NCBI GenBank assembly: GCA_024224155.1
Contig: JAAENP010000154.1
Span: 1-64,000, forward strand
Origin: a bacterium
Lineage (GTDB): Bacteria > Acidobacteriota > Thermoanaerobaculia > Multivoradales > JAHEKO01
Direction: 5' to 3'
DNA length: 64,000 nt
A program made the translations under genes and the position numbers. Within the stretch, counting starts at the first letter, position 1; each line of letters starts with the position of its first letter. The notes under the pieces were generated by a model, which saw only the letters and a program-made list of their open reading frames with translations, had not been told where the DNA came from and did not search any database. Below, piece by piece: positions 1 to 64,000 of this stretch.

Positions 1-155
1 ATTCCCAGATGAGTCCGGTCTTCAACGCCTTTCACGGCGCGGTGTTGAAGCTCACCAACGGCACCAACGGCGGCTTCTGCAGCCGCTGCGACACGCCGGG
101 GGGGATGAAGCTCGAGGAGCCCGAGTTGGAGGCGTCGAGCCTGAAAAGCCCGGTG
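1..155. other. Unassigned left flank
   Basis: This short stretch lies downstream of the deoxynucleoside kinase stop and runs to the window edge. One codon column is very rich in G/C, as in real genes here. It fits either a plus-strand frame starting near base 9 or a minus-strand frame that stops at 32-34. Neither gives a protein I recognise, and the plus frame would overlap the neighbouring kinase heavily. I cannot assign a gene. Confidence 0.3.
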
Positions 156-800
156 TCAGCCGCCCAGGGGCTGGTAGTAGTGCGTGCCCTTGAGCGGCTG
201 GGAGATGCGCTGGATCAGGTCTTCGAAGTGCTCGGGCTGTTTGGCGAAGTTGAGGTTACGTGTGTCAACGACTAGAAGCGGCGAGCGGTTGTAGTAGTGG
301 TAGTAGTGATTGTAGGCATCGATGAGCTCGGTCATGTAGTCGGTGGACATGTCGCGCTCGAAGTCACGACGGCGCCTGTCGATGCGGCCCATGCAGGTAT
401 CGAGGTTGGCGACCAGGTAGATGACCAGGTCGGGCACCGCGAGCTGCGGTTCGAGCAGCGTGTAGAGCTTGTCGAAGAGCATGAGCTCGTCGTCTGACAG
501 GTTCAGATAGGCGAAGATCCGGTTCTTGGGGAAGGTGTAGTCGGCCACCATCAGTCGATCGAAGAGCTCGCGCTGGGCCACGTCCTGCTGTTGCTTGAAC
601 CGGGACAGCAGGAAGTAGAGCTCGGTCTGGAAAGCGGCTCCCGGCCGATCCTCGTAGAACGACGGCAGGAACGGGTTCTCGACGTCCTCGAGGAGCTTGA
701 CTCCGTCGAAGCGCTGGGCCAGGAGCTCGACCAGGGTCGTCTTGCCCACCCCGATGGGACCATCGACCGCGATGTAGTGGACGGGAAGTGACTCGGTCAC
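156..800 (-). CDS. Deoxynucleoside kinase (dNK/dGK family)
   Basis: This 214-residue cytosolic protein should phosphorylate deoxynucleosides with ATP for dNTP salvage. The P-loop GPIGVGKTT sits at about residues 14-22. A central region with repeated Arg (RIDRRRRDFE) near residue 140 matches the LID of the dCK/dGK/TK2 family, and the length is typical. The start is GTG at 800, which overlaps the mqnE stop as GTGA, so it is translationally coupled as the last gene of a ubiX-mqnE-dNK unit. The family is clear; whether it prefers dG, dA or pyrimidines cannot be read from the sequence. Confidence 0.85.
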   Translation of the reverse strand: MTESLPVHYIAVDGPIGVGKTTLVELLAQRFDGVKLLEDVENPFLPSFYEDRPGAAFQTELYFLLSRFKQQQDVAQRELFDRLMVADYTFPKNRIFAYLNLSDDELMLFDKLYTLLEPQLAVPDLVIYLVANLDTCMGRIDRRRRDFERDMSTDYMTELIDAYNHYYHYYNRSPLLVVDTRNLNFAKQPEHFEDLIQRISQPLKGTHYYQPLGG

Positions 801-1933
801 GCGCTGGCGGCCGTCGGGCGAAGTACGGGTTGATAGAGGGTGTCGCGCTCTATGGGCTTGTATCCCGCCTCGCGCACGATGCGCTCGAGCTCGGTGCGAG
901 AGAGGTGCTCATCGGTCTCAGCGCCCGCCATGTGGTAAATCGTCTCTTCGACCACCGTGCCGTCGATGTCGTCGGCGCCAAACGAAAGTGCAACCTGAGC
1001 AAGCTTGGGCGAGATCATGATCCAGTAAGCCTTGAGATGGGGGATGTTGTCGAGAATCAACCGGGAGGTCGCGAGGTGCCTCAGATCCTCGGTACCGGTG
1101 GTGTGGTACTTCAAGCCCATGTAGTTGTTTTCCGGGTGGTAGGCGAGGGGTATGAAGCAGTTGAAGCCACCGGTCTCGTCTTGAAGCTCGCGTAGGCGCA
1201 TCAGATGGTCGACCTTGTGCTCGGGCTTCTCGACGTGCCCGTAGAGCATCGTGCAGTTGCTGCGAATACCCATGCGGTGAGCAATGCGGTGAACCTCGAT
1301 CCATTCGCCCGCGTCTAGTTTTCCGTTGCAGATCTCCTCACGGACGTCGTCGTGGAAGATCTCGGCGCCGCCTCCCGGCAGCGAGCCCAGACCCGCGGCC
1401 CGGAGCCGCTCGAGTACCTCCGCGATGGGGATTCTCTCGTGCTGGGCAAACCATCCGATCTCGATCGCGGTGAAGGCCTTGAGGTGCACGCTCGGAAAGC
1501 GCTCCTTCAGGCCGCGCAGCATCTCGCAATACCAGTCGAGCGACAGGTCCGGGTGCAGGCCGCCGACGATGTGAAACTCGGTCACCGAGTCGCCACCCTG
1601 TTTGGCTGCGTGCTCATAGACGTCCTCATGCGACATCTCCCAGGCGTGGTCTTCGCCGGGAAGCGCCGCGAAACCGCAGAACTTGCAGTCGTAGGTGTAG
1701 ACGCAGATGTTGGTCGGGTTGATGTGCCGGTTGACGTTGAAATAAGCGATGTTGCCGTGGAGCCCACGGCGGACTGCGTTCGCCAGCCGGCCAAGATGGA
1801 GCACGTCCGGCGTCGTCAGGCAGAGTAGGGCGTCGGCCTCGTCGAGCCTCTGGCCGGCGCGCACTTTGGCGGCGATCTCTTGCAGCGGCTCGGGAAAGCG
1901 CTCGGGTCGAATGTCGGCTGTGGAGAGGCTCAT
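797..1933 (-). CDS. mqnE: Aminodeoxyfutalosine synthase (radical SAM, MqnE)
   Basis: This 378-residue radical SAM enzyme should add SAM to 3-[(1-carboxyvinyl)oxy]benzoate to form aminodeoxyfutalosine in the futalosine route to menaquinone. Family marks are INPTN just before the cluster cysteines, LPGGGAEIF in the middle, and HPENNYMG with a conserved C-terminal half. The cluster cysteines are C77, C83 and C86, spaced CX5CX2C, where the usual radical SAM pattern is CX3CX2C. The ATG lies 102 bp downstream of a UbiX-like gene, and the stop overlaps the deoxynucleoside kinase start. MqnC is the closest alternative, but MqnE fits the length and motifs better. Confidence 0.9.
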   Translation of the reverse strand: MSLSTADIRPERFPEPLQEIAAKVRAGQRLDEADALLCLTTPDVLHLGRLANAVRRGLHGNIAYFNVNRHINPTNICVYTYDCKFCGFAALPGEDHAWEMSHEDVYEHAAKQGGDSVTEFHIVGGLHPDLSLDWYCEMLRGLKERFPSVHLKAFTAIEIGWFAQHERIPIAEVLERLRAAGLGSLPGGGAEIFHDDVREEICNGKLDAGEWIEVHRIAHRMGIRSNCTMLYGHVEKPEHKVDHLMRLRELQDETGGFNCFIPLAYHPENNYMGLKYHTTGTEDLRHLATSRLILDNIPHLKAYWIMISPKLAQVALSFGADDIDGTVVEETIYHMAGAETDEHLSRTELERIVREAGYKPIERDTLYQPVLRPTAASA

Positions 1934-1983
1934 GGCGCGCGAGAAACCCGTTCCTCGGGATTCGGAGTATATCGGGCCTCGGA

Positions 1984-2019
1984 GGGAGCCTCTCCATCTA
2001 CTGATGGCTCCCGGAGAGG
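1984..2019 (-). promoter_or_regulatory. Structured leader ahead of mqnE
   Basis: On the minus strand three pairings compete: CCATC/GATGG around an AGTA loop, GGGAGCC/GGCTCCC outside it, and CCTCTCC/GGAGAGG that crosses the second pair. The order of the arms allows alternative hairpins or a small pseudoknot. It lies about 50-85 nt upstream of the mqnE ATG, in the ubiX-mqnE gap. There is no U-run, so it is not a simple terminator. A role in mRNA processing or attenuation is inference. Confidence 0.4.
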
Positions 2020-2035
2020 CAGCACCGGCGTGACT

Positions 2036-2650
2036 CTATCCCGATGTCGGCCAGCGAAGCTCTTTGGAGTCGACGGAGCGCAGCCCGAGCCGATCCATGA
2101 CCCGCAAGCTGTAGTGATCCAGAAACCGCTCCATAGAGTCACCGCCGATGTAAAAGGCGGGCAAGGGCGGCAGGATGATCGCGCCGGCATAGGCAAGGCG
2201 TCGCAGGTTCTCGAGGTGGACGATCGAAAGCGGGGTTTCGCGAAAACCCAGCACCAGCGGCCAGTGCTCCTTGAGCGCTATCGCCCCGACGCGGTGAACC
2301 AGCGTTCGCGCCGAGCCGGTGGCCAGGGCTCCGAGGGTGCCGGCGCTGCAGGGCACGACGGCTGTGCCCGAGAGTCGATACGAGCCCGAGGCGATGGCGG
2401 CGTCGAGCTCGCTGTCGCGGTGCACCGTGATGCGCTCGCGGGCCTTCTCTGCGAGCCGAGCCGCGTCGATGAGATCTTCGACGCCGGTCTTGTCCCGGCC
2501 CAGCTCGTGCTTCAAGACCTGGCTGGCGCCGGCCGAGACCACGAGGTGAACCCGTTCCACATCGGGGTGCCGAACCAGGTTGCCGAGCAGCGCTCGGGGA
2601 AGGCTCATTCCTGAGGCGCCGCTGACGAGAAGGGCGATGGTCTCAGACAT
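2036..2650 (-). CDS. ubiX: UbiX-family flavin prenyltransferase
   Basis: This 204-residue protein belongs to the UbiX/Pad1 flavoprotein family, which makes prenylated FMN for UbiD-type decarboxylases. The N-terminus has the family glycine/serine motif (VSGASG, residues 9-14). Other marks are PCSAGTLGALATG near residues 94-106 and a C-terminal PAFYIGG with MERFLDH. The ATG at 2650 is chosen because upstream sequence in this frame is antisense to tyrA. Next to mqnE it probably serves the decarboxylation step of futalosine-type menaquinone synthesis; its UbiD partner is not in the window. Confidence 0.88.
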   Translation of the reverse strand: MSETIALLVSGASGMSLPRALLGNLVRHPDVERVHLVVSAGASQVLKHELGRDKTGVEDLIDAARLAEKARERITVHRDSELDAAIASGSYRLSGTAVVPCSAGTLGALATGSARTLVHRVGAIALKEHWPLVLGFRETPLSIVHLENLRRLAYAGAIILPPLPAFYIGGDSMERFLDHYSLRVMDRLGLRSVDSKELRWPTSG

Positions 2651-2712
2651 CCGGGGCCGGATCGTATCAATCGTCGCCGGAGCCCGAGCCTGCGGCTTAC
2701 ACTCGCTGAGAG

Positions 2713-2740
2713 TTGCGCTCTTCCGGAGATTACGTATTGT
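2713..2740 (+). promoter_or_regulatory. Probable promoter of tyrA
   Basis: TTGCGC at 2713-2718 and TATTGT at 2735-2740 are separated by 16 bp. The pair lies 24 bp before the tyrA GTG, in the gap between divergent ubiX and tyrA. The match to a sigma-70 promoter is moderate. Confidence 0.45.
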
Positions 2741-2764
2741 GTCCCCGACGGAAAGGAGACTGCG

Positions 2765-3841
2765 GTGGATCTTGAAAGCGCCAGACGTCGAATCCAGGAG
2801 CTCGACCAGGCAATCCTCGAAAACGTCGCGGAACGGATCAGGTTGGCAAGGGAAGTCGCCGAGATCAAGATGGCACGAGATCTGCCGACGGTCGACTACC
2901 GCCAGGAACGCAAAGTGCTCGAGCGGGGCAGGCGGCTCGCGGTGGCATCGGACATGGATCCGATTCTGGCCGAGGAGCTGCTCTCGACGCTGATGTCCGC
3001 TTCGGTAACCGAGCAGGAAGCTCGGCGCCTTCGCTCCGTGGCCACGGGCAAGGGCAAGACCGCGGTCGTAGCGGGAGGTGCCGGTCGCATGGGGCGCTGG
3101 ATGGTGAATTTTCTCGGCGCCCAGGAATTCCAGGTCGAAGTGCTCGATCCGGCGGCCCCGGGAGGCTTCGATCAGGAGGTGCAGAATCGGCTCCCCGACG
3201 CGGACCTTGTGGTTTCGGCGGCGCCGCCGGGTCAAACCGCCGGGCTTTATCGCGAGTGGTCGGAGAAGTCGTTCTCGGGAGTGATCTGCGACATGGCGAG
3301 CATCAAGACACCTCTGATCGAGGCCATTGGCGAGCTGCAAGGCAAGGGCGCGCGGGTGGCCTCGTTCCACCCGCTATTCGGCCCCGCCACCTCCGTGCTA
3401 CGCGGTTCCGACGTCGTTCTCTGCCATACGGGCGACCTTGAAGCTGAGGGCTTCGTGATCGATTTGTTCGCACCCACATCCGCGCGCATCGTCAGAGTGG
3501 GGCTCGATGAGCACGATCGCCTGATGGCCGACATGCTGACCCTGGCACACGCCGCCACCCTGGCCTTCGCCGGAGCTCGAATCGAAAGCCGGCCCGCTGA
3601 CGTGGCCCTCCACAGCACCACCGATCGAGCGCTCGAGAACCTGGCGGCGAGCCTGGTGCGCGAGAGTCCGGAGGTCTACCTGGAGATCCAGGCGGACAAC
3701 CCCTACTCTGGAGCCGCGGTGTCCCGGTTGAGCCGCGCGGTCGGGCACCTCCAGGACCTCGTCGAACGCCGCGATCTCAAGGGATTCCGGGATTGGATGC
3801 GCCTGGCCTCGGAGCGGCTGCCCGCGGGGCAGAATAGCTAG
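2765..3841 (+). CDS. tyrA: Chorismate mutase / prephenate dehydrogenase (T-protein)
   Basis: This 358-residue bifunctional enzyme of tyrosine synthesis converts chorismate to prephenate and then oxidises it with NAD. Residues 1-90 form an AroQ chorismate mutase helix domain (ESARRRIQELDQ, RIRLAREVAEIK). Residues 97-350 form the dehydrogenase, starting with a Rossmann glycine motif (VAGGAGRMGRW) and carrying the HPLFGP motif near residue 205. The start is GTG, preceded by GGAAAGGAGA, a strong ribosome site. The domain order matches enteric TyrA. It is transcribed away from the ubiX-mqnE unit. Confidence 0.93.
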   Translation: MDLESARRRIQELDQAILENVAERIRLAREVAEIKMARDLPTVDYRQERKVLERGRRLAVASDMDPILAEELLSTLMSASVTEQEARRLRSVATGKGKTAVVAGGAGRMGRWMVNFLGAQEFQVEVLDPAAPGGFDQEVQNRLPDADLVVSAAPPGQTAGLYREWSEKSFSGVICDMASIKTPLIEAIGELQGKGARVASFHPLFGPATSVLRGSDVVLCHTGDLEAEGFVIDLFAPTSARIVRVGLDEHDRLMADMLTLAHAATLAFAGARIESRPADVALHSTTDRALENLAASLVRESPEVYLEIQADNPYSGAAVSRLSRAVGHLQDLVERRDLKGFRDWMRLASERLPAGQNS

Positions 3842-3865
3842 CTGCACTCGAACTTGAGCGAAGGG

Positions 3866-3874
3866 TGCTAGGAT
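3866..3874 (+). promoter_or_regulatory. Possible extended -10 element (TGCTAGGAT)
   Basis: TGC followed by TAGGAT looks like an extended -10 promoter upstream of the NYN gene. No good -35 hexamer is visible at 16-18 bp. Similar TGCTAG elements precede uppS, accD and ftsE in this window. Confidence 0.3.
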
Positions 3875-3877
3875 TAG

Positions 3878-3903
3878 GAGCCGAAGGGTTCGGGTCCCGG
3901 CTC
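3878..3903 (+). terminator. Weak hairpin after tyrA
   Basis: GAGCCG (3878-3883) pairs with CGGCTC (3898-3903) around a 14-base loop and is followed by a pyrimidine-rich run rather than a clean T-tract. It may end the tyrA transcript, but the call is weak. Confidence 0.25.
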
Positions 3904-4000
3904 TCCTCTCTTCTTCCAATACAAGACAGCCCTGGGAATCGACGGCACCGGGCCGTGAACCCGTGAGACGGATCAGAAGAACTAAGCAAAGGAACAACCT

Positions 4001-4825
4001 GTGAATGACGAACAGACGATCGCGCTCTTTTGCGATCTAGAGAATATTGCGCTCGGAGTGCGTGACTCGGATATCAAGAAATTCAGCATCAATCTGGTGC
4101 TCGAGCGGCTGGTGGAGAAAGGCAAGATCATCGTAAAAAAGGCTTACGCCGACTGGGAAAACTACCGCGACTTCAAGCGCGAGTTCCACGAGGCCGGTAT
4201 CGAGCTCATCGACATTCCCAAGCGACGCTATTCGGGAAAGAACTCGGCCGATATCAAGATGGCCGTTGACGCGATGGACGTCTCCCACGCCAAGGAGCAC
4301 ATTGACACCTTCGTTTTTCTTTCGGGCGACAGCGACTTCACACCCCTGGTGACCAAGCTCAAAGAGAACAACAAGATCGTGATCGGGGTCGGAGTCAAGA
4401 ACTCGTCGGCCAACCTGCTGATCGACAACTGCGACGAGTTCCTCTTCTACGAGGACATCTACCGGGAGAGTCGCCAGGGCGAGAAGCTGTCGGCGGTGTC
4501 GGGCGTGCCGGAAAAGAGCGCCGAGGCGTTCGCGCTCATGGTGGATTCGATCAAGGCGCTGCAACGAGAGAACAAGGACGTGCTCTGGGGCTCGATGGTC
4601 AAGCAGACGATGCAGAGAAAGCGTCCCGCGTTCAGCGAGAGCTACTATGGCTACTCGTCCTTTTCCGACCTGCTCGAGGACGCGGAAAAGAACAAGTTGA
4701 TCGCCCTCAAGAAGGACCCGCGCGCGGGTACTTATGTCGTCACCGGGCTAGTCGGTGGCGGCCGGTCGCGAAAGCGCCCTGCAAAGCGCACGGCCAAACG
4801 AGCCAACGACCGCAAGAGCGCTTGA
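4001..4825 (+). CDS. NYN-domain nuclease-like protein with LOTUS/OST-HTH domain
   Basis: This 274-residue protein has an N-terminal NYN (PIN-like) domain at residues 6-150. Its acidic residues lie in FCDLENI, SADIKMAVDAM and SGDSDF, the usual metal-site positions. A LOTUS/OST-HTH winged-helix domain follows at about 175-245, and the tail is rich in Lys/Arg (RSRKRPAKRTAKR). Family knowledge suggests an RNA-binding ribonuclease, as in LabA/MARF1-type proteins; its target is unknown. The start is GTG with AAAGGA upstream; the nearby ATG is out of frame. It ends one base from the convergent glpD stop. Confidence 0.85.
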   Translation: MNDEQTIALFCDLENIALGVRDSDIKKFSINLVLERLVEKGKIIVKKAYADWENYRDFKREFHEAGIELIDIPKRRYSGKNSADIKMAVDAMDVSHAKEHIDTFVFLSGDSDFTPLVTKLKENNKIVIGVGVKNSSANLLIDNCDEFLFYEDIYRESRQGEKLSAVSGVPEKSAEAFALMVDSIKALQRENKDVLWGSMVKQTMQRKRPAFSESYYGYSSFSDLLEDAEKNKLIALKKDPRAGTYVVTGLVGGGRSRKRPAKRTAKRANDRKSA

Positions 4826-4826
4826 G

Positions 4827-6461
4827 TCAGCTGGGTAGCGGAATCGAGGCGGCGCTGAGGTCGCGGGCGATGCCATCGCGCAGCTCGGCGGCAGCCTGCT
4901 CGATGTCCTGACCGGTCCAGCCGAGGTGCGATCCGAACTCCCGGGCGGCGGCCGGCGCCTCGCGCCAGCAGTGCTTGAGGTCGAGTGGCCCGGGTTCGAG
5001 GCGCCTGAGCATCAGGTCGTCGAGCGAGAGTGCCGACTCCCTCTTGACAGCCATGGCGATCTGGGCCCGCCGAAAGTCGGATTCGGGGTTCTCGGTCGGA
5101 GCTTCCGGGAGGAACTCGGCCAGCTCTTCGACGCTGTCGCCATAGAGCGCGATTGCCGAGTCCACGGCTCCAGCCGAGACTCCGCGTGCTTCGAGCCGCC
5201 GCCGGCCGGCATCGAGACTACCGGCGAAGAGCTTGCTTTGGGTCGTGGCGCACTCTCCGGCCTCCGATCCCAGCTCGGCGAGAGCCGGAACGATTTTGTC
5301 GACGAGATCTTCAGCCATTCTTCGGTGGGTCGTGAGCTTGCCCCCGGTGAGAATCCAGAGCCCAGGCGGACCGGCGACAATCTGGTGCCTGCGCGACAAC
5401 GCGTCGGCGTCCTCGCCGGTCCCTTCCGCGACCAGAGGTCTCAAGCCGGCCCAGGCTCCGGTGATGTCTTCGGCGGCTACGTCCACGGCCGGAAATGCGT
5501 GATTGGCGAGCTCGAGGAGGTACTCGGTATCTCGAGCGGTTGGTCGAACCAGTCCAGGCTCCGTGCGATCGTCGTCGTCGGTGGTTCCAAAGACGATGTA
5601 GTGACCGATGGGCATGGCGAAGGCGAGCCGTCCGTCGCGAGGCGAGCGCAGCGCGATGTAGCCGTCCAAGGGTATGCGCCGGTTCTTGACGGAGATGTGA
5701 GTGCCGCGAGCGGTGCGAAGCTCGATGGTGGCGGGTGGGTAGAGCGTTTGCCAGGGGCCGCAGCACAGTGCGGTGGCTTTGGAACGGATCTCGATCTCAT
5801 GCCCCGAGAGAAGGTCTCGAATCCTCGCGCCCCGGGTGCGGTCCTCAGTGCCTGTCAGCCCGAGGGCGCGGCAGCGCGGCACCAGAATGGCGGCCGCGTT
5901 CCTGGCGGAGCGAGCTACGGCCAAGGTCAGCCGGGTATCGTGAGTGGCGGCATCGAAGTACGATACGGCACCCTGAAGACCGTCGCGCCGAAGACCCGGG
6001 ATCGAGCTCAGAAGGCGGTCGCGATTGAGGCGCTTGGTATCTCCCAGGCCGTAGCCGAGCGACAGGGCATCATAGAGCCGCACGCCCATATGTACCTTCC
6101 AGAGCCGATCCGGATCGCCCCGATAGACGGGGTAGATGAAGCGGACCGGCCGCACCAGCCCCGGAGCGGCTTCCAGGAGACGCCGGCGCTCGACCAGCCC
6201 TTCGCGGACCAAGGAGAAGTCGAAATTGGCCAGGTAGCGCAGCCCTCCATGAACCAATCGCGACGACCGGCTGGAGGTTCCGAAGGCGAAATCCCCCTGT
6301 TCTACAAGGGCGGTCTTGAGTCCACGCAGGGCGGCGTCGCGGGCCACGGCCGTCCCGGTAATGCCGCCGCCGATGACCAGTAGATCCCAGGATTCGGCGC
6401 CGAGCCGCGCGAAATCAAGATCCCGGTCTGAGGTGGATCTCGGAGGTATCAGTGCGCGCAT
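4827..6461 (-). CDS. glpD: FAD-dependent glycerol-3-phosphate dehydrogenase
   Basis: This 544-residue enzyme oxidises glycerol 3-phosphate to dihydroxyacetone phosphate at the membrane and passes electrons to quinone. The dinucleotide-binding motif GGGITGTAVARDAALRG is near residues 31-48. SRSSRLVHGGLRYL near residue 64 is a GlpD signature, followed by the DAO fold, a TGGKLTT motif near 370, and a C-terminal helical DAO_C domain. Length matches the family. It stands alone and is convergent with the NYN gene; no glpF or glpK is adjacent. Its quinone partner would be the menaquinone implied by mqnE. Confidence 0.93.
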   Translation of the reverse strand: MRALIPPRSTSDRDLDFARLGAESWDLLVIGGGITGTAVARDAALRGLKTALVEQGDFAFGTSSRSSRLVHGGLRYLANFDFSLVREGLVERRRLLEAAPGLVRPVRFIYPVYRGDPDRLWKVHMGVRLYDALSLGYGLGDTKRLNRDRLLSSIPGLRRDGLQGAVSYFDAATHDTRLTLAVARSARNAAAILVPRCRALGLTGTEDRTRGARIRDLLSGHEIEIRSKATALCCGPWQTLYPPATIELRTARGTHISVKNRRIPLDGYIALRSPRDGRLAFAMPIGHYIVFGTTDDDDRTEPGLVRPTARDTEYLLELANHAFPAVDVAAEDITGAWAGLRPLVAEGTGEDADALSRRHQIVAGPPGLWILTGGKLTTHRRMAEDLVDKIVPALAELGSEAGECATTQSKLFAGSLDAGRRRLEARGVSAGAVDSAIALYGDSVEELAEFLPEAPTENPESDFRRAQIAMAVKRESALSLDDLMLRRLEPGPLDLKHCWREAPAAAREFGSHLGWTGQDIEQAAAELRDGIARDLSAASIPLPS

Positions 6462-6529
6462 CGGAGGGACTCGACTGGAGGCGGCGAATGACCTTTTCCT
6501 GCAGGCACAAATACCGTACCATCAAGCGT

Positions 6530-6560
6530 TTGAGACGCCTTGCGGGCGTTGTGATATTTT
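6530..6560 (+). promoter_or_regulatory. Probable promoter of mglBA
   Basis: TTGAGA at 6530-6535 and TATTTT at 6555-6560 are 19 bp apart, and the -10 is preceded by TGA (an extended -10). It lies about 54 bp before the mglB ATG. Confidence 0.4.
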
Positions 6561-6613
6561 TTCGCGGCGTCGTTCAAGCTCCGTTCAACCTGGATTCCGG
6601 TCAAACACAGATT

Positions 6614-7093
6614 ATGCAAGAAGTTTTCGAGGCAGAGTTTCGCCGGCTCGAGGACGCGCTGAAGCGTCTCAAGCACGACGCCAACGGCAAGGCGGTCTTC
6701 TTGATCGACAAGAACGGCCAGCACATTGCGGCTGCCGGTGAGACCGAGGAATTCGACTCGACGTCCCTGGCTTCGCTAACCGCCGGCAACGTCGCGGCCA
6801 CCGACGGTCTGGCCAAGCTCATCGGCGAGCGAGAGTTCTCCGTTCTGTTTCACGAAGGGCAGCGCGATCACATCCATATCTCGATCGTCGCGCGGCGTGC
6901 GATTCTGCTGGTGATCTTCGACGAGCGTTCCTCTCTGGGGTTGGTGCGTTTGAGAGTCAAGCGGGCCAGCGTCGAGCTGAAGAAGGTCTTCGATGAGATG
7001 GACCTCAAGAGCGAGCCCGAGGTCGGCGTCAAGGAACCGAGCCCGTTTTCCGAGATCACCGACGAGGACATCGACGCACTCTTCAGCGAGTAG
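6614..7093 (+). CDS. mglB: Roadblock/LC7 protein, MglB-like GTPase activator
   Basis: This 159-residue protein has a roadblock/LC7 domain over roughly residues 1-120 (FLIDKNGQHIAAAG, then LASLTAGNVAATDGLAKLIGE). Its length equals that of MglB of Myxococcus. The acidic C-terminal tail (EITDEDIDALF) also fits. The known role is to stimulate GTP hydrolysis by MglA and so set cell polarity. The ATG at 6614 is used; upstream codons in frame lie in the promoter region. mglA starts 7 bp downstream. Confidence 0.88.
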   Translation: MQEVFEAEFRRLEDALKRLKHDANGKAVFLIDKNGQHIAAAGETEEFDSTSLASLTAGNVAATDGLAKLIGEREFSVLFHEGQRDHIHISIVARRAILLVIFDERSSLGLVRLRVKRASVELKKVFDEMDLKSEPEVGVKEPSPFSEITDEDIDALFSE

Positions 7094-7100
7094 TTGAGCT

Positions 7101-7685
7101 ATGACCTTCATCAACTACGCGGCCAAGGAGATCAACTGCAAGATCGTTTATTACGGACCGGGTCTCGGCGGTAAGACGACCAACCTGCAGTACATCTACA
7201 ACAAGACCGCGCCCGATCGAAAGGGCAAGATGATCTCTCTGGCGACGGAGGCGGACCGAACTCTGTTTTTTGATTTTCTGCCGCTCGACTTGGGCTCGAT
7301 TCGTGGGTTCACCACCCGCTTTCATCTCTATACGGTGCCCGGTCAGGTTTTCTACGACGCCAGTCGAAAACTGATCTTGAAGGGCGTGGACGGCGTCATT
7401 TTCGTTGCCGACAGCCAGCGAGAGCGGATGGAGGCGAATGTAGAGTCGATTCGCAACCTCGAGTCCAACCTGCGTGACCACGGTTTCGACCTGAAGGAAG
7501 TTCCTTCGGCGCTTCAGTTCAACAAGCGAGATCTCCCCAACGCCATGCCGGTGGACGAGATGTACCGCATGCTCAACTACAAGCGCGAGCCGACGTTTGA
7601 AGCGATCGCGCCGCAGGGCGTAGGCGTTTTCGACACGCTCAAGGCGGTCGCGAAGCAGATCCTCGTCGAGTTGAGAAAACGCTAG
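7101..7685 (+). CDS. mglA: MglA-type small Ras-like GTPase
   Basis: This 194-residue cytosolic G protein should cycle between GTP and GDP and mark a cell pole, driving motility or polar organelles. The P-loop is [10 protein letters not shown] (residues 19-28). The switch II region reads VPGQVFYD near 79, where Ras has DTAGQ; a TVPGQ form is typical of MglA. The base-recognition motif NKRDLP is near 140. It is paired with mglB just upstream, and an HTH/TPR gene follows 16 bp downstream. No motility genes are nearby. Confidence 0.93.
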
Positions 7686-7701
7686 CAGTATTGGGAGAGT
7701 C

Positions 7702-8334
7702 ATGGCGAAGCGTTGGAAGCCCACAGAGATAACCTACATGAAGCGATACGCCGCGAAGCGCCGGCTTGCGGAACTTGCCGAGCGGTTCAAGACGGACACC
7801 GCCACTGTGGAGACGAAGCTCACCGAGCTCGGATTGGCCGCGCTCGACATGGTCGTGGCGCCGAACCTGGCCGAAGATCCCAATGTCAAGCTGTTCGAGC
7901 GGGCGGTCAAGGCGACCTATCAAAAGAAGTGGCGCGAGGCAGCGAAGATGCTGGAGCAGGTAAGACGGGAGACCGACTTGTCGTCTTTGGGCGAACAGGC
8001 TCGCCGCTTCCTGAATGTGTGCGAGGAACGCCTGGCTTCGACGAGCAAGCAGGCGGTCGATCCCTTTCTGGAGGCCGTGTTCTTGCGGAATCGAGGGGAG
8101 CTCGATGAGGCGCTCCGAATCTGCTCGGGTGGTGGTAGAGCCTCGAAGGATGAACGCTTTGCCTATCTTGCGGCCGCGATTCACGCCGTGCAGGGGGATC
8201 ACGCGAAGGCCGGCGAGCTTCTGGGCAAGGCGATTGAAGCCAACGGCCGAAATCGAGTGGTAGCCGCTCGCGATGAGGATTTCGAGTCGTTGCGGAGCGA
8301 TCCCGATTACTCCTCACTCTTTGTCGCCAACTGA
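7702..8334 (+). CDS. Small HTH-plus-TPR protein linked to mglBA
   Basis: I do not recognise a named family. The protein has 210 residues. Residues 1-48 look like a helix-turn-helix (WKPTEITYMKRYA, then ELAERFKTDTATVETKLTELGL), as in SANT/sigma-region-4-like folds. Residues 65-200 are helical repeats of TPR type, ending with DPDYSSLF, a motif often seen at the end of such repeats. No signal peptide is visible. It sits between mglA and yvcK on one strand, so it may be an MglA-linked adaptor; that is inference. Confidence 0.7.
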   Translation: MAKRWKPTEITYMKRYAAKRRLAELAERFKTDTATVETKLTELGLAALDMVVAPNLAEDPNVKLFERAVKATYQKKWREAAKMLEQVRRETDLSSLGEQARRFLNVCEERLASTSKQAVDPFLEAVFLRNRGELDEALRICSGGGRASKDERFAYLAAAIHAVQGDHAKAGELLGKAIEANGRNRVVAARDEDFESLRSDPDYSSLFVAN

Positions 8335-9325
8335 ACGCAGAGAGCCTCCGCGGATTGTGGCCGTGGGCGGTGGCACGGGCTTGGCCGTTCTGCTGAGGGC
8401 TCTCAAACCCGAGGTCGGCAACGAGATCGGAGACCTGACCGCGATCGTGACGGTCAGCGACGACGGCGGCTCTTCGGGCCGTTTGCGACGCGAGTTCGGA
8501 GTGCCCGCGCCCGGTGACATCAGAAACTGCCTGGTGGCGTTGGCGGACGACGAAGACCTCGTTGCCAAGCTCTTCCAGTATCGATTCGCGATGGGAGAGG
8601 GGCTTGCCGGCCATTCCTTCGGCAACCTCTTTCTGACCGCCTTGACCGGAATCACCGGTGATTTTTCGCAGGCGATTCTCACCGCCGAGTCGATCCTCTC
8701 CGTGCGTGGACGTATTCTCCCGGCAACCCTGAGCGACGTGCGCCTGAGAGCCCGGGGAGTCTCGGGCAAGGTGTACGAAGGTGAATCGGCGATCGGCCTC
8801 TCAGGCGAGGCACTCGAGGAGATCGGTCTCGAACCGGCTCGGGTGGCGCCGTTTCCGGCAGCGGTCAGAGCCATCGCGGAGGCCGATCTGATCCTGCTGG
8901 GGCCGGGCTCCCTCTACACCTCGATTCTCCCGAATCTGCTGATTTCGGGAATCGCCGAAGCCCTGGGCGAAAGCCGGGCCGGAATCGCGCTGGTCCTCAA
9001 TCTGATGACGCAGCCGGGCGAGACCGACGGAATGGACGCGATGACCCATCTCGAGGCTTTGCGACGGCTCGGTGGTAATGATCTGGTGGATCTGGTGTTG
9101 GCTCATCGAGGCGAGCATCCGGAGACTCTGCTGAAGCGCTACAAGCAGGCGGGTGCGGAGCCGGTGCGGGCGGTCGAGACCCTGCCCTGGGGAAGCGATC
9201 TGCCGCGCCTGGTGCTGGCCGATCTCGCCGAGGAAGGTGATTTCATTCGGCATGATCCAGCCAAACTGCGCCAAGCTGTGCTCCAATTGGTCCGCGAACG
9301 GCAATTTGAACGTCGCGTCTCCTGA
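8273..9325 (+). CDS. yvcK: YvcK/CofD-like gluconeogenesis/morphology factor
   Basis: This protein has the full YvcK fold: VGGGTGLAVLLRALK near residue 31, VSDDGGSSGRLRREF near 60, PGDIRNCLVAL near 80, and LGPGSLYTSILPNLL near 210. In Bacillus and Mycobacterium, YvcK binds UDP-sugars and directs carbon into peptidoglycan precursors through GlmS or cell-wall enzymes. Here glmU and glmS follow directly, which supports that role. The ATG at 8273 overlaps the preceding gene by 62 bp. TTG at 8321 or GTG at 8357 could be the true start because the first 25 residues are not conserved. Confidence 0.88.
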   Translation: MRISSRCGAIPITPHSLSPTERREPPRIVAVGGGTGLAVLLRALKPEVGNEIGDLTAIVTVSDDGGSSGRLRREFGVPAPGDIRNCLVALADDEDLVAKLFQYRFAMGEGLAGHSFGNLFLTALTGITGDFSQAILTAESILSVRGRILPATLSDVRLRARGVSGKVYEGESAIGLSGEALEEIGLEPARVAPFPAAVRAIAEADLILLGPGSLYTSILPNLLISGIAEALGESRAGIALVLNLMTQPGETDGMDAMTHLEALRRLGGNDLVDLVLAHRGEHPETLLKRYKQAGAEPVRAVETLPWGSDLPRLVLADLAEEGDFIRHDPAKLRQAVLQLVRERQFERRVS

Positions 9326-9328
9326 TTC

Positions 9329-10737
9329 ATGAGTAAACGACCGCAAGAACCCGCGCCGACGGTCGCGGTGATTCTCGCCGCCGGCCAGGGCACCCGAATG
9401 CGTTCGGTGGAGCCCAAGGTCCTGCACCGGGCGGCCGGGAGACCCCTGCTTGATTGGGTGATCCGGGGGGCCCGAGCGGCAGGCTGCCGCAAGGTCCTTC
9501 TGGTGGTCGGTCATCGGGCCGAGCGAGTCAGAGCGGCGTACCGAGATTTCGACGGCGATATCGAGCTCGATTTCGTCGAGCAGGTCGAGCAGAAGGGGAC
9601 CGGCGACGCGCTTGCGCGCGCCGTGGCCCATCTCGATACACCGGCGCGCCTGTTGGTGCTCTCGGGCGACGTTCCGCTGGTTCGGGGCGCAACCCTGGAG
9701 GCTCTGCTCGACGCGGCCGGGACCGGCTGGGCGCTTGCGGTCGCCGATCTCGCTTCCCCCGGCTCGCTGGGCCGGGTCATCGCGGACGCCGAGGGTCGCT
9801 TGTCGCGCATCGTCGAGTCGGTGGACGCGACCGCCGAAGAGCTGGCGGTTCGGTCGGTCAACGCGGGTATCTACGTCGTGCCCTCCTCGCAGATCGGCCC
9901 CCGTCTGAGTCGGTTGGAGCCGGCCAATGCACAGGGCGAGCTCTACCTGACCGATGCGTTTACCTCGGCGGCCGATGCCGGCACGAAGGTCGAGCTGTTT
10001 TCTCTCGACGACTCGGACGAGGCACTCGGGGTCAATGATCGCTCGGACCTCGCACGCGTTCACAGGGTGCTCCTGGATCGCAAGTGTGCGCAGCTCATGA
10101 CAGAGGGCGTGACCATTCTCGAGCCCGCCCGCACCGTGGTCGAGGCGGAGGTCCGGATCGGACGCGATAGCGTGATCCATCCGGAGGTCTATCTTGGGGG
10201 AGGCACCGTGATCGGCGCCGGTTCGACGATTCACTCGGGTTCCTGGATTCGAGACGCGATCGTTGGAGACGGTGTGGAGGTCGGTCCGATGACGGTGGTC
10301 GAGGAGGCGGAGATCGGTGATGACAGTCGCGTTGGTCCCTTCGCGCGTCTGCGTCCCGGCGCCCGGCTCGGTGTCGGCAACCGCATCGGTAACTTCGTCG
10401 AAGTCAAGAACTCCCAGCTCGGAACCGGCGTCAAGGCCGGACATCTCACTTATCTGGGTGATGCCGAGGTCGGCGATCGTGCGAATATCGGAGCGGGTAC
10501 CGTGACCTGCAACTACGACGGTGAGAACAAGTACAGAACCGAGATCGGATCCGAGGCCTTCGTCGGCAGCGATACCATGTTGGTGGCGCCGGTGCGCGTC
10601 GGAGAGCGAGCCACGACAGCCGCCGGCTCGGTGATCACGACCGACGTCCCCGACGGCGCTCTGGGCGTCGGGCGGGCCCGGCAGAAGAACCTCGAGGCCT
10701 GGGCCGATCGCAAGAAGCGAAGGAGACAGACGGACTG

Positions 10738-10738
<1 letters not shown>
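9329..10738 (+). CDS. glmU: Bifunctional GlmU (GlcN-1-P acetyltransferase / GlcNAc-1-P uridyltransferase)
   Basis: This 469-residue enzyme makes UDP-GlcNAc in two steps. The N-terminal pyrophosphorylase half carries LAAGQGTRM and VEPKVLH (residues 15-35). The C-terminal left-handed beta-helix half has hexapeptide repeats and the acetyltransferase motif GNFVEVKNS near 355, followed by LGDAEVG and NYDGENKYRTEIG. It lies 3 bp after yvcK, and its TGA shares a base with the glmS ATG, so the two are translationally coupled. Confidence 0.95.
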
Positions 10739-12561
<1,823 letters not shown>

Positions 12562-12564
12562 GCC

Positions 12565-14736
12565 TTGGATCTGGAACGCGATCTCAACGCGCAGCAGCTC
12601 GAAGCGGTTACCCACGGTGAGGGCCCACAGCTGGTGCTGGCGGGTGCCGGTTCCGGCAAGACCCGAGTCATAACTCATCGTGTCGCCTGGCTGGTGACGC
12701 AGCTGGGAATCGATCCGTCCGCGATCGTGGCCGTGACCTTTACCAACAAGGCTGCGGCCGAGATGCGCGAGCGCGTCGAGGGTCTCGTGCAGTTTCGGCC
12801 TCTGCCCACCTTCGTGGGTACGTTTCACGGATTCTCGTTGCGCCTGTTGAGGCGCTACGGCGAGCGCGTCGGCTTGAAGCCGGGGTTTCTCATCTTCGAT
12901 CGCGACGACCAAATCTCCATGGTCAAGAAAGCGTTGAAGAACGAAGGGCTCGCGGACTCTTCGTACCCGCCACGTAGCGTCCTGGCCGCCATCGGCTCGG
13001 CCAAGAATCGCCTCCTTGATCCGTCGATGTTCGAGTCCCAGGCAGGCAGCTTCTTCGATCAGAAGGTGGCGATTCTGTACCGCAGTTACCAGGGACTTCT
13101 GCAGCGCGGCGGGGGAGTCGACTTCGACGACATGATTCGACTCGCGGTCGCCCTGCTGGCCGACAATCCGGATATCAAGGAGCGCCTGCACAGTCAGATT
13201 CACTACCTGATGGTCGACGAGTTTCAGGACACCAATCACGCGCAGATGCGTCTCGTGCTGGAGCTGGTAGGAGCGAAGGGAAACCTGACCGCGGTCGGAG
13301 ACGAAGATCAGGGAATCTACCGCTGGCGCGGCGCGGACCTGGACAACGTGCTGGATTTCGAGAAGTACTTCGACGATCCGGCGGTGAGAAAGCTCGAACG
13401 CAACTATCGCTCCACACAGAACATCCTCTCTGCGGCCGGTGCCGTGGTGGAGAACAACAGACGCCGCCGAGGCAAGACGCTGTGGACGGACTCCGGCTCC
13501 GGCGATCCGGTCGAGCTCTACCGTGCTGGCGACGAACAGGACGAGGCCCGCTGGATCGCGAATACGCTCGAGCTCTTGCGCGACAAGCGGCGCTGGAGCG
13601 AGATGGCGGTGTTGGTTCGCACCAACGCCCAGACGCGCGCGATCGAGGAACGCTTGCTCGATCGGCGGATCCCCTATGTGCTGGTTGGCGGACTGCGATT
13701 CTATGAGCGCGCCGAGATCAAGGATCTAGTCGCCTATCTGCGACTGCTGCGCAATCCGCAAGACGATTACTCGCTGAGCAGAATCATCAATCAGCCGCCT
13801 CGGGGAATCGGCAAAGCCACTCGAGACCTTCTCGAGCAAAGTCAGAGCTCGACTTCCTCGACCCTCTGGGACGCCCTACTGCATCTCGAGCCGGGGCGGT
13901 TCCCGCGCCGCAGTGCCAAGGCTCTGAATGGCTTTCGTGATTTGATTCTGCGACTTGCCGAGGACTCCAAGCATCTCGCCCTGCCCGAGCTTCTGGAAAA
14001 GATCCTCGAGGAGACCGGGTATGTCGACCTCTACCGCAAAGAGGATCAGGAGTCCCAGGCCAAGCTCGAGAATATCCGCGAGTTCGTGACCGCGGTTCAT
14101 GAGTTCGTCGAGGAGAAGAGACACGAGGAAGAGGATCTCCTGGGAGCCTTCTTGGATCACGCGTCTCTGGTCTCCGATATTGATGGCTGGCAGTCCGATC
14201 GGGGGGTCTCGGTCATGACGCTTCACAGTGCCAAGGGGCTGGAGTTCCCGACCGTGATTGTCGCCGGGCTGGAAGAGGGGCTCCTGCCTCACTTCAACGC
14301 GCTCGGTGGAGAGGAAGACGTCGAAGAGGAACGCCGTCTCTTGTACGTCGGCATGACGCGAGCACAGAAGACGCTTTTCCTGACCTGCTGCCGCCGACGT
14401 AGGATTGCGGGTCGCTACCAGGACCAGGAGCAGTCGCGCTTCATTGTCGAGATTCCGGAGGAATGTCTCACGATCTCGGACAGCCCGGATCTCTTTGCCA
14501 ACGCCCGGACCAGCGGCGTTTACAGTTTCTTTGGGCGCACTCAGCCAAGCTCGCCGGACCCCTCTTCCGGGTCGCGAGGCTTATCGCGAGGCCGTCGTGT
14601 GCGTCATCCGACTTTGGGTGACGGCGTCGTGCTCGAAAGCGAGGGCGAGGGCGACAGCGGCAAGCTCACGGTCTACTTCGACCGGGTTGGCAAGCGGAAG
14701 CTGGTGGCCAAGTACGCGAGCCTGGAGTACCTCTAG
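12565..14736 (+). CDS. pcrA: UvrD/PcrA-type superfamily 1 DNA helicase
   Basis: This 723-residue ATP-dependent 3'-5' helicase serves DNA repair and removal of stalled RNA polymerase. Walker A is AGAGSGKTRV near residue 27, motif Ia is TFTNKAAAEM, motif II is VDEFQDTN near 222, and motif VI is VGMTRAQKTLFL near 595. The end (GRRVRHPTLGDGVV through FDRVGKRKLV) resembles the Tudor-like tail by which PcrA binds RNA polymerase. The start is TTG, 3 bp after glmS. Confidence 0.93.
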   Translation: MDLERDLNAQQLEAVTHGEGPQLVLAGAGSGKTRVITHRVAWLVTQLGIDPSAIVAVTFTNKAAAEMRERVEGLVQFRPLPTFVGTFHGFSLRLLRRYGERVGLKPGFLIFDRDDQISMVKKALKNEGLADSSYPPRSVLAAIGSAKNRLLDPSMFESQAGSFFDQKVAILYRSYQGLLQRGGGVDFDDMIRLAVALLADNPDIKERLHSQIHYLMVDEFQDTNHAQMRLVLELVGAKGNLTAVGDEDQGIYRWRGADLDNVLDFEKYFDDPAVRKLERNYRSTQNILSAAGAVVENNRRRRGKTLWTDSGSGDPVELYRAGDEQDEARWIANTLELLRDKRRWSEMAVLVRTNAQTRAIEERLLDRRIPYVLVGGLRFYERAEIKDLVAYLRLLRNPQDDYSLSRIINQPPRGIGKATRDLLEQSQSSTSSTLWDALLHLEPGRFPRRSAKALNGFRDLILRLAEDSKHLALPELLEKILEETGYVDLYRKEDQESQAKLENIREFVTAVHEFVEEKRHEEEDLLGAFLDHASLVSDIDGWQSDRGVSVMTLHSAKGLEFPTVIVAGLEEGLLPHFNALGGEEDVEEERRLLYVGMTRAQKTLFLTCCRRRRIAGRYQDQEQSRFIVEIPEECLTISDSPDLFANARTSGVYSFFGRTQPSSPDPSSGSRGLSRGRRVRHPTLGDGVVLESEGEGDSGKLTVYFDRVGKRKLVAKYASLEYL

Positions 14737-14895
14737 CAGAGCTTTGCCTCAAACCGACGAGCGTCGAAGCCGGCAAGCGGTTTTGTGTAGCGGTCGACCT
14801 CCGTACACCGATTTGAACCGCACCGATAGAGGCCGCCGGTGCCGCCTCTGCGCCAGCGAAGAGAGGCTCGCTCCGAGGCGCACGCGGCCGGCCTT

Positions 14896-15465
14896 TCATA
14901 AGCCGACGCTCAGTCGCCCCGGTCGCCGGTCGTCTTTCAGAATCGCATAGAGATAGTTGTCTATCTCCTGCCCGCGGAGCACGAAGTAGCCACGTAGCCG
15001 ACCTTCGCGCTCGAAGCCCACGGCATCGAGGACTCGCTGCGACGCTCGATTGCTTATCGCGCAGCGCGCCTCGACGCGTCGAATGGTGGTGTGCTCGAAG
15101 AGGTCGGCCAGCAGGATCCGGAGGGCTTCGGCCATGAGCCCTCGGCGCTGGAACTCGGTCGAAAGCGCGTATCCGATCTCGGCGAGCCCGTGGCTCCAAT
15201 TGATGATCACCAGCGTGATCCAACCCGCCGGTTGAAGCTCGTCGAGTACCAGCCACTGGAATCTCTGGCCGCGCGACGAATAGAGGTCGTCGCTTCGTTG
15301 GCGGTTCAGATCCGCGAGTAGCTGCGCCGCGGAGGCATCGGACAGCGGTTGATGCTCGCGCACGCTCGGCTCGAGTCGCCATCGATCGAGCAACGCCGCG
15401 TCGGAGGCCCGAACCGGCCTGATCGTGACCGAGTTGGGCTTGTCTTGAATTCGCTCCGGATGCAT
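14896..15465 (-). CDS. GNAT-family N-acetyltransferase (RimJ/RimL type)
   Basis: This 189-residue acetyl-CoA-dependent transferase has IRPVRASDAALLDRW at the start, an EIGYAL strand, and the acetyl-CoA loop EFQRRGLMAEAL near residue 110. It ends with NRASQRVLDAVGFEREGRLRG, typical of RimJ/RimL-like enzymes. The substrate may be a protein N-terminus or a small molecule; the sequence does not decide. Its ATG overlaps the GT2 stop (TGATG), so it is co-translated with the glycosyltransferase and may modify a product of the same pathway. Confidence 0.82.
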   Translation of the reverse strand: MHPERIQDKPNSVTIRPVRASDAALLDRWRLEPSVREHQPLSDASAAQLLADLNRQRSDDLYSSRGQRFQWLVLDELQPAGWITLVIINWSHGLAEIGYALSTEFQRRGLMAEALRILLADLFEHTTIRRVEARCAISNRASQRVLDAVGFEREGRLRGYFVLRGQEIDNYLYAILKDDRRPGRLSVGL

Positions 15466-16982
15466 CAGGAACCCGCATCGACCGGGGTAGCGGCAACCGC
15501 CTTAGGCGCTCGGAACGAGCCGCCGAGACCTCCTGAAAATAGCGACAGAGCGTAGATGTAGCAATAACCCTGAAGAAAAAGATACAGAAAAGGCAAAGAC
15601 AGCCACATTCCCCATTGCCAGGCCAGAACGAAGACCACCGCAAACCAGACAGCCAGGATGCCCTCGATCGTAGTGGCGAGGTTGGTTCGAACCTTGTACT
15701 TCTTGCCGCGCCAGTCGTCACGACGGTCTTCGATCCTGTATTTCGGGGTGCGCTCGAAGACGCCTACCTTCCTCGACAGACCTTCCAGCACAGCGCGTGA
15801 GTTGTTGATGGCGAGCCCGATGCCCAGACCCATCAGGGGAGCCAGATGCTTGAGGCGTTTGCCCCCACCCTGCCTCCCGGAGAGCTGGCTGGTGGCGTAG
15901 AACGCCAGCACGGACAGCGTGGCGCACAAGAACAGCGGTAGGTCGATGAGCAGCAGAGTCGAGGAGGGAGCGCCCCGCCTGAACACCATCGCCGGAAAGA
16001 CGAGAAGCGACAGCACGACCATCAACAGGTAGCTCAGGTTATTGGTCAGATGAATCAGCGCCTCGGCCTTGACTCTCAGGGCGATCCGAGCTCTCAGGAT
16101 TCGCGGCAGGAGCTTGCGAGCGGTTTGGATCGAGCCCTTGGCCCATCTGAACTGCTGGCGCTTGAACGCGTTGACATCCACCGGCAGCTCCGCGGCCACT
16201 TTGAGCTCCGGCACGAACAGGAATCGCCAGCCGGCGAGTTGAGCCCGATAGGACAGATCGAGGTCCTCGGTCAACGTATCGTGTTGCCAGCCGCCGGCGT
16301 CGAGAATGGCCTGTTTTCTCCAGATTCCGGCGGTGCCGTTGAAGTTGAAGAAGCAGCCACTTCGGTTGCGGGCGGCGTGTTCTACCAGAAAGTGACCGTC
16401 CAAGAATATCGCCTGAATTCGCGTCAGTAGTGAGTACTCGCGGTTGAGATGCTCCCAGCAGGCCTGCACCATGCCGAGGCCGGCACCGGTTTCCGGGTCT
16501 GCGAGATAGGGAACGATCTCGCGAAGGTAGGTCGAGTGGGGTACGAAATCGGCGTCGAAAATTGTGATCAGGTCGCCTGGCGCCATCGCCAGGCCGTGTT
16601 CAAGAGCGCCGGCCTTGAACCCCGTTCGATCGCTTCGCTGGACGTGCACGATGGAAACGCCTTGCTCGCGCTGTTCCTCGACGGCTCGGGCGACGATCTC
16701 TGAAGTTTCGTCAGTCGAATCGTCCAGAACTTGGATGTGAAAGCGATCGCGGGGATAGTCGAGTGCACCGACCGCGCGAATCAAGCGCTCGGCGACGTAC
16801 ATCTCGTTGTAGAGAGGTAGTTGAACGGTGACCACCGGCCACTCGGCGGGTTCTTCCGGACGGGCCGGGGCTCGGTGCCGTGTACGATAGTAGAGGATCA
16901 GGAGGACCATTCGATGTCCGCCAAACACGGCCAGTACTCCGAGCGTCAAGTAGTAAAGAACCAGCACAAGGTCAGCGGTCAT
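15465..16982 (-). CDS. Membrane processive glycosyltransferase, family 2 (cellulose-synthase-like)
   Basis: This 505-residue protein begins with a membrane segment (residues 5-30), followed by a GT-A domain. Catalytic motifs are LDDSTDET, the metal site FDADFVP, TEDLDLSYR and QQFRW (the QxxRW motif near residue 282) of processive beta-glycosyltransferases. At least four C-terminal membrane helices follow. It resembles CslA/beta-glucan or mannan synthases more than lipid-A enzymes. No PilZ domain is seen. It heads a two-gene unit with a GNAT and is divergent from a GT-C enzyme. The polymer made is unknown. Confidence 0.85.
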   Translation of the reverse strand: MTADLVLVLYYLTLGVLAVFGGHRMVLLILYYRTRHRAPARPEEPAEWPVVTVQLPLYNEMYVAERLIRAVGALDYPRDRFHIQVLDDSTDETSEIVARAVEEQREQGVSIVHVQRSDRTGFKAGALEHGLAMAPGDLITIFDADFVPHSTYLREIVPYLADPETGAGLGMVQACWEHLNREYSLLTRIQAIFLDGHFLVEHAARNRSGCFFNFNGTAGIWRKQAILDAGGWQHDTLTEDLDLSYRAQLAGWRFLFVPELKVAAELPVDVNAFKRQQFRWAKGSIQTARKLLPRILRARIALRVKAEALIHLTNNLSYLLMVVLSLLVFPAMVFRRGAPSSTLLLIDLPLFLCATLSVLAFYATSQLSGRQGGGKRLKHLAPLMGLGIGLAINNSRAVLEGLSRKVGVFERTPKYRIEDRRDDWRGKKYKVRTNLATTIEGILAVWFAVVFVLAWQWGMWLSLPFLYLFLQGYCYIYALSLFSGGLGGSFRAPKAVAATPVDAGS

Positions 16983-17032
16983 GGTTGGATCCTCTCGGAG
17001 ATCCTTTCAGGAGCTCTTCCGGGCTGTCGGGT

Positions 17033-18364
17033 TTGAAGTTGCCTACCCGGGCCGGGCGAACACGTTACCTGGTATTGCTCTTGCCCCATTTGGGCCTGCT
17101 CGCGACTTGGGATCTCGCGACTAATCTTCCGGCCACTCTGCTCTGGTTCGCTTTGGGGCTGGCCGTCATGGCGTGGGCTCGCCGCTGGCGGCCGGTTCCT
17201 TCGTTGCATGTGGTCCTTCTGATTGCGGCCGGGCTGCGCCTCTTCATGCTGCCGCTGCCGCCGACGCTGTCCGACGATGTGTTTCGATATATCTGGGACG
17301 GGAGGGTTGCTGGCGCCGGTTTCAATCCGTATGAGCTGTCGCCGGATGCTCCGGAGCTCGTCACCATGCGAGACGACCTTTGGAAGACGCTGCCACATCG
17401 CGACGTAGCCACCGTCTATCCGCCGCTGGCCTTGACGCTCTTTAGTATAGCGGCCAGGTTTCCCTGGCCAATCCTTCTCTGGAAGCTGGTTTTGATTGCG
17501 GCGGACCTTACGGCTTGCGTCTTTCTTTTCAAGATCGCCGCTCTGCGCAACGGCGACGGCAGCGCGGCGATCTGGTATGCCTGGAATCCCCTGGCGACGC
17601 TCGAGATCGCCGCCATGGGGCATGTCGATGCTTTGGGTGTATGTGCCGTGGTCGTGGCGGTATGGGCTCTGATCGCTCGCCGAGGCACCGCTACGGTCGC
17701 CGCCGCGGCGGCAGCCGGCGTGCTGGTGAAGATCGTACCCTTGGTTGCTTACCCGGTCTGGCTGCGCTTCAGCCCGCGCCGCTGGCTGTTTGCCGGAGTT
17801 TCGGCCCTCGCACTCGGAGCGGCGTTCGGACCCGTGGTCGCCGCCAGCGGCGGCGTCCCGGGCGGCTATCTCCGCTTTGGCGGCTCGTGGGAGTTCAATG
17901 GGCCGTTGTACGAGCCGCTGTGGCGCGGTCTGGAGGAGGCCGATTCCCGAGGCTATGTGGGTCGAGCGCTCGACCGGCAGAAGACCAGAACCGGGGATCA
18001 TCAGTTCTGGAATCGCTTCTACCCTCACAACCACTCCCGGACGCACGCCCGCCTGCTCTTGGCCGGGGTGTTCTTGGTTCTCGTCATCTTGGCCTGGCGC
18101 CAGCCGGACGTGATTGTCGCAACGGGCTCGGTGTTCGAGGTCGTCCTGCTCTGTTCGGCCACCGTGTATCCCTGGTATTTACTGTGGCTGTTGCCGTTCG
18201 CGGCGATTCGGGGCCACTTGGCCTGGCTGGTCTTGTGCTGCTCGGCGTTTCTGTCCTACATTCCGCAATTCACCGAGATCCCTCTGCTGCCGTGGGTCTT
18301 TCTGGCGTGCTGGGGACCGTACGCCGTGGCCAGGGGACTGGAGAGACGATGGTTCGCTGCTTGA
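17033..18364 (+). CDS. Multi-spanning GT-C glycosyltransferase (GT87/mannosyltransferase-like)
   Basis: This very hydrophobic protein has about ten membrane segments. The first external loop has SDDVFRYIWDGRVAGAGFNP, which resembles the acidic motif of polyprenyl-phosphate-sugar-dependent GT-C enzymes. A late YPWYLLWLLPF segment also fits. The start is uncertain: there is no ATG before the first membrane helix. TTG at 17033 is used, with TTG at 16985 or 17039 possible. It is divergent from the GT2 gene, and its end overlaps truA by 16 bp. The two glycosyltransferases probably act in one surface-glycan pathway. Confidence 0.75.
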   Translation: MKLPTRAGRTRYLVLLLPHLGLLATWDLATNLPATLLWFALGLAVMAWARRWRPVPSLHVVLLIAAGLRLFMLPLPPTLSDDVFRYIWDGRVAGAGFNPYELSPDAPELVTMRDDLWKTLPHRDVATVYPPLALTLFSIAARFPWPILLWKLVLIAADLTACVFLFKIAALRNGDGSAAIWYAWNPLATLEIAAMGHVDALGVCAVVVAVWALIARRGTATVAAAAAAGVLVKIVPLVAYPVWLRFSPRRWLFAGVSALALGAAFGPVVAASGGVPGGYLRFGGSWEFNGPLYEPLWRGLEEADSRGYVGRALDRQKTRTGDHQFWNRFYPHNHSRTHARLLLAGVFLVLVILAWRQPDVIVATGSVFEVVLLCSATVYPWYLLWLLPFAAIRGHLAWLVLCCSAFLSYIPQFTEIPLLPWVFLACWGPYAVARGLERRWFAA

Positions 18365-19128
18365 CCGTGGCTTATCGGGGCACCCGATACTCCGGCTGGC
18401 AGCGGCAACCGAACGGCGTCACGATTCAGCAGCGCCTGGAAGAAGCGCTCGAGGCAGTCCTCGGCGAGAGAGTTCGGGTGATCGGTGCCGGCCGCACGGA
18501 TGCCGGAGTCCACGCCCGCGGTCAAGTGGCCCACATCGGCCGCTACCCAGGAGGGCCGGATCGTTCGGTCGGGAGTGATCTTCCAGACGCGGCCTTTGTC
18601 CACGGTACGAATCGCCATCTTCCACCGGACATACGCATCCTGGAGGCTCGCCGGATGGCCGAGGGCTTCCACGCCCGCAACAGCGCGATCAGCAAGGTCT
18701 ACACCTACAGGATGGTGCCGACCCGTGTGCTGTCACCGCTCGACAGCGTCTTTGCGGCGCAGGTCGACCCCAGGATTCGGGTCGAACCGATGCGAGAGGC
18801 CCTGGCGGGGCTCGTGGGCCGGCACGATTTCACCGCGTTTGCGCTCGCCGGGGGCGCCCACAAGGATCCCCATCGGCGCATCATGCGAGCGGCGTTGCGC
18901 GAGAGCGACGGTGGCGATTTGATCTTCGAGGTCGAAGGCGACGGCTTTTTGCGGGGGATGGTCCGGTCCCTGGTCGGAACGTTGCTGGAAGTCGGGCGAG
19001 CCAGGAGGAGTCCGACCGAGTTCCTGAAGCTGCTGGCGGGGGCACCGCGCTCGGCGGCCGGCCCGACCGCACCGCCTCAGGGACTGGTTCTGGAGAAGGT
19101 CCGCTACCCCTCGACCCCAGCCGAATAG
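18349..19128 (+). CDS. truA: tRNA pseudouridine(38-40) synthase
   Basis: This 259-residue enzyme converts uridines 38-40 of tRNA anticodon arms to pseudouridine. The catalytic Asp lies in GAGRTDAGVHARGQVAH (residues 44-60). YRGTRYSGWQ at the N-terminus and FLRGMVRSLVGTLLEVG near the C-terminus are family marks. The ATG at 18349 overlaps the preceding glycosyltransferase by 16 bp. Confidence 0.95.
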   Translation: MVRCLTVAYRGTRYSGWQRQPNGVTIQQRLEEALEAVLGERVRVIGAGRTDAGVHARGQVAHIGRYPGGPDRSVGSDLPDAAFVHGTNRHLPPDIRILEARRMAEGFHARNSAISKVYTYRMVPTRVLSPLDSVFAAQVDPRIRVEPMREALAGLVGRHDFTAFALAGGAHKDPHRRIMRAALRESDGGDLIFEVEGDGFLRGMVRSLVGTLLEVGRARRSPTEFLKLLAGAPRSAAGPTAPPQGLVLEKVRYPSTPAE

Positions 19129-19139
19129 TGGTCTGTTTG

Positions 19140-19148
19140 TGCTAGATT
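19140..19148 (+). promoter_or_regulatory. Possible extended -10 element before uppS
   Basis: TGCTAGATT forms an extended -10 (TGC then TAGATT) 30 bp upstream of the uppS ATG, in the only real gap between truA and the lipid genes. No clear -35 is visible. Confidence 0.4.
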
Positions 19149-19178
19149 AACCGCTTCAGCGAGTGAGCTCTTGCGGAG

Positions 19179-19982
19179 ATGAAGAAGCTAGTACAGCTGG
19201 CGGAACCGGGTTCTGCTGACGACCTTTTGGCGCGCAAACTGGACCTGGGCGCCTTGCCTCGGCACGTTGCCGTCATCATGGACGGCAACGGCCGCTGGGC
19301 ACAGAGCCGCGGCCTGCCCCGGGTCGAAGGCCATCGTGCCGGTGTCGCTTCGGTGCGCGACACGATCGAAGCCTCGGCACAGCTGGGTCTCGACGTTCTG
19401 ACCCTCTACGCGTTCTCGGTCGAGAACTGGAAACGGCCCCGCTACGAGGTTTGGACCTTGATGAACCTTCTCAAGGAGTACCTGCTCAAGGAGATGGCCA
19501 GCCTGGTCAAGAACGACATTCGCCTCAAGGTCCTCGGTCGCTGGCGTGAGCTCGATCCATCGGTCGTGTCGCTGATCGAGCGTGCCGAGAGGGAGACCGA
19601 GGACTGCGCCGGTCTGCAGCTCAACATCGCTCTCAATTACTCGGGCCGCTCCGAGATCGTCGACGCCTGCCGGCAGATTGTCTCCGATTGGGCGCAGGGC
19701 AAGGGCACCGATATCGACGAGGAAACGCTTGGCCGCTACCTCTATACCGCCGGCCTACCAGACCCCGATCTCCTGATCCGAACCTCCGGTGAAATGCGCA
19801 TCAGCAATTTCTTGCTCTGGCAGATCTCGTACACGGAGATCTACGTGACCAAGACTCTCTGGCCGGACTTTCGACGCGCCCAGCTGTTTGAAGCGATCCT
19901 CGACTTTCAATCCCGCGCCCGGCGTTTTGGCGCGCTGCTCGAAGACTCGGACCGGGACGTTCGCAACAACCGGTCCGGATAG
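19179..19982 (+). CDS. uppS: Undecaprenyl diphosphate synthase
   Basis: This 267-residue cis-prenyltransferase builds C55 undecaprenyl diphosphate for peptidoglycan and glycan carriers. The catalytic Asp is in VIMDGNGRWA (near residue 31). TLYAFSVENWKRP and the C-terminal DLLIRTSGEMRISNFLLWQ are clear signatures. The length is a little above the E. coli enzyme because of a short N-terminal extension. cdsA follows 15 bp later, as in many bacteria. Confidence 0.95.
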   Translation: MKKLVQLAEPGSADDLLARKLDLGALPRHVAVIMDGNGRWAQSRGLPRVEGHRAGVASVRDTIEASAQLGLDVLTLYAFSVENWKRPRYEVWTLMNLLKEYLLKEMASLVKNDIRLKVLGRWRELDPSVVSLIERAERETEDCAGLQLNIALNYSGRSEIVDACRQIVSDWAQGKGTDIDEETLGRYLYTAGLPDPDLLIRTSGEMRISNFLLWQISYTEIYVTKTLWPDFRRAQLFEAILDFQSRARRFGALLEDSDRDVRNNRSG

Positions 19983-19997
19983 CCGTCAAGCACTACG

Positions 19998-20819
19998 ATG
20001 GCGCGCGTCCTAACGGCGGCGATTGGCGCACCGTTGGCGCTGGCGGCGCTGTTTCTTCTCCCACGAGAGGGTTTCTTGGCCGTGGCGGCGGTGCTGTGCC
20101 TAATCGCCGCTGTCGAACTTGCGCGTCTGAGCCGAGCAACGGGTGCCAGCCGGGCAGTCTCCCTTCTACCGGCCTTCGTTCTACTGGCGACGCTACTTCT
20201 GGTGGAGCCTGCCATCGGTCGGTTTGCCGATCTGGAAGCCAGCTTGCGCCTTCTCTTGCTGGCTCTGCTGGTGACGCTGGGAGCCTCTCTGGCAGGGCTT
20301 CAGTCCAAGGGCAAGATCCGCGAGCGAGGCCTGGCTGCGTCGTTTCTGGGATTCGGTACGGTCTACGTGGCGCTTCCGATTGCGGCGTTCGATCAACTGC
20401 GGGCGCGAGATCCCTGGCTGGTCGTTCTGCTGCTCGCCACCGTCTGGCTGACAGACACCGGGGCTTTTCTGGTCGGCAGCAAGTGGGGGAGGCGGAAGCT
20501 GGCGCCGACGGTGAGCCCGAACAAGAGCTGGGAGGGAGCCTGGGGTGGATTGCTGCTGGGATTGCTGGCCGCCGGTCTCTGGTCGTGGTTGCGAACCGGG
20601 GCACTTGAGCCGCTGTGGCTCTTAGCGGGCGCCGCGATTTCGGTCGCGGGTCAGCTTGGCGATCTCTTCGAGTCGATGTTCAAGCGAGCAGCCGGGGTCA
20701 AAGACTCAGGAGCGCTTCTACCGGGACATGGCGGCATGCTTGACCGCCTGGATTCGCTGATCGTGGCGGCGCCGGTTCTGGAGTTGATCTGTCGCCTCTT
20801 CCACCCGGCCGGGCCCTGA
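19998..20819 (+). CDS. cdsA: Phosphatidate cytidylyltransferase
   Basis: This 273-residue integral membrane enzyme makes CDP-diacylglycerol. It has about eight membrane helices. The C-terminal signature (SMFKRAAGVKDSGALLPGHG, then GMLDRLD) matches the CdsA pattern with its metal-binding Asp residues. It lies between uppS and rseP; the dxr gene often found between cdsA and rseP is absent. Confidence 0.94.
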   Translation: MARVLTAAIGAPLALAALFLLPREGFLAVAAVLCLIAAVELARLSRATGASRAVSLLPAFVLLATLLLVEPAIGRFADLEASLRLLLLALLVTLGASLAGLQSKGKIRERGLAASFLGFGTVYVALPIAAFDQLRARDPWLVVLLLATVWLTDTGAFLVGSKWGRRKLAPTVSPNKSWEGAWGGLLLGLLAAGLWSWLRTGALEPLWLLAGAAISVAGQLGDLFESMFKRAAGVKDSGALLPGHGGMLDRLDSLIVAAPVLELICRLFHPAGP

Positions 20820-20882
20820 CGGGCAGCCGGAGGCGGTGTATGATGGGCGGCCTTCGCGGACGTCTGCGAGGCCAAGCAATCC

Positions 20883-22205
20883 ATGACGACGCTCTTGATC
20901 AATTCGGCTGCGTTTATTTTCGCCCTTGGGGTGATCATCTTTGTTCACGAAGCCGGTCACCTACTGGCGGCCAAGCTTTTTCGCGTCCATGCCCATGTTT
21001 TCTCACTCGGCTTCGGCAAGCGCCTGTGGGGGTTCAATCGCGGCGGTACGGACTACCGGGTCTCGGTTTTTCCCCTGGGCGGCTACGTACAGCTGAGTGG
21101 TGAGGATCCGAGCGAGGTCGGGGATGACCCGAGCGAGTTTCTGAACAAGCCTCGCTGGCAGCGCATCGTGGTCTATCTGGCCGGACCGGCGATGAATATT
21201 CTGCTCGCGATCTTTCTGGTCGCGGTGGTGTTCATGGTCGGAATCGAGGTCGCGGCACCGCCGGATCTGCCTTCGATAGTCGGTAGCGTGCGACCCGATT
21301 CGCCGGCCGATCGGGCCGGATTGGCGCCGGGGGATGTGATCACCGCCATCGGCGAGAAACCCGTGAAGCGGTGGGAGGAAGTCCGTTTCGCGATTCTGAC
21401 CTCTCCGGGCAAGCCGATCGAACTCGGATTCCAGAGAGCGGATGAAGAGCTGACCACGACGGTTGTGCCGGATACGGTCCCGAAATATGAGTTCGGCGAC
21501 GCCGGTGTGTTTCCGGAGATGCTGCCCCGCGTGGCCGGGCTCTTTCCGGGAGACCCTGCCGAAGCGGCTGGACTGCTGGTGGGCGATGAGATTCGCACTG
21601 TCGACGGCCGCCCTCTGAGCGGGCAGCGAGACTTCGTCGACTACCTGTCAAAGCGGCCGGGCGTACCGATCGAGATCGAGGTTCTGCGCGGAAGCGGAGC
21701 TCTGAAGCTGGAGGTCGTGCCTCGGGAAAGCGACGGGCGAGGTTGGATCGGCGTTAGCCTGGCGTCGACCTCGTTTCAGCGCTATGGACCGCTCGAGGCC
21801 GTCGTGCAGAGCTGTCGGTTCAACTGGGACGTGACTTTGCAGACGTTCTCGGTTCTGGGCAAGATTTTCTCGGGTCAGCTCGCCGCCAAGAGCGCGCTCT
21901 CTGGACCGATCCAGATCGCGGCTCTCAGTGGTGCGGCGGCTCGCTCGGGCTTCCGCAATCTGCTGTACCTCATGGGCCTGATCAGCATCAGCATTGCCAT
22001 TCTGAATCTGATGCCGGTGCCGGTCCTGGATGGCGGCCAGATCGCGATTCTCTTGGTTGAAAGCGTCTTCCGGCGCGATCTGTCGTTGACTCTCAAAGAG
22101 CGAGTCAATCAAGTTGGATTCGTTTTGATCATCATGTTGATGGTCATGGTCATCTACTTTGACCTGCGCAAGGTGATTCCGGAAGGCATGCTTCCGGGCT
22201 CGTGA
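20883..22205 (+). CDS. rseP: Site-2 metalloprotease RseP (RIP)
   Basis: This 440-residue membrane zinc protease cleaves substrates such as anti-sigma factors within the membrane. The zinc motif is FVHEAGHLL (H22, E23, H26), and the third ligand lies in PVPVLDGGQI near residue 380. Two PDZ-like domains lie between (about 125-200 and 205-285). Length and order match E. coli RseP. It follows cdsA by 63 bp; no anti-sigma factor is near. Confidence 0.94.
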   Translation: MTTLLINSAAFIFALGVIIFVHEAGHLLAAKLFRVHAHVFSLGFGKRLWGFNRGGTDYRVSVFPLGGYVQLSGEDPSEVGDDPSEFLNKPRWQRIVVYLAGPAMNILLAIFLVAVVFMVGIEVAAPPDLPSIVGSVRPDSPADRAGLAPGDVITAIGEKPVKRWEEVRFAILTSPGKPIELGFQRADEELTTTVVPDTVPKYEFGDAGVFPEMLPRVAGLFPGDPAEAAGLLVGDEIRTVDGRPLSGQRDFVDYLSKRPGVPIEIEVLRGSGALKLEVVPRESDGRGWIGVSLASTSFQRYGPLEAVVQSCRFNWDVTLQTFSVLGKIFSGQLAAKSALSGPIQIAALSGAAARSGFRNLLYLMGLISISIAILNLMPVPVLDGGQIAILLVESVFRRDLSLTLKERVNQVGFVLIIMLMVMVIYFDLRKVIPEGMLPGS

Positions 22206-22221
22206 GTGCGAGGAGTTTCTG

Positions 22222-22737
22222 ATGCCAGAAGCACTTCAGATCGGAGACGAAGCACCCAACTTTGATCTCGCGTCGACCGAGGACGTCGTTCTCATGCTCA
22301 GGGACGAAGTGCCGCGGACTCCGGTCCTGCTTTTCTTTTTCGGTTCGGTAGAGGCCGAGGCAACGAGATCCGACCTGGAGGTTCTGCGCGAAGCCTCGAG
22401 AGAGCTGGCCGAGTCGGGAGTCAAGATCATGGGCGTCTCGGCGGCCAAGTTGGAGGAGCTCAAGGCCGTGCAGAGGGAGTTGGGTCTCGGGTTTCCACTG
22501 CTCCACGACGACCGCAATCTTTCGGCGGCGTACGGCGTTGAGGCCCGAGAAGGGGCGCAGAGCGAAGCGGAGGTTCTCGTTCTCGTGGGACGGAACCAGA
22601 AGGTGCGCTGGATCGGTCGGCCTCCGGCTGCGATCGAGGCCATCCGGGCGGCAGCAGCGCCCGCCCAGAAGGTGTCTTCGACCGTCAACTATCCCCGAAA
22701 AGTAATCAATCGGCTCGTAGACCGTTGGGTCAACTGA
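22222..22737 (+). CDS. Cysteine-less redoxin/peroxiredoxin-like protein
   Basis: This 171-residue protein has the AhpC/TSA thioredoxin fold outline. It shows a GDEAPNFDL opening, a LLFFFGSVEAEATRSDLEVL strand-helix where the peroxidatic Cys would sit, an IMGVSA strand and a FPLLHDDRNLSAAYGV segment. There is no cysteine anywhere in the protein, so it cannot act as a peroxidase or thiol oxidoreductase. It may be a structural or regulatory pseudoenzyme. It is 16 bp after rseP and 53 bp before a PASTA protein. Confidence 0.72.
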   Translation: MPEALQIGDEAPNFDLASTEDVVLMLRDEVPRTPVLLFFFGSVEAEATRSDLEVLREASRELAESGVKIMGVSAAKLEELKAVQRELGLGFPLLHDDRNLSAAYGVEAREGAQSEAEVLVLVGRNQKVRWIGRPPAAIEAIRAAAAPAQKVSSTVNYPRKVINRLVDRWVN

Positions 22738-22790
22738 GCGATTTCCAGTCGCTGCTCCCGCCTGGGGTCTCAAAACCTCGAAACTGATCC

Positions 22791-23558
22791 GTGAGTCCCT
22801 CCGTCAAACTGCGCGGTCATTCCGCGAAACCGCTCCGCTGGCTGGCGTGGTTGACCTACGCCGGAATTCTTGGGGTCGTCTTCGTGGTTACCGCCTATTT
22901 CTCATTCAGCTTCTTCGTGCGCAGCGGGGTCACGGCGGTTCCCGACTTGCGGGGAGCCTCCATTACCGACGCCGAGGCTCTGGTTCGCGATCAGGGGTTG
23001 CGAATCGAATGGTCCGAAGAGGCCCGTTATGATGAGTCGGTAGCGGCCAACCACGTGATGCGGCAGGAGCCTCGTTCCGGCTCTCTGGTCAAGCGCGGTG
23101 CTCTGGTCAAGGCGACGGTTTCGTTGGGAAGGGAGGTCGTGATCGTGCCGGACGTCTCGGAGCGAGCCCTGCAAGCGGCACAGGTGACCTTGGCCGCCCA
23201 GGGCCTGTCGTTGGGCAAGGTGGCGAATGTGTTCAGCGGCGGAGGCCGGCCGGGGACCGTCGTAACCCAAGACCCACCGGCGGGCGCGAGCGTCAACCGC
23301 GGACGTCCGGTCGACCTGTATCTGAACCTGGACAACCGAGCGTCGGTCTTCGTCATGCCCGATCTGGTATACCGCGGGTACGCGGAGGTCCGTCGCTACT
23401 TCGAGCGTCGGGACATGCGGCTGGGCAGTGTGAAGTTCGAGTCATACGAGGGCATTTCTCCAGGCATTATTCTGAGGCAGCATCCGTTGCCCGGTCACCC
23501 TTTGCGCAAGTCCGACGTGATCTCTCTGGTCGTGACCCACGAGGAGCTCGAAAGCTGA
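22791..23558 (+). CDS. Membrane-anchored three-PASTA-domain protein
   Basis: This 255-residue protein has a short cytosolic start, one membrane helix (residues 20-45) and three PASTA repeats: TAVPDLRGASITDAEALV, VIVPDVSERALQAAQVTL and FVMPDLVYRGYAEVRRYF mark their starts. PASTA domains bind muropeptides or lipid II in kinases and PBPs. Here no kinase or PBP domain is attached, so it may be a stand-alone envelope sensor or scaffold. The start is GTG; the TGA overlaps the rpe ATG (TGATG). Confidence 0.85.
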   Translation: MSPSVKLRGHSAKPLRWLAWLTYAGILGVVFVVTAYFSFSFFVRSGVTAVPDLRGASITDAEALVRDQGLRIEWSEEARYDESVAANHVMRQEPRSGSLVKRGALVKATVSLGREVVIVPDVSERALQAAQVTLAAQGLSLGKVANVFSGGGRPGTVVTQDPPAGASVNRGRPVDLYLNLDNRASVFVMPDLVYRGYAEVRRYFERRDMRLGSVKFESYEGISPGIILRQHPLPGHPLRKSDVISLVVTHEELES

Positions 23559-24217
23559 TGCGGATCGCTCCCTCTTTGCTCGCGGGCGACCTCGCCCGCC
23601 TCGCGGACGAGGCGGCCACTTGTCAAAGGGGACGGGCCGATTTCTTGCATCTGGATGTCATGGATGGCCACTTCGTGCCCAATCTGACCTTTGGCGCTCC
23701 GGTCGTTGCCGCGTTGGCGAAGCACACCGATGTGCCCCTGGACGTTCACCTGATGGTCTCGAACCCCGATCTGCTCCTGGACGACTACCTAGCCGTGAAG
23801 CCCGCTCGGTTGGCGGTGCATTGGGAGGCGGTCACTCATATGGATCGGCTGCTTGCCAGAATAGGCGAGGCCGGAGTCGACGCGGGCATTGCCATCAATC
23901 CCGCGACCGGTGTCGAGGTCCTGAGAGACGTCCTGCCCCTGACGAAATTCGTGCTCTTCATGACCGTGAATCCCGGATTTGCAGGCCAGGCGTTCATACC
24001 CTACGTGCTGGACAAGATGAGGCGCTTCCGCGAGATGGTCGCTCGCGACTCCGCGACCGTTGGAATCGCTGTGGACGGAGGTGTCGGACCGGATACGATC
24101 CGTGGCGTGGCCGAGGCCGGAGCCGATCTTGCCGTCGCAGGCTCGGCGGTTTTCGGAGCAGCCGAGCCGGAAGAAGCTATCGCTCGACTTCGGAGCCTGG
24201 CGGAGGGAATCGATTGA
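23558..24217 (+). CDS. rpe: Ribulose-phosphate 3-epimerase
   Basis: This 219-residue TIM-barrel enzyme interconverts ribulose 5-phosphate and xylulose 5-phosphate. Motifs are IAPSLLAGDLARL at the start, HLDVMDGHFVPNLTFG (metal and catalytic residues), DVHLMV, MTVNPGFAGQ and AVDGGVG with an AGSAVF phosphate loop. Length is standard. It is coupled to the genes on both sides by overlaps. Confidence 0.95.
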   Translation: MRIAPSLLAGDLARLADEAATCQRGRADFLHLDVMDGHFVPNLTFGAPVVAALAKHTDVPLDVHLMVSNPDLLLDDYLAVKPARLAVHWEAVTHMDRLLARIGEAGVDAGIAINPATGVEVLRDVLPLTKFVLFMTVNPGFAGQAFIPYVLDKMRRFREMVARDSATVGIAVDGGVGPDTIRGVAEAGADLAVAGSAVFGAAEPEEAIARLRSLAEGID

Positions 24218-24951
24218 AGCGCTTACTGTACCTGCTGGCCATTCTCGGATTCTTCAGCGCGTGTGGCAACGGCGTTACCGACGATCCGATCCTGCGGCTC
24301 TCGGCGGCAGAGGCCATGGCTGAGGGCAAGGCCCTGGTCGAGAAGGGGAAGTACGGTTTGGCGCGGGAGTATTTCCAGCATGCGTTCGAGGTCGAGCCAA
24401 ACTCAGCCATGGGGCGGGAGGCACTGTTGCTGGTAGCCGACGCGCTGTTTCAGCAGGGAGGCTCCCAGGGCTATCTCAAGGCGGAAGCCAAGTACCGAGA
24501 TTTCCAGAACCGGTTTCCCACCAGTGACCGGTCGGCCTACGTTCAGTTCCAACTCGCGCGCAGCTTGGAAGAGCGCATTCGTCCGCCGGACCGGGATCAG
24601 TCGATCAGCCGCAAGGCCCTCGAGGCTTTCGAAGACGTGATTCAGATCTTTCCGACCAGCGAGTATGCCGTGGAAGCGCGCGAGAGAATCAAGGGCATCC
24701 GGCAGACCCTTGCGCAGTCGGAGTTCATGAAGGGACGGTTCAATCAGAAGATCCGGCTTCATCAGGCGGCGGCGAGTCGCTATGAGGAGATTCTCGAGGA
24801 GTTTCCGGAGTACCTCGAGACCGACAAGGTGCTTTTCTTTCTCATCCGGTCGCTGCAGGTCCTCGAGCGGGCCGACGAAGCCGCGGAAATCCGCAAGCGG
24901 TTGACGGAAGAGCATCCGCAGAGCGAGTATCTGAGCCAACTCTCGGAGTGA
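24214..24951 (+). CDS. BamD-like outer-membrane TPR lipoprotein
   Basis: This 245-residue lipoprotein starts with TTG overlapping the rpe stop. A signal peptide ends with a lipobox (FFSAC, Cys17). The rest is TPR repeats in BamD/ComL style (KYGLAREYFQHAFE, AEAKYRDFQNRFPTS, AASRYEEILEEFPEY). BamD is part of the outer-membrane protein assembly machine. The neighbouring YbgF-like gene supports an envelope role, but divergence from E. coli BamD means another OM TPR lipoprotein is possible. Confidence 0.75.
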   Translation: MKRLLYLLAILGFFSACGNGVTDDPILRLSAAEAMAEGKALVEKGKYGLAREYFQHAFEVEPNSAMGREALLLVADALFQQGGSQGYLKAEAKYRDFQNRFPTSDRSAYVQFQLARSLEERIRPPDRDQSISRKALEAFEDVIQIFPTSEYAVEARERIKGIRQTLAQSEFMKGRFNQKIRLHQAAASRYEEILEEFPEYLETDKVLFFLIRSLQVLERADEAAEIRKRLTEEHPQSEYLSQLSE

Positions 24952-24955
24952 CGCC

Positions 24956-25774
24956 ATGAGGAACTCGATCTGCTCCGTCGGGCTGCTCGTGACGATGATG
25001 GTATCTGGCGGCTGCTCTTTGGGCTCGGCCGGCAAGAGCTTCGGCTCGAAAGGCGAGTCCGATTCCGAAGAGGTCGCCGCGCTCAAGGCGCGGATCGTCG
25101 AGCTTCACAGGCGAGCCGTTCTTGCCGAGGTGGAGCTCGCGAGGCTCCAGAGGCATTTGACCGAGCTCGAGGGCCAGGCGCCAAGCGAAGTGGCAGCGTC
25201 CGATGCAACCGCTCCGGTTGGGCGGGACGATGCCGCCTCCCGGCCCGCCACGCCAGTCTCCCCGGTCTTGGACGACGGGGATGCTTCGGATCTCGAAGTC
25301 TCAGATTTGCCGCTCGGTACAACAACCGCGGCCGAGGCCCCGGCCGACGCTCCGGCCGGCGGCCAGCTTGACGGTGCAAACCCGGGCATCGATCTGACGG
25401 TGGCCGCTCAGGCGCTCTACGATCGCGGCTACACGCTGTTTCACCGAGGTCGTTTCGTCGATTCGGAGACGGCATTTCAGCAGTTCCTGCGGCGTTATTC
25501 GGCGACCGTTCTCGGAGACAATGCTCAGTTCTGGATTGCCGAGGCCCGCTACGCGCGCGGCGATCTCAATGGGGCCCTGGCGGCCTATCGAGAAACCGCG
25601 ACCCGGTTTCCCGACGGCAACAAGGTGCCGGATGCCCGTCTCAAGATCGGCGACTGTCTCCGCGACCTGGGCGACACCGAGGCGGCGCGAACGAGCTATC
25701 GTGCCGTGGTCCAGGACTTCCCGAGCTCCGCCGCAGCCGCGATCGCCCAAGAGCGCCTCGCGCAATCCCCCTAG
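24956..25774 (+). CDS. YbgF/CpoB-like TPR lipoprotein
   Basis: This 272-residue protein has a lipoprotein signal (VSGGC, Cys20), a coiled-coil stretch rich in Leu/Glu at residues 38-75, a low-complexity Ala/Pro/Asp linker, and three C-terminal TPRs (LFHRGRFVDSETAFQQFLRR, ARYARGDLNGALAAY, GDTEAARTSYRAVVQDFP). This coiled-coil plus TPR order is that of YbgF/CpoB, which links the Tol-Pal system with peptidoglycan synthesis. No tol genes adjoin it, although exbB/exbD/tonB lie further on. Confidence 0.75.
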   Translation: MRNSICSVGLLVTMMVSGGCSLGSAGKSFGSKGESDSEEVAALKARIVELHRRAVLAEVELARLQRHLTELEGQAPSEVAASDATAPVGRDDAASRPATPVSPVLDDGDASDLEVSDLPLGTTTAAEAPADAPAGGQLDGANPGIDLTVAAQALYDRGYTLFHRGRFVDSETAFQQFLRRYSATVLGDNAQFWIAEARYARGDLNGALAAYRETATRFPDGNKVPDARLKIGDCLRDLGDTEAARTSYRAVVQDFPSSAAAAIAQERLAQSP

Positions 25775-25793
25775 GGCACCTCCGCGGCCCCGG

Positions 25794-26903
25794 TCACCAG
25801 CGCACTTCGGACAGCTGCAGCCGATGATAGCTCTGCTGCTCCACGGAAGCGGTCGCCACCGTTTCGAGGGTGAACGGAACCGTTCCTGCCCGCTCGACGA
25901 GCATGTCATGTTGAAGTTCCCAGTCCAGGAAGTGGGTGACGTTTCGTTCGCGCAGCAAAGCGCCCAGCTCACCCTCCTTGAACGCCGCAGCGGCCGCGCG
26001 ATCTACGACGCCGTCGAGGTTGTGCACGGTCACGTCCTCCGGAGCGAAGTAGCTCGTAGCGCCGCTCTGCAGTCCGGCGACGACCGATCCGGGAGGAATC
26101 GCAGCCAGTAGCTCGACGGTTGGTGCGCGGTACCCCGTCGCACCGTCCACGGCGTGATCTTCGGCGATCCTCGGGTACACGGCGAGCCGCCGTTCCACAC
26201 CGACGAGCGCCGTCAGGATTCCGGCGCCGAGCAGCATCAAGGCCAGCCTGCCGGTCAGGCGGGCGCGCTGGTCCCATCCCCAGGCCGCGCCAACCGAGAT
26301 CAGGACGGTGACCACCACCGCTGTGGGCGAGGTGTAGCGCCGAAAGAACCACAGCACTGGAACATAGTAGGCGTAGAACGCCGCGATGATCGCACCGTGG
26401 AGGACCAGCACCAGGAACGGAGAACGCTGTCGCGCGTCGAGCGAGCGGGCGATTCGGATCGCGGTTGGAACGAACAGGTCGAGCAGTAGGACTGCACCGG
26501 CGATGCACGCGATGAGCCTGACCGCGTGGGCGTCCTCGGCCAAGGAATACAGGGACAGGCGAACGAAGCGCAGTTCCACGAACGGCGCCCCGAGAATCGT
26601 CCAGGTCGCCCAGAGGGTTTCGCTCAATGGGCTCAGAAACTCGCCCTGGTAGGCATGAACGACCTGGCGCGCCGCCGCGCCGCTGTCCGACACTACCGTG
26701 CCGAAGCGCGAGAGGCAGTAGCCCCACCATGGCGTGACCACCGCCGCCGCCATCGGCACGATTCCGAAGAGGTACTTCCACTGCCGACCGAACAGCTCGA
26801 CGAGCCCGAGAAGGACGACAAAAACACCGTGTCCACTCGAGCGAGCAGCGCCAGACCGACCGTTCGACGTTCATGGAGCTCAGTGACCCTTCAGGCAAGA
26901 AGC
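25794..26903 (-). pseudogene. Decayed membrane protein (GT-C-like), 5' part lost and frameshifted
   Basis: From GTG 26759 an intact frame gives 321 residues. It has six or so membrane helices and a C-terminal extracytoplasmic part (PPGSVVAGLQSGATSYFAPE, THFLDWE) as in large uncharacterised GT-C-like proteins. Coding similarity continues upstream: VVLLGLVELFGRQWKYLFG precedes the GTG with no start codon. Before a run of five T's (minus strand) the plausible sequence GLALLARVDTVF lies in another frame; one more T would join them. The expected N-terminal half is missing, because larB ends at 26904. I infer a truncated, frameshifted gene; a sequencing error is possible. Confidence 0.6.
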
Positions 26904-27563
26904 TCAGGTCTTGGTGCCCAGGATTCGAAGTGTTGCGCAGGCGGCGCCGAAGCCGTTGTCGATGTTGACCACGGCCACTCCGGGTGCGCAGCTCACCAGT
27001 GCGGCGCGCAGAGCTGTCTCGCCTCGACCTGCCACGCCGTAACCGGTCGAGGTAGGCACCGCAATCACCGCGCCCGGAACTTGCCCACCGATCACACTCG
27101 GGAGAGAAGCATCCATACCCGCGACCGTGATCACCACGGACTTGTCGCGAAGCTCCTCGATGCGTTCGAGCAGTCGCCACAGGCCCGCGACGCCCACGTC
27201 GTACACTTCGAGGCAGGGCTGCCCGTAGTAGGCCAGCGTCCGCACGACCTCGCGGGCAACGGGAGTGTCCGAGGTGCCCGCGGTTATGACCGCGATTCGT
27301 GAATCACCCACCGGCGCGGCAACCTCGCCGAAGTACGCGGTACGCGACAGGGCTTCGTAGTCGAGTGCGCTGCGGTGCACCGGCGGCAGCTCCTCGAGTT
27401 GCCCGGGCGAGAGTCGGGTCAGCAGCAAGGGCGCGGACCGCTGACGGGCCTGGTCGAGGATGACCGCGAGTTGATCGGGCGTCTTGCCCGCGCACAGAAT
27501 GGCCTCGTCGAAGCCGATGCGGTCGCGTCGCGATGTGTCCGGCCTGACGTGATTCTCGGTCAC
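26904..27563 (-). CDS. larB: LarB, pyridinium-3,5-biscarboxylate mononucleotide synthase
   Basis: This 219-residue PurE-like enzyme carboxylates and hydrolyses nicotinate adenine dinucleotide, the first step of nickel-pincer nucleotide (NPN) synthesis. Marks are RDRIGFDEAILCAGKTPDQL at the N-terminus, ITAGTSDTPVAREV, a MDASLPSVIGG loop and NIDNGFGAA at the end. The GTG start overlaps the larE stop as GTGA. The C-terminus is short but covers the known motifs. Confidence 0.92.
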   Translation of the reverse strand: MTENHVRPDTSRRDRIGFDEAILCAGKTPDQLAVILDQARQRSAPLLLTRLSPGQLEELPPVHRSALDYEALSRTAYFGEVAAPVGDSRIAVITAGTSDTPVAREVVRTLAYYGQPCLEVYDVGVAGLWRLLERIEELRDKSVVITVAGMDASLPSVIGGQVPGAVIAVPTSTGYGVAGRGETALRAALVSCAPGVAVVNIDNGFGAACATLRILGTKT

Positions 27564-28390
27564 CGGGCACCGGACCGTAAGAACGCGCTACCCATACGGT
27601 AGTCGGTGAAATCCACAGATACTGGAACGCCGAGCTGATCGAAGCGGGCCGCAATGGCTCCGGTAAGCCATGCACGGCGGTCGGGGTCCAGGAGACTTAG
27701 GCTCTCGGTATCGAGCTCCACGACCAGGCCTTGACGTCGGACACGGCATCGGACAGTCCGTGATGAGATCGTGGCGCCGACCAACCTCTCGCAGGCATCG
27801 ACCGCAGTCAGGAGTCTCGGATCCACGGCAATTCCCGTTTCGATGCGGCTCGCCAGGCACGGCGCCGCCGGCAGCTCGGCCAGGTCGTCGAGGTCGAGCA
27901 TTCGGGCGATGGAGCGGACGCCTTTCTTGGCGATACCCGCCTCGACATAGGGATGGCGCACTTGATGGGCCGCGGCGGCAGCAAGCCCGGGCCGGTAGTC
28001 GTCCAGATCGTCCAGATTCGTTCCGGAGACCAGCACCGCCGAGGTGCGCTTAGCGATCGCGGAATACAGATGGCTCTTACAGAAGTAGCAACGGTCGGTG
28101 GGGTTTCCCACATAGCGCTCGTCCTCGAACTCGCCGGCATCGGCAACCTCGAGACGCCACCCATCACGCTCGGCGTAACGGCGCACGCGCGCGCTTGCAT
28201 CCGGAGGCACGGCCGCAGAAATGGCGTGGAACATTGCTGCGGCCGACCCGAGTGTGCTCTGGGCGACGACGGCGAGCGTCATGCTGTCGACCCCACCGCT
28301 CACGGCCACGACGAGCTCGCTCCCGGCCTCGAGACAGGCCTCGAGAGAGCCTTGCAAGGCCTCGAGTCGGCGCGCGGCCTCACTTGCCAT
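27560..28390 (-). CDS. larE: LarE, pyridinium biscarboxylate sulfurtransferase
   Basis: This PP-loop ATPase (276 residues from ATG 28390) replaces carboxylates of the LarB product with thiocarboxylates. The PP-loop is SGGVDS (residues 31-36). Three cysteines stand out: C101 and C104 in RCYFCK, and C178 in PCLASR. The last matches the sacrificial Cys176 of Lactiplantibacillus LarE. The three-Cys arrangement matches LarE enzymes reported to bind a [4Fe-4S] cluster. An earlier GTG at 28408 is possible. larC overlaps its 5' end. Confidence 0.92.
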   Translation of the reverse strand: MASEAARRLEALQGSLEACLEAGSELVVAVSGGVDSMTLAVVAQSTLGSAAAMFHAISAAVPPDASARVRRYAERDGWRLEVADAGEFEDERYVGNPTDRCYFCKSHLYSAIAKRTSAVLVSGTNLDDLDDYRPGLAAAAAHQVRHPYVEAGIAKKGVRSIARMLDLDDLAELPAAPCLASRIETGIAVDPRLLTAVDACERLVGATISSRTVRCRVRRQGLVVELDTESLSLLDPDRRAWLTGAIAARFDQLGVPVSVDFTDYRMGSAFLRSGAR

Positions 28391-29600
28391 TCTGCTCCTC
28401 GCGGTCACTCACCGGGCCGGCCACAACCGTCTCCGCTCGTCGGCGCAGCAGCTCGCGTTTCTCCCGGCCGCCGTGCGCACCGGCCAGGTCGTCCATGCCC
28501 GCTTTTGCCGTCACGATCTCACCGGGCCTCCGGGTCTGCTTGACCGCCACAGTTCGGTCGCCCAACTGAACCTGGCTTTCGTGTCGCTCGAGGACGGCGC
28601 GCTCGACCGTCTGCCAACGAATGCCGAGCGTCGTCGTTTCTCGAAAACACGCATCCAGAGCACTCGGCACGGCATCGGGCTCGGCGAGCACCTGCACCCG
28701 AACGGCCAGGCGGCCCTTTTTTCCCGAGATCGGGGATTGAGTCACGTCCAGGACGCCGGGGACGGCTCGCACCCGGTCGAGCGCAACCGCCATGTCTTCG
28801 CCGGTCTGGTCGTCCACCTCGAATGAGCAGACCGTCACCCTATCGGCGCGATAGCCGGTGCTCGCCCGCTCGAAAACGAGCAACCTGAGCGTGTTGCTGA
28901 GGTCCTCGAAGACGCTGGTTCCGAAGCCGGTGCCGCTGCGCGCGAGCCGCATGACACCGGGGATGGGGCCGAAGCTCGGATCGAGGTGGCGCACAATCGC
29001 GGCTCCGGTCGGAGTTACTCGCTCGCCACGATGCTCATCCTGGAAGGTCGGAAGTCCCTCGAGGAGTACCGTCGTGGCCGGCGCCGGTAGGGGCAAAGAC
29101 CCGTGGGCCGTGGCGACGCGGCCTCGTCCCAGAGGCAAAGCCTCGCAAGACCAGGTGGCGTCTTCGAGCGCGTCGATCAGCCAAGCCGCCGAAACGATGT
29201 CTGCGATCGAATCCCAGTGACCGACTTCATGGAAACTCACCTCCTCGGGAGCAACACCGTGTACCTTCGATTCCGCGCCAGCGAGAAGATCGAAGAGGTG
29301 CAGGGCGCGCTCCCGGACTCGTCCCGCCAAGTCGGCAGACTGGATGAAGTCTTGAAGATCCCGGTGGCTGTGATGCCGGTCTGGGTTTCCTTCGGTCTGC
29401 CGCACCTCGAATCGAGAGCCCGACAGAGCGTGGTCGATATGGTCGCAGCGACGTACCGTTGCCAGGCGCAATATGCCCGCCCTTTCCAGGGCGGCGATCA
29501 GGCCGGCTTCGAGCTCCGGCCAGGCATCGAGAACGGCGGCCGCGAACATGTCTCCGGCAATTCCGCCGACAGGGTCTAGGTGCACGTGCATTGGTGTCAT
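28380..29600 (-). CDS. larC: LarC, nickel-inserting cyclometallase of NPN synthesis
   Basis: This 406-residue protein inserts nickel into the dithio-pyridinium mononucleotide using CTP. The N-terminus is the LarC hallmark HLDPVGGIAGDMF; FHEVGHWDSIADIV and RVTPTGAAI follow. The C-terminal part (ISGKKGRLAVRVQVL) corresponds to LarC2. In Lactiplantibacillus the two parts are joined by programmed frameshift; here they form one continuous frame. It is the first gene of larC-larE-larB. No larA lies in the window. Confidence 0.92.
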   Translation of the reverse strand: MTPMHVHLDPVGGIAGDMFAAAVLDAWPELEAGLIAALERAGILRLATVRRCDHIDHALSGSRFEVRQTEGNPDRHHSHRDLQDFIQSADLAGRVRERALHLFDLLAGAESKVHGVAPEEVSFHEVGHWDSIADIVSAAWLIDALEDATWSCEALPLGRGRVATAHGSLPLPAPATTVLLEGLPTFQDEHRGERVTPTGAAIVRHLDPSFGPIPGVMRLARSGTGFGTSVFEDLSNTLRLLVFERASTGYRADRVTVCSFEVDDQTGEDMAVALDRVRAVPGVLDVTQSPISGKKGRLAVRVQVLAEPDAVPSALDACFRETTTLGIRWQTVERAVLERHESQVQLGDRTVAVKQTRRPGEIVTAKAGMDDLAGAHGGREKRELLRRRAETVVAGPVSDREEQNGK

Positions 29601-29617
29601 CGATACTGCATGAATGA

Positions 29618-29625
29618 CTTATACT
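29618..29625. promoter_or_regulatory. Overlapping divergent -10 elements between larC and the toroid gene
   Basis: CTTATACT holds TATACT on the plus strand (29620-29625) and TATAAG on the minus strand (29618-29623). The gap between the two start codons is only 35 bp. Transcripts would start a few bases before, or at, each start codon, giving very short leaders. No good -35 hexamers are visible, so an activator is possible. Confidence 0.35.
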
Positions 29626-29635
29626 TTTCAACAAC

Positions 29636-30541
29636 TTGCGAGACACTGCCGCACGCCTGGCGCTCTATCTCGACGCTCTCGGGGAGCGAGCCCTGCCCGG
29701 GGGTGGTCTCGCTCCGGATGCCGTTCGGCGGCGCGATCCACGTCCGGACGCCACCGCATGGGGCATTCTGGCGTTACGGGCGGCAGGGCGCAGCGACGAG
29801 ATACTGGCAACGTCGAGAACATGGCTGGCTTCCCGGCAGCAACCCGATGGCCGGGTGTGCTTGACGCCGAATCACCTTGCCGCGGCCTGGCCGACTCCTC
29901 TGGCGATCCTGGCCTGGCATGGATCGCCGGCACACGTCGAGGCACAAGAGCGGGCGGTTGCCTTTCTCCTCACCTACCGCGGGCTGGCCTTTCCTCGGAC
30001 GCCGTTGCTCGGCCACGACACCACCCTGGTCGGGTGGCCCTGGATCGAGTCGACCCACTCCTGGGTCGAACCGACGGCTTTCGGTCTCATGGCTCTCATC
30101 GTTACCGGTAACGCCTCCCATGCTCGCGCTATCCAGGCGAGCGAGCTTCTGGTCGACCGGCGCCTGGCGCTTGGCGGCTGGAATTACGGCAATACCGCTG
30201 CCTTCGGCCGGGCTCAGCGACCGGCGCCGGACAGCACCGGTGTCGCGCTGTCCGCTCTTATCGAGGTAGCGGAGCACTCGCTCGTCGAGCTGAGTCTGGA
30301 CTATCTCGATCGCGAGGTGTCGCGTGTGCGCACGCCCCTTTCGCTGGCCTGGACTCTGCTGGGCTTAAGCGCATGGAACAGGCGCCCGGAGGCGGCGGTC
30401 GCCTGGTGCCTCGAGTGCCTCGAGCGCCAGACGAGATTGGGCAGCTACGACACGGCCCTCCTCGCCCTGGTGCTCCTGGCGGCTCATGTATCTTCGGGCT
30501 TGGTAGGGTCATTGGCCGGGGACGACCGGACGTTCGAATGA
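29636..30541 (+). CDS. Alpha/alpha-toroid protein (squalene-cyclase/prenyltransferase-repeat-like)
   Basis: This protein of about 301 residues has repeating helical pairs with motifs such as DATAWGILAL, SRQQPDGRV, SWVEPTAFGLMAL, GGWNYGNTAAFG and DSTGVALSAL. These are the QW-type repeats of terpene-cyclase and prenyltransferase toroids. The catalytic DXDD of squalene-hopene cyclase is not seen, so it is probably not a full cyclase. The best start is TTG 29636, with no ribosome site. Its end overlaps the DUF362 gene (ATGA). It is divergent from larC. The function is unknown. Confidence 0.68.
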   Translation: MRDTAARLALYLDALGERALPGGGLAPDAVRRRDPRPDATAWGILALRAAGRSDEILATSRTWLASRQQPDGRVCLTPNHLAAAWPTPLAILAWHGSPAHVEAQERAVAFLLTYRGLAFPRTPLLGHDTTLVGWPWIESTHSWVEPTAFGLMALIVTGNASHARAIQASELLVDRRLALGGWNYGNTAAFGRAQRPAPDSTGVALSALIEVAEHSLVELSLDYLDREVSRVRTPLSLAWTLLGLSAWNRRPEAAVAWCLECLERQTRLGSYDTALLALVLLAAHVSSGLVGSLAGDDRTFE

Positions 30542-31593
30542 TCGCCCGACGACCCGATCTGGACATGGACAAGCCGAAACCGACGATGCCCGATTCACTC
30601 AGCTATCGATCCGCTCGATCGTTGAGCCGACGCAAGTTCTTGCTTAGCGGACTCGGCGCCCTCACGGCTGGTGCCACACTGTCCGGTCTGGGCTGTCGAG
30701 GAAGCCGCGTCGCCACGTTCATCGGCAGGGCGGCAAGCTACAGCGTCGACTTCGGCTCACTGATTGGCACCGGTCTGGGTGAATTGGGTATCGGCGCGGC
30801 GGAGATCAGGGGAGCTTCGGTACTACTCAAACCCAACATGGTGGAGACCAGTGTGGGGAGCGAGCACATCAACACGCATCCCCATGTAGTGCGCGGCGCG
30901 ATCGAGGCGTTCTTGCGACTCGGCGCCGAACGCGTGGTCGTCGGAGAGGGTGCCGGCCACCGTCGCGATTCGTTTCTCGTGCTCGAGGAGTCGGGCATGG
31001 AGGCGGTCCTGGCTGAAGACCGAGTACCCTTCGTCGATCTCAACTACAGTTCCACCTTCACAGTTCCCAACGGTGGCAAATACAGCGAGCTCGCTACCCT
31101 GACCTTTCCCGAGATTCTGCGCGAGGTCGACTGGATCGTGTCGATGCCGAAGCTCAAGACGCACCATTGGGTAGGTGTCACTCTGTCGATGAAGAATATG
31201 TTCGGCGTGATGCCGGGGCTCTTCTACGGGTGGCCGAAGAACGTGCTCCACCAGGTCGGCATCGAAAACTCGATTCTCGACATCAACGCCACCCTCGTCC
31301 CACAACTAGCGATTGTCGACGGCGTCGTTGGCATGGAGGGTGACGGGCCCATCATGGGTACGCCACGCCGGGTGGGCGCCGTTGTGCTCGGCCGCAACCT
31401 GGCGGCGGTCGATGCCACCTGCGCCCGAGTTATGGGAGTGCGGCCGAGTCGCGTGCAGTATCTCGCTGCGGCCGAGGGGCGGCTCGGTCCTATCGGCCGG
31501 CGCGAGATCGAGCAGCGCGGCGAGAGGATTGCCGAGCTCCGCACGAAGTTCGCGCTGCTCGACAGCATTCCGGCGCAGCGAAAGCTGAAGTAA
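30538..31593 (+). CDS. Tat-exported DUF362 lipoprotein
   Basis: The protein has about 351 residues and DUF362 (COG2006) marks: SVLLKPNMVE near residue 100, HPHVVRGAIEAFLRLGAERV, VGEGAG, a MPKLKTHH motif, LSMKNMFGVMPG and VDGVVGMEGDGP. The N-terminus has a twin-arginine signal (SRRKFLLSG) ending in a lipobox (LSGLGC), so it is probably exported folded and lipidated. No ferredoxin cysteines are present. The ATG at 30538 overlaps the toroid stop. DUF362 biochemistry is unknown to me; the lar operon next door invites a test for cofactor binding. Confidence 0.8.
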   Translation: MIARRPDLDMDKPKPTMPDSLSYRSARSLSRRKFLLSGLGALTAGATLSGLGCRGSRVATFIGRAASYSVDFGSLIGTGLGELGIGAAEIRGASVLLKPNMVETSVGSEHINTHPHVVRGAIEAFLRLGAERVVVGEGAGHRRDSFLVLEESGMEAVLAEDRVPFVDLNYSSTFTVPNGGKYSELATLTFPEILREVDWIVSMPKLKTHHWVGVTLSMKNMFGVMPGLFYGWPKNVLHQVGIENSILDINATLVPQLAIVDGVVGMEGDGPIMGTPRRVGAVVLGRNLAAVDATCARVMGVRPSRVQYLAAAEGRLGPIGRREIEQRGERIAELRTKFALLDSIPAQRKLK

Positions 31594-31647
31594 GGGTGCA
31601 GTCGAGGCCGAACTTCAAGTGGTGCTTGAGGCTTGTGACCTTAAAAC

Positions 31648-31675
31648 TTGACAGGTGTGAAGAAAAGGCTATAGC
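31648..31675 (+). promoter_or_regulatory. Strong sigma-70-like promoter before the LysM gene
   Basis: A consensus TTGACA at 31648-31653 and TATAGC at 31670-31675 are separated by 16 bp. The ATG follows about 50 bp later. Confidence 0.65.
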
Positions 31676-31726
31676 TTGACCGCAGGCGCACAATTCCCTT
31701 TTGATGCTTCCTGAGTGGGGGCCAAT

Positions 31727-32899
31727 ATGTACACGAACTCCCGGAAAACCGCAGCGATCTTCACGTTTGTAATTTTGGGCTGGGCTGGGCTGGCTACCGC
31801 CCATCAACCCCCGGCGGATCTACATCTTGTGGGAGACCATTGGACGGCCTGGAACCCGCCGTCGTCGTTCCCAGAGGGCGCCCAGGTTTACACGGTGGTC
31901 TCAGGGGACACCCTATGGGATCTCGCCGGGCGTTTTTACGGCAATCCCTACCTGTGGCCTCAGATCTGGGAGCACAACCAGTATGTTCTGGATGCGCATT
32001 GGATCTACCCGGGCGATCCTCTGGTGGTCGGTTTCGAGGTGACCCCGATCGAAGACATTCAAGCCGCCGGCGAGGGCGCGGAGACGGGGGAGGGTGATTC
32101 GAGCGAGGGGCTGCGTTTGGCACGTGGCGCTTCCGCCCCGACGCCGTTGGGTAGTGAAGACGATATCCAATGCTCGGGCTATATCGGCGAGCTCGACGAG
32201 GTGTTTCCTCGTCGCATCATCGGTTCCGAATACGAGAGCCTCGCGCCCACGCTGGTGCCGGCACAGCGCGCCGGCGTGGACTCGGCGTTGGGCGAGATTG
32301 ACACCGTGAAGATCGATCTCTCGCTGGGCGACATTGTCTACTTGGATGGCGGCCGGCAGGCCGACTTGCTACCGGGCGATCTCTTTACGGTGGTGATTCC
32401 ACGCGAAAGGGTCGACCACCCGGTAACTGGCAAACCGATTGGCCGCTTCTACGGATACGTCGGACGTGTTCGAGTCCTTTCGGTCCAGGAGGAGACTGCG
32501 ATCGCGGAGATCGTGCACGGCTGTATGCCGGTGCGGGTGGGAGCCGCTCTCACACCGTACGAGCCCGAGCCGGTTCCGTTGGCTCGCCGAGGCCTGCTGG
32601 TCGGAGTCAACGATCCAGTTAGCGCCGAAGTGCTCGAAGCCGCACCGATGATCGTGCGTTCGGAACGGAATCTGGTGACGATCGGACGTGAACACCTGGT
32701 CTACCTCGATCTCGGCGAGCAGGCCGGCGTTACTCCGGGGGACATCTACTCCATCTACCGCATGAACCCCAAGGGACACCCCCCGGTCGTTATCGGCGAG
32801 CTCGGCATTCTCTCGGTCAGAGAGAAGTCCTCGGTCGCGAAGGTGCTCGATTCGCGATACGCCGTGTATGTCGGCGATCGCATCGACCCGAAGCGCTGA
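31727..32899 (+). CDS. Secreted LysM-domain protein
   Basis: This 390-residue protein has a signal peptide (residues 1-25, GLATA end) and one LysM domain near 53-100 (YTVVSGDTLWDLAGRFYGNPYLWPQIW, split here by its known repeats). A long beta-rich part follows with two similar segments (SLGDIVYLDGG and YLDLGEQAGVTPGDIYSIY). LysM binds peptidoglycan glycan chains. The second half looks like repeated small beta domains found in LysM proteins of this kind and has no enzyme motif. The ATG at 31727 with GGGGG upstream is preferred over GTG 31715. It is probably periplasmic. Confidence 0.8.
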   Translation: MYTNSRKTAAIFTFVILGWAGLATAHQPPADLHLVGDHWTAWNPPSSFPEGAQVYTVVSGDTLWDLAGRFYGNPYLWPQIWEHNQYVLDAHWIYPGDPLVVGFEVTPIEDIQAAGEGAETGEGDSSEGLRLARGASAPTPLGSEDDIQCSGYIGELDEVFPRRIIGSEYESLAPTLVPAQRAGVDSALGEIDTVKIDLSLGDIVYLDGGRQADLLPGDLFTVVIPRERVDHPVTGKPIGRFYGYVGRVRVLSVQEETAIAEIVHGCMPVRVGAALTPYEPEPVPLARRGLLVGVNDPVSAEVLEAAPMIVRSERNLVTIGREHLVYLDLGEQAGVTPGDIYSIYRMNPKGHPPVVIGELGILSVREKSSVAKVLDSRYAVYVGDRIDPKR

Positions 32900-32987
32900 A
32901 GGCGGAAACAACTGCCACTTTCGGCTGGCCGGGGCCGCTGCGATTCTGCTAACCTTGGGGCCTTCCGCTCGGAATGAGACTGCGAGG

Positions 32988-33266
32988 ATGAGGCAGAACC
33001 TGAACGGCAAGTTGAGCCAGTTGATCGAGGAGTTGGCCCGCAACGGACTGACGCTATCCCAGGTGTCTAGAGAGTTCGAGAAGCAGTTCATCCTGGCTAC
33101 TCTGCGAAACCACAAGGGGAATCTGTCCCGCTCGGCCCAGCACCTGGGGATTCATCGCAACACGCTGCGCAACAAGGTCGGTAGCCTGGGCATCGAGGCG
33201 TCTGACTATTTGGCACCTTCGCGTCGGCGCCCGGGGCGCCAGTCCCGAACGCGTAAGAGCCAGTAA
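32988..33266 (+). CDS. Small Fis-type HTH DNA-binding protein
   Basis: This 92-residue protein ends with a Fis/NtrC-type helix-turn-helix (LATLRNHKGNLSRSAQHLGI then HRNTLRNKV). The N-terminal half is a helical dimerisation region as in Fis. A Lys/Arg/Ser-rich tail follows. It lacks receiver and AAA+ domains, so it is either a nucleoid-type Fis or a small regulator. The ATG is preceded by GCGAGG. It lies between the LysM and transglycosylase genes. Confidence 0.82.
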   Translation: MRQNLNGKLSQLIEELARNGLTLSQVSREFEKQFILATLRNHKGNLSRSAQHLGIHRNTLRNKVGSLGIEASDYLAPSRRRPGRQSRTRKSQ

Positions 33267-33344
33267 GTCCAACCTCTGTAAGTAGTTGAACCGCCCGCGG
33301 CTGCCGGCCGAAATGGTGGTATCGGGCTTGCAGTGATTTGTCGC

Positions 33345-33365
33345 AAGGCCGGGTTTCTCGGCCTT
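33345..33365 (+). other. Hairpin in the leader of the lytic transglycosylase gene
   Basis: AAGGCCG (33345-33351) and CGGCCTT (33359-33365) form a perfect 7-bp stem with a 7-base loop. It has no T-run, so it is not a terminator. It lies 25 bp before the ATG at 33390. Confidence 0.4.
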
Positions 33366-33389
33366 CCATTACCTAGCAAGACAGCCGTA

Positions 33390-34109
33390 ATGTCGATTCG
33401 AACTCGCGCATCCCGCGTCACTCTGGCGACCGCTCTCTTTTTGGTCGTGACCTTGAATTCACCCCCGACGATCCCGTCGATCTCCGAGGATCGACCGGCG
33501 CCGCCCTCGCCCGAAGAGATCGCGGTCTTGAACGAGCTGCTTCAGTGGATTGGTCCGGAGGATCGGGACTTTCTTGCGGTGCGGCCCGCGGATGTGGCTC
33601 AGGCCGTGCGCTCACGCCGGACCAGCTTCCAGCTTTTCCGTTCGATGAACCCGCGCGACGAGCGGCTGGCTCTTCTCAGCGACCTGCCCTATGCTCGCTT
33701 GATCGAACGGGCAGCCTCCCGATACAGCTTGGATGAGCTGCTGCTGGCCGCGGTCATCGAAGTCGAGTCGGCGTTTGATGCCGATGCCGTGTCGCCGGTC
33801 GGTGCCCTAGGCCTGATGCAGGTGATGCCCTCGACGGCGGAGCTCTATGGGTACAAGGATCCTCTGAATCCAGCAGCGAACGTCGATCTTGGCGCCCGCT
33901 ATCTGAGCGGTATGCTGCGTGCGTTCGACGGCGATCTCGAGCTGGCCCTGGCGGCCTACAATGCCGGTCCGGGGAATGTGCGCCGCTTCAACGGCGTGCC
34001 GCCGTTTCGCGAGACCAAGGCCTATGTCGGTAAGGTGCTCGCACGCTATATCGACCACCACCAGGACGTCTGGCGCAAGTCAGGTCGCATCGACCTGTTC
34101 GCTTCGTAG
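33390..34109 (+). CDS. Lytic transglycosylase (SLT/GH23)
   Basis: This 239-residue exported protein cleaves peptidoglycan glycan strands. After a signal peptide, the SLT domain starts near residue 118. The catalytic Glu is in AAVIEVESAFDADAVSP, followed by GALGLMQVMPSTA, then AANVDLGARYL and LALAAYNAGPGNV. These are the four standard motifs. The ATG at 33390 is preferred to GTG 33333 because it directly precedes the signal peptide. The LysM gene nearby supports a cell-wall role. Confidence 0.9.
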   Translation: MSIRTRASRVTLATALFLVVTLNSPPTIPSISEDRPAPPSPEEIAVLNELLQWIGPEDRDFLAVRPADVAQAVRSRRTSFQLFRSMNPRDERLALLSDLPYARLIERAASRYSLDELLLAAVIEVESAFDADAVSPVGALGLMQVMPSTAELYGYKDPLNPAANVDLGARYLSGMLRAFDGDLELALAAYNAGPGNVRRFNGVPPFRETKAYVGKVLARYIDHHQDVWRKSGRIDLFAS

Positions 34110-34127
34110 GGCGCAGATCCGTCAGTC

Positions 34128-34310
34128 CTAGTCGGCCGAGCCGCTCTTAGAGGCGTCGGTTTCGTCGGGGGTATCGTCCTTGACGCCCTTCTTGAAGTTC
34201 TTGATTCCCTCACCGAGACCCTTGCCTAGCTGGGGGAGCTTGGAAGCTCCGAAGATCACCAGAACGATGAGTAGGATGATCAAGAGCTCTTGTACACCAA
34301 GTGTCGGCAT
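34128..34310 (-). CDS. tatA: Sec-independent translocase subunit TatA/E
   Basis: This 60-residue protein has one N-terminal membrane helix ([13 protein letters not shown]), then the hinge and amphipathic helix [21 protein letters not shown], and an acidic tail. This is the TatA/TatE pattern. TatA forms the pore for folded twin-arginine proteins such as the DUF362 lipoprotein here. tatB and tatC are not in the window. AGGAGG precedes the ATG. Confidence 0.93.
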
Positions 34311-34359
34311 CGTTCTACCTCCTAAGACGGGGCGAGCAGTCGCCTCGCTCCGCTCCGAG

Positions 34360-34368
34360 AGTCTAGCA
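34360..34368 (-). promoter_or_regulatory. Possible extended -10 for tatA (TGCTAGACT)
   Basis: On the minus strand TGCTAGACT lies 50 bp before the tatA ATG. It includes the stop codon of the upstream amgK-like gene, so the match may be partly chance. Confidence 0.3.
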
Positions 34369-35361
34369 CTGCCGTCTCAGCAGCCGATCCAGGCCCCTTG
34401 CGATCGAGTCCCGGTTCCGCCAGCGGCTGCAGATGGCGGCGGAGACTCGGTTTCCCTCGGGCAGACGCTCGATTTGTGCGGCCGCACGGGCCAGAGTCCG
34501 AGCCACGAGAGCGAGGTGCCGGTCGGACCCCCTGAGGGCGAACTTGATATAGGTGGCGGTCGCTTTCAGCGTGCGTTGGACCGCGCAACGCCGGTAGGAC
34601 GCAAGCGCAGGTGGGTCGTCCGAGATCCGACTCAGAAGCTCGCTCTCCTGAGAGCGCGACAGAAACAGACTGTCGTTCAAGAGCGAAGCCAGATCGTAGT
34701 AGCGCGGTGCGAGGCATGCGTCTTGGTGGTCGATCACAGCCAATCCGGAGGTATCGGGCGGGAGCATGAGATTACGACTCATGAAATCGCGGTGGCTGGG
34801 CACCAACGGCTCGGAGGCCAAGGCGCCCAGAAGCTCTTCCAGAACCGAGTAGAGCGCTTCTCTCTCCGAGTGAGTGCCGGAGAACTCCGGTGCACTCAGG
34901 AAGACGTCCTGCGCGTCATGAAGCTCAGCCTCGAGCCTGCGGGCGTCCAGTTTCGGGTTGAGTGAGGCGAACTCGGCCTTCGGGCGCCCCGCGAGCGTCT
35001 CGACGAACTCGATTGCGGTTTCGACGTGCGGCTTCACGTCGGGCCAGGCGCGATCCGTCAGATCGAAGACCGTCGTGCTGCCCAGGTCCTCGAGAAGCAT
35101 GAAGCCCTTCGTCGGGTCAGAGGCCAGAATCCGTGGAACCCGAATCCCCGCTGATTCGAAGAGCTCGGTGCTGGCGAGGAAGCGCTCCGACACGGCGCGC
35201 TCGGCGCTCGGATAGAACGCCAGAACGGCAGGGCCACCGCTCGCGCCGAGGACTCGAAAGTAGCGGCGTGCGGATACGTCGCCCCGCAGGGCAGCTAGCT
35301 CCGCCGCGGCGAAGCCCAGCGAATCGAGCCAGGAAAGCATGCGCTTCTCCACCGTCACCAT
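34363..35361 (-). CDS. AmgK-like sugar kinase (aminoglycoside-phosphotransferase fold)
   Basis: This 332-residue protein has the APH kinase fold: RRYFRVLG and a VLAFYP strand near residue 50, [13 protein letters not shown] near 90, catalytic [12 protein letters not shown] near 210 and the metal site [20 protein letters not shown] near 230. This pattern is closest to AmgK, which phosphorylates MurNAc/GlcNAc at C1 in peptidoglycan recycling. The partner murU, usually adjacent, is not present here. Other APH-type small-molecule kinases cannot be excluded. Confidence 0.75.
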
Positions 35362-35401
35362 CGGCTTCGCGACCGTAGCACAAGGAGAGTCCGCTCTCGT
35401 C

Positions 35402-35438
35402 TGTCAAGTTTGACAGCCTCCGGGGGCCACCGCATAAT
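35402..35438 (+). promoter_or_regulatory. Palindrome containing a consensus -35 and promoter for the 96-aa gene
   Basis: TTGACA at 35410-35415 and CATAAT at 35433-35438 are spaced 17 bp, giving a strong promoter for the downstream gene. The -35 is half of a perfect palindrome CTGTCAA-GT-TTGACAG (35401-35416), which could be an operator. On the minus strand a TGCTACGGT extended -10 for the amgK-like gene lies at 35372-35380. Confidence 0.6.
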
Positions 35439-35465
35439 CACTGGGCCGCAGCTGGATGCCATCTC

Positions 35466-35756
35466 ATGAACCCTCGCGCTACGAATCTGCTGAAAGACCT
35501 TCGCGCCGCAATCGTGCGTGCTCTTTCGGGATCCTCGGAGGTTCGAAAGCTCTTCGACCAGGTTCGAGAAGAAGGCTACTCGCTCTATTTCGTGGTCAAT
35601 CGCACGTTGGGCGAGGAAGCTCCGAAGTCAAGGCTCGGCGACGGCAGCGAGAAAGAGGCAACCCCGGTTTTCAAGATCGACGGCCGGGATCTTTCGATTC
35701 TGCGCGACCTCGGCATTGATCCGACCCGCTCGACCCGGCGCCGCCGCCAGCAGTGA
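35466..35756 (+). CDS. Conserved-looking 96-aa hypothetical protein
   Basis: I do not recognise this family. The first 60 residues are helical then beta (NLLKDLRAAIVRALSGS, YSLYFVVNRTLGE). VFKIDGRDLSILRDLGI follows, then an Arg-rich tail (STRRRRQQ). It has its own strong promoter. The 3' end overlaps the convergent pgeF gene by 86 bp. It is probably cytosolic, since no signal or membrane segment is seen. Confidence 0.6.
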   Translation: MNPRATNLLKDLRAAIVRALSGSSEVRKLFDQVREEGYSLYFVVNRTLGEEAPKSRLGDGSEKEATPVFKIDGRDLSILRDLGIDPTRSTRRRRQQ

Positions 35757-36456
35757 CCGGCGCGGTCGCGAGCCAGGCAAAGGTCTGGTTGCGGCCGTTG
35801 GTCCTGGACGTGCCCCGGTAGCTCCAGAGCAGGTCCGGATTGCACTTCGTGCACGCCTTGGCGCGGTGAACACGGTTTACGCCGAGTCGCCGCAGCTGGA
35901 GATCGGCTGCCCGGTGGAGGTCGATGGTTGGCCGGCCGGCGCTGCCGGTGGACGCAATCGATGAGTCTGTGGCGGCGATCACGCGGGCCGCGACGTCAGT
36001 GCCGACCTCGTAACAGCAGGGCCCGATAGCAGGACCGAGCCAGGCCTCCAGCGTCGAGGCCGGACAGGGCAGCTCGGAGAGCGTGGCCTCGATGACCCCG
36101 CCGGCCAGCCCGCGCCAGCCCGCGTGAATCGCAGCCATTCCGTTCTCGGATCCGCAGACGATCGGTATGCAGTCGGCCGTGACAATCGAGAGGGCCAGAC
36201 CACGCCGTTGGGTCCATAGGCCGTCGCCCTCGCCGCAGTCCCCGATCGCGGCTGGCCGCACGGTGGCCGAGTGGCGCTGGTTGAGCCAAGCCAGGTCCGA
36301 GGGGGCGCCGTCGAGCCGTCGCAGAATCGCGGCTCTGGTGGACTTCTTACCACCGGGTATTCGGCCGGCGAAACAGACCGAGAGACTCGAAGAGTCGTAC
36401 CGCCATTGAGGGAATGGGCGAGAGTGAAAACGAGCACTCCCGGGATCGCGGCTCAC
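35671..36456 (-). CDS. pgeF: YfiH/PgeF-family purine nucleoside phosphorylase (laccase-like domain)
   Basis: This protein has 261 residues. The zinc/catalytic triad of the family is visible: H62 (LNQRHSATV), C96 (TADCIPIV) and H111 (IHAGWRGLAGG). CTKCNPDLLWSYRG and NGRNQTFAWL close the conserved domain near residue 229. YfiH proteins act on adenosine and inosine; in E. coli PgeF edits peptidoglycan precursors wrongly carrying Ser. The last 28 residues are unlike the family and are encoded where the convergent 96-aa gene overlaps. TGCTAGCGT just upstream could be a -10 giving a leaderless mRNA. Confidence 0.88.
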   Translation of the reverse strand: MSRDPGSARFHSRPFPQWRYDSSSLSVCFAGRIPGGKKSTRAAILRRLDGAPSDLAWLNQRHSATVRPAAIGDCGEGDGLWTQRRGLALSIVTADCIPIVCGSENGMAAIHAGWRGLAGGVIEATLSELPCPASTLEAWLGPAIGPCCYEVGTDVAARVIAATDSSIASTGSAGRPTIDLHRAADLQLRRLGVNRVHRAKACTKCNPDLLWSYRGTSRTNGRNQTFAWLATAPVTAGGGAGSSGSDQCRGRAESKDPGRRS

Positions 36457-36491
36457 CGTGCGACGCTAGCACGATGCCGAGCATCGGCGTC

Positions 36492-36500
36492 CGCTAGACT
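36492..36500 (+). promoter_or_regulatory. Possible -10 element before ftsE (CGCTAGACT)
   Basis: TAGACT preceded by CGC lies about 27 bp before the ftsE GTG, in the gap with divergent pgeF. No -35 is clear. Confidence 0.3.
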
Positions 36501-36526
36501 ACCGATCCGATGGGCGACGTACGATT

Positions 36527-37234
36527 GTGATCGAGTTTTTCAACGTATCGAAGGTCTACCCAGGCAACCGCGTTGCGCTCTCGGACGTCACGCTGCGTAT
36601 CGATCGCGGTCAGTTCGCCGTTCTGGCGGGGTCGAGCGGCGCGGGCAAGTCGACCCTATTGCGCTTGATCTACAGAGCTGCGGTGCCAACGGAAGGCCAG
36701 ATCCTGGTCAACGGCCGCAACGTCGGCTCCTTGCCGGGCAAGAAGGTCCCCTACCTCCGCCGGACAATGGGCGTCGTTTTCCAGGACTTCTCACTCATCG
36801 AGCGCAAGACGGTGCTCGACAACGTGACGTTCCTGCCGAGAATCCTGGGAGTAGATGCGAGGAGCCGGCGGCAACTCGCGGAGCAAACACTGGAGCGAGT
36901 AGGGCTCGAGAGCCACTTGGATTCCTACCCGGCTGAGCTCTCTGGCGGCGAACAGCAGAGAGTCGCCATCGCCCGCGCCGTGATCAACAAGCCCGATCTG
37001 GTGCTCGCCGACGAACCGACGGGCAATCTCGATCCGCATCTCTCGCGCGGCATCATGCACCTCTTTGCCGAGATTCACCGGGAGGGCGCGACGATTCTCC
37101 TGGCCTCACACGATCCGGAGCTGAGGCGCGAGTTCGGCGAGCGGCTCCTGGTCCTGGACGAGGGACGCCTGATAACCGATAAGGAGCTGGCGCGTTCGAC
37201 CTCGTCCCCGAATGCCCTAACCGAGGGCGCATGA
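36527..37234 (+). CDS. ftsE: Cell-division ABC ATPase FtsE
   Basis: This 235-residue ATPase works with FtsX to activate septal peptidoglycan hydrolases. Walker A is SSGAGKST (near residue 36), the Q-loop is VFQDFSLI, the signature is [14 protein letters not shown] (near 141) and Walker B is [12 protein letters not shown]. The start is GTG. Its TGA overlaps the ftsX ATG (ATGA). Confidence 0.94.
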
Positions 37235-38124
37235 ATCTCCTTCAGGCCTTGACGTACTTCGCCAGCGAAGCGTTCAACAACCTTTTGCGCGGTTGGCGGA
37301 TCAGTTCACTGGCGGTGGCGACGACGGCGCTGAGCCTCTTCATCGGTGGCACCCTGATCTTGCTGGGGAGCAACATGACCCAGGCGGTTGATACCTGGCG
37401 GTCGAGTGCTCAGGTTGTTGTCTATCTGGACGAGCAGATCTCAGCGGTGGAGCTGCAGGCTCTGCGCGACGAGTTGGGCGACATGTTCTGGGTTGAGAGC
37501 GTTGTCGAAGTAACGCCCGAGCAGGCGCGAGCGCGGTTTCGCGAGCGGTTCCCGGCCTTGGACGAGGTCTTGAAAGACTTGGACCGATCGCCATTTCCCG
37601 TCTCACTCGAGATTGCCACGAAAGGTGACCAGGAGGCGGTTGCGGGATGGATCGCGGGCGTCAGCCAGCGACCCGGAATCTCGGCCGTGGACAACGACTC
37701 CGAGTGGCTGAACAGCATGAACGCAGCGGCCTCGGTGGCGAGTGCCCTTGGATTGTTGGTGGGCGGGATTCTGATGGTGGCCGCGGCGATCAGCATCGCC
37801 AGCGTGGTGCGGTTGTCGACTTTTGTCTACCGCAAGGAGATCGCGGCGATGCGGCTCATCGGCGCAACCGAGTTCTTCGTGCGAGGTCCCTTCGTCGTGG
37901 AAGGAATCGCACAAGGGCTGGCCGGTTCGTGTCTGGCCCTGGCAACGTTGTGGCTGGGCTATTGGGGCCTCGGGGAGCTCGATTTGCCCTGGTTCGTCCG
38001 GGACGCGCTGCTTGGCTTTTTCCTGAACTCGAGACAGGCGCTGGCTCTGGTCGCCCTTGGCGGCGTCGCGGGGCTTGTCGGCGGGGTCATTCCGCTGCGA
38101 GAAAGATCCGGAGTCTTCGGCTAG
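37231..38124 (+). CDS. ftsX: Cell-division permease-like protein FtsX
   Basis: This 297-residue protein has four membrane helices: one near residues 25-48 and three in the C-terminal half. The extracellular domain between lies at about 50-165 and carries VVYLDEQISAVELQALRDEL and the DLDRSPFPVSLEI motif typical of FtsX. FtsX transmits FtsE ATPase activity to wall hydrolases or their activators. The secreted transglycosylase nearby is a possible but unproven client. Confidence 0.93.
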   Translation: MNLLQALTYFASEAFNNLLRGWRISSLAVATTALSLFIGGTLILLGSNMTQAVDTWRSSAQVVVYLDEQISAVELQALRDELGDMFWVESVVEVTPEQARARFRERFPALDEVLKDLDRSPFPVSLEIATKGDQEAVAGWIAGVSQRPGISAVDNDSEWLNSMNAAASVASALGLLVGGILMVAAAISIASVVRLSTFVYRKEIAAMRLIGATEFFVRGPFVVEGIAQGLAGSCLALATLWLGYWGLGELDLPWFVRDALLGFFLNSRQALALVALGGVAGLVGGVIPLRERSGVFG

Positions 38125-38127
38125 TCC

Positions 38128-38160
38128 AAAAAAAGAGAGGCCGCTTTCGCGGCCCCTCTC
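38128..38160 (-). terminator. Rho-independent terminator of the exbB-tonB-TPR unit
   Basis: Read on the minus strand, a GC-rich stem (GAGAGG..CCGC / GCGGCCTCTC) with a GAAA tetraloop is followed by seven T's. It lies 30 bp past the TPR gene stop. It also lies just beyond the ftsX stop on the other strand. Confidence 0.85.
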
Positions 38161-38189
38161 CTGGAAACCGGGAGACTTGGCTTGCCGGG

Positions 38190-39359
38190 CTAGCGCTGCG
38201 GTGGCGCGGCGCCGGGCAGGTTCTTGAGCTCAGCTTCGATCTCGGCCTGCTCGTCCTTGATGCGCTGGATCTCCAGATTCTCGGCTTCGATCCTCTTGTT
38301 CTCCTCTTCGGTTTCCTTGTTCTTCCGTACGCGCGCGGCTCCGGCACTGTCACCGCCGCGGTTGTAGGCTGTGATGGCTCCGGCGAAGTTCTTCTGCTTT
38401 TCGTAGACGAAGCCGAGTTGCTTCCAGATGGTGGCCTGGTCTTGCGGCGATTGCGCGCGATCCAGGGAAGCACGTAGCGCGGACTCCGCCGAGCGGTATT
38501 GAGCCTTGGCCGTCAAGGCTTGACCCAGGTGATAGCCGGGGAGCCAGTCGTTCGAGTTCTTTGCTGCCGCCTGCTGGTAGGTCGAGACGGCTCCGTCGTA
38601 CTGTTTGGCGCCGAGCTGGGCACCACCCAGAAGCATGAGGTTGTCGAATGAGGGGTTGCCACTGACCACTCTCTGAGCCGCGACTGCGGCCTTTTGGTAC
38701 TGGTCCGCCTTTGCGGAACCGCGGGCGCGGCGAGCCTGACTGACGAGCGCTTGCGCGTAGACCTTTTGCTTTTCCATGTCGGATGGGTCGAGCTGTACGG
38801 CCTTGGCCAGCGCCGGGATGGCCGTGGTGGTGTCGCCGGTGCTGTAAGCGGTCGAGCCGTAGGAGAACCAGATGTCGGCATCGTTGGGGTTGGCGTTGGC
38901 GGCCTTGCGCAACTCGCCGACAGCCGACGCGGCCTGGCCGCTGTTGGTGAGGGCAACCGCCTTGAGCTGAGCCAAATAGCCCTGAGCGTTCTTGGGGAGC
39001 GAAGCCGCGTTGATCTTGCTCAGAAACGCCACGGCGTCACTGTGACGACCGGTTTGGACATAGGCTTCTCCCAGTCGGAGCTGGATGTTGGCGTCACTCG
39101 GTTGCAGGTCGTACGCCTTGCGCAGGCTCTGAACGGCCTCCTTGCCCTTGTTCTGCTTCAGCTTGGTCCAGCCGAGCATGAAGTGGCCTCCGAACCAGTC
39201 CGGTTGAGCGTCCACGATCGCCTGGAACTCGGCTTGCGCTACCGCCCAGTTTCCGGCCTTGAAGGCGGCCGTGCCCGAGGCCCAATCGGCTTGCGCGAGG
39301 CCGGCGGTCAGGACCATGGCGAGCACGGCGAAAACCGCCGTGAGGGTTGTACGTTTCAT
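38190..39359 (-). CDS. Periplasmic TPR protein of the TonB/ExbBD cluster
   Basis: This 389-residue protein has a clean signal peptide (residues 1-24, GLAQA end) and eight or more TPRs, for example AAFKAGNWAVAQAEFQAIVD and GGAQLGAKQYDGAVSTYQQA. A charged coiled coil (EEENKRIEAENLEIQRIKDE) precedes the end. The ATG at 39359 has GGAGAC upstream. It closes the exbB-exbD-exbD-tonB unit and ends at an intrinsic terminator. It may be a periplasmic adaptor for the TonB motor; that is inference from context. Confidence 0.85.
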   Translation of the reverse strand: MKRTTLTAVFAVLAMVLTAGLAQADWASGTAAFKAGNWAVAQAEFQAIVDAQPDWFGGHFMLGWTKLKQNKGKEAVQSLRKAYDLQPSDANIQLRLGEAYVQTGRHSDAVAFLSKINAASLPKNAQGYLAQLKAVALTNSGQAASAVGELRKAANANPNDADIWFSYGSTAYSTGDTTTAIPALAKAVQLDPSDMEKQKVYAQALVSQARRARGSAKADQYQKAAVAAQRVVSGNPSFDNLMLLGGAQLGAKQYDGAVSTYQQAAAKNSNDWLPGYHLGQALTAKAQYRSAESALRASLDRAQSPQDQATIWKQLGFVYEKQKNFAGAITAYNRGGDSAGAARVRKNKETEEENKRIEAENLEIQRIKDEQAEIEAELKNLPGAAPPQR

Positions 39360-39521
39360 TTCATGTCTCCTTTCGGTGTCCCACAAACTCTTCACGCGTG
39401 TTTGAGAGAGCAAGTGACGTGCCACTCCTGGACTTCCGTGCCTTCGAGCGGTCGTCGCCGATCGATGCCATATAGGCGGCGGGAGTATCCCACGAAACAA
39501 CCTCTCGTCTTAGCCGGGACC

Positions 39522-39543
39522 GACGTCCTCGCTGGCGGACGTC
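39522..39543. other. Inverted repeat between tonB and the TPR gene
   Basis: GACGTCC (39522-39528) and GGACGTC (39537-39543) pair perfectly around an 8-base loop. It lies in the 246-base gap after tonB, which otherwise holds only a ribosome site for the TPR gene. There is no T-run. It could be an mRNA-stabilising hairpin. Confidence 0.4.
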
Positions 39544-39605
39544 CCCCGAATGGCCCACCTGCGAGATCGGCCCTTGGCCGTGACCGCTCCTCGCTGGGCG
39601 AATGC

Positions 39606-40319
39606 TCACTGCAATTGGAAATTGACGGTGAGATTGTAGATCACCGCCACCGGCTTGCCGTTCAGGGTCGCAGGTTCGAACTTCCAGCGCTTGACGGCTT
39701 CGGCAGCCGCCTGGTCGAGCCCCATCGGCAGACCCTTGAGCACCTTGACGTTCGTTACATTGCCCTGCTTGTCGATAATGGCCTCGACGATGACCACGCC
39801 CGTGATACGAGCCTTGCGCGCGATCTCGGTGTACTGAGGCGAGGGGAAGATGATTTTCTTTGGAGGCTTCACATCGCCGCCCACGCGGATGGGACCGGTG
39901 GGTTCCATCGGCGGTGGGCCGTCGGGGATGCCCATGATGATGTCGGTGTCGGGCATCTCGACTTCGGGCTCGATATCTTCCTGCAGTCGCAGGGGCTCCG
40001 GCTCGTCCGGAGTCGGATCGGGGATCGGTACCTTCTTCGACTTCGGCTTCGGGATCTCTTGCTGCTGTTTGGGAGGCGGCGGCTTGAACCGGACCTGCTG
40101 AACGACGTAGACCTTGGCCTTCTTCTGCTCCCGCTCCGCTGCGACCATTTCCGGGAATTGGATGACGAAGAAGATGATGTGGAGAATAACCGCAACGATA
40201 CCGGCCCAACGCATTGTCTTGCGATCTTCGTCGTACTCCTGAGCGAAGGTGAGGAAATCACCAGCCGCCAGATCTGTTGATCGGTCGGGTTTGGGCTGGG
40301 TCTGTACTTCTTTCGCCAT
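39606..40319 (-). CDS. tonB: TonB-family energy transducer
   Basis: This 237-residue protein has an N-terminal cytosolic part (residues 1-36) and one membrane helix (37-57, AGIVAVILHIIFFVI). A Pro/Lys/Glu-rich periplasmic linker follows (FKPPPPKQQQEIPKPK and DPTPDEPEPLRL). The C-terminal TonB domain spans 150-237 (PQYTEIARKARITGVVIVEA, AVKRWKFEPATLNGKPV). It transmits energy from ExbBD to outer-membrane receptors. The cytosolic extension is longer than in E. coli TonB. Confidence 0.9.
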   Translation of the reverse strand: MAKEVQTQPKPDRSTDLAAGDFLTFAQEYDEDRKTMRWAGIVAVILHIIFFVIQFPEMVAAEREQKKAKVYVVQQVRFKPPPPKQQQEIPKPKSKKVPIPDPTPDEPEPLRLQEDIEPEVEMPDTDIIMGIPDGPPPMEPTGPIRVGGDVKPPKKIIFPSPQYTEIARKARITGVVIVEAIIDKQGNVTNVKVLKGLPMGLDQAAAEAVKRWKFEPATLNGKPVAVIYNLTVNFQLQ

Positions 40320-40328
40320 GGCGTGCTC

Positions 40329-40766
40329 CTAGAACCAGAACATTTCTACTTCGCGCTGCGTTGGAATCGAGATGTTTTCCACTTTCATCCCGATCTTGGC
40401 CTCCGCTTGGCGAAGCTCGTCAAAGACATCCACCATGTACCCATACTCGGTATTCTGCTGCGGGCGAATGATCACCGGCTTCTTCGGGTTGCGCTCGAGC
40501 TTCGGCTTGAGATAGTCGAGAATCTCGGAGAGCTGCATCGGCTTCTGATCGACGATGTAGACCCCACCGGCCTGGATGTCGATCAGCACGGCTTCCTCTT
40601 TCTCCACCATCGGAGGAGTGTCGTCCTCGGGCGGTAGCGAGAAGTCGAGGCCGCGGGTGGCTGCAAAAGTCGTCGTGACCATGAAGTAGATGATCAGCAG
40701 GAAGGCGATGTCCGCCATCGAGGAGGTGGGGATCTCGTCGCTGACTGCCGTTCTCTTGAGTTTCAT
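40329..40766 (-). CDS. exbD: ExbD/TolR-family proton channel subunit (second copy)
   Basis: This 145-residue protein has one membrane helix holding the essential Asp in PTSSMADIAFLLIIYFMV (D19 region), then a periplasmic domain. It differs in sequence from the first ExbD, so it is not a recent duplication. Two different ExbDs may form a hetero-oligomeric stator with ExbB. tonB starts 9 bp downstream. Confidence 0.9.
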   Translation of the reverse strand: MKLKRTAVSDEIPTSSMADIAFLLIIYFMVTTTFAATRGLDFSLPPEDDTPPMVEKEEAVLIDIQAGGVYIVDQKPMQLSEILDYLKPKLERNPKKPVIIRPQQNTEYGYMVDVFDELRQAEAKIGMKVENISIPTQREVEMFWF

Positions 40767-40769
40767 CTT

Positions 40770-41210
40770 CTAGCCTCCGGTCTCATCGGCGTCCACCGTT
40801 TCCTGATTCGACAGGAGATAGATGACTTGCGCCTTGGCCTGTTTGAGAGAGTCGATCACGCCGTCGACGTACTGATACGGAACTCCCTTGTCGGCTTTGA
40901 GCACGAACGGCTTGGAGGGATCGCTCTGAACAACGCCGGCGGCGAACGAAAGGACTTCGTCCGGTCCGGGCACGGGAACGCTGATTTCATCGCCGGCCGA
41001 AACTCGAATCTGCCCGTTCTCGGTGACCGAGACGTAGGCCGCCTGCTTGGGGATCTCGAGTCGAATGTCGGTCTCGGGAAGGGTCACCTGAGTCTTATCG
41101 ACCTCGAACGAGATCGTGACCATGAAGAAGATGATCAGCAGGAAAGCGATGTCCGCCATCGAGGCGGTGGGAATTCCTGTGTTTTGAACTGAACGGGCTT
41201 TGAGCCTCAT
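40770..41210 (-). CDS. exbD: ExbD/TolR-family proton channel subunit (first copy)
   Basis: This 146-residue protein has the ExbD membrane helix with the channel Asp (TASMADIAFLLIIFFMVTI) and a periplasmic domain ending in DADETGG. It follows exbB by 24 bp and is followed by a second exbD after 3 bp. Such tandem exbD genes are common in TonB clusters of Acidobacteriota and Bacteroidota-like groups. Confidence 0.9.
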   Translation of the reverse strand: MRLKARSVQNTGIPTASMADIAFLLIIFFMVTISFEVDKTQVTLPETDIRLEIPKQAAYVSVTENGQIRVSAGDEISVPVPGPDEVLSFAAGVVQSDPSKPFVLKADKGVPYQYVDGVIDSLKQAKAQVIYLLSNQETVDADETGG

Positions 41211-41234
41211 CGCGTTGTCCTATTGAAGTCTGCG

Positions 41235-41900
41235 TCAGCTCTTTGGCGACGGCGCGTCGCCGGCGATTCCGCTCCGCTTCATCTCGCCGAAGGTCTCGAT
41301 CAGCATGTTCGACGAGGTCTCGATGTCTCGAACGAATGTGTTGATCCGGCTCATGAAGAAGTTGTAGGCAAGCTGTGCCGGAATAGCCACGAACAGGCCC
41401 GCGGCGGTGGTGATCAGGGCCTCGGAAATACCCGCGGCGACCAGGCCGGGGTTCGACAAACCCGCTTCCGCGAGCGCCTCGAAGGACTTGATCATGCCGA
41501 CGACCGTGCCGAAGAAGCCGAGCAGTGGCGCGACGTTGGCGCTACTGGCCAGCCAGACCAGATTACGCTCGAGCCGGCCCATCTCGTAGAGGGCGGCGTT
41601 CTCGATCGTCTTCTCGACATCCTCGCGCGGCTGCCCGTACTTGAGGAGCCCAGCCTTGAGGATCGAAGCGACCGGGCCGCGATAGTCCTCGCAGACCTTG
41701 ATCGCGTTCTTGACCGAGCGATTGACGATCAGCTCTTTGCGAGTCTTGGCAAGAAACTCGTTGACGTTGATTCTCGCCCGCCTCAGTGCCAGCCAGCGCT
41801 CGATGATGAAAATCACCGAGAGAACCGAGAAGAGCAGAAGCGGCCACATGACAGGCCCACCGTCATTGAAGATCTTTACAAAAGTACCACCGTATTCCAC
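41235..41900 (-). CDS. exbB: ExbB/TolQ/MotA-family proton channel protein
   Basis: This 221-residue protein has three membrane helices: one near residues 15-32, and two in the second half around VAPLLGFFGTVVGMIKSFEAL and ALITTAAGLFVAIPAQLAYN. The last has the Thr/Ala-rich face of ExbB channels. It uses the proton gradient to drive TonB. The start is GTG with AGGAGG, a strong ribosome site. It is the first gene of the unit, with a long structured leader. Confidence 0.92.
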   Translation of the reverse strand: MEYGGTFVKIFNDGGPVMWPLLLFSVLSVIFIIERWLALRRARINVNEFLAKTRKELIVNRSVKNAIKVCEDYRGPVASILKAGLLKYGQPREDVEKTIENAALYEMGRLERNLVWLASSANVAPLLGFFGTVVGMIKSFEALAEAGLSNPGLVAAGISEALITTAAGLFVAIPAQLAYNFFMSRINTFVRDIETSSNMLIETFGEMKRSGIAGDAPSPKS

Positions 41901-41935
41901 GCTAATCCTCCTCTACGTTGACTTGGACTCCTGGT

Positions 41936-41995
41936 CCTGGAATCCAGTTCCAGGTTCTGCGGCGAACGCTACGCCGGCGGCTTTTCCCAGCCGCC
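41936..41995 (-). promoter_or_regulatory. Two perfect hairpins in the exbB leader
   Basis: CCTGGAA/TTCCAGG (41936-41942 and 41948-41954) and GGCGGCT/AGCCGCC (41976-41982 and 41989-41995) are both perfect 7-bp stems with loops of 5 and 6 bases. They lie 36-95 nt upstream of the exbB GTG, inside the predicted leader of about 165 nt. No T-run follows either. A regulatory role is inference. Confidence 0.4.
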
Positions 41996-42074
41996 CCAGA
42001 CGTCGCTCGGGGACGAAAAACCTGCATTCCGTGTGACTTATCGAACACTGTTGTCGCTCTTGAGGCGAGCGGCG

Positions 42075-42103
42075 ACAGTAGCACAACGTCTGGGTGAAAA
42101 CAA
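42075..42103 (-). promoter_or_regulatory. Promoter of the exbB unit
   Basis: On the minus strand TTGTTT (42098-42103) and TACTGT (42075-42080) are spaced 17 bp, and TGC just before the -10 gives an extended element. The predicted leader to the exbB GTG is about 165 nt. Confidence 0.5.
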
Positions 42104-42130
42104 GAAAAAGCCAATTGCCAGCAGGTTCCC

Positions 42131-42643
42131 TTAGCTCTGGATTCCAACGATCTCGTCGTGCCGGCTTCGATTGGCACAGCAGATGGCGACCGCCAGCGCA
42201 TCGGCGGCGTCGGCCGACGGGACTTCATTCCGAATCGACAGAATCTGACGCACCATTCGATTCACCTGAGCCTTGGTTGCCCGGCCGTAGCCCGAGACCG
42301 CACTCTTGACCTCGGTCGGAGAGTACTCGCGGATCTCGATGCTTCGCCGGGCGAGTGTGGCGAGCAACGCCCCGCGCGCTTGAGACAGGACGATCAGAGA
42401 ACGAGCGTTGAGACCCTGAAACGGGGTCTCGAGCGCTGCGCAGGCCGGCTCCAGGTCTTCGAGAAGAGTTTCGAGCTCGGTGGCAAGGCTGGCGAGGCGG
42501 GTGGCCAAGCCGGCCTTGGCGGGAGTGGAGAATCGGCCGAAACGCACCACTTGCAGATCGCCGCCGGTTTTGTCGATGATTCCGAAGCCCGTGTGCCGGC
42601 TGCCGGGGTCCAGGCCCAGGATTCGTGTCGAGGCCGTCGGCAA
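42131..42643 (-). CDS. ruvC: Holliday-junction endonuclease RuvC
   Basis: This 170-residue nuclease resolves Holliday junctions. The first active Asp is in ILGLDPGSRHTGFG (residues 8-21), the Glu in ALETPFQGLNARS near 72, and the last acidic pair in PSADAADALAVAICC near 148. The length is standard. It is 1 bp after yebC. ruvA and ruvB are not in the window. Confidence 0.95.
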   Translation of the reverse strand: MPTASTRILGLDPGSRHTGFGIIDKTGGDLQVVRFGRFSTPAKAGLATRLASLATELETLLEDLEPACAALETPFQGLNARSLIVLSQARGALLATLARRSIEIREYSPTEVKSAVSGYGRATKAQVNRMVRQILSIRNEVPSADAADALAVAICCANRSRHDEIVGIQS

Positions 42644-42644
42644 G

Positions 42645-43388
42645 TCAGTCCGCGTTCGCCATTGCGGCCTCGACGTTGATATTGGTCGAGACGTTCTGAA
42701 CGTCGTCCAGATCTTCCAGGGCCTCGATCAGCTTGAGCACCGTTTGCGCGTGATCTTCGCGGAGATCGACGATGGTTTGTGGAATCATCGATATCTCGCC
42801 GGCGGCGGGCTCGAGGCCTCGGGCGGCGAAGGCCTCTCGGACGCTGAGATAGCTTTCCGGAGTCGTGAAGATCTCATAGCCGTCCTCGTCGGAAGATAGA
42901 TCTTTCGCCTCGAGCTCCAGAGCCAGCTCCATGAACCGCTCTTCGCTCATCGAGCTTCGTTCGAAGGCGAGATAGCCGCGCTTGTCGAACATCCACGATA
43001 CGCAGCCGGTCTCTCCCATGCTGCCGCCGTGCTTGGAGAACTGATGCCGAATCTCCGCGACCGTGCGATTGCGATTGTCGGTCACGGCTTCCACGAGAAT
43101 CGCCGCCCCGCCGGGGCCGTAACCTTCATAGGAGATCTCCTCATAAGAGACCCCTTCCAGCTCTCCAGTGCCACGCTTGACGGCCCGGTCGATGTTGTCG
43201 CTGGGAACGTTGGCGCTCTTGGCCTCTTGCACGGCGACCCGCAGGCGGGAGTTGCCGTCCGGGTCCCCACCGCCCAATCTGGCAGCGACCGTGATCTCCT
43301 TGAGAAGTCTTGTCCAGAGCTGCCCACGGCGAGCGTCCGTGACAGCCTTCTTCCGCTTGATTTGAGCCCACTTGCTATGACCAGCCAT
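42645..43388 (-). CDS. YebC/PmpR-family protein (TACO1-like)
   Basis: This 247-residue protein starts with the family signature MAGHSKWAQIKRKKAVTDA and contains NVPSDNIDRAVKRGTGE and YEGYGPGGAAILVEAVTDN. Members were annotated as DNA-binding regulators; recent work links them to translation of proline-rich or stalling sequences. The yebC-ruvC order is widespread in bacteria. The kinase gene is divergent. Confidence 0.93.
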   Translation of the reverse strand: MAGHSKWAQIKRKKAVTDARRGQLWTRLLKEITVAARLGGGDPDGNSRLRVAVQEAKSANVPSDNIDRAVKRGTGELEGVSYEEISYEGYGPGGAAILVEAVTDNRNRTVAEIRHQFSKHGGSMGETGCVSWMFDKRGYLAFERSSMSEERFMELALELEAKDLSSDEDGYEIFTTPESYLSVREAFAARGLEPAAGEISMIPQTIVDLREDHAQTVLKLIEALEDLDDVQNVSTNINVEAAMANAD

Positions 43389-43475
43389 TCTTATTCTCCG
43401 GTGCGCGGTCGGTCGGTTCGCCCGAGACTTGCCAGGCGCAAGTGTAACGCGGTTGGCAAGGGTAGTTGGCCTCCA

Positions 43476-43506
43476 TTGACTCGGTCGACGGCGGCCTGCT
43501 AAGAAT
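43476..43506 (+). promoter_or_regulatory. Promoter of the receiver-kinase gene
   Basis: TTGACT (43476-43481) and TAAGAA (43500-43505) are spaced 18 bp with TGC just before the -10. Transcription would begin near 43512. That makes ATG 43516 rather than GTG 43510 a likely start and the leader nearly absent. Confidence 0.5.
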
Positions 43507-43509
43507 CCG

Positions 43510-46335
43510 GTGGTTATGATTGTGGTTCTGGTAGTTTCCAGTGAAGGGCGGATCAGCCGCCATGTTCGCAGCGTGCTCGGCTCCCAGGGCTGGTGGGTAA
43601 CTTCGGCCTCAGATCGAGAAGAGGCGCTGCGGGCGTCCGCGGATCATGAGCCGGCTCTAGTGATCGTGGACTGCGAGGTCGATGGTGCTACCGAGTTGGT
43701 TCGCACCTTCGGTGCAAGGAACGGCGGCCCGGGTGTGCTGCTCCTGGAACCGCAGGGCGACACCGACGGTGCGTTTCATGCCTTCGAAGCGGGGGCCGAT
43801 CAGATTCTGAGCAAACCCCCGCGCGCGCGGCAATTGCTCGAGGCCGCCGAGCGGGTCATGTCGCTGCCTCACCAGTCGGCCGGAGCGCTCGCCGCCGATA
43901 TGGGCGAGAAGCTCAGCGCCGCCGAGATCTTTGGCGAGGTGCTGATGGAACTCGACGCGACCGAATCCGGAACGGCGCCGGTTCGCGAGGCCGCCCTCGC
44001 CGAGCCCGCGTCCGGGCCCGAGCCCGAGCAGGAGATTCCGGCGCAATCTGAGGAGTCCGTCGAGGCCGAGTTGCCTCGAGATGAGGACGTGGTCGAGTTC
44101 TTCCGCGATCCGGGAAACGAGCCGGAAGAGCCGGCTGTCTTCGAGGAGCACGCCCCGAGGCTCGAAGGACCGGACCTTGCGGAAGTCGCTGAGGTCGCCG
44201 AGATGCCAGAGGCCGCCGAGGCCGATGTAGTGGAGGCACACGCAGAACCGGAGGCCCCAGAGCTCGCCGAGGCCGCCGAGGCCGATGAAGTGGAGGTACA
44301 GGCAGAACCGGAGGCGCCACAGGTCGCCGAGGCCGACGAGGCGGTAGGCCTCGAAGGACCGGACCTGGCAGAGGTCGCTGAGGTCGCCGAGATGGCAGAG
44401 GCCGCAGAGGTTGCCGAGGCCGATGAAGTGGAGGCACACGCGGGAACGGAGGCGCCAGAGCTCGCCGAGGCCGCCGAGGTGGAGGTGGAGGTGGAGGCGG
44501 AGGGAGAAGAAGACACCCGTACCGAGAGTGCTGAGCCTGAGGGTATCGAAGAAGAGATGCCGGCGACCGAGTCGTGGAAAGACATTGAATTGCCGGGCCC
44601 AGCCGAAGAAACCGGTGCCGACGAGGCTGTCGCGGCGTTTGCCTCACTGCCGGATCCCGAGGTCGTGCCGGAAGCGGCCGTCGAAGCTCTGGCCGTAGCC
44701 GGGACCGAACCGGAACCCGAAGTCGCTCACGTCCTCGGCGGCGCCGCCGCCAAGGTGGTCGAGTCGGAGGTCGGGGAGATCCGAGAGATTTCCTCGGCCA
44801 CATTCGACCCCACCGTTCTGGGCGCTGAAATCGACCGGATCGAGATGGAGTCAGAGTCAGGGGCAGCCGAGGAACCGGCTTCCGTCGACGAGGAGCCGGT
44901 CGCTCTGGCCGAGGCTCGGTTCTTTGAGGAGGTGAGCCCGGCCGAGGCAGAGGGAGAAGCTCTGGAAGAGGCCGGCGTGCATTCTCGGGCTGGCCTGGAG
45001 GAAGCCACGGGCACCGGCTCCGATTCGGAAGGGCCGCCAACGGTTTCGGAGGAGGAAGAGTTCTCGAAAGCGCCGGAGATCGCCCAGTTCGCGGATTTGG
45101 GTGAGCCGCTAGAGTCAGTGGAGCCACCCGAGGAAATCGAGCTGGCAGAGGTCGTCGAGCCAGCGCCATCCGAGGCGCAGCCGCCTGAACGTCATACCCC
45201 GGTCGAGGGAGACGAAGGCCGATTCGGCCAGTATCGGCTCGATGAGCGCATCGCGGTCGGCGGGATGGCCGAAGTCTGGCGAGCCAGCATGCTCGGAATG
45301 GAGGGATTCCGCAAGACCGTCGCGATCAAGAAGATCCTGCCTCACTTGGCGGAGAACAGCGACTTCGTCGCGATGTTCATCGAGGAGGCCAAGCTGGCGG
45401 CTCAGCTCAGTCACGAGAATCTGGTCGAAATCTACGATCTCGGCAAGATCGGCGAGAGCTTCTTCATCGCCATGGAATATGTCGACGGCAAGGACTTGCG
45501 GGCACTCATGAACCGACTGCAACGGAGCTCGGACCAGATGCCGATCGGCCTGGCATTGCTGATCGGGGCTGAGGTAGCCCGAGGCCTCGAGTACGCCCAT
45601 ACGCGTGAGGACAGCGAGGGCAGAGCTCTGGGGCTGGTCCACCGGGACGTCTCGCCGCGCAACGTGCTCATCGGGCTCGATGGTCGCGTGCGACTGTGCG
45701 ACTTCGGCGTCGCGAAGGCCGTGTCCTCGGTGATTCAGACCCAGATCGGCGCGCTCAAGGGCAAGCTGCAGTACATGTCTCCAGAGCAGGCCTCCGGCCG
45801 GTCCGTCGACAATCGCAGCGACATCTACTCGCTCGGTAGCGTCATGTACGAAATGATCACGGCCCGCCGTCTGTACGAGGCGGACAATGAGATATCGCTC
45901 CTCGACGCTGTCCGGGCCGGCAATTTCGACGACCCGCGCAAGCATTGTCCCGGGCTGCCGCAGGAGGTGAGGCGGATTCTGATCAAGGCACTCGCCAAGA
46001 AGCCGTCCGCCCGCTACCAGCACGCGGGGGTCCTCGAGCAGGACTTGCGAGATCTTCTGCGGACTCTCGAGCCCGCCCCGGGCGAGCAGACCCTGAGCGC
46101 CTTTGTCAGAGAGCTGCTGGCGGAGCCTGTGGCGGCTCAGGCGCCCGCCGACGATGGTGGAACTGTTGCCTCGGCGATTTCATCGGCGCTCGAAGAACCG
46201 GACGCCGCGACCCGCAGCTTTCAGACGCATGGGCCCTTGACCGGCAGCAAGGTGGCTCGCTTTTGGTGGGGAGTGGCCGCCGGTCTGCTCGCAGCGGGAG
46301 TGGTGGCGACTCTGCTCAAGCTCCTCCTGAGCTAG
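43510..46335 (+). CDS. Ser/Thr protein kinase with degenerate receiver domain and long acidic repeat linker
   Basis: This protein has 941 residues. Residues 1-118 are receiver-like: D54 (LVIVDCEVDG) and K102 (ILSKPP) remain, but the usual acidic pair is replaced by SSE and the switch Thr is missing. Residues 120-570 are a disordered Glu/Ala/Pro/Val linker with a 63-residue repeat. The kinase follows at about 578-845: RIAVGGMAEVW loop, VAIKK, VHRDVSPRNVL, DFGVAKA, and MSPEQASG. One membrane helix closes the protein (about 916-938), leaving almost nothing outside. So it is a tail-anchored cytosolic kinase. Its substrates are unknown. Confidence 0.9.
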   Translation: MVMIVVLVVSSEGRISRHVRSVLGSQGWWVTSASDREEALRASADHEPALVIVDCEVDGATELVRTFGARNGGPGVLLLEPQGDTDGAFHAFEAGADQILSKPPRARQLLEAAERVMSLPHQSAGALAADMGEKLSAAEIFGEVLMELDATESGTAPVREAALAEPASGPEPEQEIPAQSEESVEAELPRDEDVVEFFRDPGNEPEEPAVFEEHAPRLEGPDLAEVAEVAEMPEAAEADVVEAHAEPEAPELAEAAEADEVEVQAEPEAPQVAEADEAVGLEGPDLAEVAEVAEMAEAAEVAEADEVEAHAGTEAPELAEAAEVEVEVEAEGEEDTRTESAEPEGIEEEMPATESWKDIELPGPAEETGADEAVAAFASLPDPEVVPEAAVEALAVAGTEPEPEVAHVLGGAAAKVVESEVGEIREISSATFDPTVLGAEIDRIEMESESGAAEEPASVDEEPVALAEARFFEEVSPAEAEGEALEEAGVHSRAGLEEATGTGSDSEGPPTVSEEEEFSKAPEIAQFADLGEPLESVEPPEEIELAEVVEPAPSEAQPPERHTPVEGDEGRFGQYRLDERIAVGGMAEVWRASMLGMEGFRKTVAIKKILPHLAENSDFVAMFIEEAKLAAQLSHENLVEIYDLGKIGESFFIAMEYVDGKDLRALMNRLQRSSDQMPIGLALLIGAEVARGLEYAHTREDSEGRALGLVHRDVSPRNVLIGLDGRVRLCDFGVAKAVSSVIQTQIGALKGKLQYMSPEQASGRSVDNRSDIYSLGSVMYEMITARRLYEADNEISLLDAVRAGNFDDPRKHCPGLPQEVRRILIKALAKKPSARYQHAGVLEQDLRDLLRTLEPAPGEQTLSAFVRELLAEPVAAQAPADDGGTVASAISSALEEPDAATRSFQTHGPLTGSKVARFWWGVAAGLLAAGVVATLLKLLLS
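44161..44460 (+). repeat. In-frame duplicated block encoding acidic Glu/Ala linker
   Basis: A block starting CTCGAAGGACCGGACC at 44161 recurs at 44350, an offset of 189 bp (63 codons). Shorter GCCGAGGCCG units recur inside it. The protein text repeats LEGPDLAEVAEVAEM and EADEVEAHA-type units. This is an internal coding repeat, not a mobile element. Confidence 0.8.
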
Positions 46336-46389
46336 CGGCGCGGACCTCTGCTTCCCGGCCCTGGTGAAGCGCGAAGACCGTTTGCCGTT

Positions 46390-46398
46390 TGCTAGAGT
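46390..46398 (+). promoter_or_regulatory. Possible extended -10 before accD (TGCTAGAGT)
   Basis: TGC then TAGAGT lies 17 bp before the accD ATG, which would give a very short leader. No -35 is clear. Confidence 0.35.
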
Positions 46399-46414
46399 GC
46401 GATCGTCTTTCGCC

Positions 46415-47269
46415 ATGGCCTGGTTCCGAAAATCTAAGAAGCCCCGCAGCGCGACCTCGGAGCGACCGCGTAGCTCGGTGCCCGAAGGGCTCTGGGTAAG
46501 GTGTTCCGGCTGCCGGGAGATCATCTACTCGAAAGAACTGGATCGCAACCAGCAGATCTGCCCGAAGTGCGGTTATCACTTCCGCATCGGCAGCCGAGCC
46601 AGGATCCGCCTGCTGCTCGACGAGGACGATCCTCGCGAGTTGTTTCATGGCCTGCTACCGGCCGATCCGCTCAAGTTCAAAGATCGTAAGAGCTATCGAG
46701 ATCGGGTCAGGGACTACACCAAGACGAGCGGTGAGGAAGAGGCGGTGATCGTGGTCGAAGGGCATCTCGACGGTGTTCCGGCGATCGTCGCTGTAATGGA
46801 GTACTCATTCATGGGCGGCTCGATGGGATCGGTGGTGGGCGAGAAGATTACCCGCGCGGCCGAAGAAGCGGCGCGCAAGAAGTGCGGGCTGATCGTGGTC
46901 TCCGCTTCAGGTGGTGCTCGAATGCAGGAGGGCGTCGTGTCTCTCATGCAAATGGCCAAGATCTCGGCGTCGCTTGCCCGGCTGCGCGAGAGCAGCTTGC
47001 CGTTTCTGTCGGTCTTGACCGATCCCACGACCGGAGGGGTCACGGCTTCCTTCGGGATGTTGGGAGATCTGAATATCGCCGAACCGGGGGCTCTGATCGG
47101 CTTCGCCGGGCCGCGCGTGATCGAGCAGACAATCCGAGAGAATCTGCCCGAGGACTTTCAAACCAGCGAGTTTCTCCTCGAGCACGGATTCCTTGACATG
47201 GTCGTAAAGCGTCCCGAGCTCAAGCAGACTCTGGCTACCTGTTTGCGCCATCTGGGCCAAAGGGCGTGA
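46415..47269 (+). CDS. accD: Acetyl-CoA carboxylase carboxyltransferase subunit beta
   Basis: This 284-residue subunit joins AccA to move CO2 from biotin to acetyl-CoA in fatty-acid synthesis. The four-Cys zinc ribbon is C30-x2-C33 and C49-x2-C52. The carboxyltransferase core has YSFMGGSMGSVVGEKI and SASGGARMQEGVVSLMQM. TDPTTGGVTASFGMLGD and GFAGPRVIEQTI follow. The ATG at 46415 is used. folC overlaps the stop, and accD-folC is a common pair. Confidence 0.95.
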   Translation: MAWFRKSKKPRSATSERPRSSVPEGLWVRCSGCREIIYSKELDRNQQICPKCGYHFRIGSRARIRLLLDEDDPRELFHGLLPADPLKFKDRKSYRDRVRDYTKTSGEEEAVIVVEGHLDGVPAIVAVMEYSFMGGSMGSVVGEKITRAAEEAARKKCGLIVVSASGGARMQEGVVSLMQMAKISASLARLRESSLPFLSVLTDPTTGGVTASFGMLGDLNIAEPGALIGFAGPRVIEQTIRENLPEDFQTSEFLLEHGFLDMVVKRPELKQTLATCLRHLGQRA

Positions 47270-48612
47270 GCGCGTCCAGCGACGCCGAACCGCTGCCGGT
47301 GCTCGACCCGGACCGGATTCTCGAGACGCTCGAAAGCTGGGGGGCCCGTCTCGAGCTCGACCGGGTGAAGCGGTTGCTCGAGCATTTCGATTCCCCTCAG
47401 GAATCGTACGCCACGGTTCTCATAGCCGGGACCAACGGCAAGGGCTCGACCGCCGCGTTGCTGTCTTCGATGGTGGCGGCAGCGGGCTATCGGACCGGCC
47501 TTTTCACATCACCTCATCTCGAAGGAGTAGAGGAGCGTCTTCGAATCGATGGATCCGCGGTGGGCCGAGTCGAGTTGGGCGGACTACTTCAAAGGTTCCT
47601 TGATCGGGCCAAAGCCGCCGGTCTGGAGCCGCCGACGTACTTCGAGGCTCTCACCGTAGCCGCCTGCTTGTGGTTCGCGCGCTCAGACGCCGAGCTTGCG
47701 GTTTTCGAGGTCGGTATGGGAGGGCGTCTGGATGCGACCAATACCTGCTCGCCGGTACTCTCGTTGGTGTCCGAGATCGGTCTCGATCACGTCAAACCGC
47801 TGGGTGACTCTCTCGGAGAGATCGCCAGAGAAAAGGCGGGGATCTTCCGCCCGGGCGGGGTCGCGATCAGCGCCGCCAGCGAGCCCGAGGCCCGGCGCGC
47901 GCTTCGAGCTCACGCGACCGAAATCGGGGCGAACCTGTGCGAGCTCTCGGAATGGGTACAGCGAACCACGGTCGAAGAGGGGCCGACCTCACAGCGAGTG
48001 CGAGTCCAAACCGCGATCCGTGACTACGAGCTCGAGCTCCGGCTGCCCGGGGCACACCAGATTCGAAACCTGTTGCTGGCACTGGCCGCGGCCGAACGCC
48101 TGGCCGGGATGGGCTGGCACGATCTCGACCGCCGCGCAATCGAGCTCGGAGTCCGTAACTGCCTCTGGCCCGGGCGTCTCGAACGAGTCGAGCTGCCCGA
48201 TGGAAAGAACGTCTGGCTGGACGTAGCCCACAATCCTCAGGGCGCCGAATCGCTGGCGCGCTTTCTGAGCGCTCATCTGGCGGATTACGACTTGCTCTTC
48301 GGAATCCTGGAGGACAAGGACGCTCGGCAAGTGCTCGCTGCGGTCGCGCCCGGGGCCGCGCGAATCACCCTCACGCGCCCACCCAGTGACCGGGCATTGA
48401 ATCCGAACGACTTGGCTGCGTGGCTTTCCGGCCCGCGGATCGAAGTCGAGCCCGAACTGGAGTCGGCTCTGGACACGGCTCTCGAAGGAGAGCGACCCCT
48501 CTTGGTCTGTGGCTCCCTCTATCTGGTGGGTTGGGTCCGAGCGGCGCTTCGCAAAAGGTTCGGGGTACCGGCGCCTGCCGCGGATTTGGTTGCCGGACCC
48601 GGCGCGGCCTAG
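47266..48612 (+). CDS. folC: Folylpolyglutamate/dihydrofolate synthase
   Basis: This 448-residue Mur-ligase-fold enzyme adds glutamate to folates. The P-loop is [16 protein letters not shown] (near residue 50), and [28 protein letters not shown] and the Mur-type [11 protein letters not shown] near 320 are present. The start is GTG, overlapping the accD stop. The stop overlaps that of convergent glyA by 4 bp. Confidence 0.94.
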
Positions 48613-49853
48613 GTGTAGAGCGGAAACCGCTCGCAGAGGTCGTGCACCTCGGACCGGAGCTCGGCCGCGAGCGCTTCATCTTCCGGGGCCGCAAGCACGC
48701 GGCCGATCCACTTGGCCACGGTCTTCATCTCCGGCTCGCCCATTCCCCGGGTGGTCAAGGCCGGTGTGCCGATCCGGATTCCGGAGGCGACCAGGGGCGG
48801 ATTCTCGTCGTAGGGGATGGTGTTCTTGTTGACGGTGATGTCGGCGCGCTCGAGGGCCTCCTCGGCGATCTTCCCGGTGATACCGACCGACGTCACGTCG
48901 ACCAGAAACACGTGATTATCGGTGCCGCCGGAAACGATGCGCAGTCCTTCGCTGCTCAGAGCCGTGGAAAGGGTCTTCGCGTTGCGAATGATCTGTTCCT
49001 GATACTGGCGAAACCCGGGGCGCAGCGCTTCGCCGAGGGCGACCGCCTTCGCCGCGATCACGTGCATCAGCGGTCCTCCCTGCATGCCCGGAAAGACGGC
49101 TCGGTTGATTGCCTTGACGTGTTCCTTGGTGCTCATGATCATGCCGCCACGAGGTCCGCGCAGGGTCTTGTGGGTGGTCGTGGTCACGAAGTGACAGTGG
49201 GGCACTGGTGATGGGTGCAGACCGACGGCGACCAAGCCCGCGATGTGTGCGATATCCGCCATCAGGAGCGCGTCGACCTCATCCGCGATCTCGCGGAACT
49301 TCTCGAAGTCGATGACGCGGCTGTAGGCACTGGCGCCGCAGATGATCAGTTTGGGCTTGTGCTCGCGCGCCACGCGAGCGACGTTCTCGTAGTCGAGGAT
49401 CTCGGTTTCTGGATCGACGCCGTAGGCGACAACCCGGAAATCGCGTCCAGAATAGGAGAGTCGGTGACCGTGTGTGAGATGTCCGCCGCTGGAAAGGTCC
49501 ATGCCCATCAGCGTGTCGCCCGGCTCGAGCATCGCGAAGTAGACCGCGGCGTTCGCCTGCGTGCCGCTGTGCGGCTGGACGTTGACGCGTTCGGCCCCGA
49601 AGAGCTCCTTGGCGCGGGCGATTGCCAGGCGCTCGGCCTCATCGACCCACTCGCAGCCGCCATAGTAGCGGCGTCCCGGGTAGCCCTCGGCGTACTTGTT
49701 GGTGAGGACCGAGCCGGCCGCTTCGAGAACCGCCGCACTGGCGAAATTCTCGGAAGCGATGAGCTCGAGGCTCTGGCCCTGTCGTTCGAGTTCCCCGGAA
49801 ATTGCTCGCTGGACCTCGGGGTCGGCCTCGGCGATAGCGCGCTTGTCGAGCAT
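48609..49853 (-). CDS. glyA: Serine hydroxymethyltransferase
   Basis: This 414-residue PLP enzyme interconverts serine and glycine and loads one-carbon units on tetrahydrofolate. [31 protein letters not shown], the [11 protein letters not shown] loop, and the PLP lysine in [15 protein letters not shown] near residue 227 are clear. It follows an H1-like gene by 11 bp. folC, which also handles folates, is convergent. Confidence 0.96.
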
Positions 49854-49864
49854 CTGAGCTCCGG

Positions 49865-50260
49865 TCAGTCGGTTTTGGTTGCCTTGGTGGTCTTCTTTGC
49901 GGTCTTCTTCTTGGTGGTTTTCTTCGCTGTTTTCTTAGCCGTCTTCTTGGCAGGTGCCTTGGTGGTCTTCTTGGTGGTCTTCTTTGCGGTCTTCTTGGTC
50001 GCGACTTTCTTTGCCGTGGTCTTTTTCTTGGTGGCGGTCTTCTTGGTCGCGGCTTTCTTTGCCGGCTTTTCGGCTGCGTCTTTCGGAGGCTCGGCGGTGT
50101 CTTGGCTCTCCGCGGTCGGCTCGGGAGCCTCGACCTTGGCCCGCTTGGACGCCTGTCTTCGGGTCGTCTTGACCGTAGCCATGATTTCGGCGCGGCGCTT
50201 CTTGAGTCGCTTCAGACGCCGCTGACGCCGCCGTCTGAGCGATCTGTCTTTCTCTCGCAT
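49865..50260 (-). CDS. Histone H1-like Lys/Ala/Thr-rich basic protein
   Basis: This 131-residue, highly basic protein begins with a short Arg/Lys-rich helix ([17 protein letters not shown]). An acidic-leaning linker follows ([20 protein letters not shown]). It ends with repeated KKTAKK/KKTTKK units over about 65 residues, as in the tail of eukaryotic H1 or bacterial Hc1-type proteins. The likely role is nucleoid binding. The start at 50260 has GAAGGAGAG upstream; an internal ATG ([10 protein letters not shown]) is possible. It sits between pccB-like and glyA genes. Confidence 0.75.
49887..50069 (-). repeat. Short tandem coding repeats of the H1-like tail
   Basis: Units close to GGTCTTCTT (plus strand) recur many times and encode Lys-Lys-Thr/Ala steps. 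The copies vary at third positions, which indicates selection on the protein rather than recent slippage. Confidence 0.7.
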
Positions 50261-50402
50261 GTCTCTCCTTCAGGGTCTTCGGCGCGAACGTGCCGGGAAA
50301 CCCGCTAAATTCAGGCACTGGAGCTTGTCCCAGTAGCCTTTGGGTGTCAAGCGAATGCCGGTGTCTCGGCCTCTCGCGGGATCTGTGAGCTGCGCGATCC
50401 GG

Positions 50403-51974
50403 CTAGAGCGGTATGTTGCCGTGCTTCTTGTTGGGGACCCCTTGCCGCTTGCCCCGCAACTGCCGCAGTGCGCGGATGACGTAGGTCCGGGTCAGCCTGG
50501 GCTCGATGACGGCGTCGATGAAGCCGCGCTCGGCCGCAACAAAGGGGTTGGAGAACTTACTTCTATACTCGCTCACCTTCTCGGTGCGCAGCTTCCCGGC
50601 GTCATCGGCAGCCTGCAGCTCGCGACGGTAGAGAATGTTGACCGCGCCTTCGGGTCCCATAACGGCGATCTCGGCACCCGGGTAGGCGAGATTCACGTCG
50701 GTTCTCAGATGCTTGCTGGCCATGACGCAGTAGGCGCCGCCGTAGGCCTTACGAGTGATCACCGTGATCTTGGGCACGGTGGCCTCGGCGAAGGCGTACA
50801 AGAGCTTGGCGCCGTGTTTGATGATACCGCCGAACTCCTGTTGCGTGCCGGGTAGGAAACCGGGTACATCCTCGAATGTGACCAAGGGCAGGTTGAAGGC
50901 GTCGCAGAAGCGCACGAATCGAGCCCCCTTGAGCGAAGCGTCGATGTCGAGCACGCCGGCCAGGTATCCGGGCTGGTTGGCCACAACCCCCACGCTCTGG
51001 TTGCCGAACCGGGCAAAGCCGACGACGATGTTCCTGGCGTAGTCGGCATGGACCTCGAAGAACCGGCCGTCATCGACGACGACGGCAATCAGGTCCTTGA
51101 TGTCGTAGGGCTTGTTCGGATCCTCAGGAATCAGGGAATCGAGGCTCTCGTCTTCCCGATCGGTGGGGTCGTCGCTGCTCCCCGGCGGTGGATCCTCCAG
51201 GTTGTTGCTTGGCAGATAAGACAGCAGGTCTCTGATGGCCAAGAGACAAGCCGCGTCATTGGCCACGGTGAAATGGCTGACTCCGCTCTTCGAGCTGTGA
51301 GTTCTGGCCCCGCCGAGCTCTTCCTTGCTCACCTCTTCGTGGGTGACGGTCTTGATCACATCGGGGCCGGTTACGAACATGTAGCTGGTGCGATCCACCA
51401 TGAGCGTGAAGTCGGTGATCGCGGGTGAGTAAACAGCACCACCCGCGCACGGTCCCATGATGGCGCTGATCTGTGGGATCACGCCGGAAGCCAGCGTGTT
51501 GCGTAGAAAGATGTCGGCGTAACCCCCCAGGGAGGCGACGCCCTCTTGGATTCGCGCACCGCCCGAATCGTTGAGGCCGATGACGGGAGCCCCGTTTTCC
51601 AGGGCGAGATCCATGATCTTGCAGATCTTGAGCGCGTTGGTCTCAGAGAGCGAGCCGCCGAATACGGTGAAATCCTGGGCAAAAACATAGACGGTACGAT
51701 CTCCGACCGTGCCGAAACCAGAGACGACGCCGTCGCCCGGAACGGTCTTCTCCGCCATGCCGAAGTCCTGGCAGCGATGGCTGACGAGCTCATCGAGCTC
51801 GACGAAGGAGCCTGGATCCAGAAGCAGCTCGACGCGCTCGCGCGCGGTGAGCTTGCCCGACCCGTGCTGTCGCTCGATGCGCTCCGGCCCTCCACCCAGC
51901 TGGGCGAGCTCGAGTCTGCGTTGGAGCTCCTCGCGCGGAGTGGTGTTCGATTCGGTATTGCTCGTCTTGTCCAT
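50403..51974 (-). CDS. pccB: Acyl-CoA carboxylase carboxyltransferase beta subunit (propionyl-CoA type)
   Basis: This 523-residue carboxyltransferase has both crotonase-like halves: [20 protein letters not shown] and [17 protein letters not shown] in the first, [26 protein letters not shown] and [15 protein letters not shown] in the second. It fits propionyl-CoA carboxylase or methylmalonyl-CoA decarboxylase subunit, with the biotin carboxylase partner elsewhere. The stated family is secure; the exact acyl-CoA is not. Confidence 0.9.
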
Positions 51975-52001
51975 CCCGACGGCGTTTATCTTACCTTCGA
52001 T

Positions 52002-52029
52002 GCCGGCTCGGCCGGCTGTGAAAGAATTT
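52002..52029 (+). other. Palindromic GCCGGC pair followed by a T-run before tldD
   Basis: GCCGGC-TCG-GCCGGC (52002-52016) could form a short stem; ATTTTTTT follows 9 bases later, immediately before the tldD ATG. The distance from stem to T-run is too long for a good terminator. It may be leader structure. Confidence 0.3.
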
Positions 52030-52033
52030 TTTT

Positions 52034-53344
52034 ATGTGGTTCTCGGAGGCCGATGCGAGTGCTGTCGGTCGATGCCTTGCGCAGGTCGCGGGTGAAACGA
52101 CGGAAATCGCCGATCTCTTTCTCGAACGGCGGCGCGATCTCGAGCTGCGCTCGGAAGAAGCGGGTCCGGGAGTCGTCGAACGCCGTGGCGAAGGCCTCGC
52201 GATTCGACTGGTTCGGCGCGGACACACGTACCTGGCAGCCCGCGACGGCTTCGAGGCGAGCTCTCTCAAGTCGGCGCTACGCGAGGTCGCTCGTGTAGTT
52301 CCGGCGAGCTCCTACCTGGTTCCCGAGCTGGTTCCAGGCAGAGCGCCGGAGGAGCCGAACCGGACCGGGCTGCGGGACTTCCCAACCGAGGTCCGACGGG
52401 CGGTGCGCAAACGGCACGCGGCCTTTGCGTTCCAGTTGCGAGTCGCCCGTCACAGCCGTCAGGTGCAGCTGGTTGGGCGACGCTTGGTGCCCGAGGCTCA
52501 AACCGAGGCGTTCTTCAGCCTTGCCGGCACGACTCCCTGGGGGAGGTTCGGAACGCTGGTTCCGGAGTTGGATGATCGATGCGTTGAGGCCGTGGCGGGG
52601 AGTCTCGTCGATCGCTTTCAAGCGCGAGCAGCCGCGCCGGCGGACAGGTTCTCGGGTCCGATCGTGCTCGCACCGGCGGCTGCCGCGGTTCTATTGCACG
52701 AAGCGGTGGCTCACGCCCTCGAGACCGACACTCTCGTCCTGAGCGGCAGGCCCGAGGCTGCGCTCGGAGTGTCTCTGGGCAGTGATCTTCTCGACGTCCT
52801 GGACAGCCCTGCCGATATGCCGTCGGTTCTCAGGCGAGAAACGGATGACGAGGGATTGCCTGTGCTCCGGCGGTGGCTGCTCCAGAAAGGGCGCGTCAGC
52901 CAGCCTCTCGCTGACCGCTTCCATGCGGATCGCTCGCCTCACCTTTTGCCGGGGGCGGCGCGCCGGGCGAGCCGGCACCTGCCACCGGTGCCGAGGTCCA
53001 CTCATCTCGAGCTCGTGCCGGGAGAGCATGACGCAGGGCAGCTTCTGGCGGGTGCTCGAGGCATCTATTTCTCCGAGATCTCGCGCGGGAATCTCGACCC
53101 TCTTTCGGGCGATCTGCTCGTGGAGTTTCCCTACGGCCGGCGATTTCGGTCGGGGCAGCTGGGAGACTGGGTGGGGAAATGCACCCTGCGAGGGAAAGTC
53201 TCGGCGGTTCTGAGTGCGGTCGAAGCGGTTGGAGACGAGACCGAGTTTGCCGGAGCGGGCTGGTGCGCCAAGGCCGGGCACCGGCTGCCGGTGTGGGCGA
53301 CCTGCCCTCACATCCGACTGGCGGGCATGGAGATCGGCGCATGA
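52034..53344 (+). CDS. tldD: TldD-type metalloprotease subunit
   Basis: This 436-residue protein pairs with PmbA (TldE) to form a protease that trims unfolded peptides and, in some bacteria, processes RiPP or antitoxin peptides. The zinc motif is LLHEAVAHALE, a HExxxH at about 222-227. GIYFSEISRGNLDPLSGDLL and the C-terminal WCAKAGHRLPVW region match the family. It is weakly conserved at the N-terminus. Its end overlaps the pmbA ATG. No RiPP precursor is visible. Confidence 0.88.
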   Translation: MWFSEADASAVGRCLAQVAGETTEIADLFLERRRDLELRSEEAGPGVVERRGEGLAIRLVRRGHTYLAARDGFEASSLKSALREVARVVPASSYLVPELVPGRAPEEPNRTGLRDFPTEVRRAVRKRHAAFAFQLRVARHSRQVQLVGRRLVPEAQTEAFFSLAGTTPWGRFGTLVPELDDRCVEAVAGSLVDRFQARAAAPADRFSGPIVLAPAAAAVLLHEAVAHALETDTLVLSGRPEAALGVSLGSDLLDVLDSPADMPSVLRRETDDEGLPVLRRWLLQKGRVSQPLADRFHADRSPHLLPGAARRASRHLPPVPRSTHLELVPGEHDAGQLLAGARGIYFSEISRGNLDPLSGDLLVEFPYGRRFRSGQLGDWVGKCTLRGKVSAVLSAVEAVGDETEFAGAGWCAKAGHRLPVWATCPHIRLAGMEIGA

Positions 53345-54645
53345 CCGATATCCTGAGGTTGCTGGACCAGGTCGCCCGGTCCGTGCTCCCGGCAGGGCTG
53401 GAGGCCGTCGAGGTCTATCTCAAGGAAGGACGCAGCCGCAGAGCCGCTCTGGGATCTCAGGGCCGGCTGGCGTCACTGCACCAAGAGCGCGGTTGGGCGG
53501 TGCGCGCCAGCGCCAAGAAATCGTCGTTTTTTTCTTGCGGCAGCGGCGAGTTGCCGGTGGCCGGGCCGTGGCCGAGCCCGGACGGCTACCCGATCAGGCT
53601 TCCGAGCTCGCGTCCGGTGACCGAGTGGAGCGAGCCGGCGCAGCTGCGATCCCCTCTGTGTGTGGAGCACGAGGCTCTCGAGATACTGGAAGCCTGCGGC
53701 CGCGAGCTCGAACGCGAGCTGCCCGACGCACGTCTTCTGCAGGCGACCCTCGAAGACGGCGAGAGCAGCTCGGAGATCGCCAATAGCAGGGGCGTCGAGG
53801 CGAGCTGGCGCCAGCGCACCGCGACTCTCTTTCTCGAAGCCGCACTGGGCAACGAGAAGGTCATCGAGTTCGTCGGTGGGCGAAACGCGCGAGCGTTCAG
53901 TCCACGGGCCCTGGCACGGCGTATCGCGGACCGCCTCCTGATTCGCCGAGACGGCACGCGGGGAGAGCGCGATCGGGGTGTGGTGCTATTGGCCCCACCG
54001 GTCGCGGTTCGGATTCTGGGAGCGCTGCTGCCGCTCTTGATGGATGTGGAGACGGGACGCAAATCCGGCAGAAAGAAGGGTCACGTTCTCGGTTCGGAGC
54101 GTTTGAGTATCACCGATGACGGCCGGCTCGCGGACGGTCTGTTTGCCGCACCCGTCGATGGCGAGGGTGTTCCGACCGGCCGAACGGTTCTCGTCGAGAA
54201 AGGTATTCTGTGCGCGACACTGAGTTCGGAGTCGGTAAGAAAGGCTTTGGTGGACCGCAGCGCCGGTTGTGTCCGCCGCGCCAGTTATCGAGACGTCCCG
54301 CAAGTCGGTCCGTCTCATCTCTTTGTCGAGGCCGATCGGAAGCAGTCGGCAGGAGCGCTGCTCGCCGAGATCTCGCGCGGACACTATTTCCTGGATGTGC
54401 TCGACGCCGGCCGGTTCGACCTGGAGGGCGACCGCTTCGAGATGACGCTTGGTGGATTTGCGGTGCGCTCCGGCGCCCCCACGGCCGCAATTGCGGGCGC
54501 CAGGCTGTCGGGCAGATTGAGTCAGCTGCTCGGCGGACTCCAGGCCGCGGCTCGGGACCTGACCTTCTTTCCGTTGGGAGGACTCCTCGGATCGCCCAGC
54601 CTTTTGGTTGTCGGGCTCGACACCAACGGCAAGTCCCCTTTCTGA
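53341..54645 (+). CDS. pmbA: PmbA/TldE-type protease partner
   Basis: This 434-residue protein has the TldE fold but lacks the HExxxH zinc motif, as expected for the non-metal partner. Marks are VEVYLKEGRSRRAALGSQGR at the start, SEIANSRGVEASWRQR in the middle and GHYFLDVLDAG with a VVGLDTNGKSPF end. The ATG at 53341 overlaps the tldD stop (ATGA), so the two subunits are translated together. Confidence 0.88.
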   Translation: MTDILRLLDQVARSVLPAGLEAVEVYLKEGRSRRAALGSQGRLASLHQERGWAVRASAKKSSFFSCGSGELPVAGPWPSPDGYPIRLPSSRPVTEWSEPAQLRSPLCVEHEALEILEACGRELERELPDARLLQATLEDGESSSEIANSRGVEASWRQRTATLFLEAALGNEKVIEFVGGRNARAFSPRALARRIADRLLIRRDGTRGERDRGVVLLAPPVAVRILGALLPLLMDVETGRKSGRKKGHVLGSERLSITDDGRLADGLFAAPVDGEGVPTGRTVLVEKGILCATLSSESVRKALVDRSAGCVRRASYRDVPQVGPSHLFVEADRKQSAGALLAEISRGHYFLDVLDAGRFDLEGDRFEMTLGGFAVRSGAPTAAIAGARLSGRLSQLLGGLQAAARDLTFFPLGGLLGSPSLLVVGLDTNGKSPF

Positions 54646-54657
54646 GCGACCGGTCGG

Positions 54658-55341
54658 CTATCCCTCAGATTCCGCTTTCTTTGCGCGCCGCCGTTGCTTC
54701 CTCTGGAGCTTGCGCTCTAGCTTGCGCTCGGGTCTGGGCATGCCTTCCTGAGCAGCGAGGAGAATGCTCGTGACGTTGCCCGGGTTCTCGTAGACGCGCG
54801 GTGCCAGGGCCGCGGAGGACAGGTCGGAGTAGGCCCAAAGAACCGCGCTCGAAGCGAGGGTGTTCTCGAGGATATGAGGATTGAAGGCCGGGTCGGTGAG
54901 CCTGGCATCGAGACGCATGGCGCGGGCGCAGCTCTGGATGGCTGCCGATCGCCGGCCTCTTTGAGCGAGAAGGACTCCCATCTGGTAATGCGCCCAGGCA
55001 TGCCTCGGATCGATCTTCAAAACCTCCCGATACTCCTTTTCGGCCCGGCGCGGCCGCTCCGTCTGGTGAAGGAGGAGCGCGAAGTTGTATCTGAGCGATA
55101 CCAATGCCGGGTCCACCAAGATACCTGCTTCGTAGGCCTCTGCCGCTTCCTTGTTCCGGCTGTCCAGATACAAGAGGTTGCCGAGATCGTTGTAGAGAGT
55201 CGCGTCGCCCGGGTTGGCGTCGATCACCCTTTGCTGCGCGGCAATTGCCTGGGGGAGATTGAGCGGCACCGTTTCGGCCTGGAGCGCCGAGGTGGCGATC
55301 AGAATCGGCAGGGCTGCGCACAGGGCTCTGAGGGACTTCAT
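54658..55341 (-). CDS. Secreted TPR protein
   Basis: This 227-residue protein has a signal peptide (residues 1-22, SALQA end). Three TPRs follow, such as ATLYNDLGNLLYLDSRNKEA and AWAHYQMGVLLAQRGRRSAA. It ends in a Lys/Arg/Glu coiled coil (KLERKLQRKQRRRAKK). Its ATG overlaps the stop of the upstream MXAN_5187-like gene. It is probably periplasmic; its function is unknown. Confidence 0.8.
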   Translation of the reverse strand: MKSLRALCAALPILIATSALQAETVPLNLPQAIAAQQRVIDANPGDATLYNDLGNLLYLDSRNKEAAEAYEAGILVDPALVSLRYNFALLLHQTERPRRAEKEYREVLKIDPRHAWAHYQMGVLLAQRGRRSAAIQSCARAMRLDARLTDPAFNPHILENTLASSAVLWAYSDLSSAALAPRVYENPGNVTSILLAAQEGMPRPERKLERKLQRKQRRRAKKAESEG

Positions 55342-55892
55342 ACGGCGTTCTCCTTGTTCTTGCGAACGGGCTTGGCCTTGAGCTTCAGGGTCTCACCCTC
55401 TCGCGCCACCCTGAGATGGACTTTGGCACAGCCGGTCTTCTCCCGGAGCTTGGATACCTGGCTTGCGAGGTGCTTTTCGAAGCTGCCGAAGTCGGCCTTG
55501 TTACTTCGACCGTGGCGACCATAGAGCTTTTCATAGAGGGCCTCGATGGCGGCGCGCTCGGGTCTCTCCCCGATCTCGAAGCCCCTGGAAGCATCGAGCC
55601 GAGGGCCGTGGGTGACGGACTTCGGGCGCACGATCTTGCCAGTCTCGATCTCTCGCAAGCGGCGGCCGTGCAGCTCGCCCAAGGTGTTGAAGCTCGCTTC
55701 GAGAGTGCTGAGCCTGAAACGTTGGGCGAACGAGCGCAGGCGACCCCGTCGCATGCTCCGAATCTGCTTCTCGATACGAAAGCGGAGCTCCTCCGGCGGC
55801 AAGCGGACGGCTCCGGCCATGAAGCGGTCGAACTCGATCCTGAGCAGACGCATATCCTGCTCGATTGAAGCGATCTGGCTGTCGAAGCTCAA
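55338..55892 (-). CDS. MXAN_5187 C-terminal-like hypothetical protein
   Basis: This 184-residue protein resembles the C-terminal domain of Myxococcus MXAN_5187 (IEFDRFMAGAVRLPPEELRF, RRGRLRSFAQRFRLSTLEAS, and a C-terminal FEKHLASQVSKLREKTG). The function is unknown. The start is TTG 55892, only 21 bp from divergent selA. The family link is from memory and moderate. Confidence 0.65.
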   Translation of the reverse strand: MSFDSQIASIEQDMRLLRIEFDRFMAGAVRLPPEELRFRIEKQIRSMRRGRLRSFAQRFRLSTLEASFNTLGELHGRRLREIETGKIVRPKSVTHGPRLDASRGFEIGERPERAAIEALYEKLYGRHGRSNKADFGSFEKHLASQVSKLREKTGCAKVHLRVAREGETLKLKAKPVRKNKENAV

Positions 55893-55913
55893 GTTTCTCT
55901 AGAATGGTTCTCG

Positions 55914-57296
55914 ATGACGGTTGAAGCTCGAGCCGACCTGCTTCGGCAGCTACCCGCGGTGGATATTCTGCTTGGCGATGCCGAATTAGCGGGCGCACAT
56001 CAATTATACGGAAGGCGCCTGGTGCGCGTCCAAGCGGGGGTCGAGTTGGAGCGGCTTCGCGAGCGAGTCCTGGCCGGTGAGGACATCGTTATGGATCGAG
56101 AAGTGGCCGAGCTTCCGAGCACTATTCGGATTGCGCTCGAGAGCCGCTACGGAAAGCCCTTGGAGCGAGTTCTCAACGCCACCGGCATCTTGCTCCACAC
56201 CAATCTGGGACGCGCGCCCTTGCCGCGAGCGATCGCTGGGCGACTTCCGGATCTGCTGAACGCGTATTGTGACCTGGAGTTCGATCTCGGCGCCGGCAGG
56301 CGGGTGGACCGCAATCATCGCGCCGCTCGTCTGCTCGAGGCCGCGACCGGCGCGCCGGCGGCCGTGGTGGTCAACAACAACGCCGCGGCGATGGTCCTGG
56401 TTCTAGCCGTGCTCGCAGTCGACCGAGAGGTCATAGTCTCCCGTGGAGAGCTTGTCGAGATCGGCGGGTCGTTCAGGATTCCCGAGCTACTGGAGGCCAC
56501 GGGCTGCCGGTTGGTCGAAGTGGGTACGACCAATCGGACCCGCCTGGCCGACTACGAGCGAGCCATCGGGCCGCAGACGGCGATGTTGCTCAAGGTCTTC
56601 CCGAGCAACTACCGGCAGGCGGGCTACGTCGCGAGTGTTTCGCCGGGCGACCTCGTCGCTCTCGGTCGAAGCCGGGCGATTCCGCTTCTGGTCGACGAGG
56701 GCAGCGGGCTTTTGCAGGCGCGAGAACACCCACAACTCAGAGATCACCCGAGCTTGGAGGCGTTGCTTCGACAAGGCTGCGACCTGGTATGTGGCAGCGG
56801 AGACAAGCTCCTGGGCGGGCCCCAGGCCGGACTTCTTCTCGGGAGCTCGGAGCTCGTGGAGAGATGCCGGCATCACCCCTTGTATCGAGCGCTGCGACCC
56901 GACAGAACGACCCTTGCCGCTCTCGAGGGCGTCTTGCGGCGGCACCTTGCCGGAAACCCCATGCCGCTCGACCGCCTCTGGCCCGACGAAACCGAGCACC
57001 GCGGACGCCTCGAGGCGTTGGCGCCCAGGCTGGGCGCCGAGATCGTACCGGCCGACGCGTTTCTCGGCGGGGGGTCGGCTCCCGACCAGCCGGTTCCGGG
57101 CCTGGCCTTGGCGCTCCCGGATACCCCCGAACTGGCCTCCGCTTTGAGACTCGGCAGTCCGCCCGTTGTGGGCTACTCACGAAGGGGTCGGTTCGTCCTG
57201 GATCTGCGCACGGTCGAGGCGGAGGATGACGAGGTCCTGGCGACCGCCGTCTTGGCAGGGCTCCGAAAAATGGGAATCGATGCAGCAAGCCCCTAG
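55914..57296 (+). CDS. selA: L-seryl-tRNA(Sec) selenium transferase
   Basis: This 460-residue PLP enzyme converts seryl-tRNA(Sec) to selenocysteyl-tRNA with selenophosphate. Marks are VLNATGILLHTNLGRAPLP, VVNNNAAAMVLVL, and the PLP Lys298 in GSGDKLLGGPQAGLLLG. The length matches E. coli SelA. selB, selC and selD are not in the window. The 3' end overlaps the NtrC-type gene by 17 bp. Confidence 0.94.
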   Translation: MTVEARADLLRQLPAVDILLGDAELAGAHQLYGRRLVRVQAGVELERLRERVLAGEDIVMDREVAELPSTIRIALESRYGKPLERVLNATGILLHTNLGRAPLPRAIAGRLPDLLNAYCDLEFDLGAGRRVDRNHRAARLLEAATGAPAAVVVNNNAAAMVLVLAVLAVDREVIVSRGELVEIGGSFRIPELLEATGCRLVEVGTTNRTRLADYERAIGPQTAMLLKVFPSNYRQAGYVASVSPGDLVALGRSRAIPLLVDEGSGLLQAREHPQLRDHPSLEALLRQGCDLVCGSGDKLLGGPQAGLLLGSSELVERCRHHPLYRALRPDRTTLAALEGVLRRHLAGNPMPLDRLWPDETEHRGRLEALAPRLGAEIVPADAFLGGGSAPDQPVPGLALALPDTPELASALRLGSPPVVGYSRRGRFVLDLRTVEAEDDEVLATAVLAGLRKMGIDAASP

Positions 57297-58593
57297 AATC
57301 TTGATTGTCGAGGATCGCGACGCGCTCCGGCGCCTGCTCGAAACGGCGTTGGCCCAGCACGGTTACGACATAACGAGCGCGGCGGATGGCGCCGAGGGTG
57401 TCGCGCTTGCCAAGACCGGAGACTTCGATCTTGTCGTCACGGATTTGAAGCTGCCCTCGGCGTCGGGACTCGAGGTCCTCGAGGCCAGCCGAGAGCGCCG
57501 ACCGGAAGCGCCGGTGTTGGTGCTCACCGCTCACGGCACCGTTCAGACCGCGGTCGACGCGATGAAAATGGGCGCCAGTGATTACCTCGAGAAGCCCGTT
57601 GAGATAGACGATCTGACGGCGCTCGTGGGCAGCCACCTCGGTGGTGAATCCGGGCCGACGCTGCTCGAAGCTCCGGGAGTCCCTCCAATCGTGGGGCGCC
57701 ATCCCTTGATGCGCGCGGCCGCGAAACTCACGCTGCGAGTAGCCCCGACCGAGAGTACGGTCCTGCTGACCGGCGAGAGCGGTACTGGCAAGGAACTGTT
57801 CGCGCGGGCGATTCATGCCCACTCGCCCCGCAAGTCGAGCCCCTTTGTAGCGGTCAACTGCGCCGCCTTGCCGGCCCAGTTGCTCGAGAACGAGCTCTTT
57901 GGTCACGAGAAGGGCGCCTTCACGGGAGCGCACAGGCGCCAGAAGGGCCGATTCGAGGCCGCCCAGGGTGGAACTCTGCTGCTGGACGAGATCGGCGAGC
58001 TGGAAACGGGGATCCAGGGCAAGGTACTGCGGGTACTCGAAGAGCGCGCCTTCGAGCGGGTCGGAGGTACGCGGACGGTTCGGGCGGATGTTCGGTTGGT
58101 TGCGGCCACCAATCGCGACCTGCGCGCCATGGTGAAACATGGCGAGTTCCGGTCGGATCTCTTTTTTCGGTTGGAAGTCTTCCCGATCGAGTTACCGGCT
58201 CTGAGAGAGCGATCCTCGGACATTCCGGCTCTGGCAGGCCACATCCTCGAACAAGTCTGTACTCGTTTGGGGAGAACCCGTCTGATACCGACTTCGAGGG
58301 CGGAGGACCTGCTCCAGCAACAGCCTTGGCCGGGCAATGTCCGCCAACTGGCGAATCTGCTCGAACGAGCGGCGATTTTGTGCGAAGGCAACACTCTGAG
58401 CGTAGCCGATCTGAAGGGGCTGCTGTCGCCCGGTGACGCCGAGGCACGGCAAGAGGTCGAAGACGCCTTGCTGGCCTCGGGTGGCGACAAGAAGCGCGCG
58501 GCCGAGCTTCTGGGGATCAGCTACCGCAGCTTGCAGCGCAAGGTCCAGCAGTACGACCTCGAGGGCTTTCCACGGTATCGCGGACAGTCGTAG
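57280..58593 (+). CDS. NtrC-family sigma-54 response regulator
   Basis: This 437-residue protein has a receiver domain (phospho-acceptor D55, LVVTDLKLP) and a sigma-54 AAA+ domain. The AAA+ part carries Walker A GESGTGKE near 162, the sigma-54 contact GAFTGA near 208, and LLLDEIGEL. A Fis-type HTH closes it (AAELLGISYRSLQRKVQQYD). It activates sigma-54 promoters after phosphorylation. The convergent histidine kinase is the likely partner. ATG 57280 lies inside the selA end. Confidence 0.92.
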   Translation: MQQAPRILIVEDRDALRRLLETALAQHGYDITSAADGAEGVALAKTGDFDLVVTDLKLPSASGLEVLEASRERRPEAPVLVLTAHGTVQTAVDAMKMGASDYLEKPVEIDDLTALVGSHLGGESGPTLLEAPGVPPIVGRHPLMRAAAKLTLRVAPTESTVLLTGESGTGKELFARAIHAHSPRKSSPFVAVNCAALPAQLLENELFGHEKGAFTGAHRRQKGRFEAAQGGTLLLDEIGELETGIQGKVLRVLEERAFERVGGTRTVRADVRLVAATNRDLRAMVKHGEFRSDLFFRLEVFPIELPALRERSSDIPALAGHILEQVCTRLGRTRLIPTSRAEDLLQQQPWPGNVRQLANLLERAAILCEGNTLSVADLKGLLSPGDAEARQEVEDALLASGGDKKRAAELLGISYRSLQRKVQQYDLEGFPRYRGQS

Positions 58594-58623
58594 CCGTCCG
58601 CCCACTCGGGGCTTCGGCTGCCG

Positions 58624-60351
58624 CTATTCGTCGACAAGAGCGATTGAGAGTCGCGCCATCGAACCGCCACCGGGCCGGTCACCAAGTCGAAGCCGGCCGC
58701 CGTGAAGATCCACGATTCGGCGGGCGAGCGAGAGCCCCAAGCCGACTCCTCCCGCGCGCCCGGTGACGAACGGCTCGAAGAGCCGCTTGCGCACGGCTTC
58801 GGGAAGCCCGGGGCCGCGGTCGAGGATCTCGATGATCGCCAACCCGTCCTGGCGCGATGTCCGGACCGTCACGGACTCCTCGATCCCGGCGGCTTGCTGG
58901 GCCTGACAGGCATTGTGGAGGAGATTGCGGATCGCCCGTTCAAGCAGCTGAGCGTCGCCCATGACCGGTAGTGGCTCGCGACCCTGAATCTCGACGCTGC
59001 TCCCTTCAAGCGCAGGATCGGCCGCCGCCCGGCGCACGACGGTTTCCAGGTTCAAGAGCTCGGGGCGGCTGCTTTCGGGACGCGCAAAGGACAGGAAATC
59101 TTCCAGGACTCTCTGCAGATGATCGGTCTCCCGGCGTAGCTCGGAGAGGTAGTCGGTGATCGCTTCCTCCTCGGGTGCTCGTTCCACCAAGGTCAGGTAT
59201 CCGCGAAATGTGGAAAGGCTGTTGCGCATCTCGTGAGCGACACCCGCGGCGAGCTCGCCGACCTGGGCAAGGCTGAACGAGATCTTCTCCTCTTCGGCTT
59301 GGCGACGGGTCTCGGTGAGATCCGCGAACAGCGCCAGGAAACCCCGCACTTCGCCGTCATTGCGCCGAAGAGGGTGGACGCTCACGCCCAGCGGTACCGA
59401 TTCACCGTCGCGCTCGATGTCGATTTCCCGGCGTTGGATGGGTTCGTTGCTTTCGATGGCGCTGGCGACCAGCTCGCTCAGCTTAGTATGGCCGGCGAGA
59501 AGCTCCGCCATGGGCGCCCCCGATTCGGGAGACGGCGAACCCAGCAGTCGAGCGCCTACGGGATTGAGGGCAAGGACCTCACCACCGCGGCCCAAGAGCA
59601 GGAATCCGCTCTCGAGTGAGGGCCCCAGAGCCAGTTCCAGTGTCGCCAGCTCCTCTTCTGGAGAACGTTCCGCTTCGAGCGCGCGGACCGCCTTCTCGAA
59701 CGAGGAAATCAGGAAGGCGACTTCGTCCTCTGTTGTGTCCCCGGGGTCCTGGAGCCGGCGGGCTGTGGCCAGTAGCTGGTCGTAGGGTGCCAGCAGGTGC
59801 CTGAGAAAGAGGAGCACCAGGATCGACAGCGCCGCGTTGATGGGCAGGACCACCCAGGCCAGGGTGCGCACGTTTCTCAGCTGCCGGCTGAGCTCGTGGG
59901 CTCGCAGGTCGATACGAAGATAGTGAGGCTCTCCGCTCCAGACAGTGGGTGCGATTGCGGCGATGTAGTCTCTGTTCTTATCGGGTCCGACAGCGAGTGG
60001 CCGCTCGATTTCGAGGGCGTCGAAGTCGCCGAATGGCATTCCCGTCGAGATCGAGCCGCCTTCAACGATCGCATGGCCGGCGCTCGATACCAGGACGAAG
60101 GATTCTACGTGCGACAGCTGCTCGCGAAGCTCACTGGCCGTGGTGATGCGGCGGGCGGCGATGGACTCCGCGAGTCGGTCCACCAGGTGAGCGGCTTCGA
60201 GTCTGCGCGCCTCGACGGTGAGCGTAATCCCGGTCCGATAGCTGAGGAGGGTGTAGGTCGACAGCACGACCAGCAGCAGGAACACGACCGGCAGAACGAT
60301 CAAGACCTCGCGCCGCAGGCCGATTCCGGGACCGCGTAGGGCTCGTTTCAT
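58624..60351 (-). CDS. Membrane histidine kinase with PAS domain
   Basis: This 575-residue kinase has two membrane helices (about 14-36 and 163-183) around a periplasmic sensor. A HAMP-like linker, a PAS domain at about 245-345 (LLLGRGGEVLALNPVGARLLG), HisKA with H373 (AAGVAHEMRNSLSTFRGYL), and HATPase_c with NLLHNACQA and a DRGPGLPEAVRKRLFEPF region follow. Its ATG overlaps the prepilin peptidase stop as ATGA. It is convergent with the NtrC gene, a layout recalling PilS/PilR. Confidence 0.9.
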   Translation of the reverse strand: MKRALRGPGIGLRREVLIVLPVVFLLLVVLSTYTLLSYRTGITLTVEARRLEAAHLVDRLAESIAARRITTASELREQLSHVESFVLVSSAGHAIVEGGSISTGMPFGDFDALEIERPLAVGPDKNRDYIAAIAPTVWSGEPHYLRIDLRAHELSRQLRNVRTLAWVVLPINAALSILVLLFLRHLLAPYDQLLATARRLQDPGDTTEDEVAFLISSFEKAVRALEAERSPEEELATLELALGPSLESGFLLLGRGGEVLALNPVGARLLGSPSPESGAPMAELLAGHTKLSELVASAIESNEPIQRREIDIERDGESVPLGVSVHPLRRNDGEVRGFLALFADLTETRRQAEEEKISFSLAQVGELAAGVAHEMRNSLSTFRGYLTLVERAPEEEAITDYLSELRRETDHLQRVLEDFLSFARPESSRPELLNLETVVRRAAADPALEGSSVEIQGREPLPVMGDAQLLERAIRNLLHNACQAQQAAGIEESVTVRTSRQDGLAIIEILDRGPGLPEAVRKRLFEPFVTGRAGGVGLGLSLARRIVDLHGGRLRLGDRPGGGSMARLSIALVDE

Positions 60352-61118
60352 AGCAGGCCGAGATAGAAGTCGACGATTTGGTCGCCGAAGAAGAGTGCGA
60401 CCACGGCGCCGACGGACAGGAAGACACCGAAGGGCAATCGGGAGCTCGCGCCCAGCCGTCGCAAGGCGATCAACAAGAGCCCGGTCATGGCCCCGGCTAC
60501 CGTCGCCACCAACAGAGTGACCGCAGCGCCCTGCCAGCCCAGAAAAGCTCCGACCATGGCCAGCATGTTGACATCGCCGAGGCCCATGCCTTCTTCGTTG
60601 CGCAGCCAGTACCAGAAATTCACGATCAGGATCAGGGCCCCGGCGCCGAAGAGGATACCGAGAGCGGCATCGGCGAAGCTGGTTCGGGGCAGCCAGGGCT
60701 GAAGCATCAGACCGGCGAGGATTCCCGGCAGCGTGAGCTTGTCGGGCAGTAGAAAATGATCGTAGTCGATCAACGCCAGGCACAGCAGCAGTGAGCAAAA
60801 AAGGACCGCGGCGAGAGTTTCGAGGCTGAATCCAAAGCGCCATGCGCACAGAGCGAAGAAAGTGCTAGCCGCGAGCTCGATCAGGGGATAGCGAATCGAG
60901 ATCGGAGCCGAGCATCTGCGGCACTTACCCCGAAGCAAAAGGTAGCTCAGAACCGGAATGTTGTCGCGCGCGGCTACCGGTCCGCCGCAGAATGTGCACG
61001 CGGAGCGTGGGAAGACGATGGACGTGCCGCGTGGCAGCCGGTGGACCACGACGTTGAGGAAACTGCCGACAACGAGGCCGAACAGGGCCGAATAGATGAT
61101 CAGGAGCGGGGTTGCCAC
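60348..61118 (-). CDS. pilD: Prepilin peptidase / type IV leader peptidase
   Basis: This 256-residue polytopic aspartic protease cleaves and methylates type IV pilins and type II secretion pseudopilins. The N-terminal loop carries two CxxC pairs (CTFCGG and CRRCSA). The catalytic Asp residues lie in LIDYDHFLLPD and the GxGD motif (GMGLGDVNML). GSFLNVVVHRLP is the family start. GTG 61118 is used and overlaps the YfhO-like end by 19 bp. The histidine kinase is coupled downstream. Confidence 0.92.
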   Translation of the reverse strand: MATPLLIIYSALFGLVVGSFLNVVVHRLPRGTSIVFPRSACTFCGGPVAARDNIPVLSYLLLRGKCRRCSAPISIRYPLIELAASTFFALCAWRFGFSLETLAAVLFCSLLLCLALIDYDHFLLPDKLTLPGILAGLMLQPWLPRTSFADAALGILFGAGALILIVNFWYWLRNEEGMGLGDVNMLAMVGAFLGWQGAAVTLLVATVAGAMTGLLLIALRRLGASSRLPFGVFLSVGAVVALFFGDQIVDFYLGLL

Positions 61119-63490
61119 GCTGGCCGTGATTCTATCCCCCGGCTTCGCCGTCGAACCAGTTCCGCTCCAAGCACGGCCAGCGCCGTGAGCAAGCTCAACG
61201 CCAGGCCCAGGCGAAGATAGGGAGTTCGGAATCTGAGGGCCAGCACGTGCTGCCCGGGCGGTAGCTCCAGTCCGATCTGGCCCAGAACGGTTCGATGTAC
61301 AGGGATCGTCTGCCCGTCCAGTTGCGCTTGCCAGCCCCTGTCGAAGGTTGTGTTGACGACCGCCAGCAGAACCGACGACGAGGTGTACTCGAGCACGGTC
61401 GATGAGCTCTTGGCCGCCAGGCGCTGAATGCTCTCGGGAGCGCCGCCCGTCGAGGCGCCCAACTGGGGAGAGCCCACCCAATGGGCGGTGCGAAACCTGG
61501 CCGCGGCGGCCTGCGTTTCCGCCTCTTGCGCGGAGTCATGCCATTGAACACTGCGCTCCCAGCTGAGTATGGGGTTTCGCCATGGCAGCGTTTCCACTTC
61601 GACGGCGGGTAGACCCTCGCCCGCCAGCCGAGCCTGAGTCAGTTGGCTCACCGATCGATTGCGGAGCACGTAGCCGATACCCCATGCGGCCAGGATGCGG
61701 CGCGTGGCCTCTGCGTCGGACCAGTGTTTGTTTACCAAAGCCAGCGCACGATTGGCGGGTTCGGTGAGCATTCGGTCGAAATCGAGGTGCAGTGCATACG
61801 AATAGCCCCAGAGATTCCCCAGGTAGGGTTCAGCGCGGTCGACTTTGGACCACAGGGCGTCGGGCCCGGGTCGGGTCGAGCGCGGCTGGAAGCCGTCCCG
61901 GCCGACGAAGGGCTCGTCGGTGAAAACCCGTCCGCCTGCGGGGTCGACCCCGGATAGATGGCCGGGAGGCAACGTCAGCTCGGAATAGTCGATCGCGGGA
62001 GTCAGGCCGCCGTTGTAGTACGCGAGGTCCGCACCGAGCGTGACCAGGGTGAGCGGCACGAGCAGTGCCGCGGGAGTTCGCCTGAGCCGGTGGAGAAGAA
62101 GGACTCCGAGCGAGGCGAAACAGGCCAGCAAGCCCACCCAGGTCTGCCCTTTGAGAAACTCGACCGCGGTATCGAGCCGATCACCGACAGGTGGATGAAT
62201 CGTGTTTTCTCGAACGAACCAGGCTCCGACTTCGGGTTTGAAGCTCAGGGTCAAGCAGAAGACCAGGACCACCAAGGTGACCACGGACGCCAGCGCGATC
62301 GCGAAGTCTTCGCGAGCAGGTTCGTCGTCTTCGCGCCGATCGAGCAGGTGCTGCCAGCCCAGTCCCGCTCCGAAGGCCAGTGCTGTGGTGGTCAGGAGCA
62401 TGAACTTCTCTGGATACCGGATCAGGTTGATCAACGGTAGTGAAGGAGCCAGCTGCGCATAGAGCGGGTTGTGGCGACCGAAGGCGAGCGCCAGCCCCAC
62501 GAGCGCCAGTGTTACCCAAAACATTCGACCGGCAATCGGCCAGCGCACGAACGCCGCTAGCGCCAGGATCAGGGTCAGCTGACCGGCGTAGATGGAGATG
62601 AGATACGGGAAGTCCTGGTCATGGAGCTTCCAGCCGAAGTACAGGTCTTCGTCGAGGCCCATCGGGTCGCCGTAGAGGCGGGGAAGGGCAAACTCGAGCA
62701 GGCGCAACGGCGGCGTCGACCACACGGCCGACTCGGCTTCAGATGGGCCGCTACGACTCGAGCTCTGAACATGAGCCAGGGTCGGCACCAGTTGGACCGC
62801 CGAGAGCAGCACGGCGAAGACCGCTACGAGAGTGAGGGAGCGGACGCGCCGCAGGGGATTGCCCTTGGACGTGAGGGCCATGCAGGCGACTGCGATGCTC
62901 GATACGAGCGCGATGGCGGGCTCTCCGGCGAGCACCTGTATCGCCAGGCCGAAGCCGGGGAGCGCGCTCCTCAAGCTGATAGCGGGTCGATCCGGCGCCT
63001 CAAAGTAGCGGCGAGCCCAGAAGAGAGTCCAGGGCAGCCAGCTGGCGGAACAGTAGGTAGTTACGCCATTGACCGCCGAGAGCATCCCGCCGCCGGCGAA
63101 GAACGCGACCGCGGTCAAGGTCGCCGCGGCTCGCCCGCAGCCAAAGCTGCGTGCCGCGATCCAGGCTCCGGCGAAGGCGAACATTCCGTGCAGGACCAGG
63201 ATCCAGGAGACGGCAGTGTGGGCGGGCAAGACTAGGGCGAGCCAGGTGGGCGGATAGAAAGCCGCATAGTTCGGATTCGAGAGAACCGGCTGGCCGGCGT
63301 GGATAGTCGGGTTCCAGACCGGGAGTCCGTCCGTCACCAGGCTTGCAAAGGCCGCACGCAGCGGCACGTGGAAAATGGGTACGTCGCGAACGACCAGGAT
63401 TGCGCCACTCGCCAGGAGGTGGCCCAGGAAGACCGCGACGACGAGGATGCCGATGATCGCTACGCCGCCGCGGCTTACGAGTCGGTGCAC
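61100..63490 (-). CDS. YfhO-like large membrane protein
   Basis: This 796-residue protein has about 12 membrane helices. The first loop (VWNPTIHAGQPVLSNPNYAA) and a LIRYPEKFMLL segment are typical of YfhO-family GT-C-like proteins, known in some bacteria for lipoteichoic acid glycosylation. The C-terminal extracytoplasmic domain (TTFDRGWQAQLDGQTIPVHR, then GLELPPGQHVLALRF) is also shared. The substrate is unknown. It overlaps genes on both sides. Confidence 0.85.
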   Translation of the reverse strand: MHRLVSRGGVAIIGILVVAVFLGHLLASGAILVVRDVPIFHVPLRAAFASLVTDGLPVWNPTIHAGQPVLSNPNYAAFYPPTWLALVLPAHTAVSWILVLHGMFAFAGAWIAARSFGCGRAAATLTAVAFFAGGGMLSAVNGVTTYCSASWLPWTLFWARRYFEAPDRPAISLRSALPGFGLAIQVLAGEPAIALVSSIAVACMALTSKGNPLRRVRSLTLVAVFAVLLSAVQLVPTLAHVQSSSRSGPSEAESAVWSTPPLRLLEFALPRLYGDPMGLDEDLYFGWKLHDQDFPYLISIYAGQLTLILALAAFVRWPIAGRMFWVTLALVGLALAFGRHNPLYAQLAPSLPLINLIRYPEKFMLLTTTALAFGAGLGWQHLLDRREDDEPAREDFAIALASVVTLVVLVFCLTLSFKPEVGAWFVRENTIHPPVGDRLDTAVEFLKGQTWVGLLACFASLGVLLLHRLRRTPAALLVPLTLVTLGADLAYYNGGLTPAIDYSELTLPPGHLSGVDPAGGRVFTDEPFVGRDGFQPRSTRPGPDALWSKVDRAEPYLGNLWGYSYALHLDFDRMLTEPANRALALVNKHWSDAEATRRILAAWGIGYVLRNRSVSQLTQARLAGEGLPAVEVETLPWRNPILSWERSVQWHDSAQEAETQAAAARFRTAHWVGSPQLGASTGGAPESIQRLAAKSSSTVLEYTSSSVLLAVVNTTFDRGWQAQLDGQTIPVHRTVLGQIGLELPPGQHVLALRFRTPYLRLGLALSLLTALAVLGAELVRRRSRGIESRPAWQPRS

Positions 63491-64000
63491 GCCGTGACCA
63501 CGTCTGAGTAGACCGCGAGGCCTTTGAGAAAGGCCCCGCGCGTGATGCGCTCGTCAACCGAGTGGATGCCGCCGGTTTCTTCGGCCGCCAGGGCAAAGGG
63601 TGAAAAGCCGTATGCGGGGATCCCGCGCTCTCTGAAGTATCGAGCATCGGTCACGCCGGGGATGAAAGCCGGTACCACCGGCGCGCTCTGGCCCAGGAGA
63701 AGCTCGAGACAGCGGTAGATCTCGTTGTCGAGTGGCGAGGCTTCCGCTCTGGAGGAGCTCAGAAGTACTTCGACTTCCACATAGTCGCCGAGCAGCTCGC
63801 GAATCTCTTCCAGCATCGCCTTCTCGTCGGCATCGGGAAGCAGGCGGATGTCTATCCTCGCCTCGGCCTTCTTCGGGACGACGTTGATCCGCTCCCCGGT
63901 TTCGATCACGTTGACTTGAATCGTATCCAGAAGGTAGTTGGCGACGCCTGGGAACAGCCGTTCGTTGGGCTTTTCGTCCTTGACGATATCGTCGAGCTCG
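63475..64000 (-). CDS. M20-family metallopeptidase, C-terminal part
   Basis: Only the C-terminal 174 residues lie here; the gene continues past the window. It has the M20 dimerisation domain (VNVIETGERINVVPKKAEARID) and the end of the catalytic domain. The VPAFIPGVTDARYF and IHSVDERI motifs carry ligand residues. Such zinc peptidases include aminoacylases and carboxypeptidases. The stop overlaps the YfhO-like ATG by 16 bp. Confidence 0.88.
   Translation of the reverse strand, partial: ELDDIVKDEKPNERLFPGVANYLLDTIQVNVIETGERINVVPKKAEARIDIRLLPDADEKAMLEEIRELLGDYVEVEVLLSSSRAEASPLDNEIYRCLELLLGQSAPVVPAFIPGVTDARYFRERGIPAYGFSPFALAAEETGGIHSVDERITRGAFLKGLAVYSDVVTACTDS

Follow-up and report, generated by a model that had tools for sequence, protein, structure and literature searches.

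Receivers that lack key phosphotransfer residues are defined as pseudo-receivers in a 2025 review, which calls their mechanism a mystery (PMC12632262), and in Myxococcus FrzS such a domain is reported to serve as a protein docking surface (PMC12632262, PMC1974792). An SHLS motif of TonB and TolA is reported to be essential for contact with the stator (PMC8928145), and Myxococcus GltG, which has an FHA and a TonB domain, is reported to bind the ExbB/TolQ-like protein AglR by two-hybrid assay (PMC3169522). Neither a Ser/Thr kinase with a TonB domain nor the family described here was found in the literature searched, with preprints and most subscription papers lying outside that search.

The gene under study lies in a window of 64,000 nucleotides (the whole stretch of DNA that was analyzed) from an acidobacterial genome. 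Its product is predicted, with very little room for doubt, to have a degenerate receiver in front, then an acidic, disordered linker, a PknB-like kinase and, at the extreme C terminus, a transmembrane (TM) helix; ORF, Pfam and structure model analyses thus confirmed the receiver-linker-kinase-TM architecture of the original prediction. The AlphaFold model shows the receiver fold and the kinase, and its C-terminal helix (residues 912-940), which ends the protein, was confident (pLDDT about 90). The alignment feeding this full-length model had one row (L012) out of frame, and a second structure model covered residues 1-162 only. The open reading frame begins with GTG at 43510; an ATG at 43516, two codons further on, fits the starts of the relatives better and is the likelier start. 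An Rfam scan of 42000-48000 gave no match. The features of the locus are as follows.

39606-40319, reverse strand: tonB, whose TM helix contains a His (Pfam TonB_C, 84.8 bits)
40329-40766, reverse strand: exbD-type gene 1 (Pfam ExbD)
40770-41210, reverse strand: exbD-type gene 2 (Pfam ExbD)
41235-41900, reverse strand: exbB-type gene (Pfam MotA_ExbB)
42131-42643, reverse strand: ruvC, conserved neighbour
42645-43388, reverse strand: yebC, divergent conserved neighbour
43510-46335, forward strand: pseudo-receiver / FGD-motif / Ser-Thr kinase / TM protein, 941 aa, GTG at 43510
43525-43848, forward strand: pseudo-receiver domain, residues 6-113 (Pfam Response_reg, fold model and PDB matches)
43906-43959, forward strand: helix with the FGD motif EKLSAAEIFGEVLMELDA, residues 133-150, more conserved than any other part except the kinase
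43960-45207, forward strand: disordered acidic linker, residues 151-566, variable in length and charge
44209-44422, forward strand: short tandem repeats within the linker
45220-46119, forward strand: PknB-like Ser/Thr kinase domain with C-terminal extension, residues 571-870
46258-46329, forward strand: single C-terminal TM helix (predicted), residues 917-940
46364-47269, forward strand: accD-type gene, conserved downstream (Pfam Carboxyl_trans and Zn_ribbon_ACC)
47266-48612, forward strand: Mur ligase family gene, conserved downstream, which we take to be folC

The kinase domain was matched by Pfam Pkinase at residues 579-844 (121.7 bits), and its four catalytic residues (K607, D713, N718 and D731) are intact, as expected of a Hanks-type (PknB-like) Ser/Thr kinase; T744 lies in the activation loop. 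The catalytic Lys, HRD Asp, loop Asn, DFG Asp and activation-loop Thr were present in all 59 family kinases that could be counted and placed on the kinase tree (59 of 61 members). The closest solved structures by sequence were PknB, PknA and StkP. Assignment to the PknB/PASTA kinases was not supported, the NCBIfam model PknB_PASTA_kin scoring 265 bits (cut-off 450), and no PASTA domain was detected in the Pfam scan of the protein. Judged by these residues, the protein is an active-looking membrane Ser/Thr kinase. Its domain order differs from the kinase-first order that had been said to be commoner in bacteria, a statement borne out by 49 of 68 other kinases, in which no more than 80 residues separate the start of the frame from the kinase.

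Orthologues were detected in 35 of 59 close relatives (own genome included) at 229 bits or more, separated by a gap from other kinases, which score 176 bits with 36% identity, and extended to other classes of Acidobacteriota. The family set comprised 61 members, namely 43 ORFs and 18 found through the FGD motif (see below) in other classes of the phylum. Among the 43 ORFs, 34 gave an alignable N-terminal module (L015 partly cut), one had both parts separated (L126), six were cut at the 5' end, one had a masked N terminus (L103) and one (L111) differed in its N terminus, which matched neither receiver nor motif; among the 20 loci fetched for the motif elsewhere in the phylum, L172 was cut off ahead of its kinase. 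The window protein carries four marks of the family: pseudo-receiver, FGD motif, kinase of the subfamily and TM helix. By contrast, none of the 68 kinases outside the closest set (L021-L088), gathered by six short peptide patterns and speaking for that set only, matched the FGD model (E 10) or TonB_C (1e-3), and a single one (L080) matched the N-module model, behind its kinase. The architecture is widespread in the phylum, which is one half of what the original prediction had named as counting against it, but no published function was found for it in the literature searched.

Directly after the receiver lies a conserved helix, KLTSEDIFGDLLAE, which is unique in the window's genome. The consensus of this FGD motif is KLTSEDIFGDLLAExE; one Phe was invariant in 34 of 34 sequences. 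The motif occurs once in the window's genome (E 2.3e-9, the next place at E 0.217) and was found in 47 of 297 genomes of the phylum at E <= 0.001. It was helical in both structure models (137-151 or 137-152), at low confidence. By sequence comparison it is the conserved element outside the kinase, persisting where the kinase or the TonB_C arm is missing, and we infer that it is a docking helix. Two members (L107 and L110) have two tandem copies of the motif about 24 residues apart. One member lacks the kinase: L174 (3809-7090) carries a receiver (63 bits), the FGD motif, about 600 acidic residues (net charge -217), a TM helix and TonB_C, which shows that the scaffold can exist without a kinase. 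A further protein (L178:2374-4491) has the kinase first, then the motif and then a TM helix, which could be a chance match; it has neither receiver nor TonB_C and was left out of the family.

TonB_C was detected in 19 of 39 C-terminal tails by Pfam and in 34 of 61 members by a model built from the family tails; neither search detected it in the window protein. In the relatives that bear it, the TM helix is followed by a predicted periplasmic coiled coil and then TonB_C. Of the members without it, some end in a coiled coil, and 13 members end within 60 residues past the TM helix. Presence and absence of TonB_C require six changes on the 59-kinase tree. Four short members make up the window's clade, which is fully supported and nested among TonB_C-bearing members, and the short Holophagae-type members group separately from it. 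Occurrence of TonB_C on both sides of the drawn (midpoint) root suggests that the domain is ancestral, and the tree indicates that it was lost in the window's clade. Because this short clade nests among TonB_C-bearing members, the tail anchor of the window protein is the remainder after loss of the periplasmic part; accD starts 28 bases past the stop codon, so that no space is left for any remnant of it. The C-terminal helix claimed in the original prediction is therefore present, but a tail anchor is not the architecture of the family. Taken together, these comparisons lead us to favour, by somewhat better than even chances, a membrane signalling kinase in which the pseudo-receiver and FGD helix dock partners, the spacer varies and a passive arm, where present, senses the envelope.

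The neighbourhood of the gene was compared across the order, in which the kinase gene, accD and folC face yebC-ruvC-exbB-exbD-exbD-tonB-TPR. The TPR-tonB-exbD-exbD-exbB cluster occupies 38190-41900 of the window (reverse strand), has two different exbD genes and is found order-wide beside ruvC-yebC. Downstream accD was present in 21 of 21 order loci with contigs long enough (20 genomes), and in 17 of 20 exbB was found on the upstream side, at a distance of up to about 6 kb; the other three (L127, L129 and L133) keep accD and showed no exbB within the stretch fetched. These locus counts slightly exceed genome counts, as L009, L091 and L136 are one genome and other pairs likewise. Outside the order, the whole arrangement was seen at two loci (L183 and L184), accD with folC at two (L171 and L177) and folC only at four; ten loci had no accD, folC or exb genes, and the Holophagae-type members had none of these neighbours.

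This conserved position opposite tonB-exbD-exbD-exbB speaks in favour of a different account, in which the adjacent ExbB-ExbD would drive the TonB_C-bearing relatives and couple proton-motive force or mechanical load to the kinase, with the coupling lost in the window protein; the reported binding of GltG to AglR (PMC3169522) is consistent with it. However, ruvC, yebC, accD and folC also stand in the locus, so linkage need not be functional, and the Holophagae-type members exist without it. A His in the TM core, moreover, was found in none of the 34 TonB_C-bearing members and not in the window protein, whereas all 11 neighbouring TonBs have it, as does the window TonB; the underlying TM table took in 56 of 61 members. 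One hydrophobic-segment pick (L198) sits outside the expected place. The kinase family thus lacks the His/SHLS feature of the TM helix that marks TonB energy transducers, and we regard motor coupling as unlikely. Since the His is missing from these 34 members and present in the neighbouring TonBs, the arm is better read as passive and is probably not motor-driven, an indirect argument in that the kinase could meet ExbB in another way. The window's genome has 22 matches to TonB-dependent receptors (21 over the cut-off), so possible ligands for such an arm exist.

An alternative of lower probability places the function in the acidic linker, as an electrostatic tether, a calcium or polycation binder or a condensate-forming hub, with the kinase riding along. 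Residues 126-565 of the window protein are 26% Glu and 19% Ala, with a net charge of -119, and the linker itself has -113 over 405 residues; pLDDT was below 50 across 151-606 except at residue 401, a run that includes the start of the kinase domain. The linkers of L090, L109, L115 and L116 are also very acidic, and that of the kinase-less L174 is extreme (-217 over 602 residues). On the other hand, linkers across the family range in length from 50 to 602 aa and in net charge per 100 residues from -36 to +8, the majority being near-neutral, Pro/Ala-rich and as short as 50 residues. Even within the window's genus, linkers of 332 and 156 aa were found in sister species against the 405 of the window protein, the shortest with -14 net charge per 100. 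The tandem repeats are real but short and local: a 60-bp unit in 2.2 copies (44209-44342), which is a local expansion, and 9/18/27-bp units (44366-44422) together account for about 70 residues of a linker of 416, the remainder being low-complexity. We therefore rejected the acidic linker as a conserved feature. With such variation among the closest relatives, linker-specific electrostatics are unlikely to be the function of the family, and the tether or hub put forward in the original prediction is not supported; we infer a variable spacer instead.

Still less probable is that the window protein is a decaying copy that is losing its arm and function. TonB_C is gone from the window's clade, and several relatives in the window's family are without this gene. 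Yet the catalytic residues are all intact, the kinase is 90% and 84% identical to those of its two genus relatives, conservation within the genus extends to receiver and motif, and Holophagae-type genomes also hold stable TonB_C-less members.

The N-terminal domain (residues 6-113) was recognized by Pfam Response_reg (34.1 bits, cut-off 30.2), was modelled as a (beta-alpha)5 fold (pLDDT about 90, model of residues 1-162), and had receivers as its best PDB matches by Foldseek. Pfam recognized 26 of 34 N-modules of the family as receivers. At the active-site positions, the window protein reads S-S at the acidic pair, D54 at the phospho-Asp, Q at the switch and K102 at the Lys, with D54 and K102 at the positions originally given; it lacks the full set (acidic pair, phospho-Asp, Ser/Thr switch and Lys) of a phosphorylatable receiver and has the profile and fold of one, as expected of a pseudo-receiver. 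In an alignment of 52 of the 61 members with eight ordinary receivers from the window's genome, no member had all five residues together. The second residue of the acidic pair was retained in two of the 52, the phospho-Asp in 17 (replaced in 35) and the Lys in 29. This alignment was least secure at the switch-Thr column. A normal active site was thus not encountered, and the early view of a degenerate receiver holds family-wide: by alignment, the domain is a pseudo-receiver throughout, and the D54 of the window's genus is no family trait. That D54 is still phosphorylated, giving the Ser/Thr kinase a true two-component input, is scarcely credible. D54 and K102 are present in all three genus members, which speaks for it; their acidic pairs, however, read S/S or S/G, neither Ser nor Thr stands at their switch, 35 of the 52 aligned members have another residue in place of the phospho-Asp, and metal binding is linked to the acidic pair (PMC12632262). 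A docking role, as originally suggested, is the best guess for this domain. The original prediction identified the parts correctly, but gave too much weight to a linker and tail anchor that comparison shows to be variable and derived, respectively, and missed the FGD helix, the TonB_C arm and the conserved locus.

In the signalling kinase that we favour, the protein would be anchored in the inner membrane with its kinase in the cytoplasm (predicted topology). The ancestral protein would have had, behind its pseudo-receiver and FGD helix, a variable spacer and a PknB-like kinase, with a TM helix leading on to a periplasmic coiled coil and TonB_C. A partner or substrate may dock on the pseudo-receiver and FGD helix without phosphotransfer, and the kinase may be turned on by clustering and autophosphorylation of the invariant activation-loop Thr (T744 in the window protein). 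In the TonB_C-bearing relatives, clustering would be set by passive binding of the arm to an envelope ligand, candidates for which are a TonB-dependent receptor, peptidoglycan or another envelope protein. As the arm is gone in the window's genus, input there would have to enter by way of the cytoplasmic docking module or from a partner in the membrane.

Other cytoplasmic heads were found on TonB_C arms. Outside the window, a pseudokinase-linker-TM-coiled coil-TonB_C protein adjoins mltG (L191:1092-3407; 44591-46906 of contig C515 of the same genome). In the family, mltG adjoins it in 11 of 11 copies, and the catalytic Lys, HRD Asp and DFG Asp are kept in none of the 11. Among the 18 genomes of the window's family, strong pseudokinase matches were found in four whose receiver-kinase is without TonB_C and in seven where no receiver-kinase was found; no pseudokinase was found in six whose receiver-kinase has, or probably has, TonB_C (the copy of G012, cut at a contig end, being counted as probable), and G006 had neither gene. 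A transfer of TonB_C to the separate pseudokinase gene was refuted as a rule, since 23 of the 26 order genomes carry a pseudokinase-TM-TonB_C protein, and many of these encode a TonB_C-bearing receiver-kinase as well. A tree joining the two kinds of head, on a branch of 3.7 changes per column, is only suggestive. DUF4388-TM-TonB_C proteins were also seen in relatives (L208, L211, L212 and L213; four scanned). By their domain content, these several heads support a wider theme and do not prove a common function. We put forward tentatively, as a possibility below even chances, that Acidobacteriota use TonB_C as a general non-energized sensory arm under interchangeable cytoplasmic heads (pseudo-receiver kinase, order-wide mltG-side pseudokinase, DUF4388 protein and kinase-less pseudo-receiver), with the window protein as an arm-less member. 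If true, such proteins would form a class of transmembrane signalling receptors built on a single helix, by which TonB-dependent receptors or the cell wall are sensed directly.

Were the TonB_C arms sensory and not motor-driven, signals from the outer membrane or cell wall would reach Ser/Thr phosphorylation directly in a phylum abundant in soil, a route that differs from the FecA-FecR relay and from the PASTA kinases. The window's clade, in which the arm was lost and the rest of gene and locus kept, provides a natural deletion for comparison, and the FGD helix is a concrete bait for the partner of the pseudo-receiver.

Compared to known systems, the TonB_C-bearing orthologues resemble GltG, a gliding machinery protein, in having a cytoplasmic signalling domain, a TM helix and a C-terminal TonB_C (PMC3169522), but differ in the kinase and pseudo-receiver head and the missing TM His, and the window protein is without TonB_C; what GltG has in common with the kinase family is the domain logic only. 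With the TonB/TolA energy transducers, the relatives share the TonB_C fold and the neighbouring tonB-exbBD locus; they differ by the kinase head and by having no TM His/SHLS, and the window protein has no periplasmic domain at all. The pseudo-receiver is like that of FrzS in having a receiver fold without phosphotransfer residues, but stands at the front of a membrane Ser/Thr kinase, with the conserved FGD helix behind it. Finally, the PknB/StkP-type kinases are alike in kinase sequence and in the one TM helix after the kinase; the window protein differs from them by having no PASTA domains and a long N-terminal pseudo-receiver and linker, and its relatives carry TonB_C where those kinases have PASTA.
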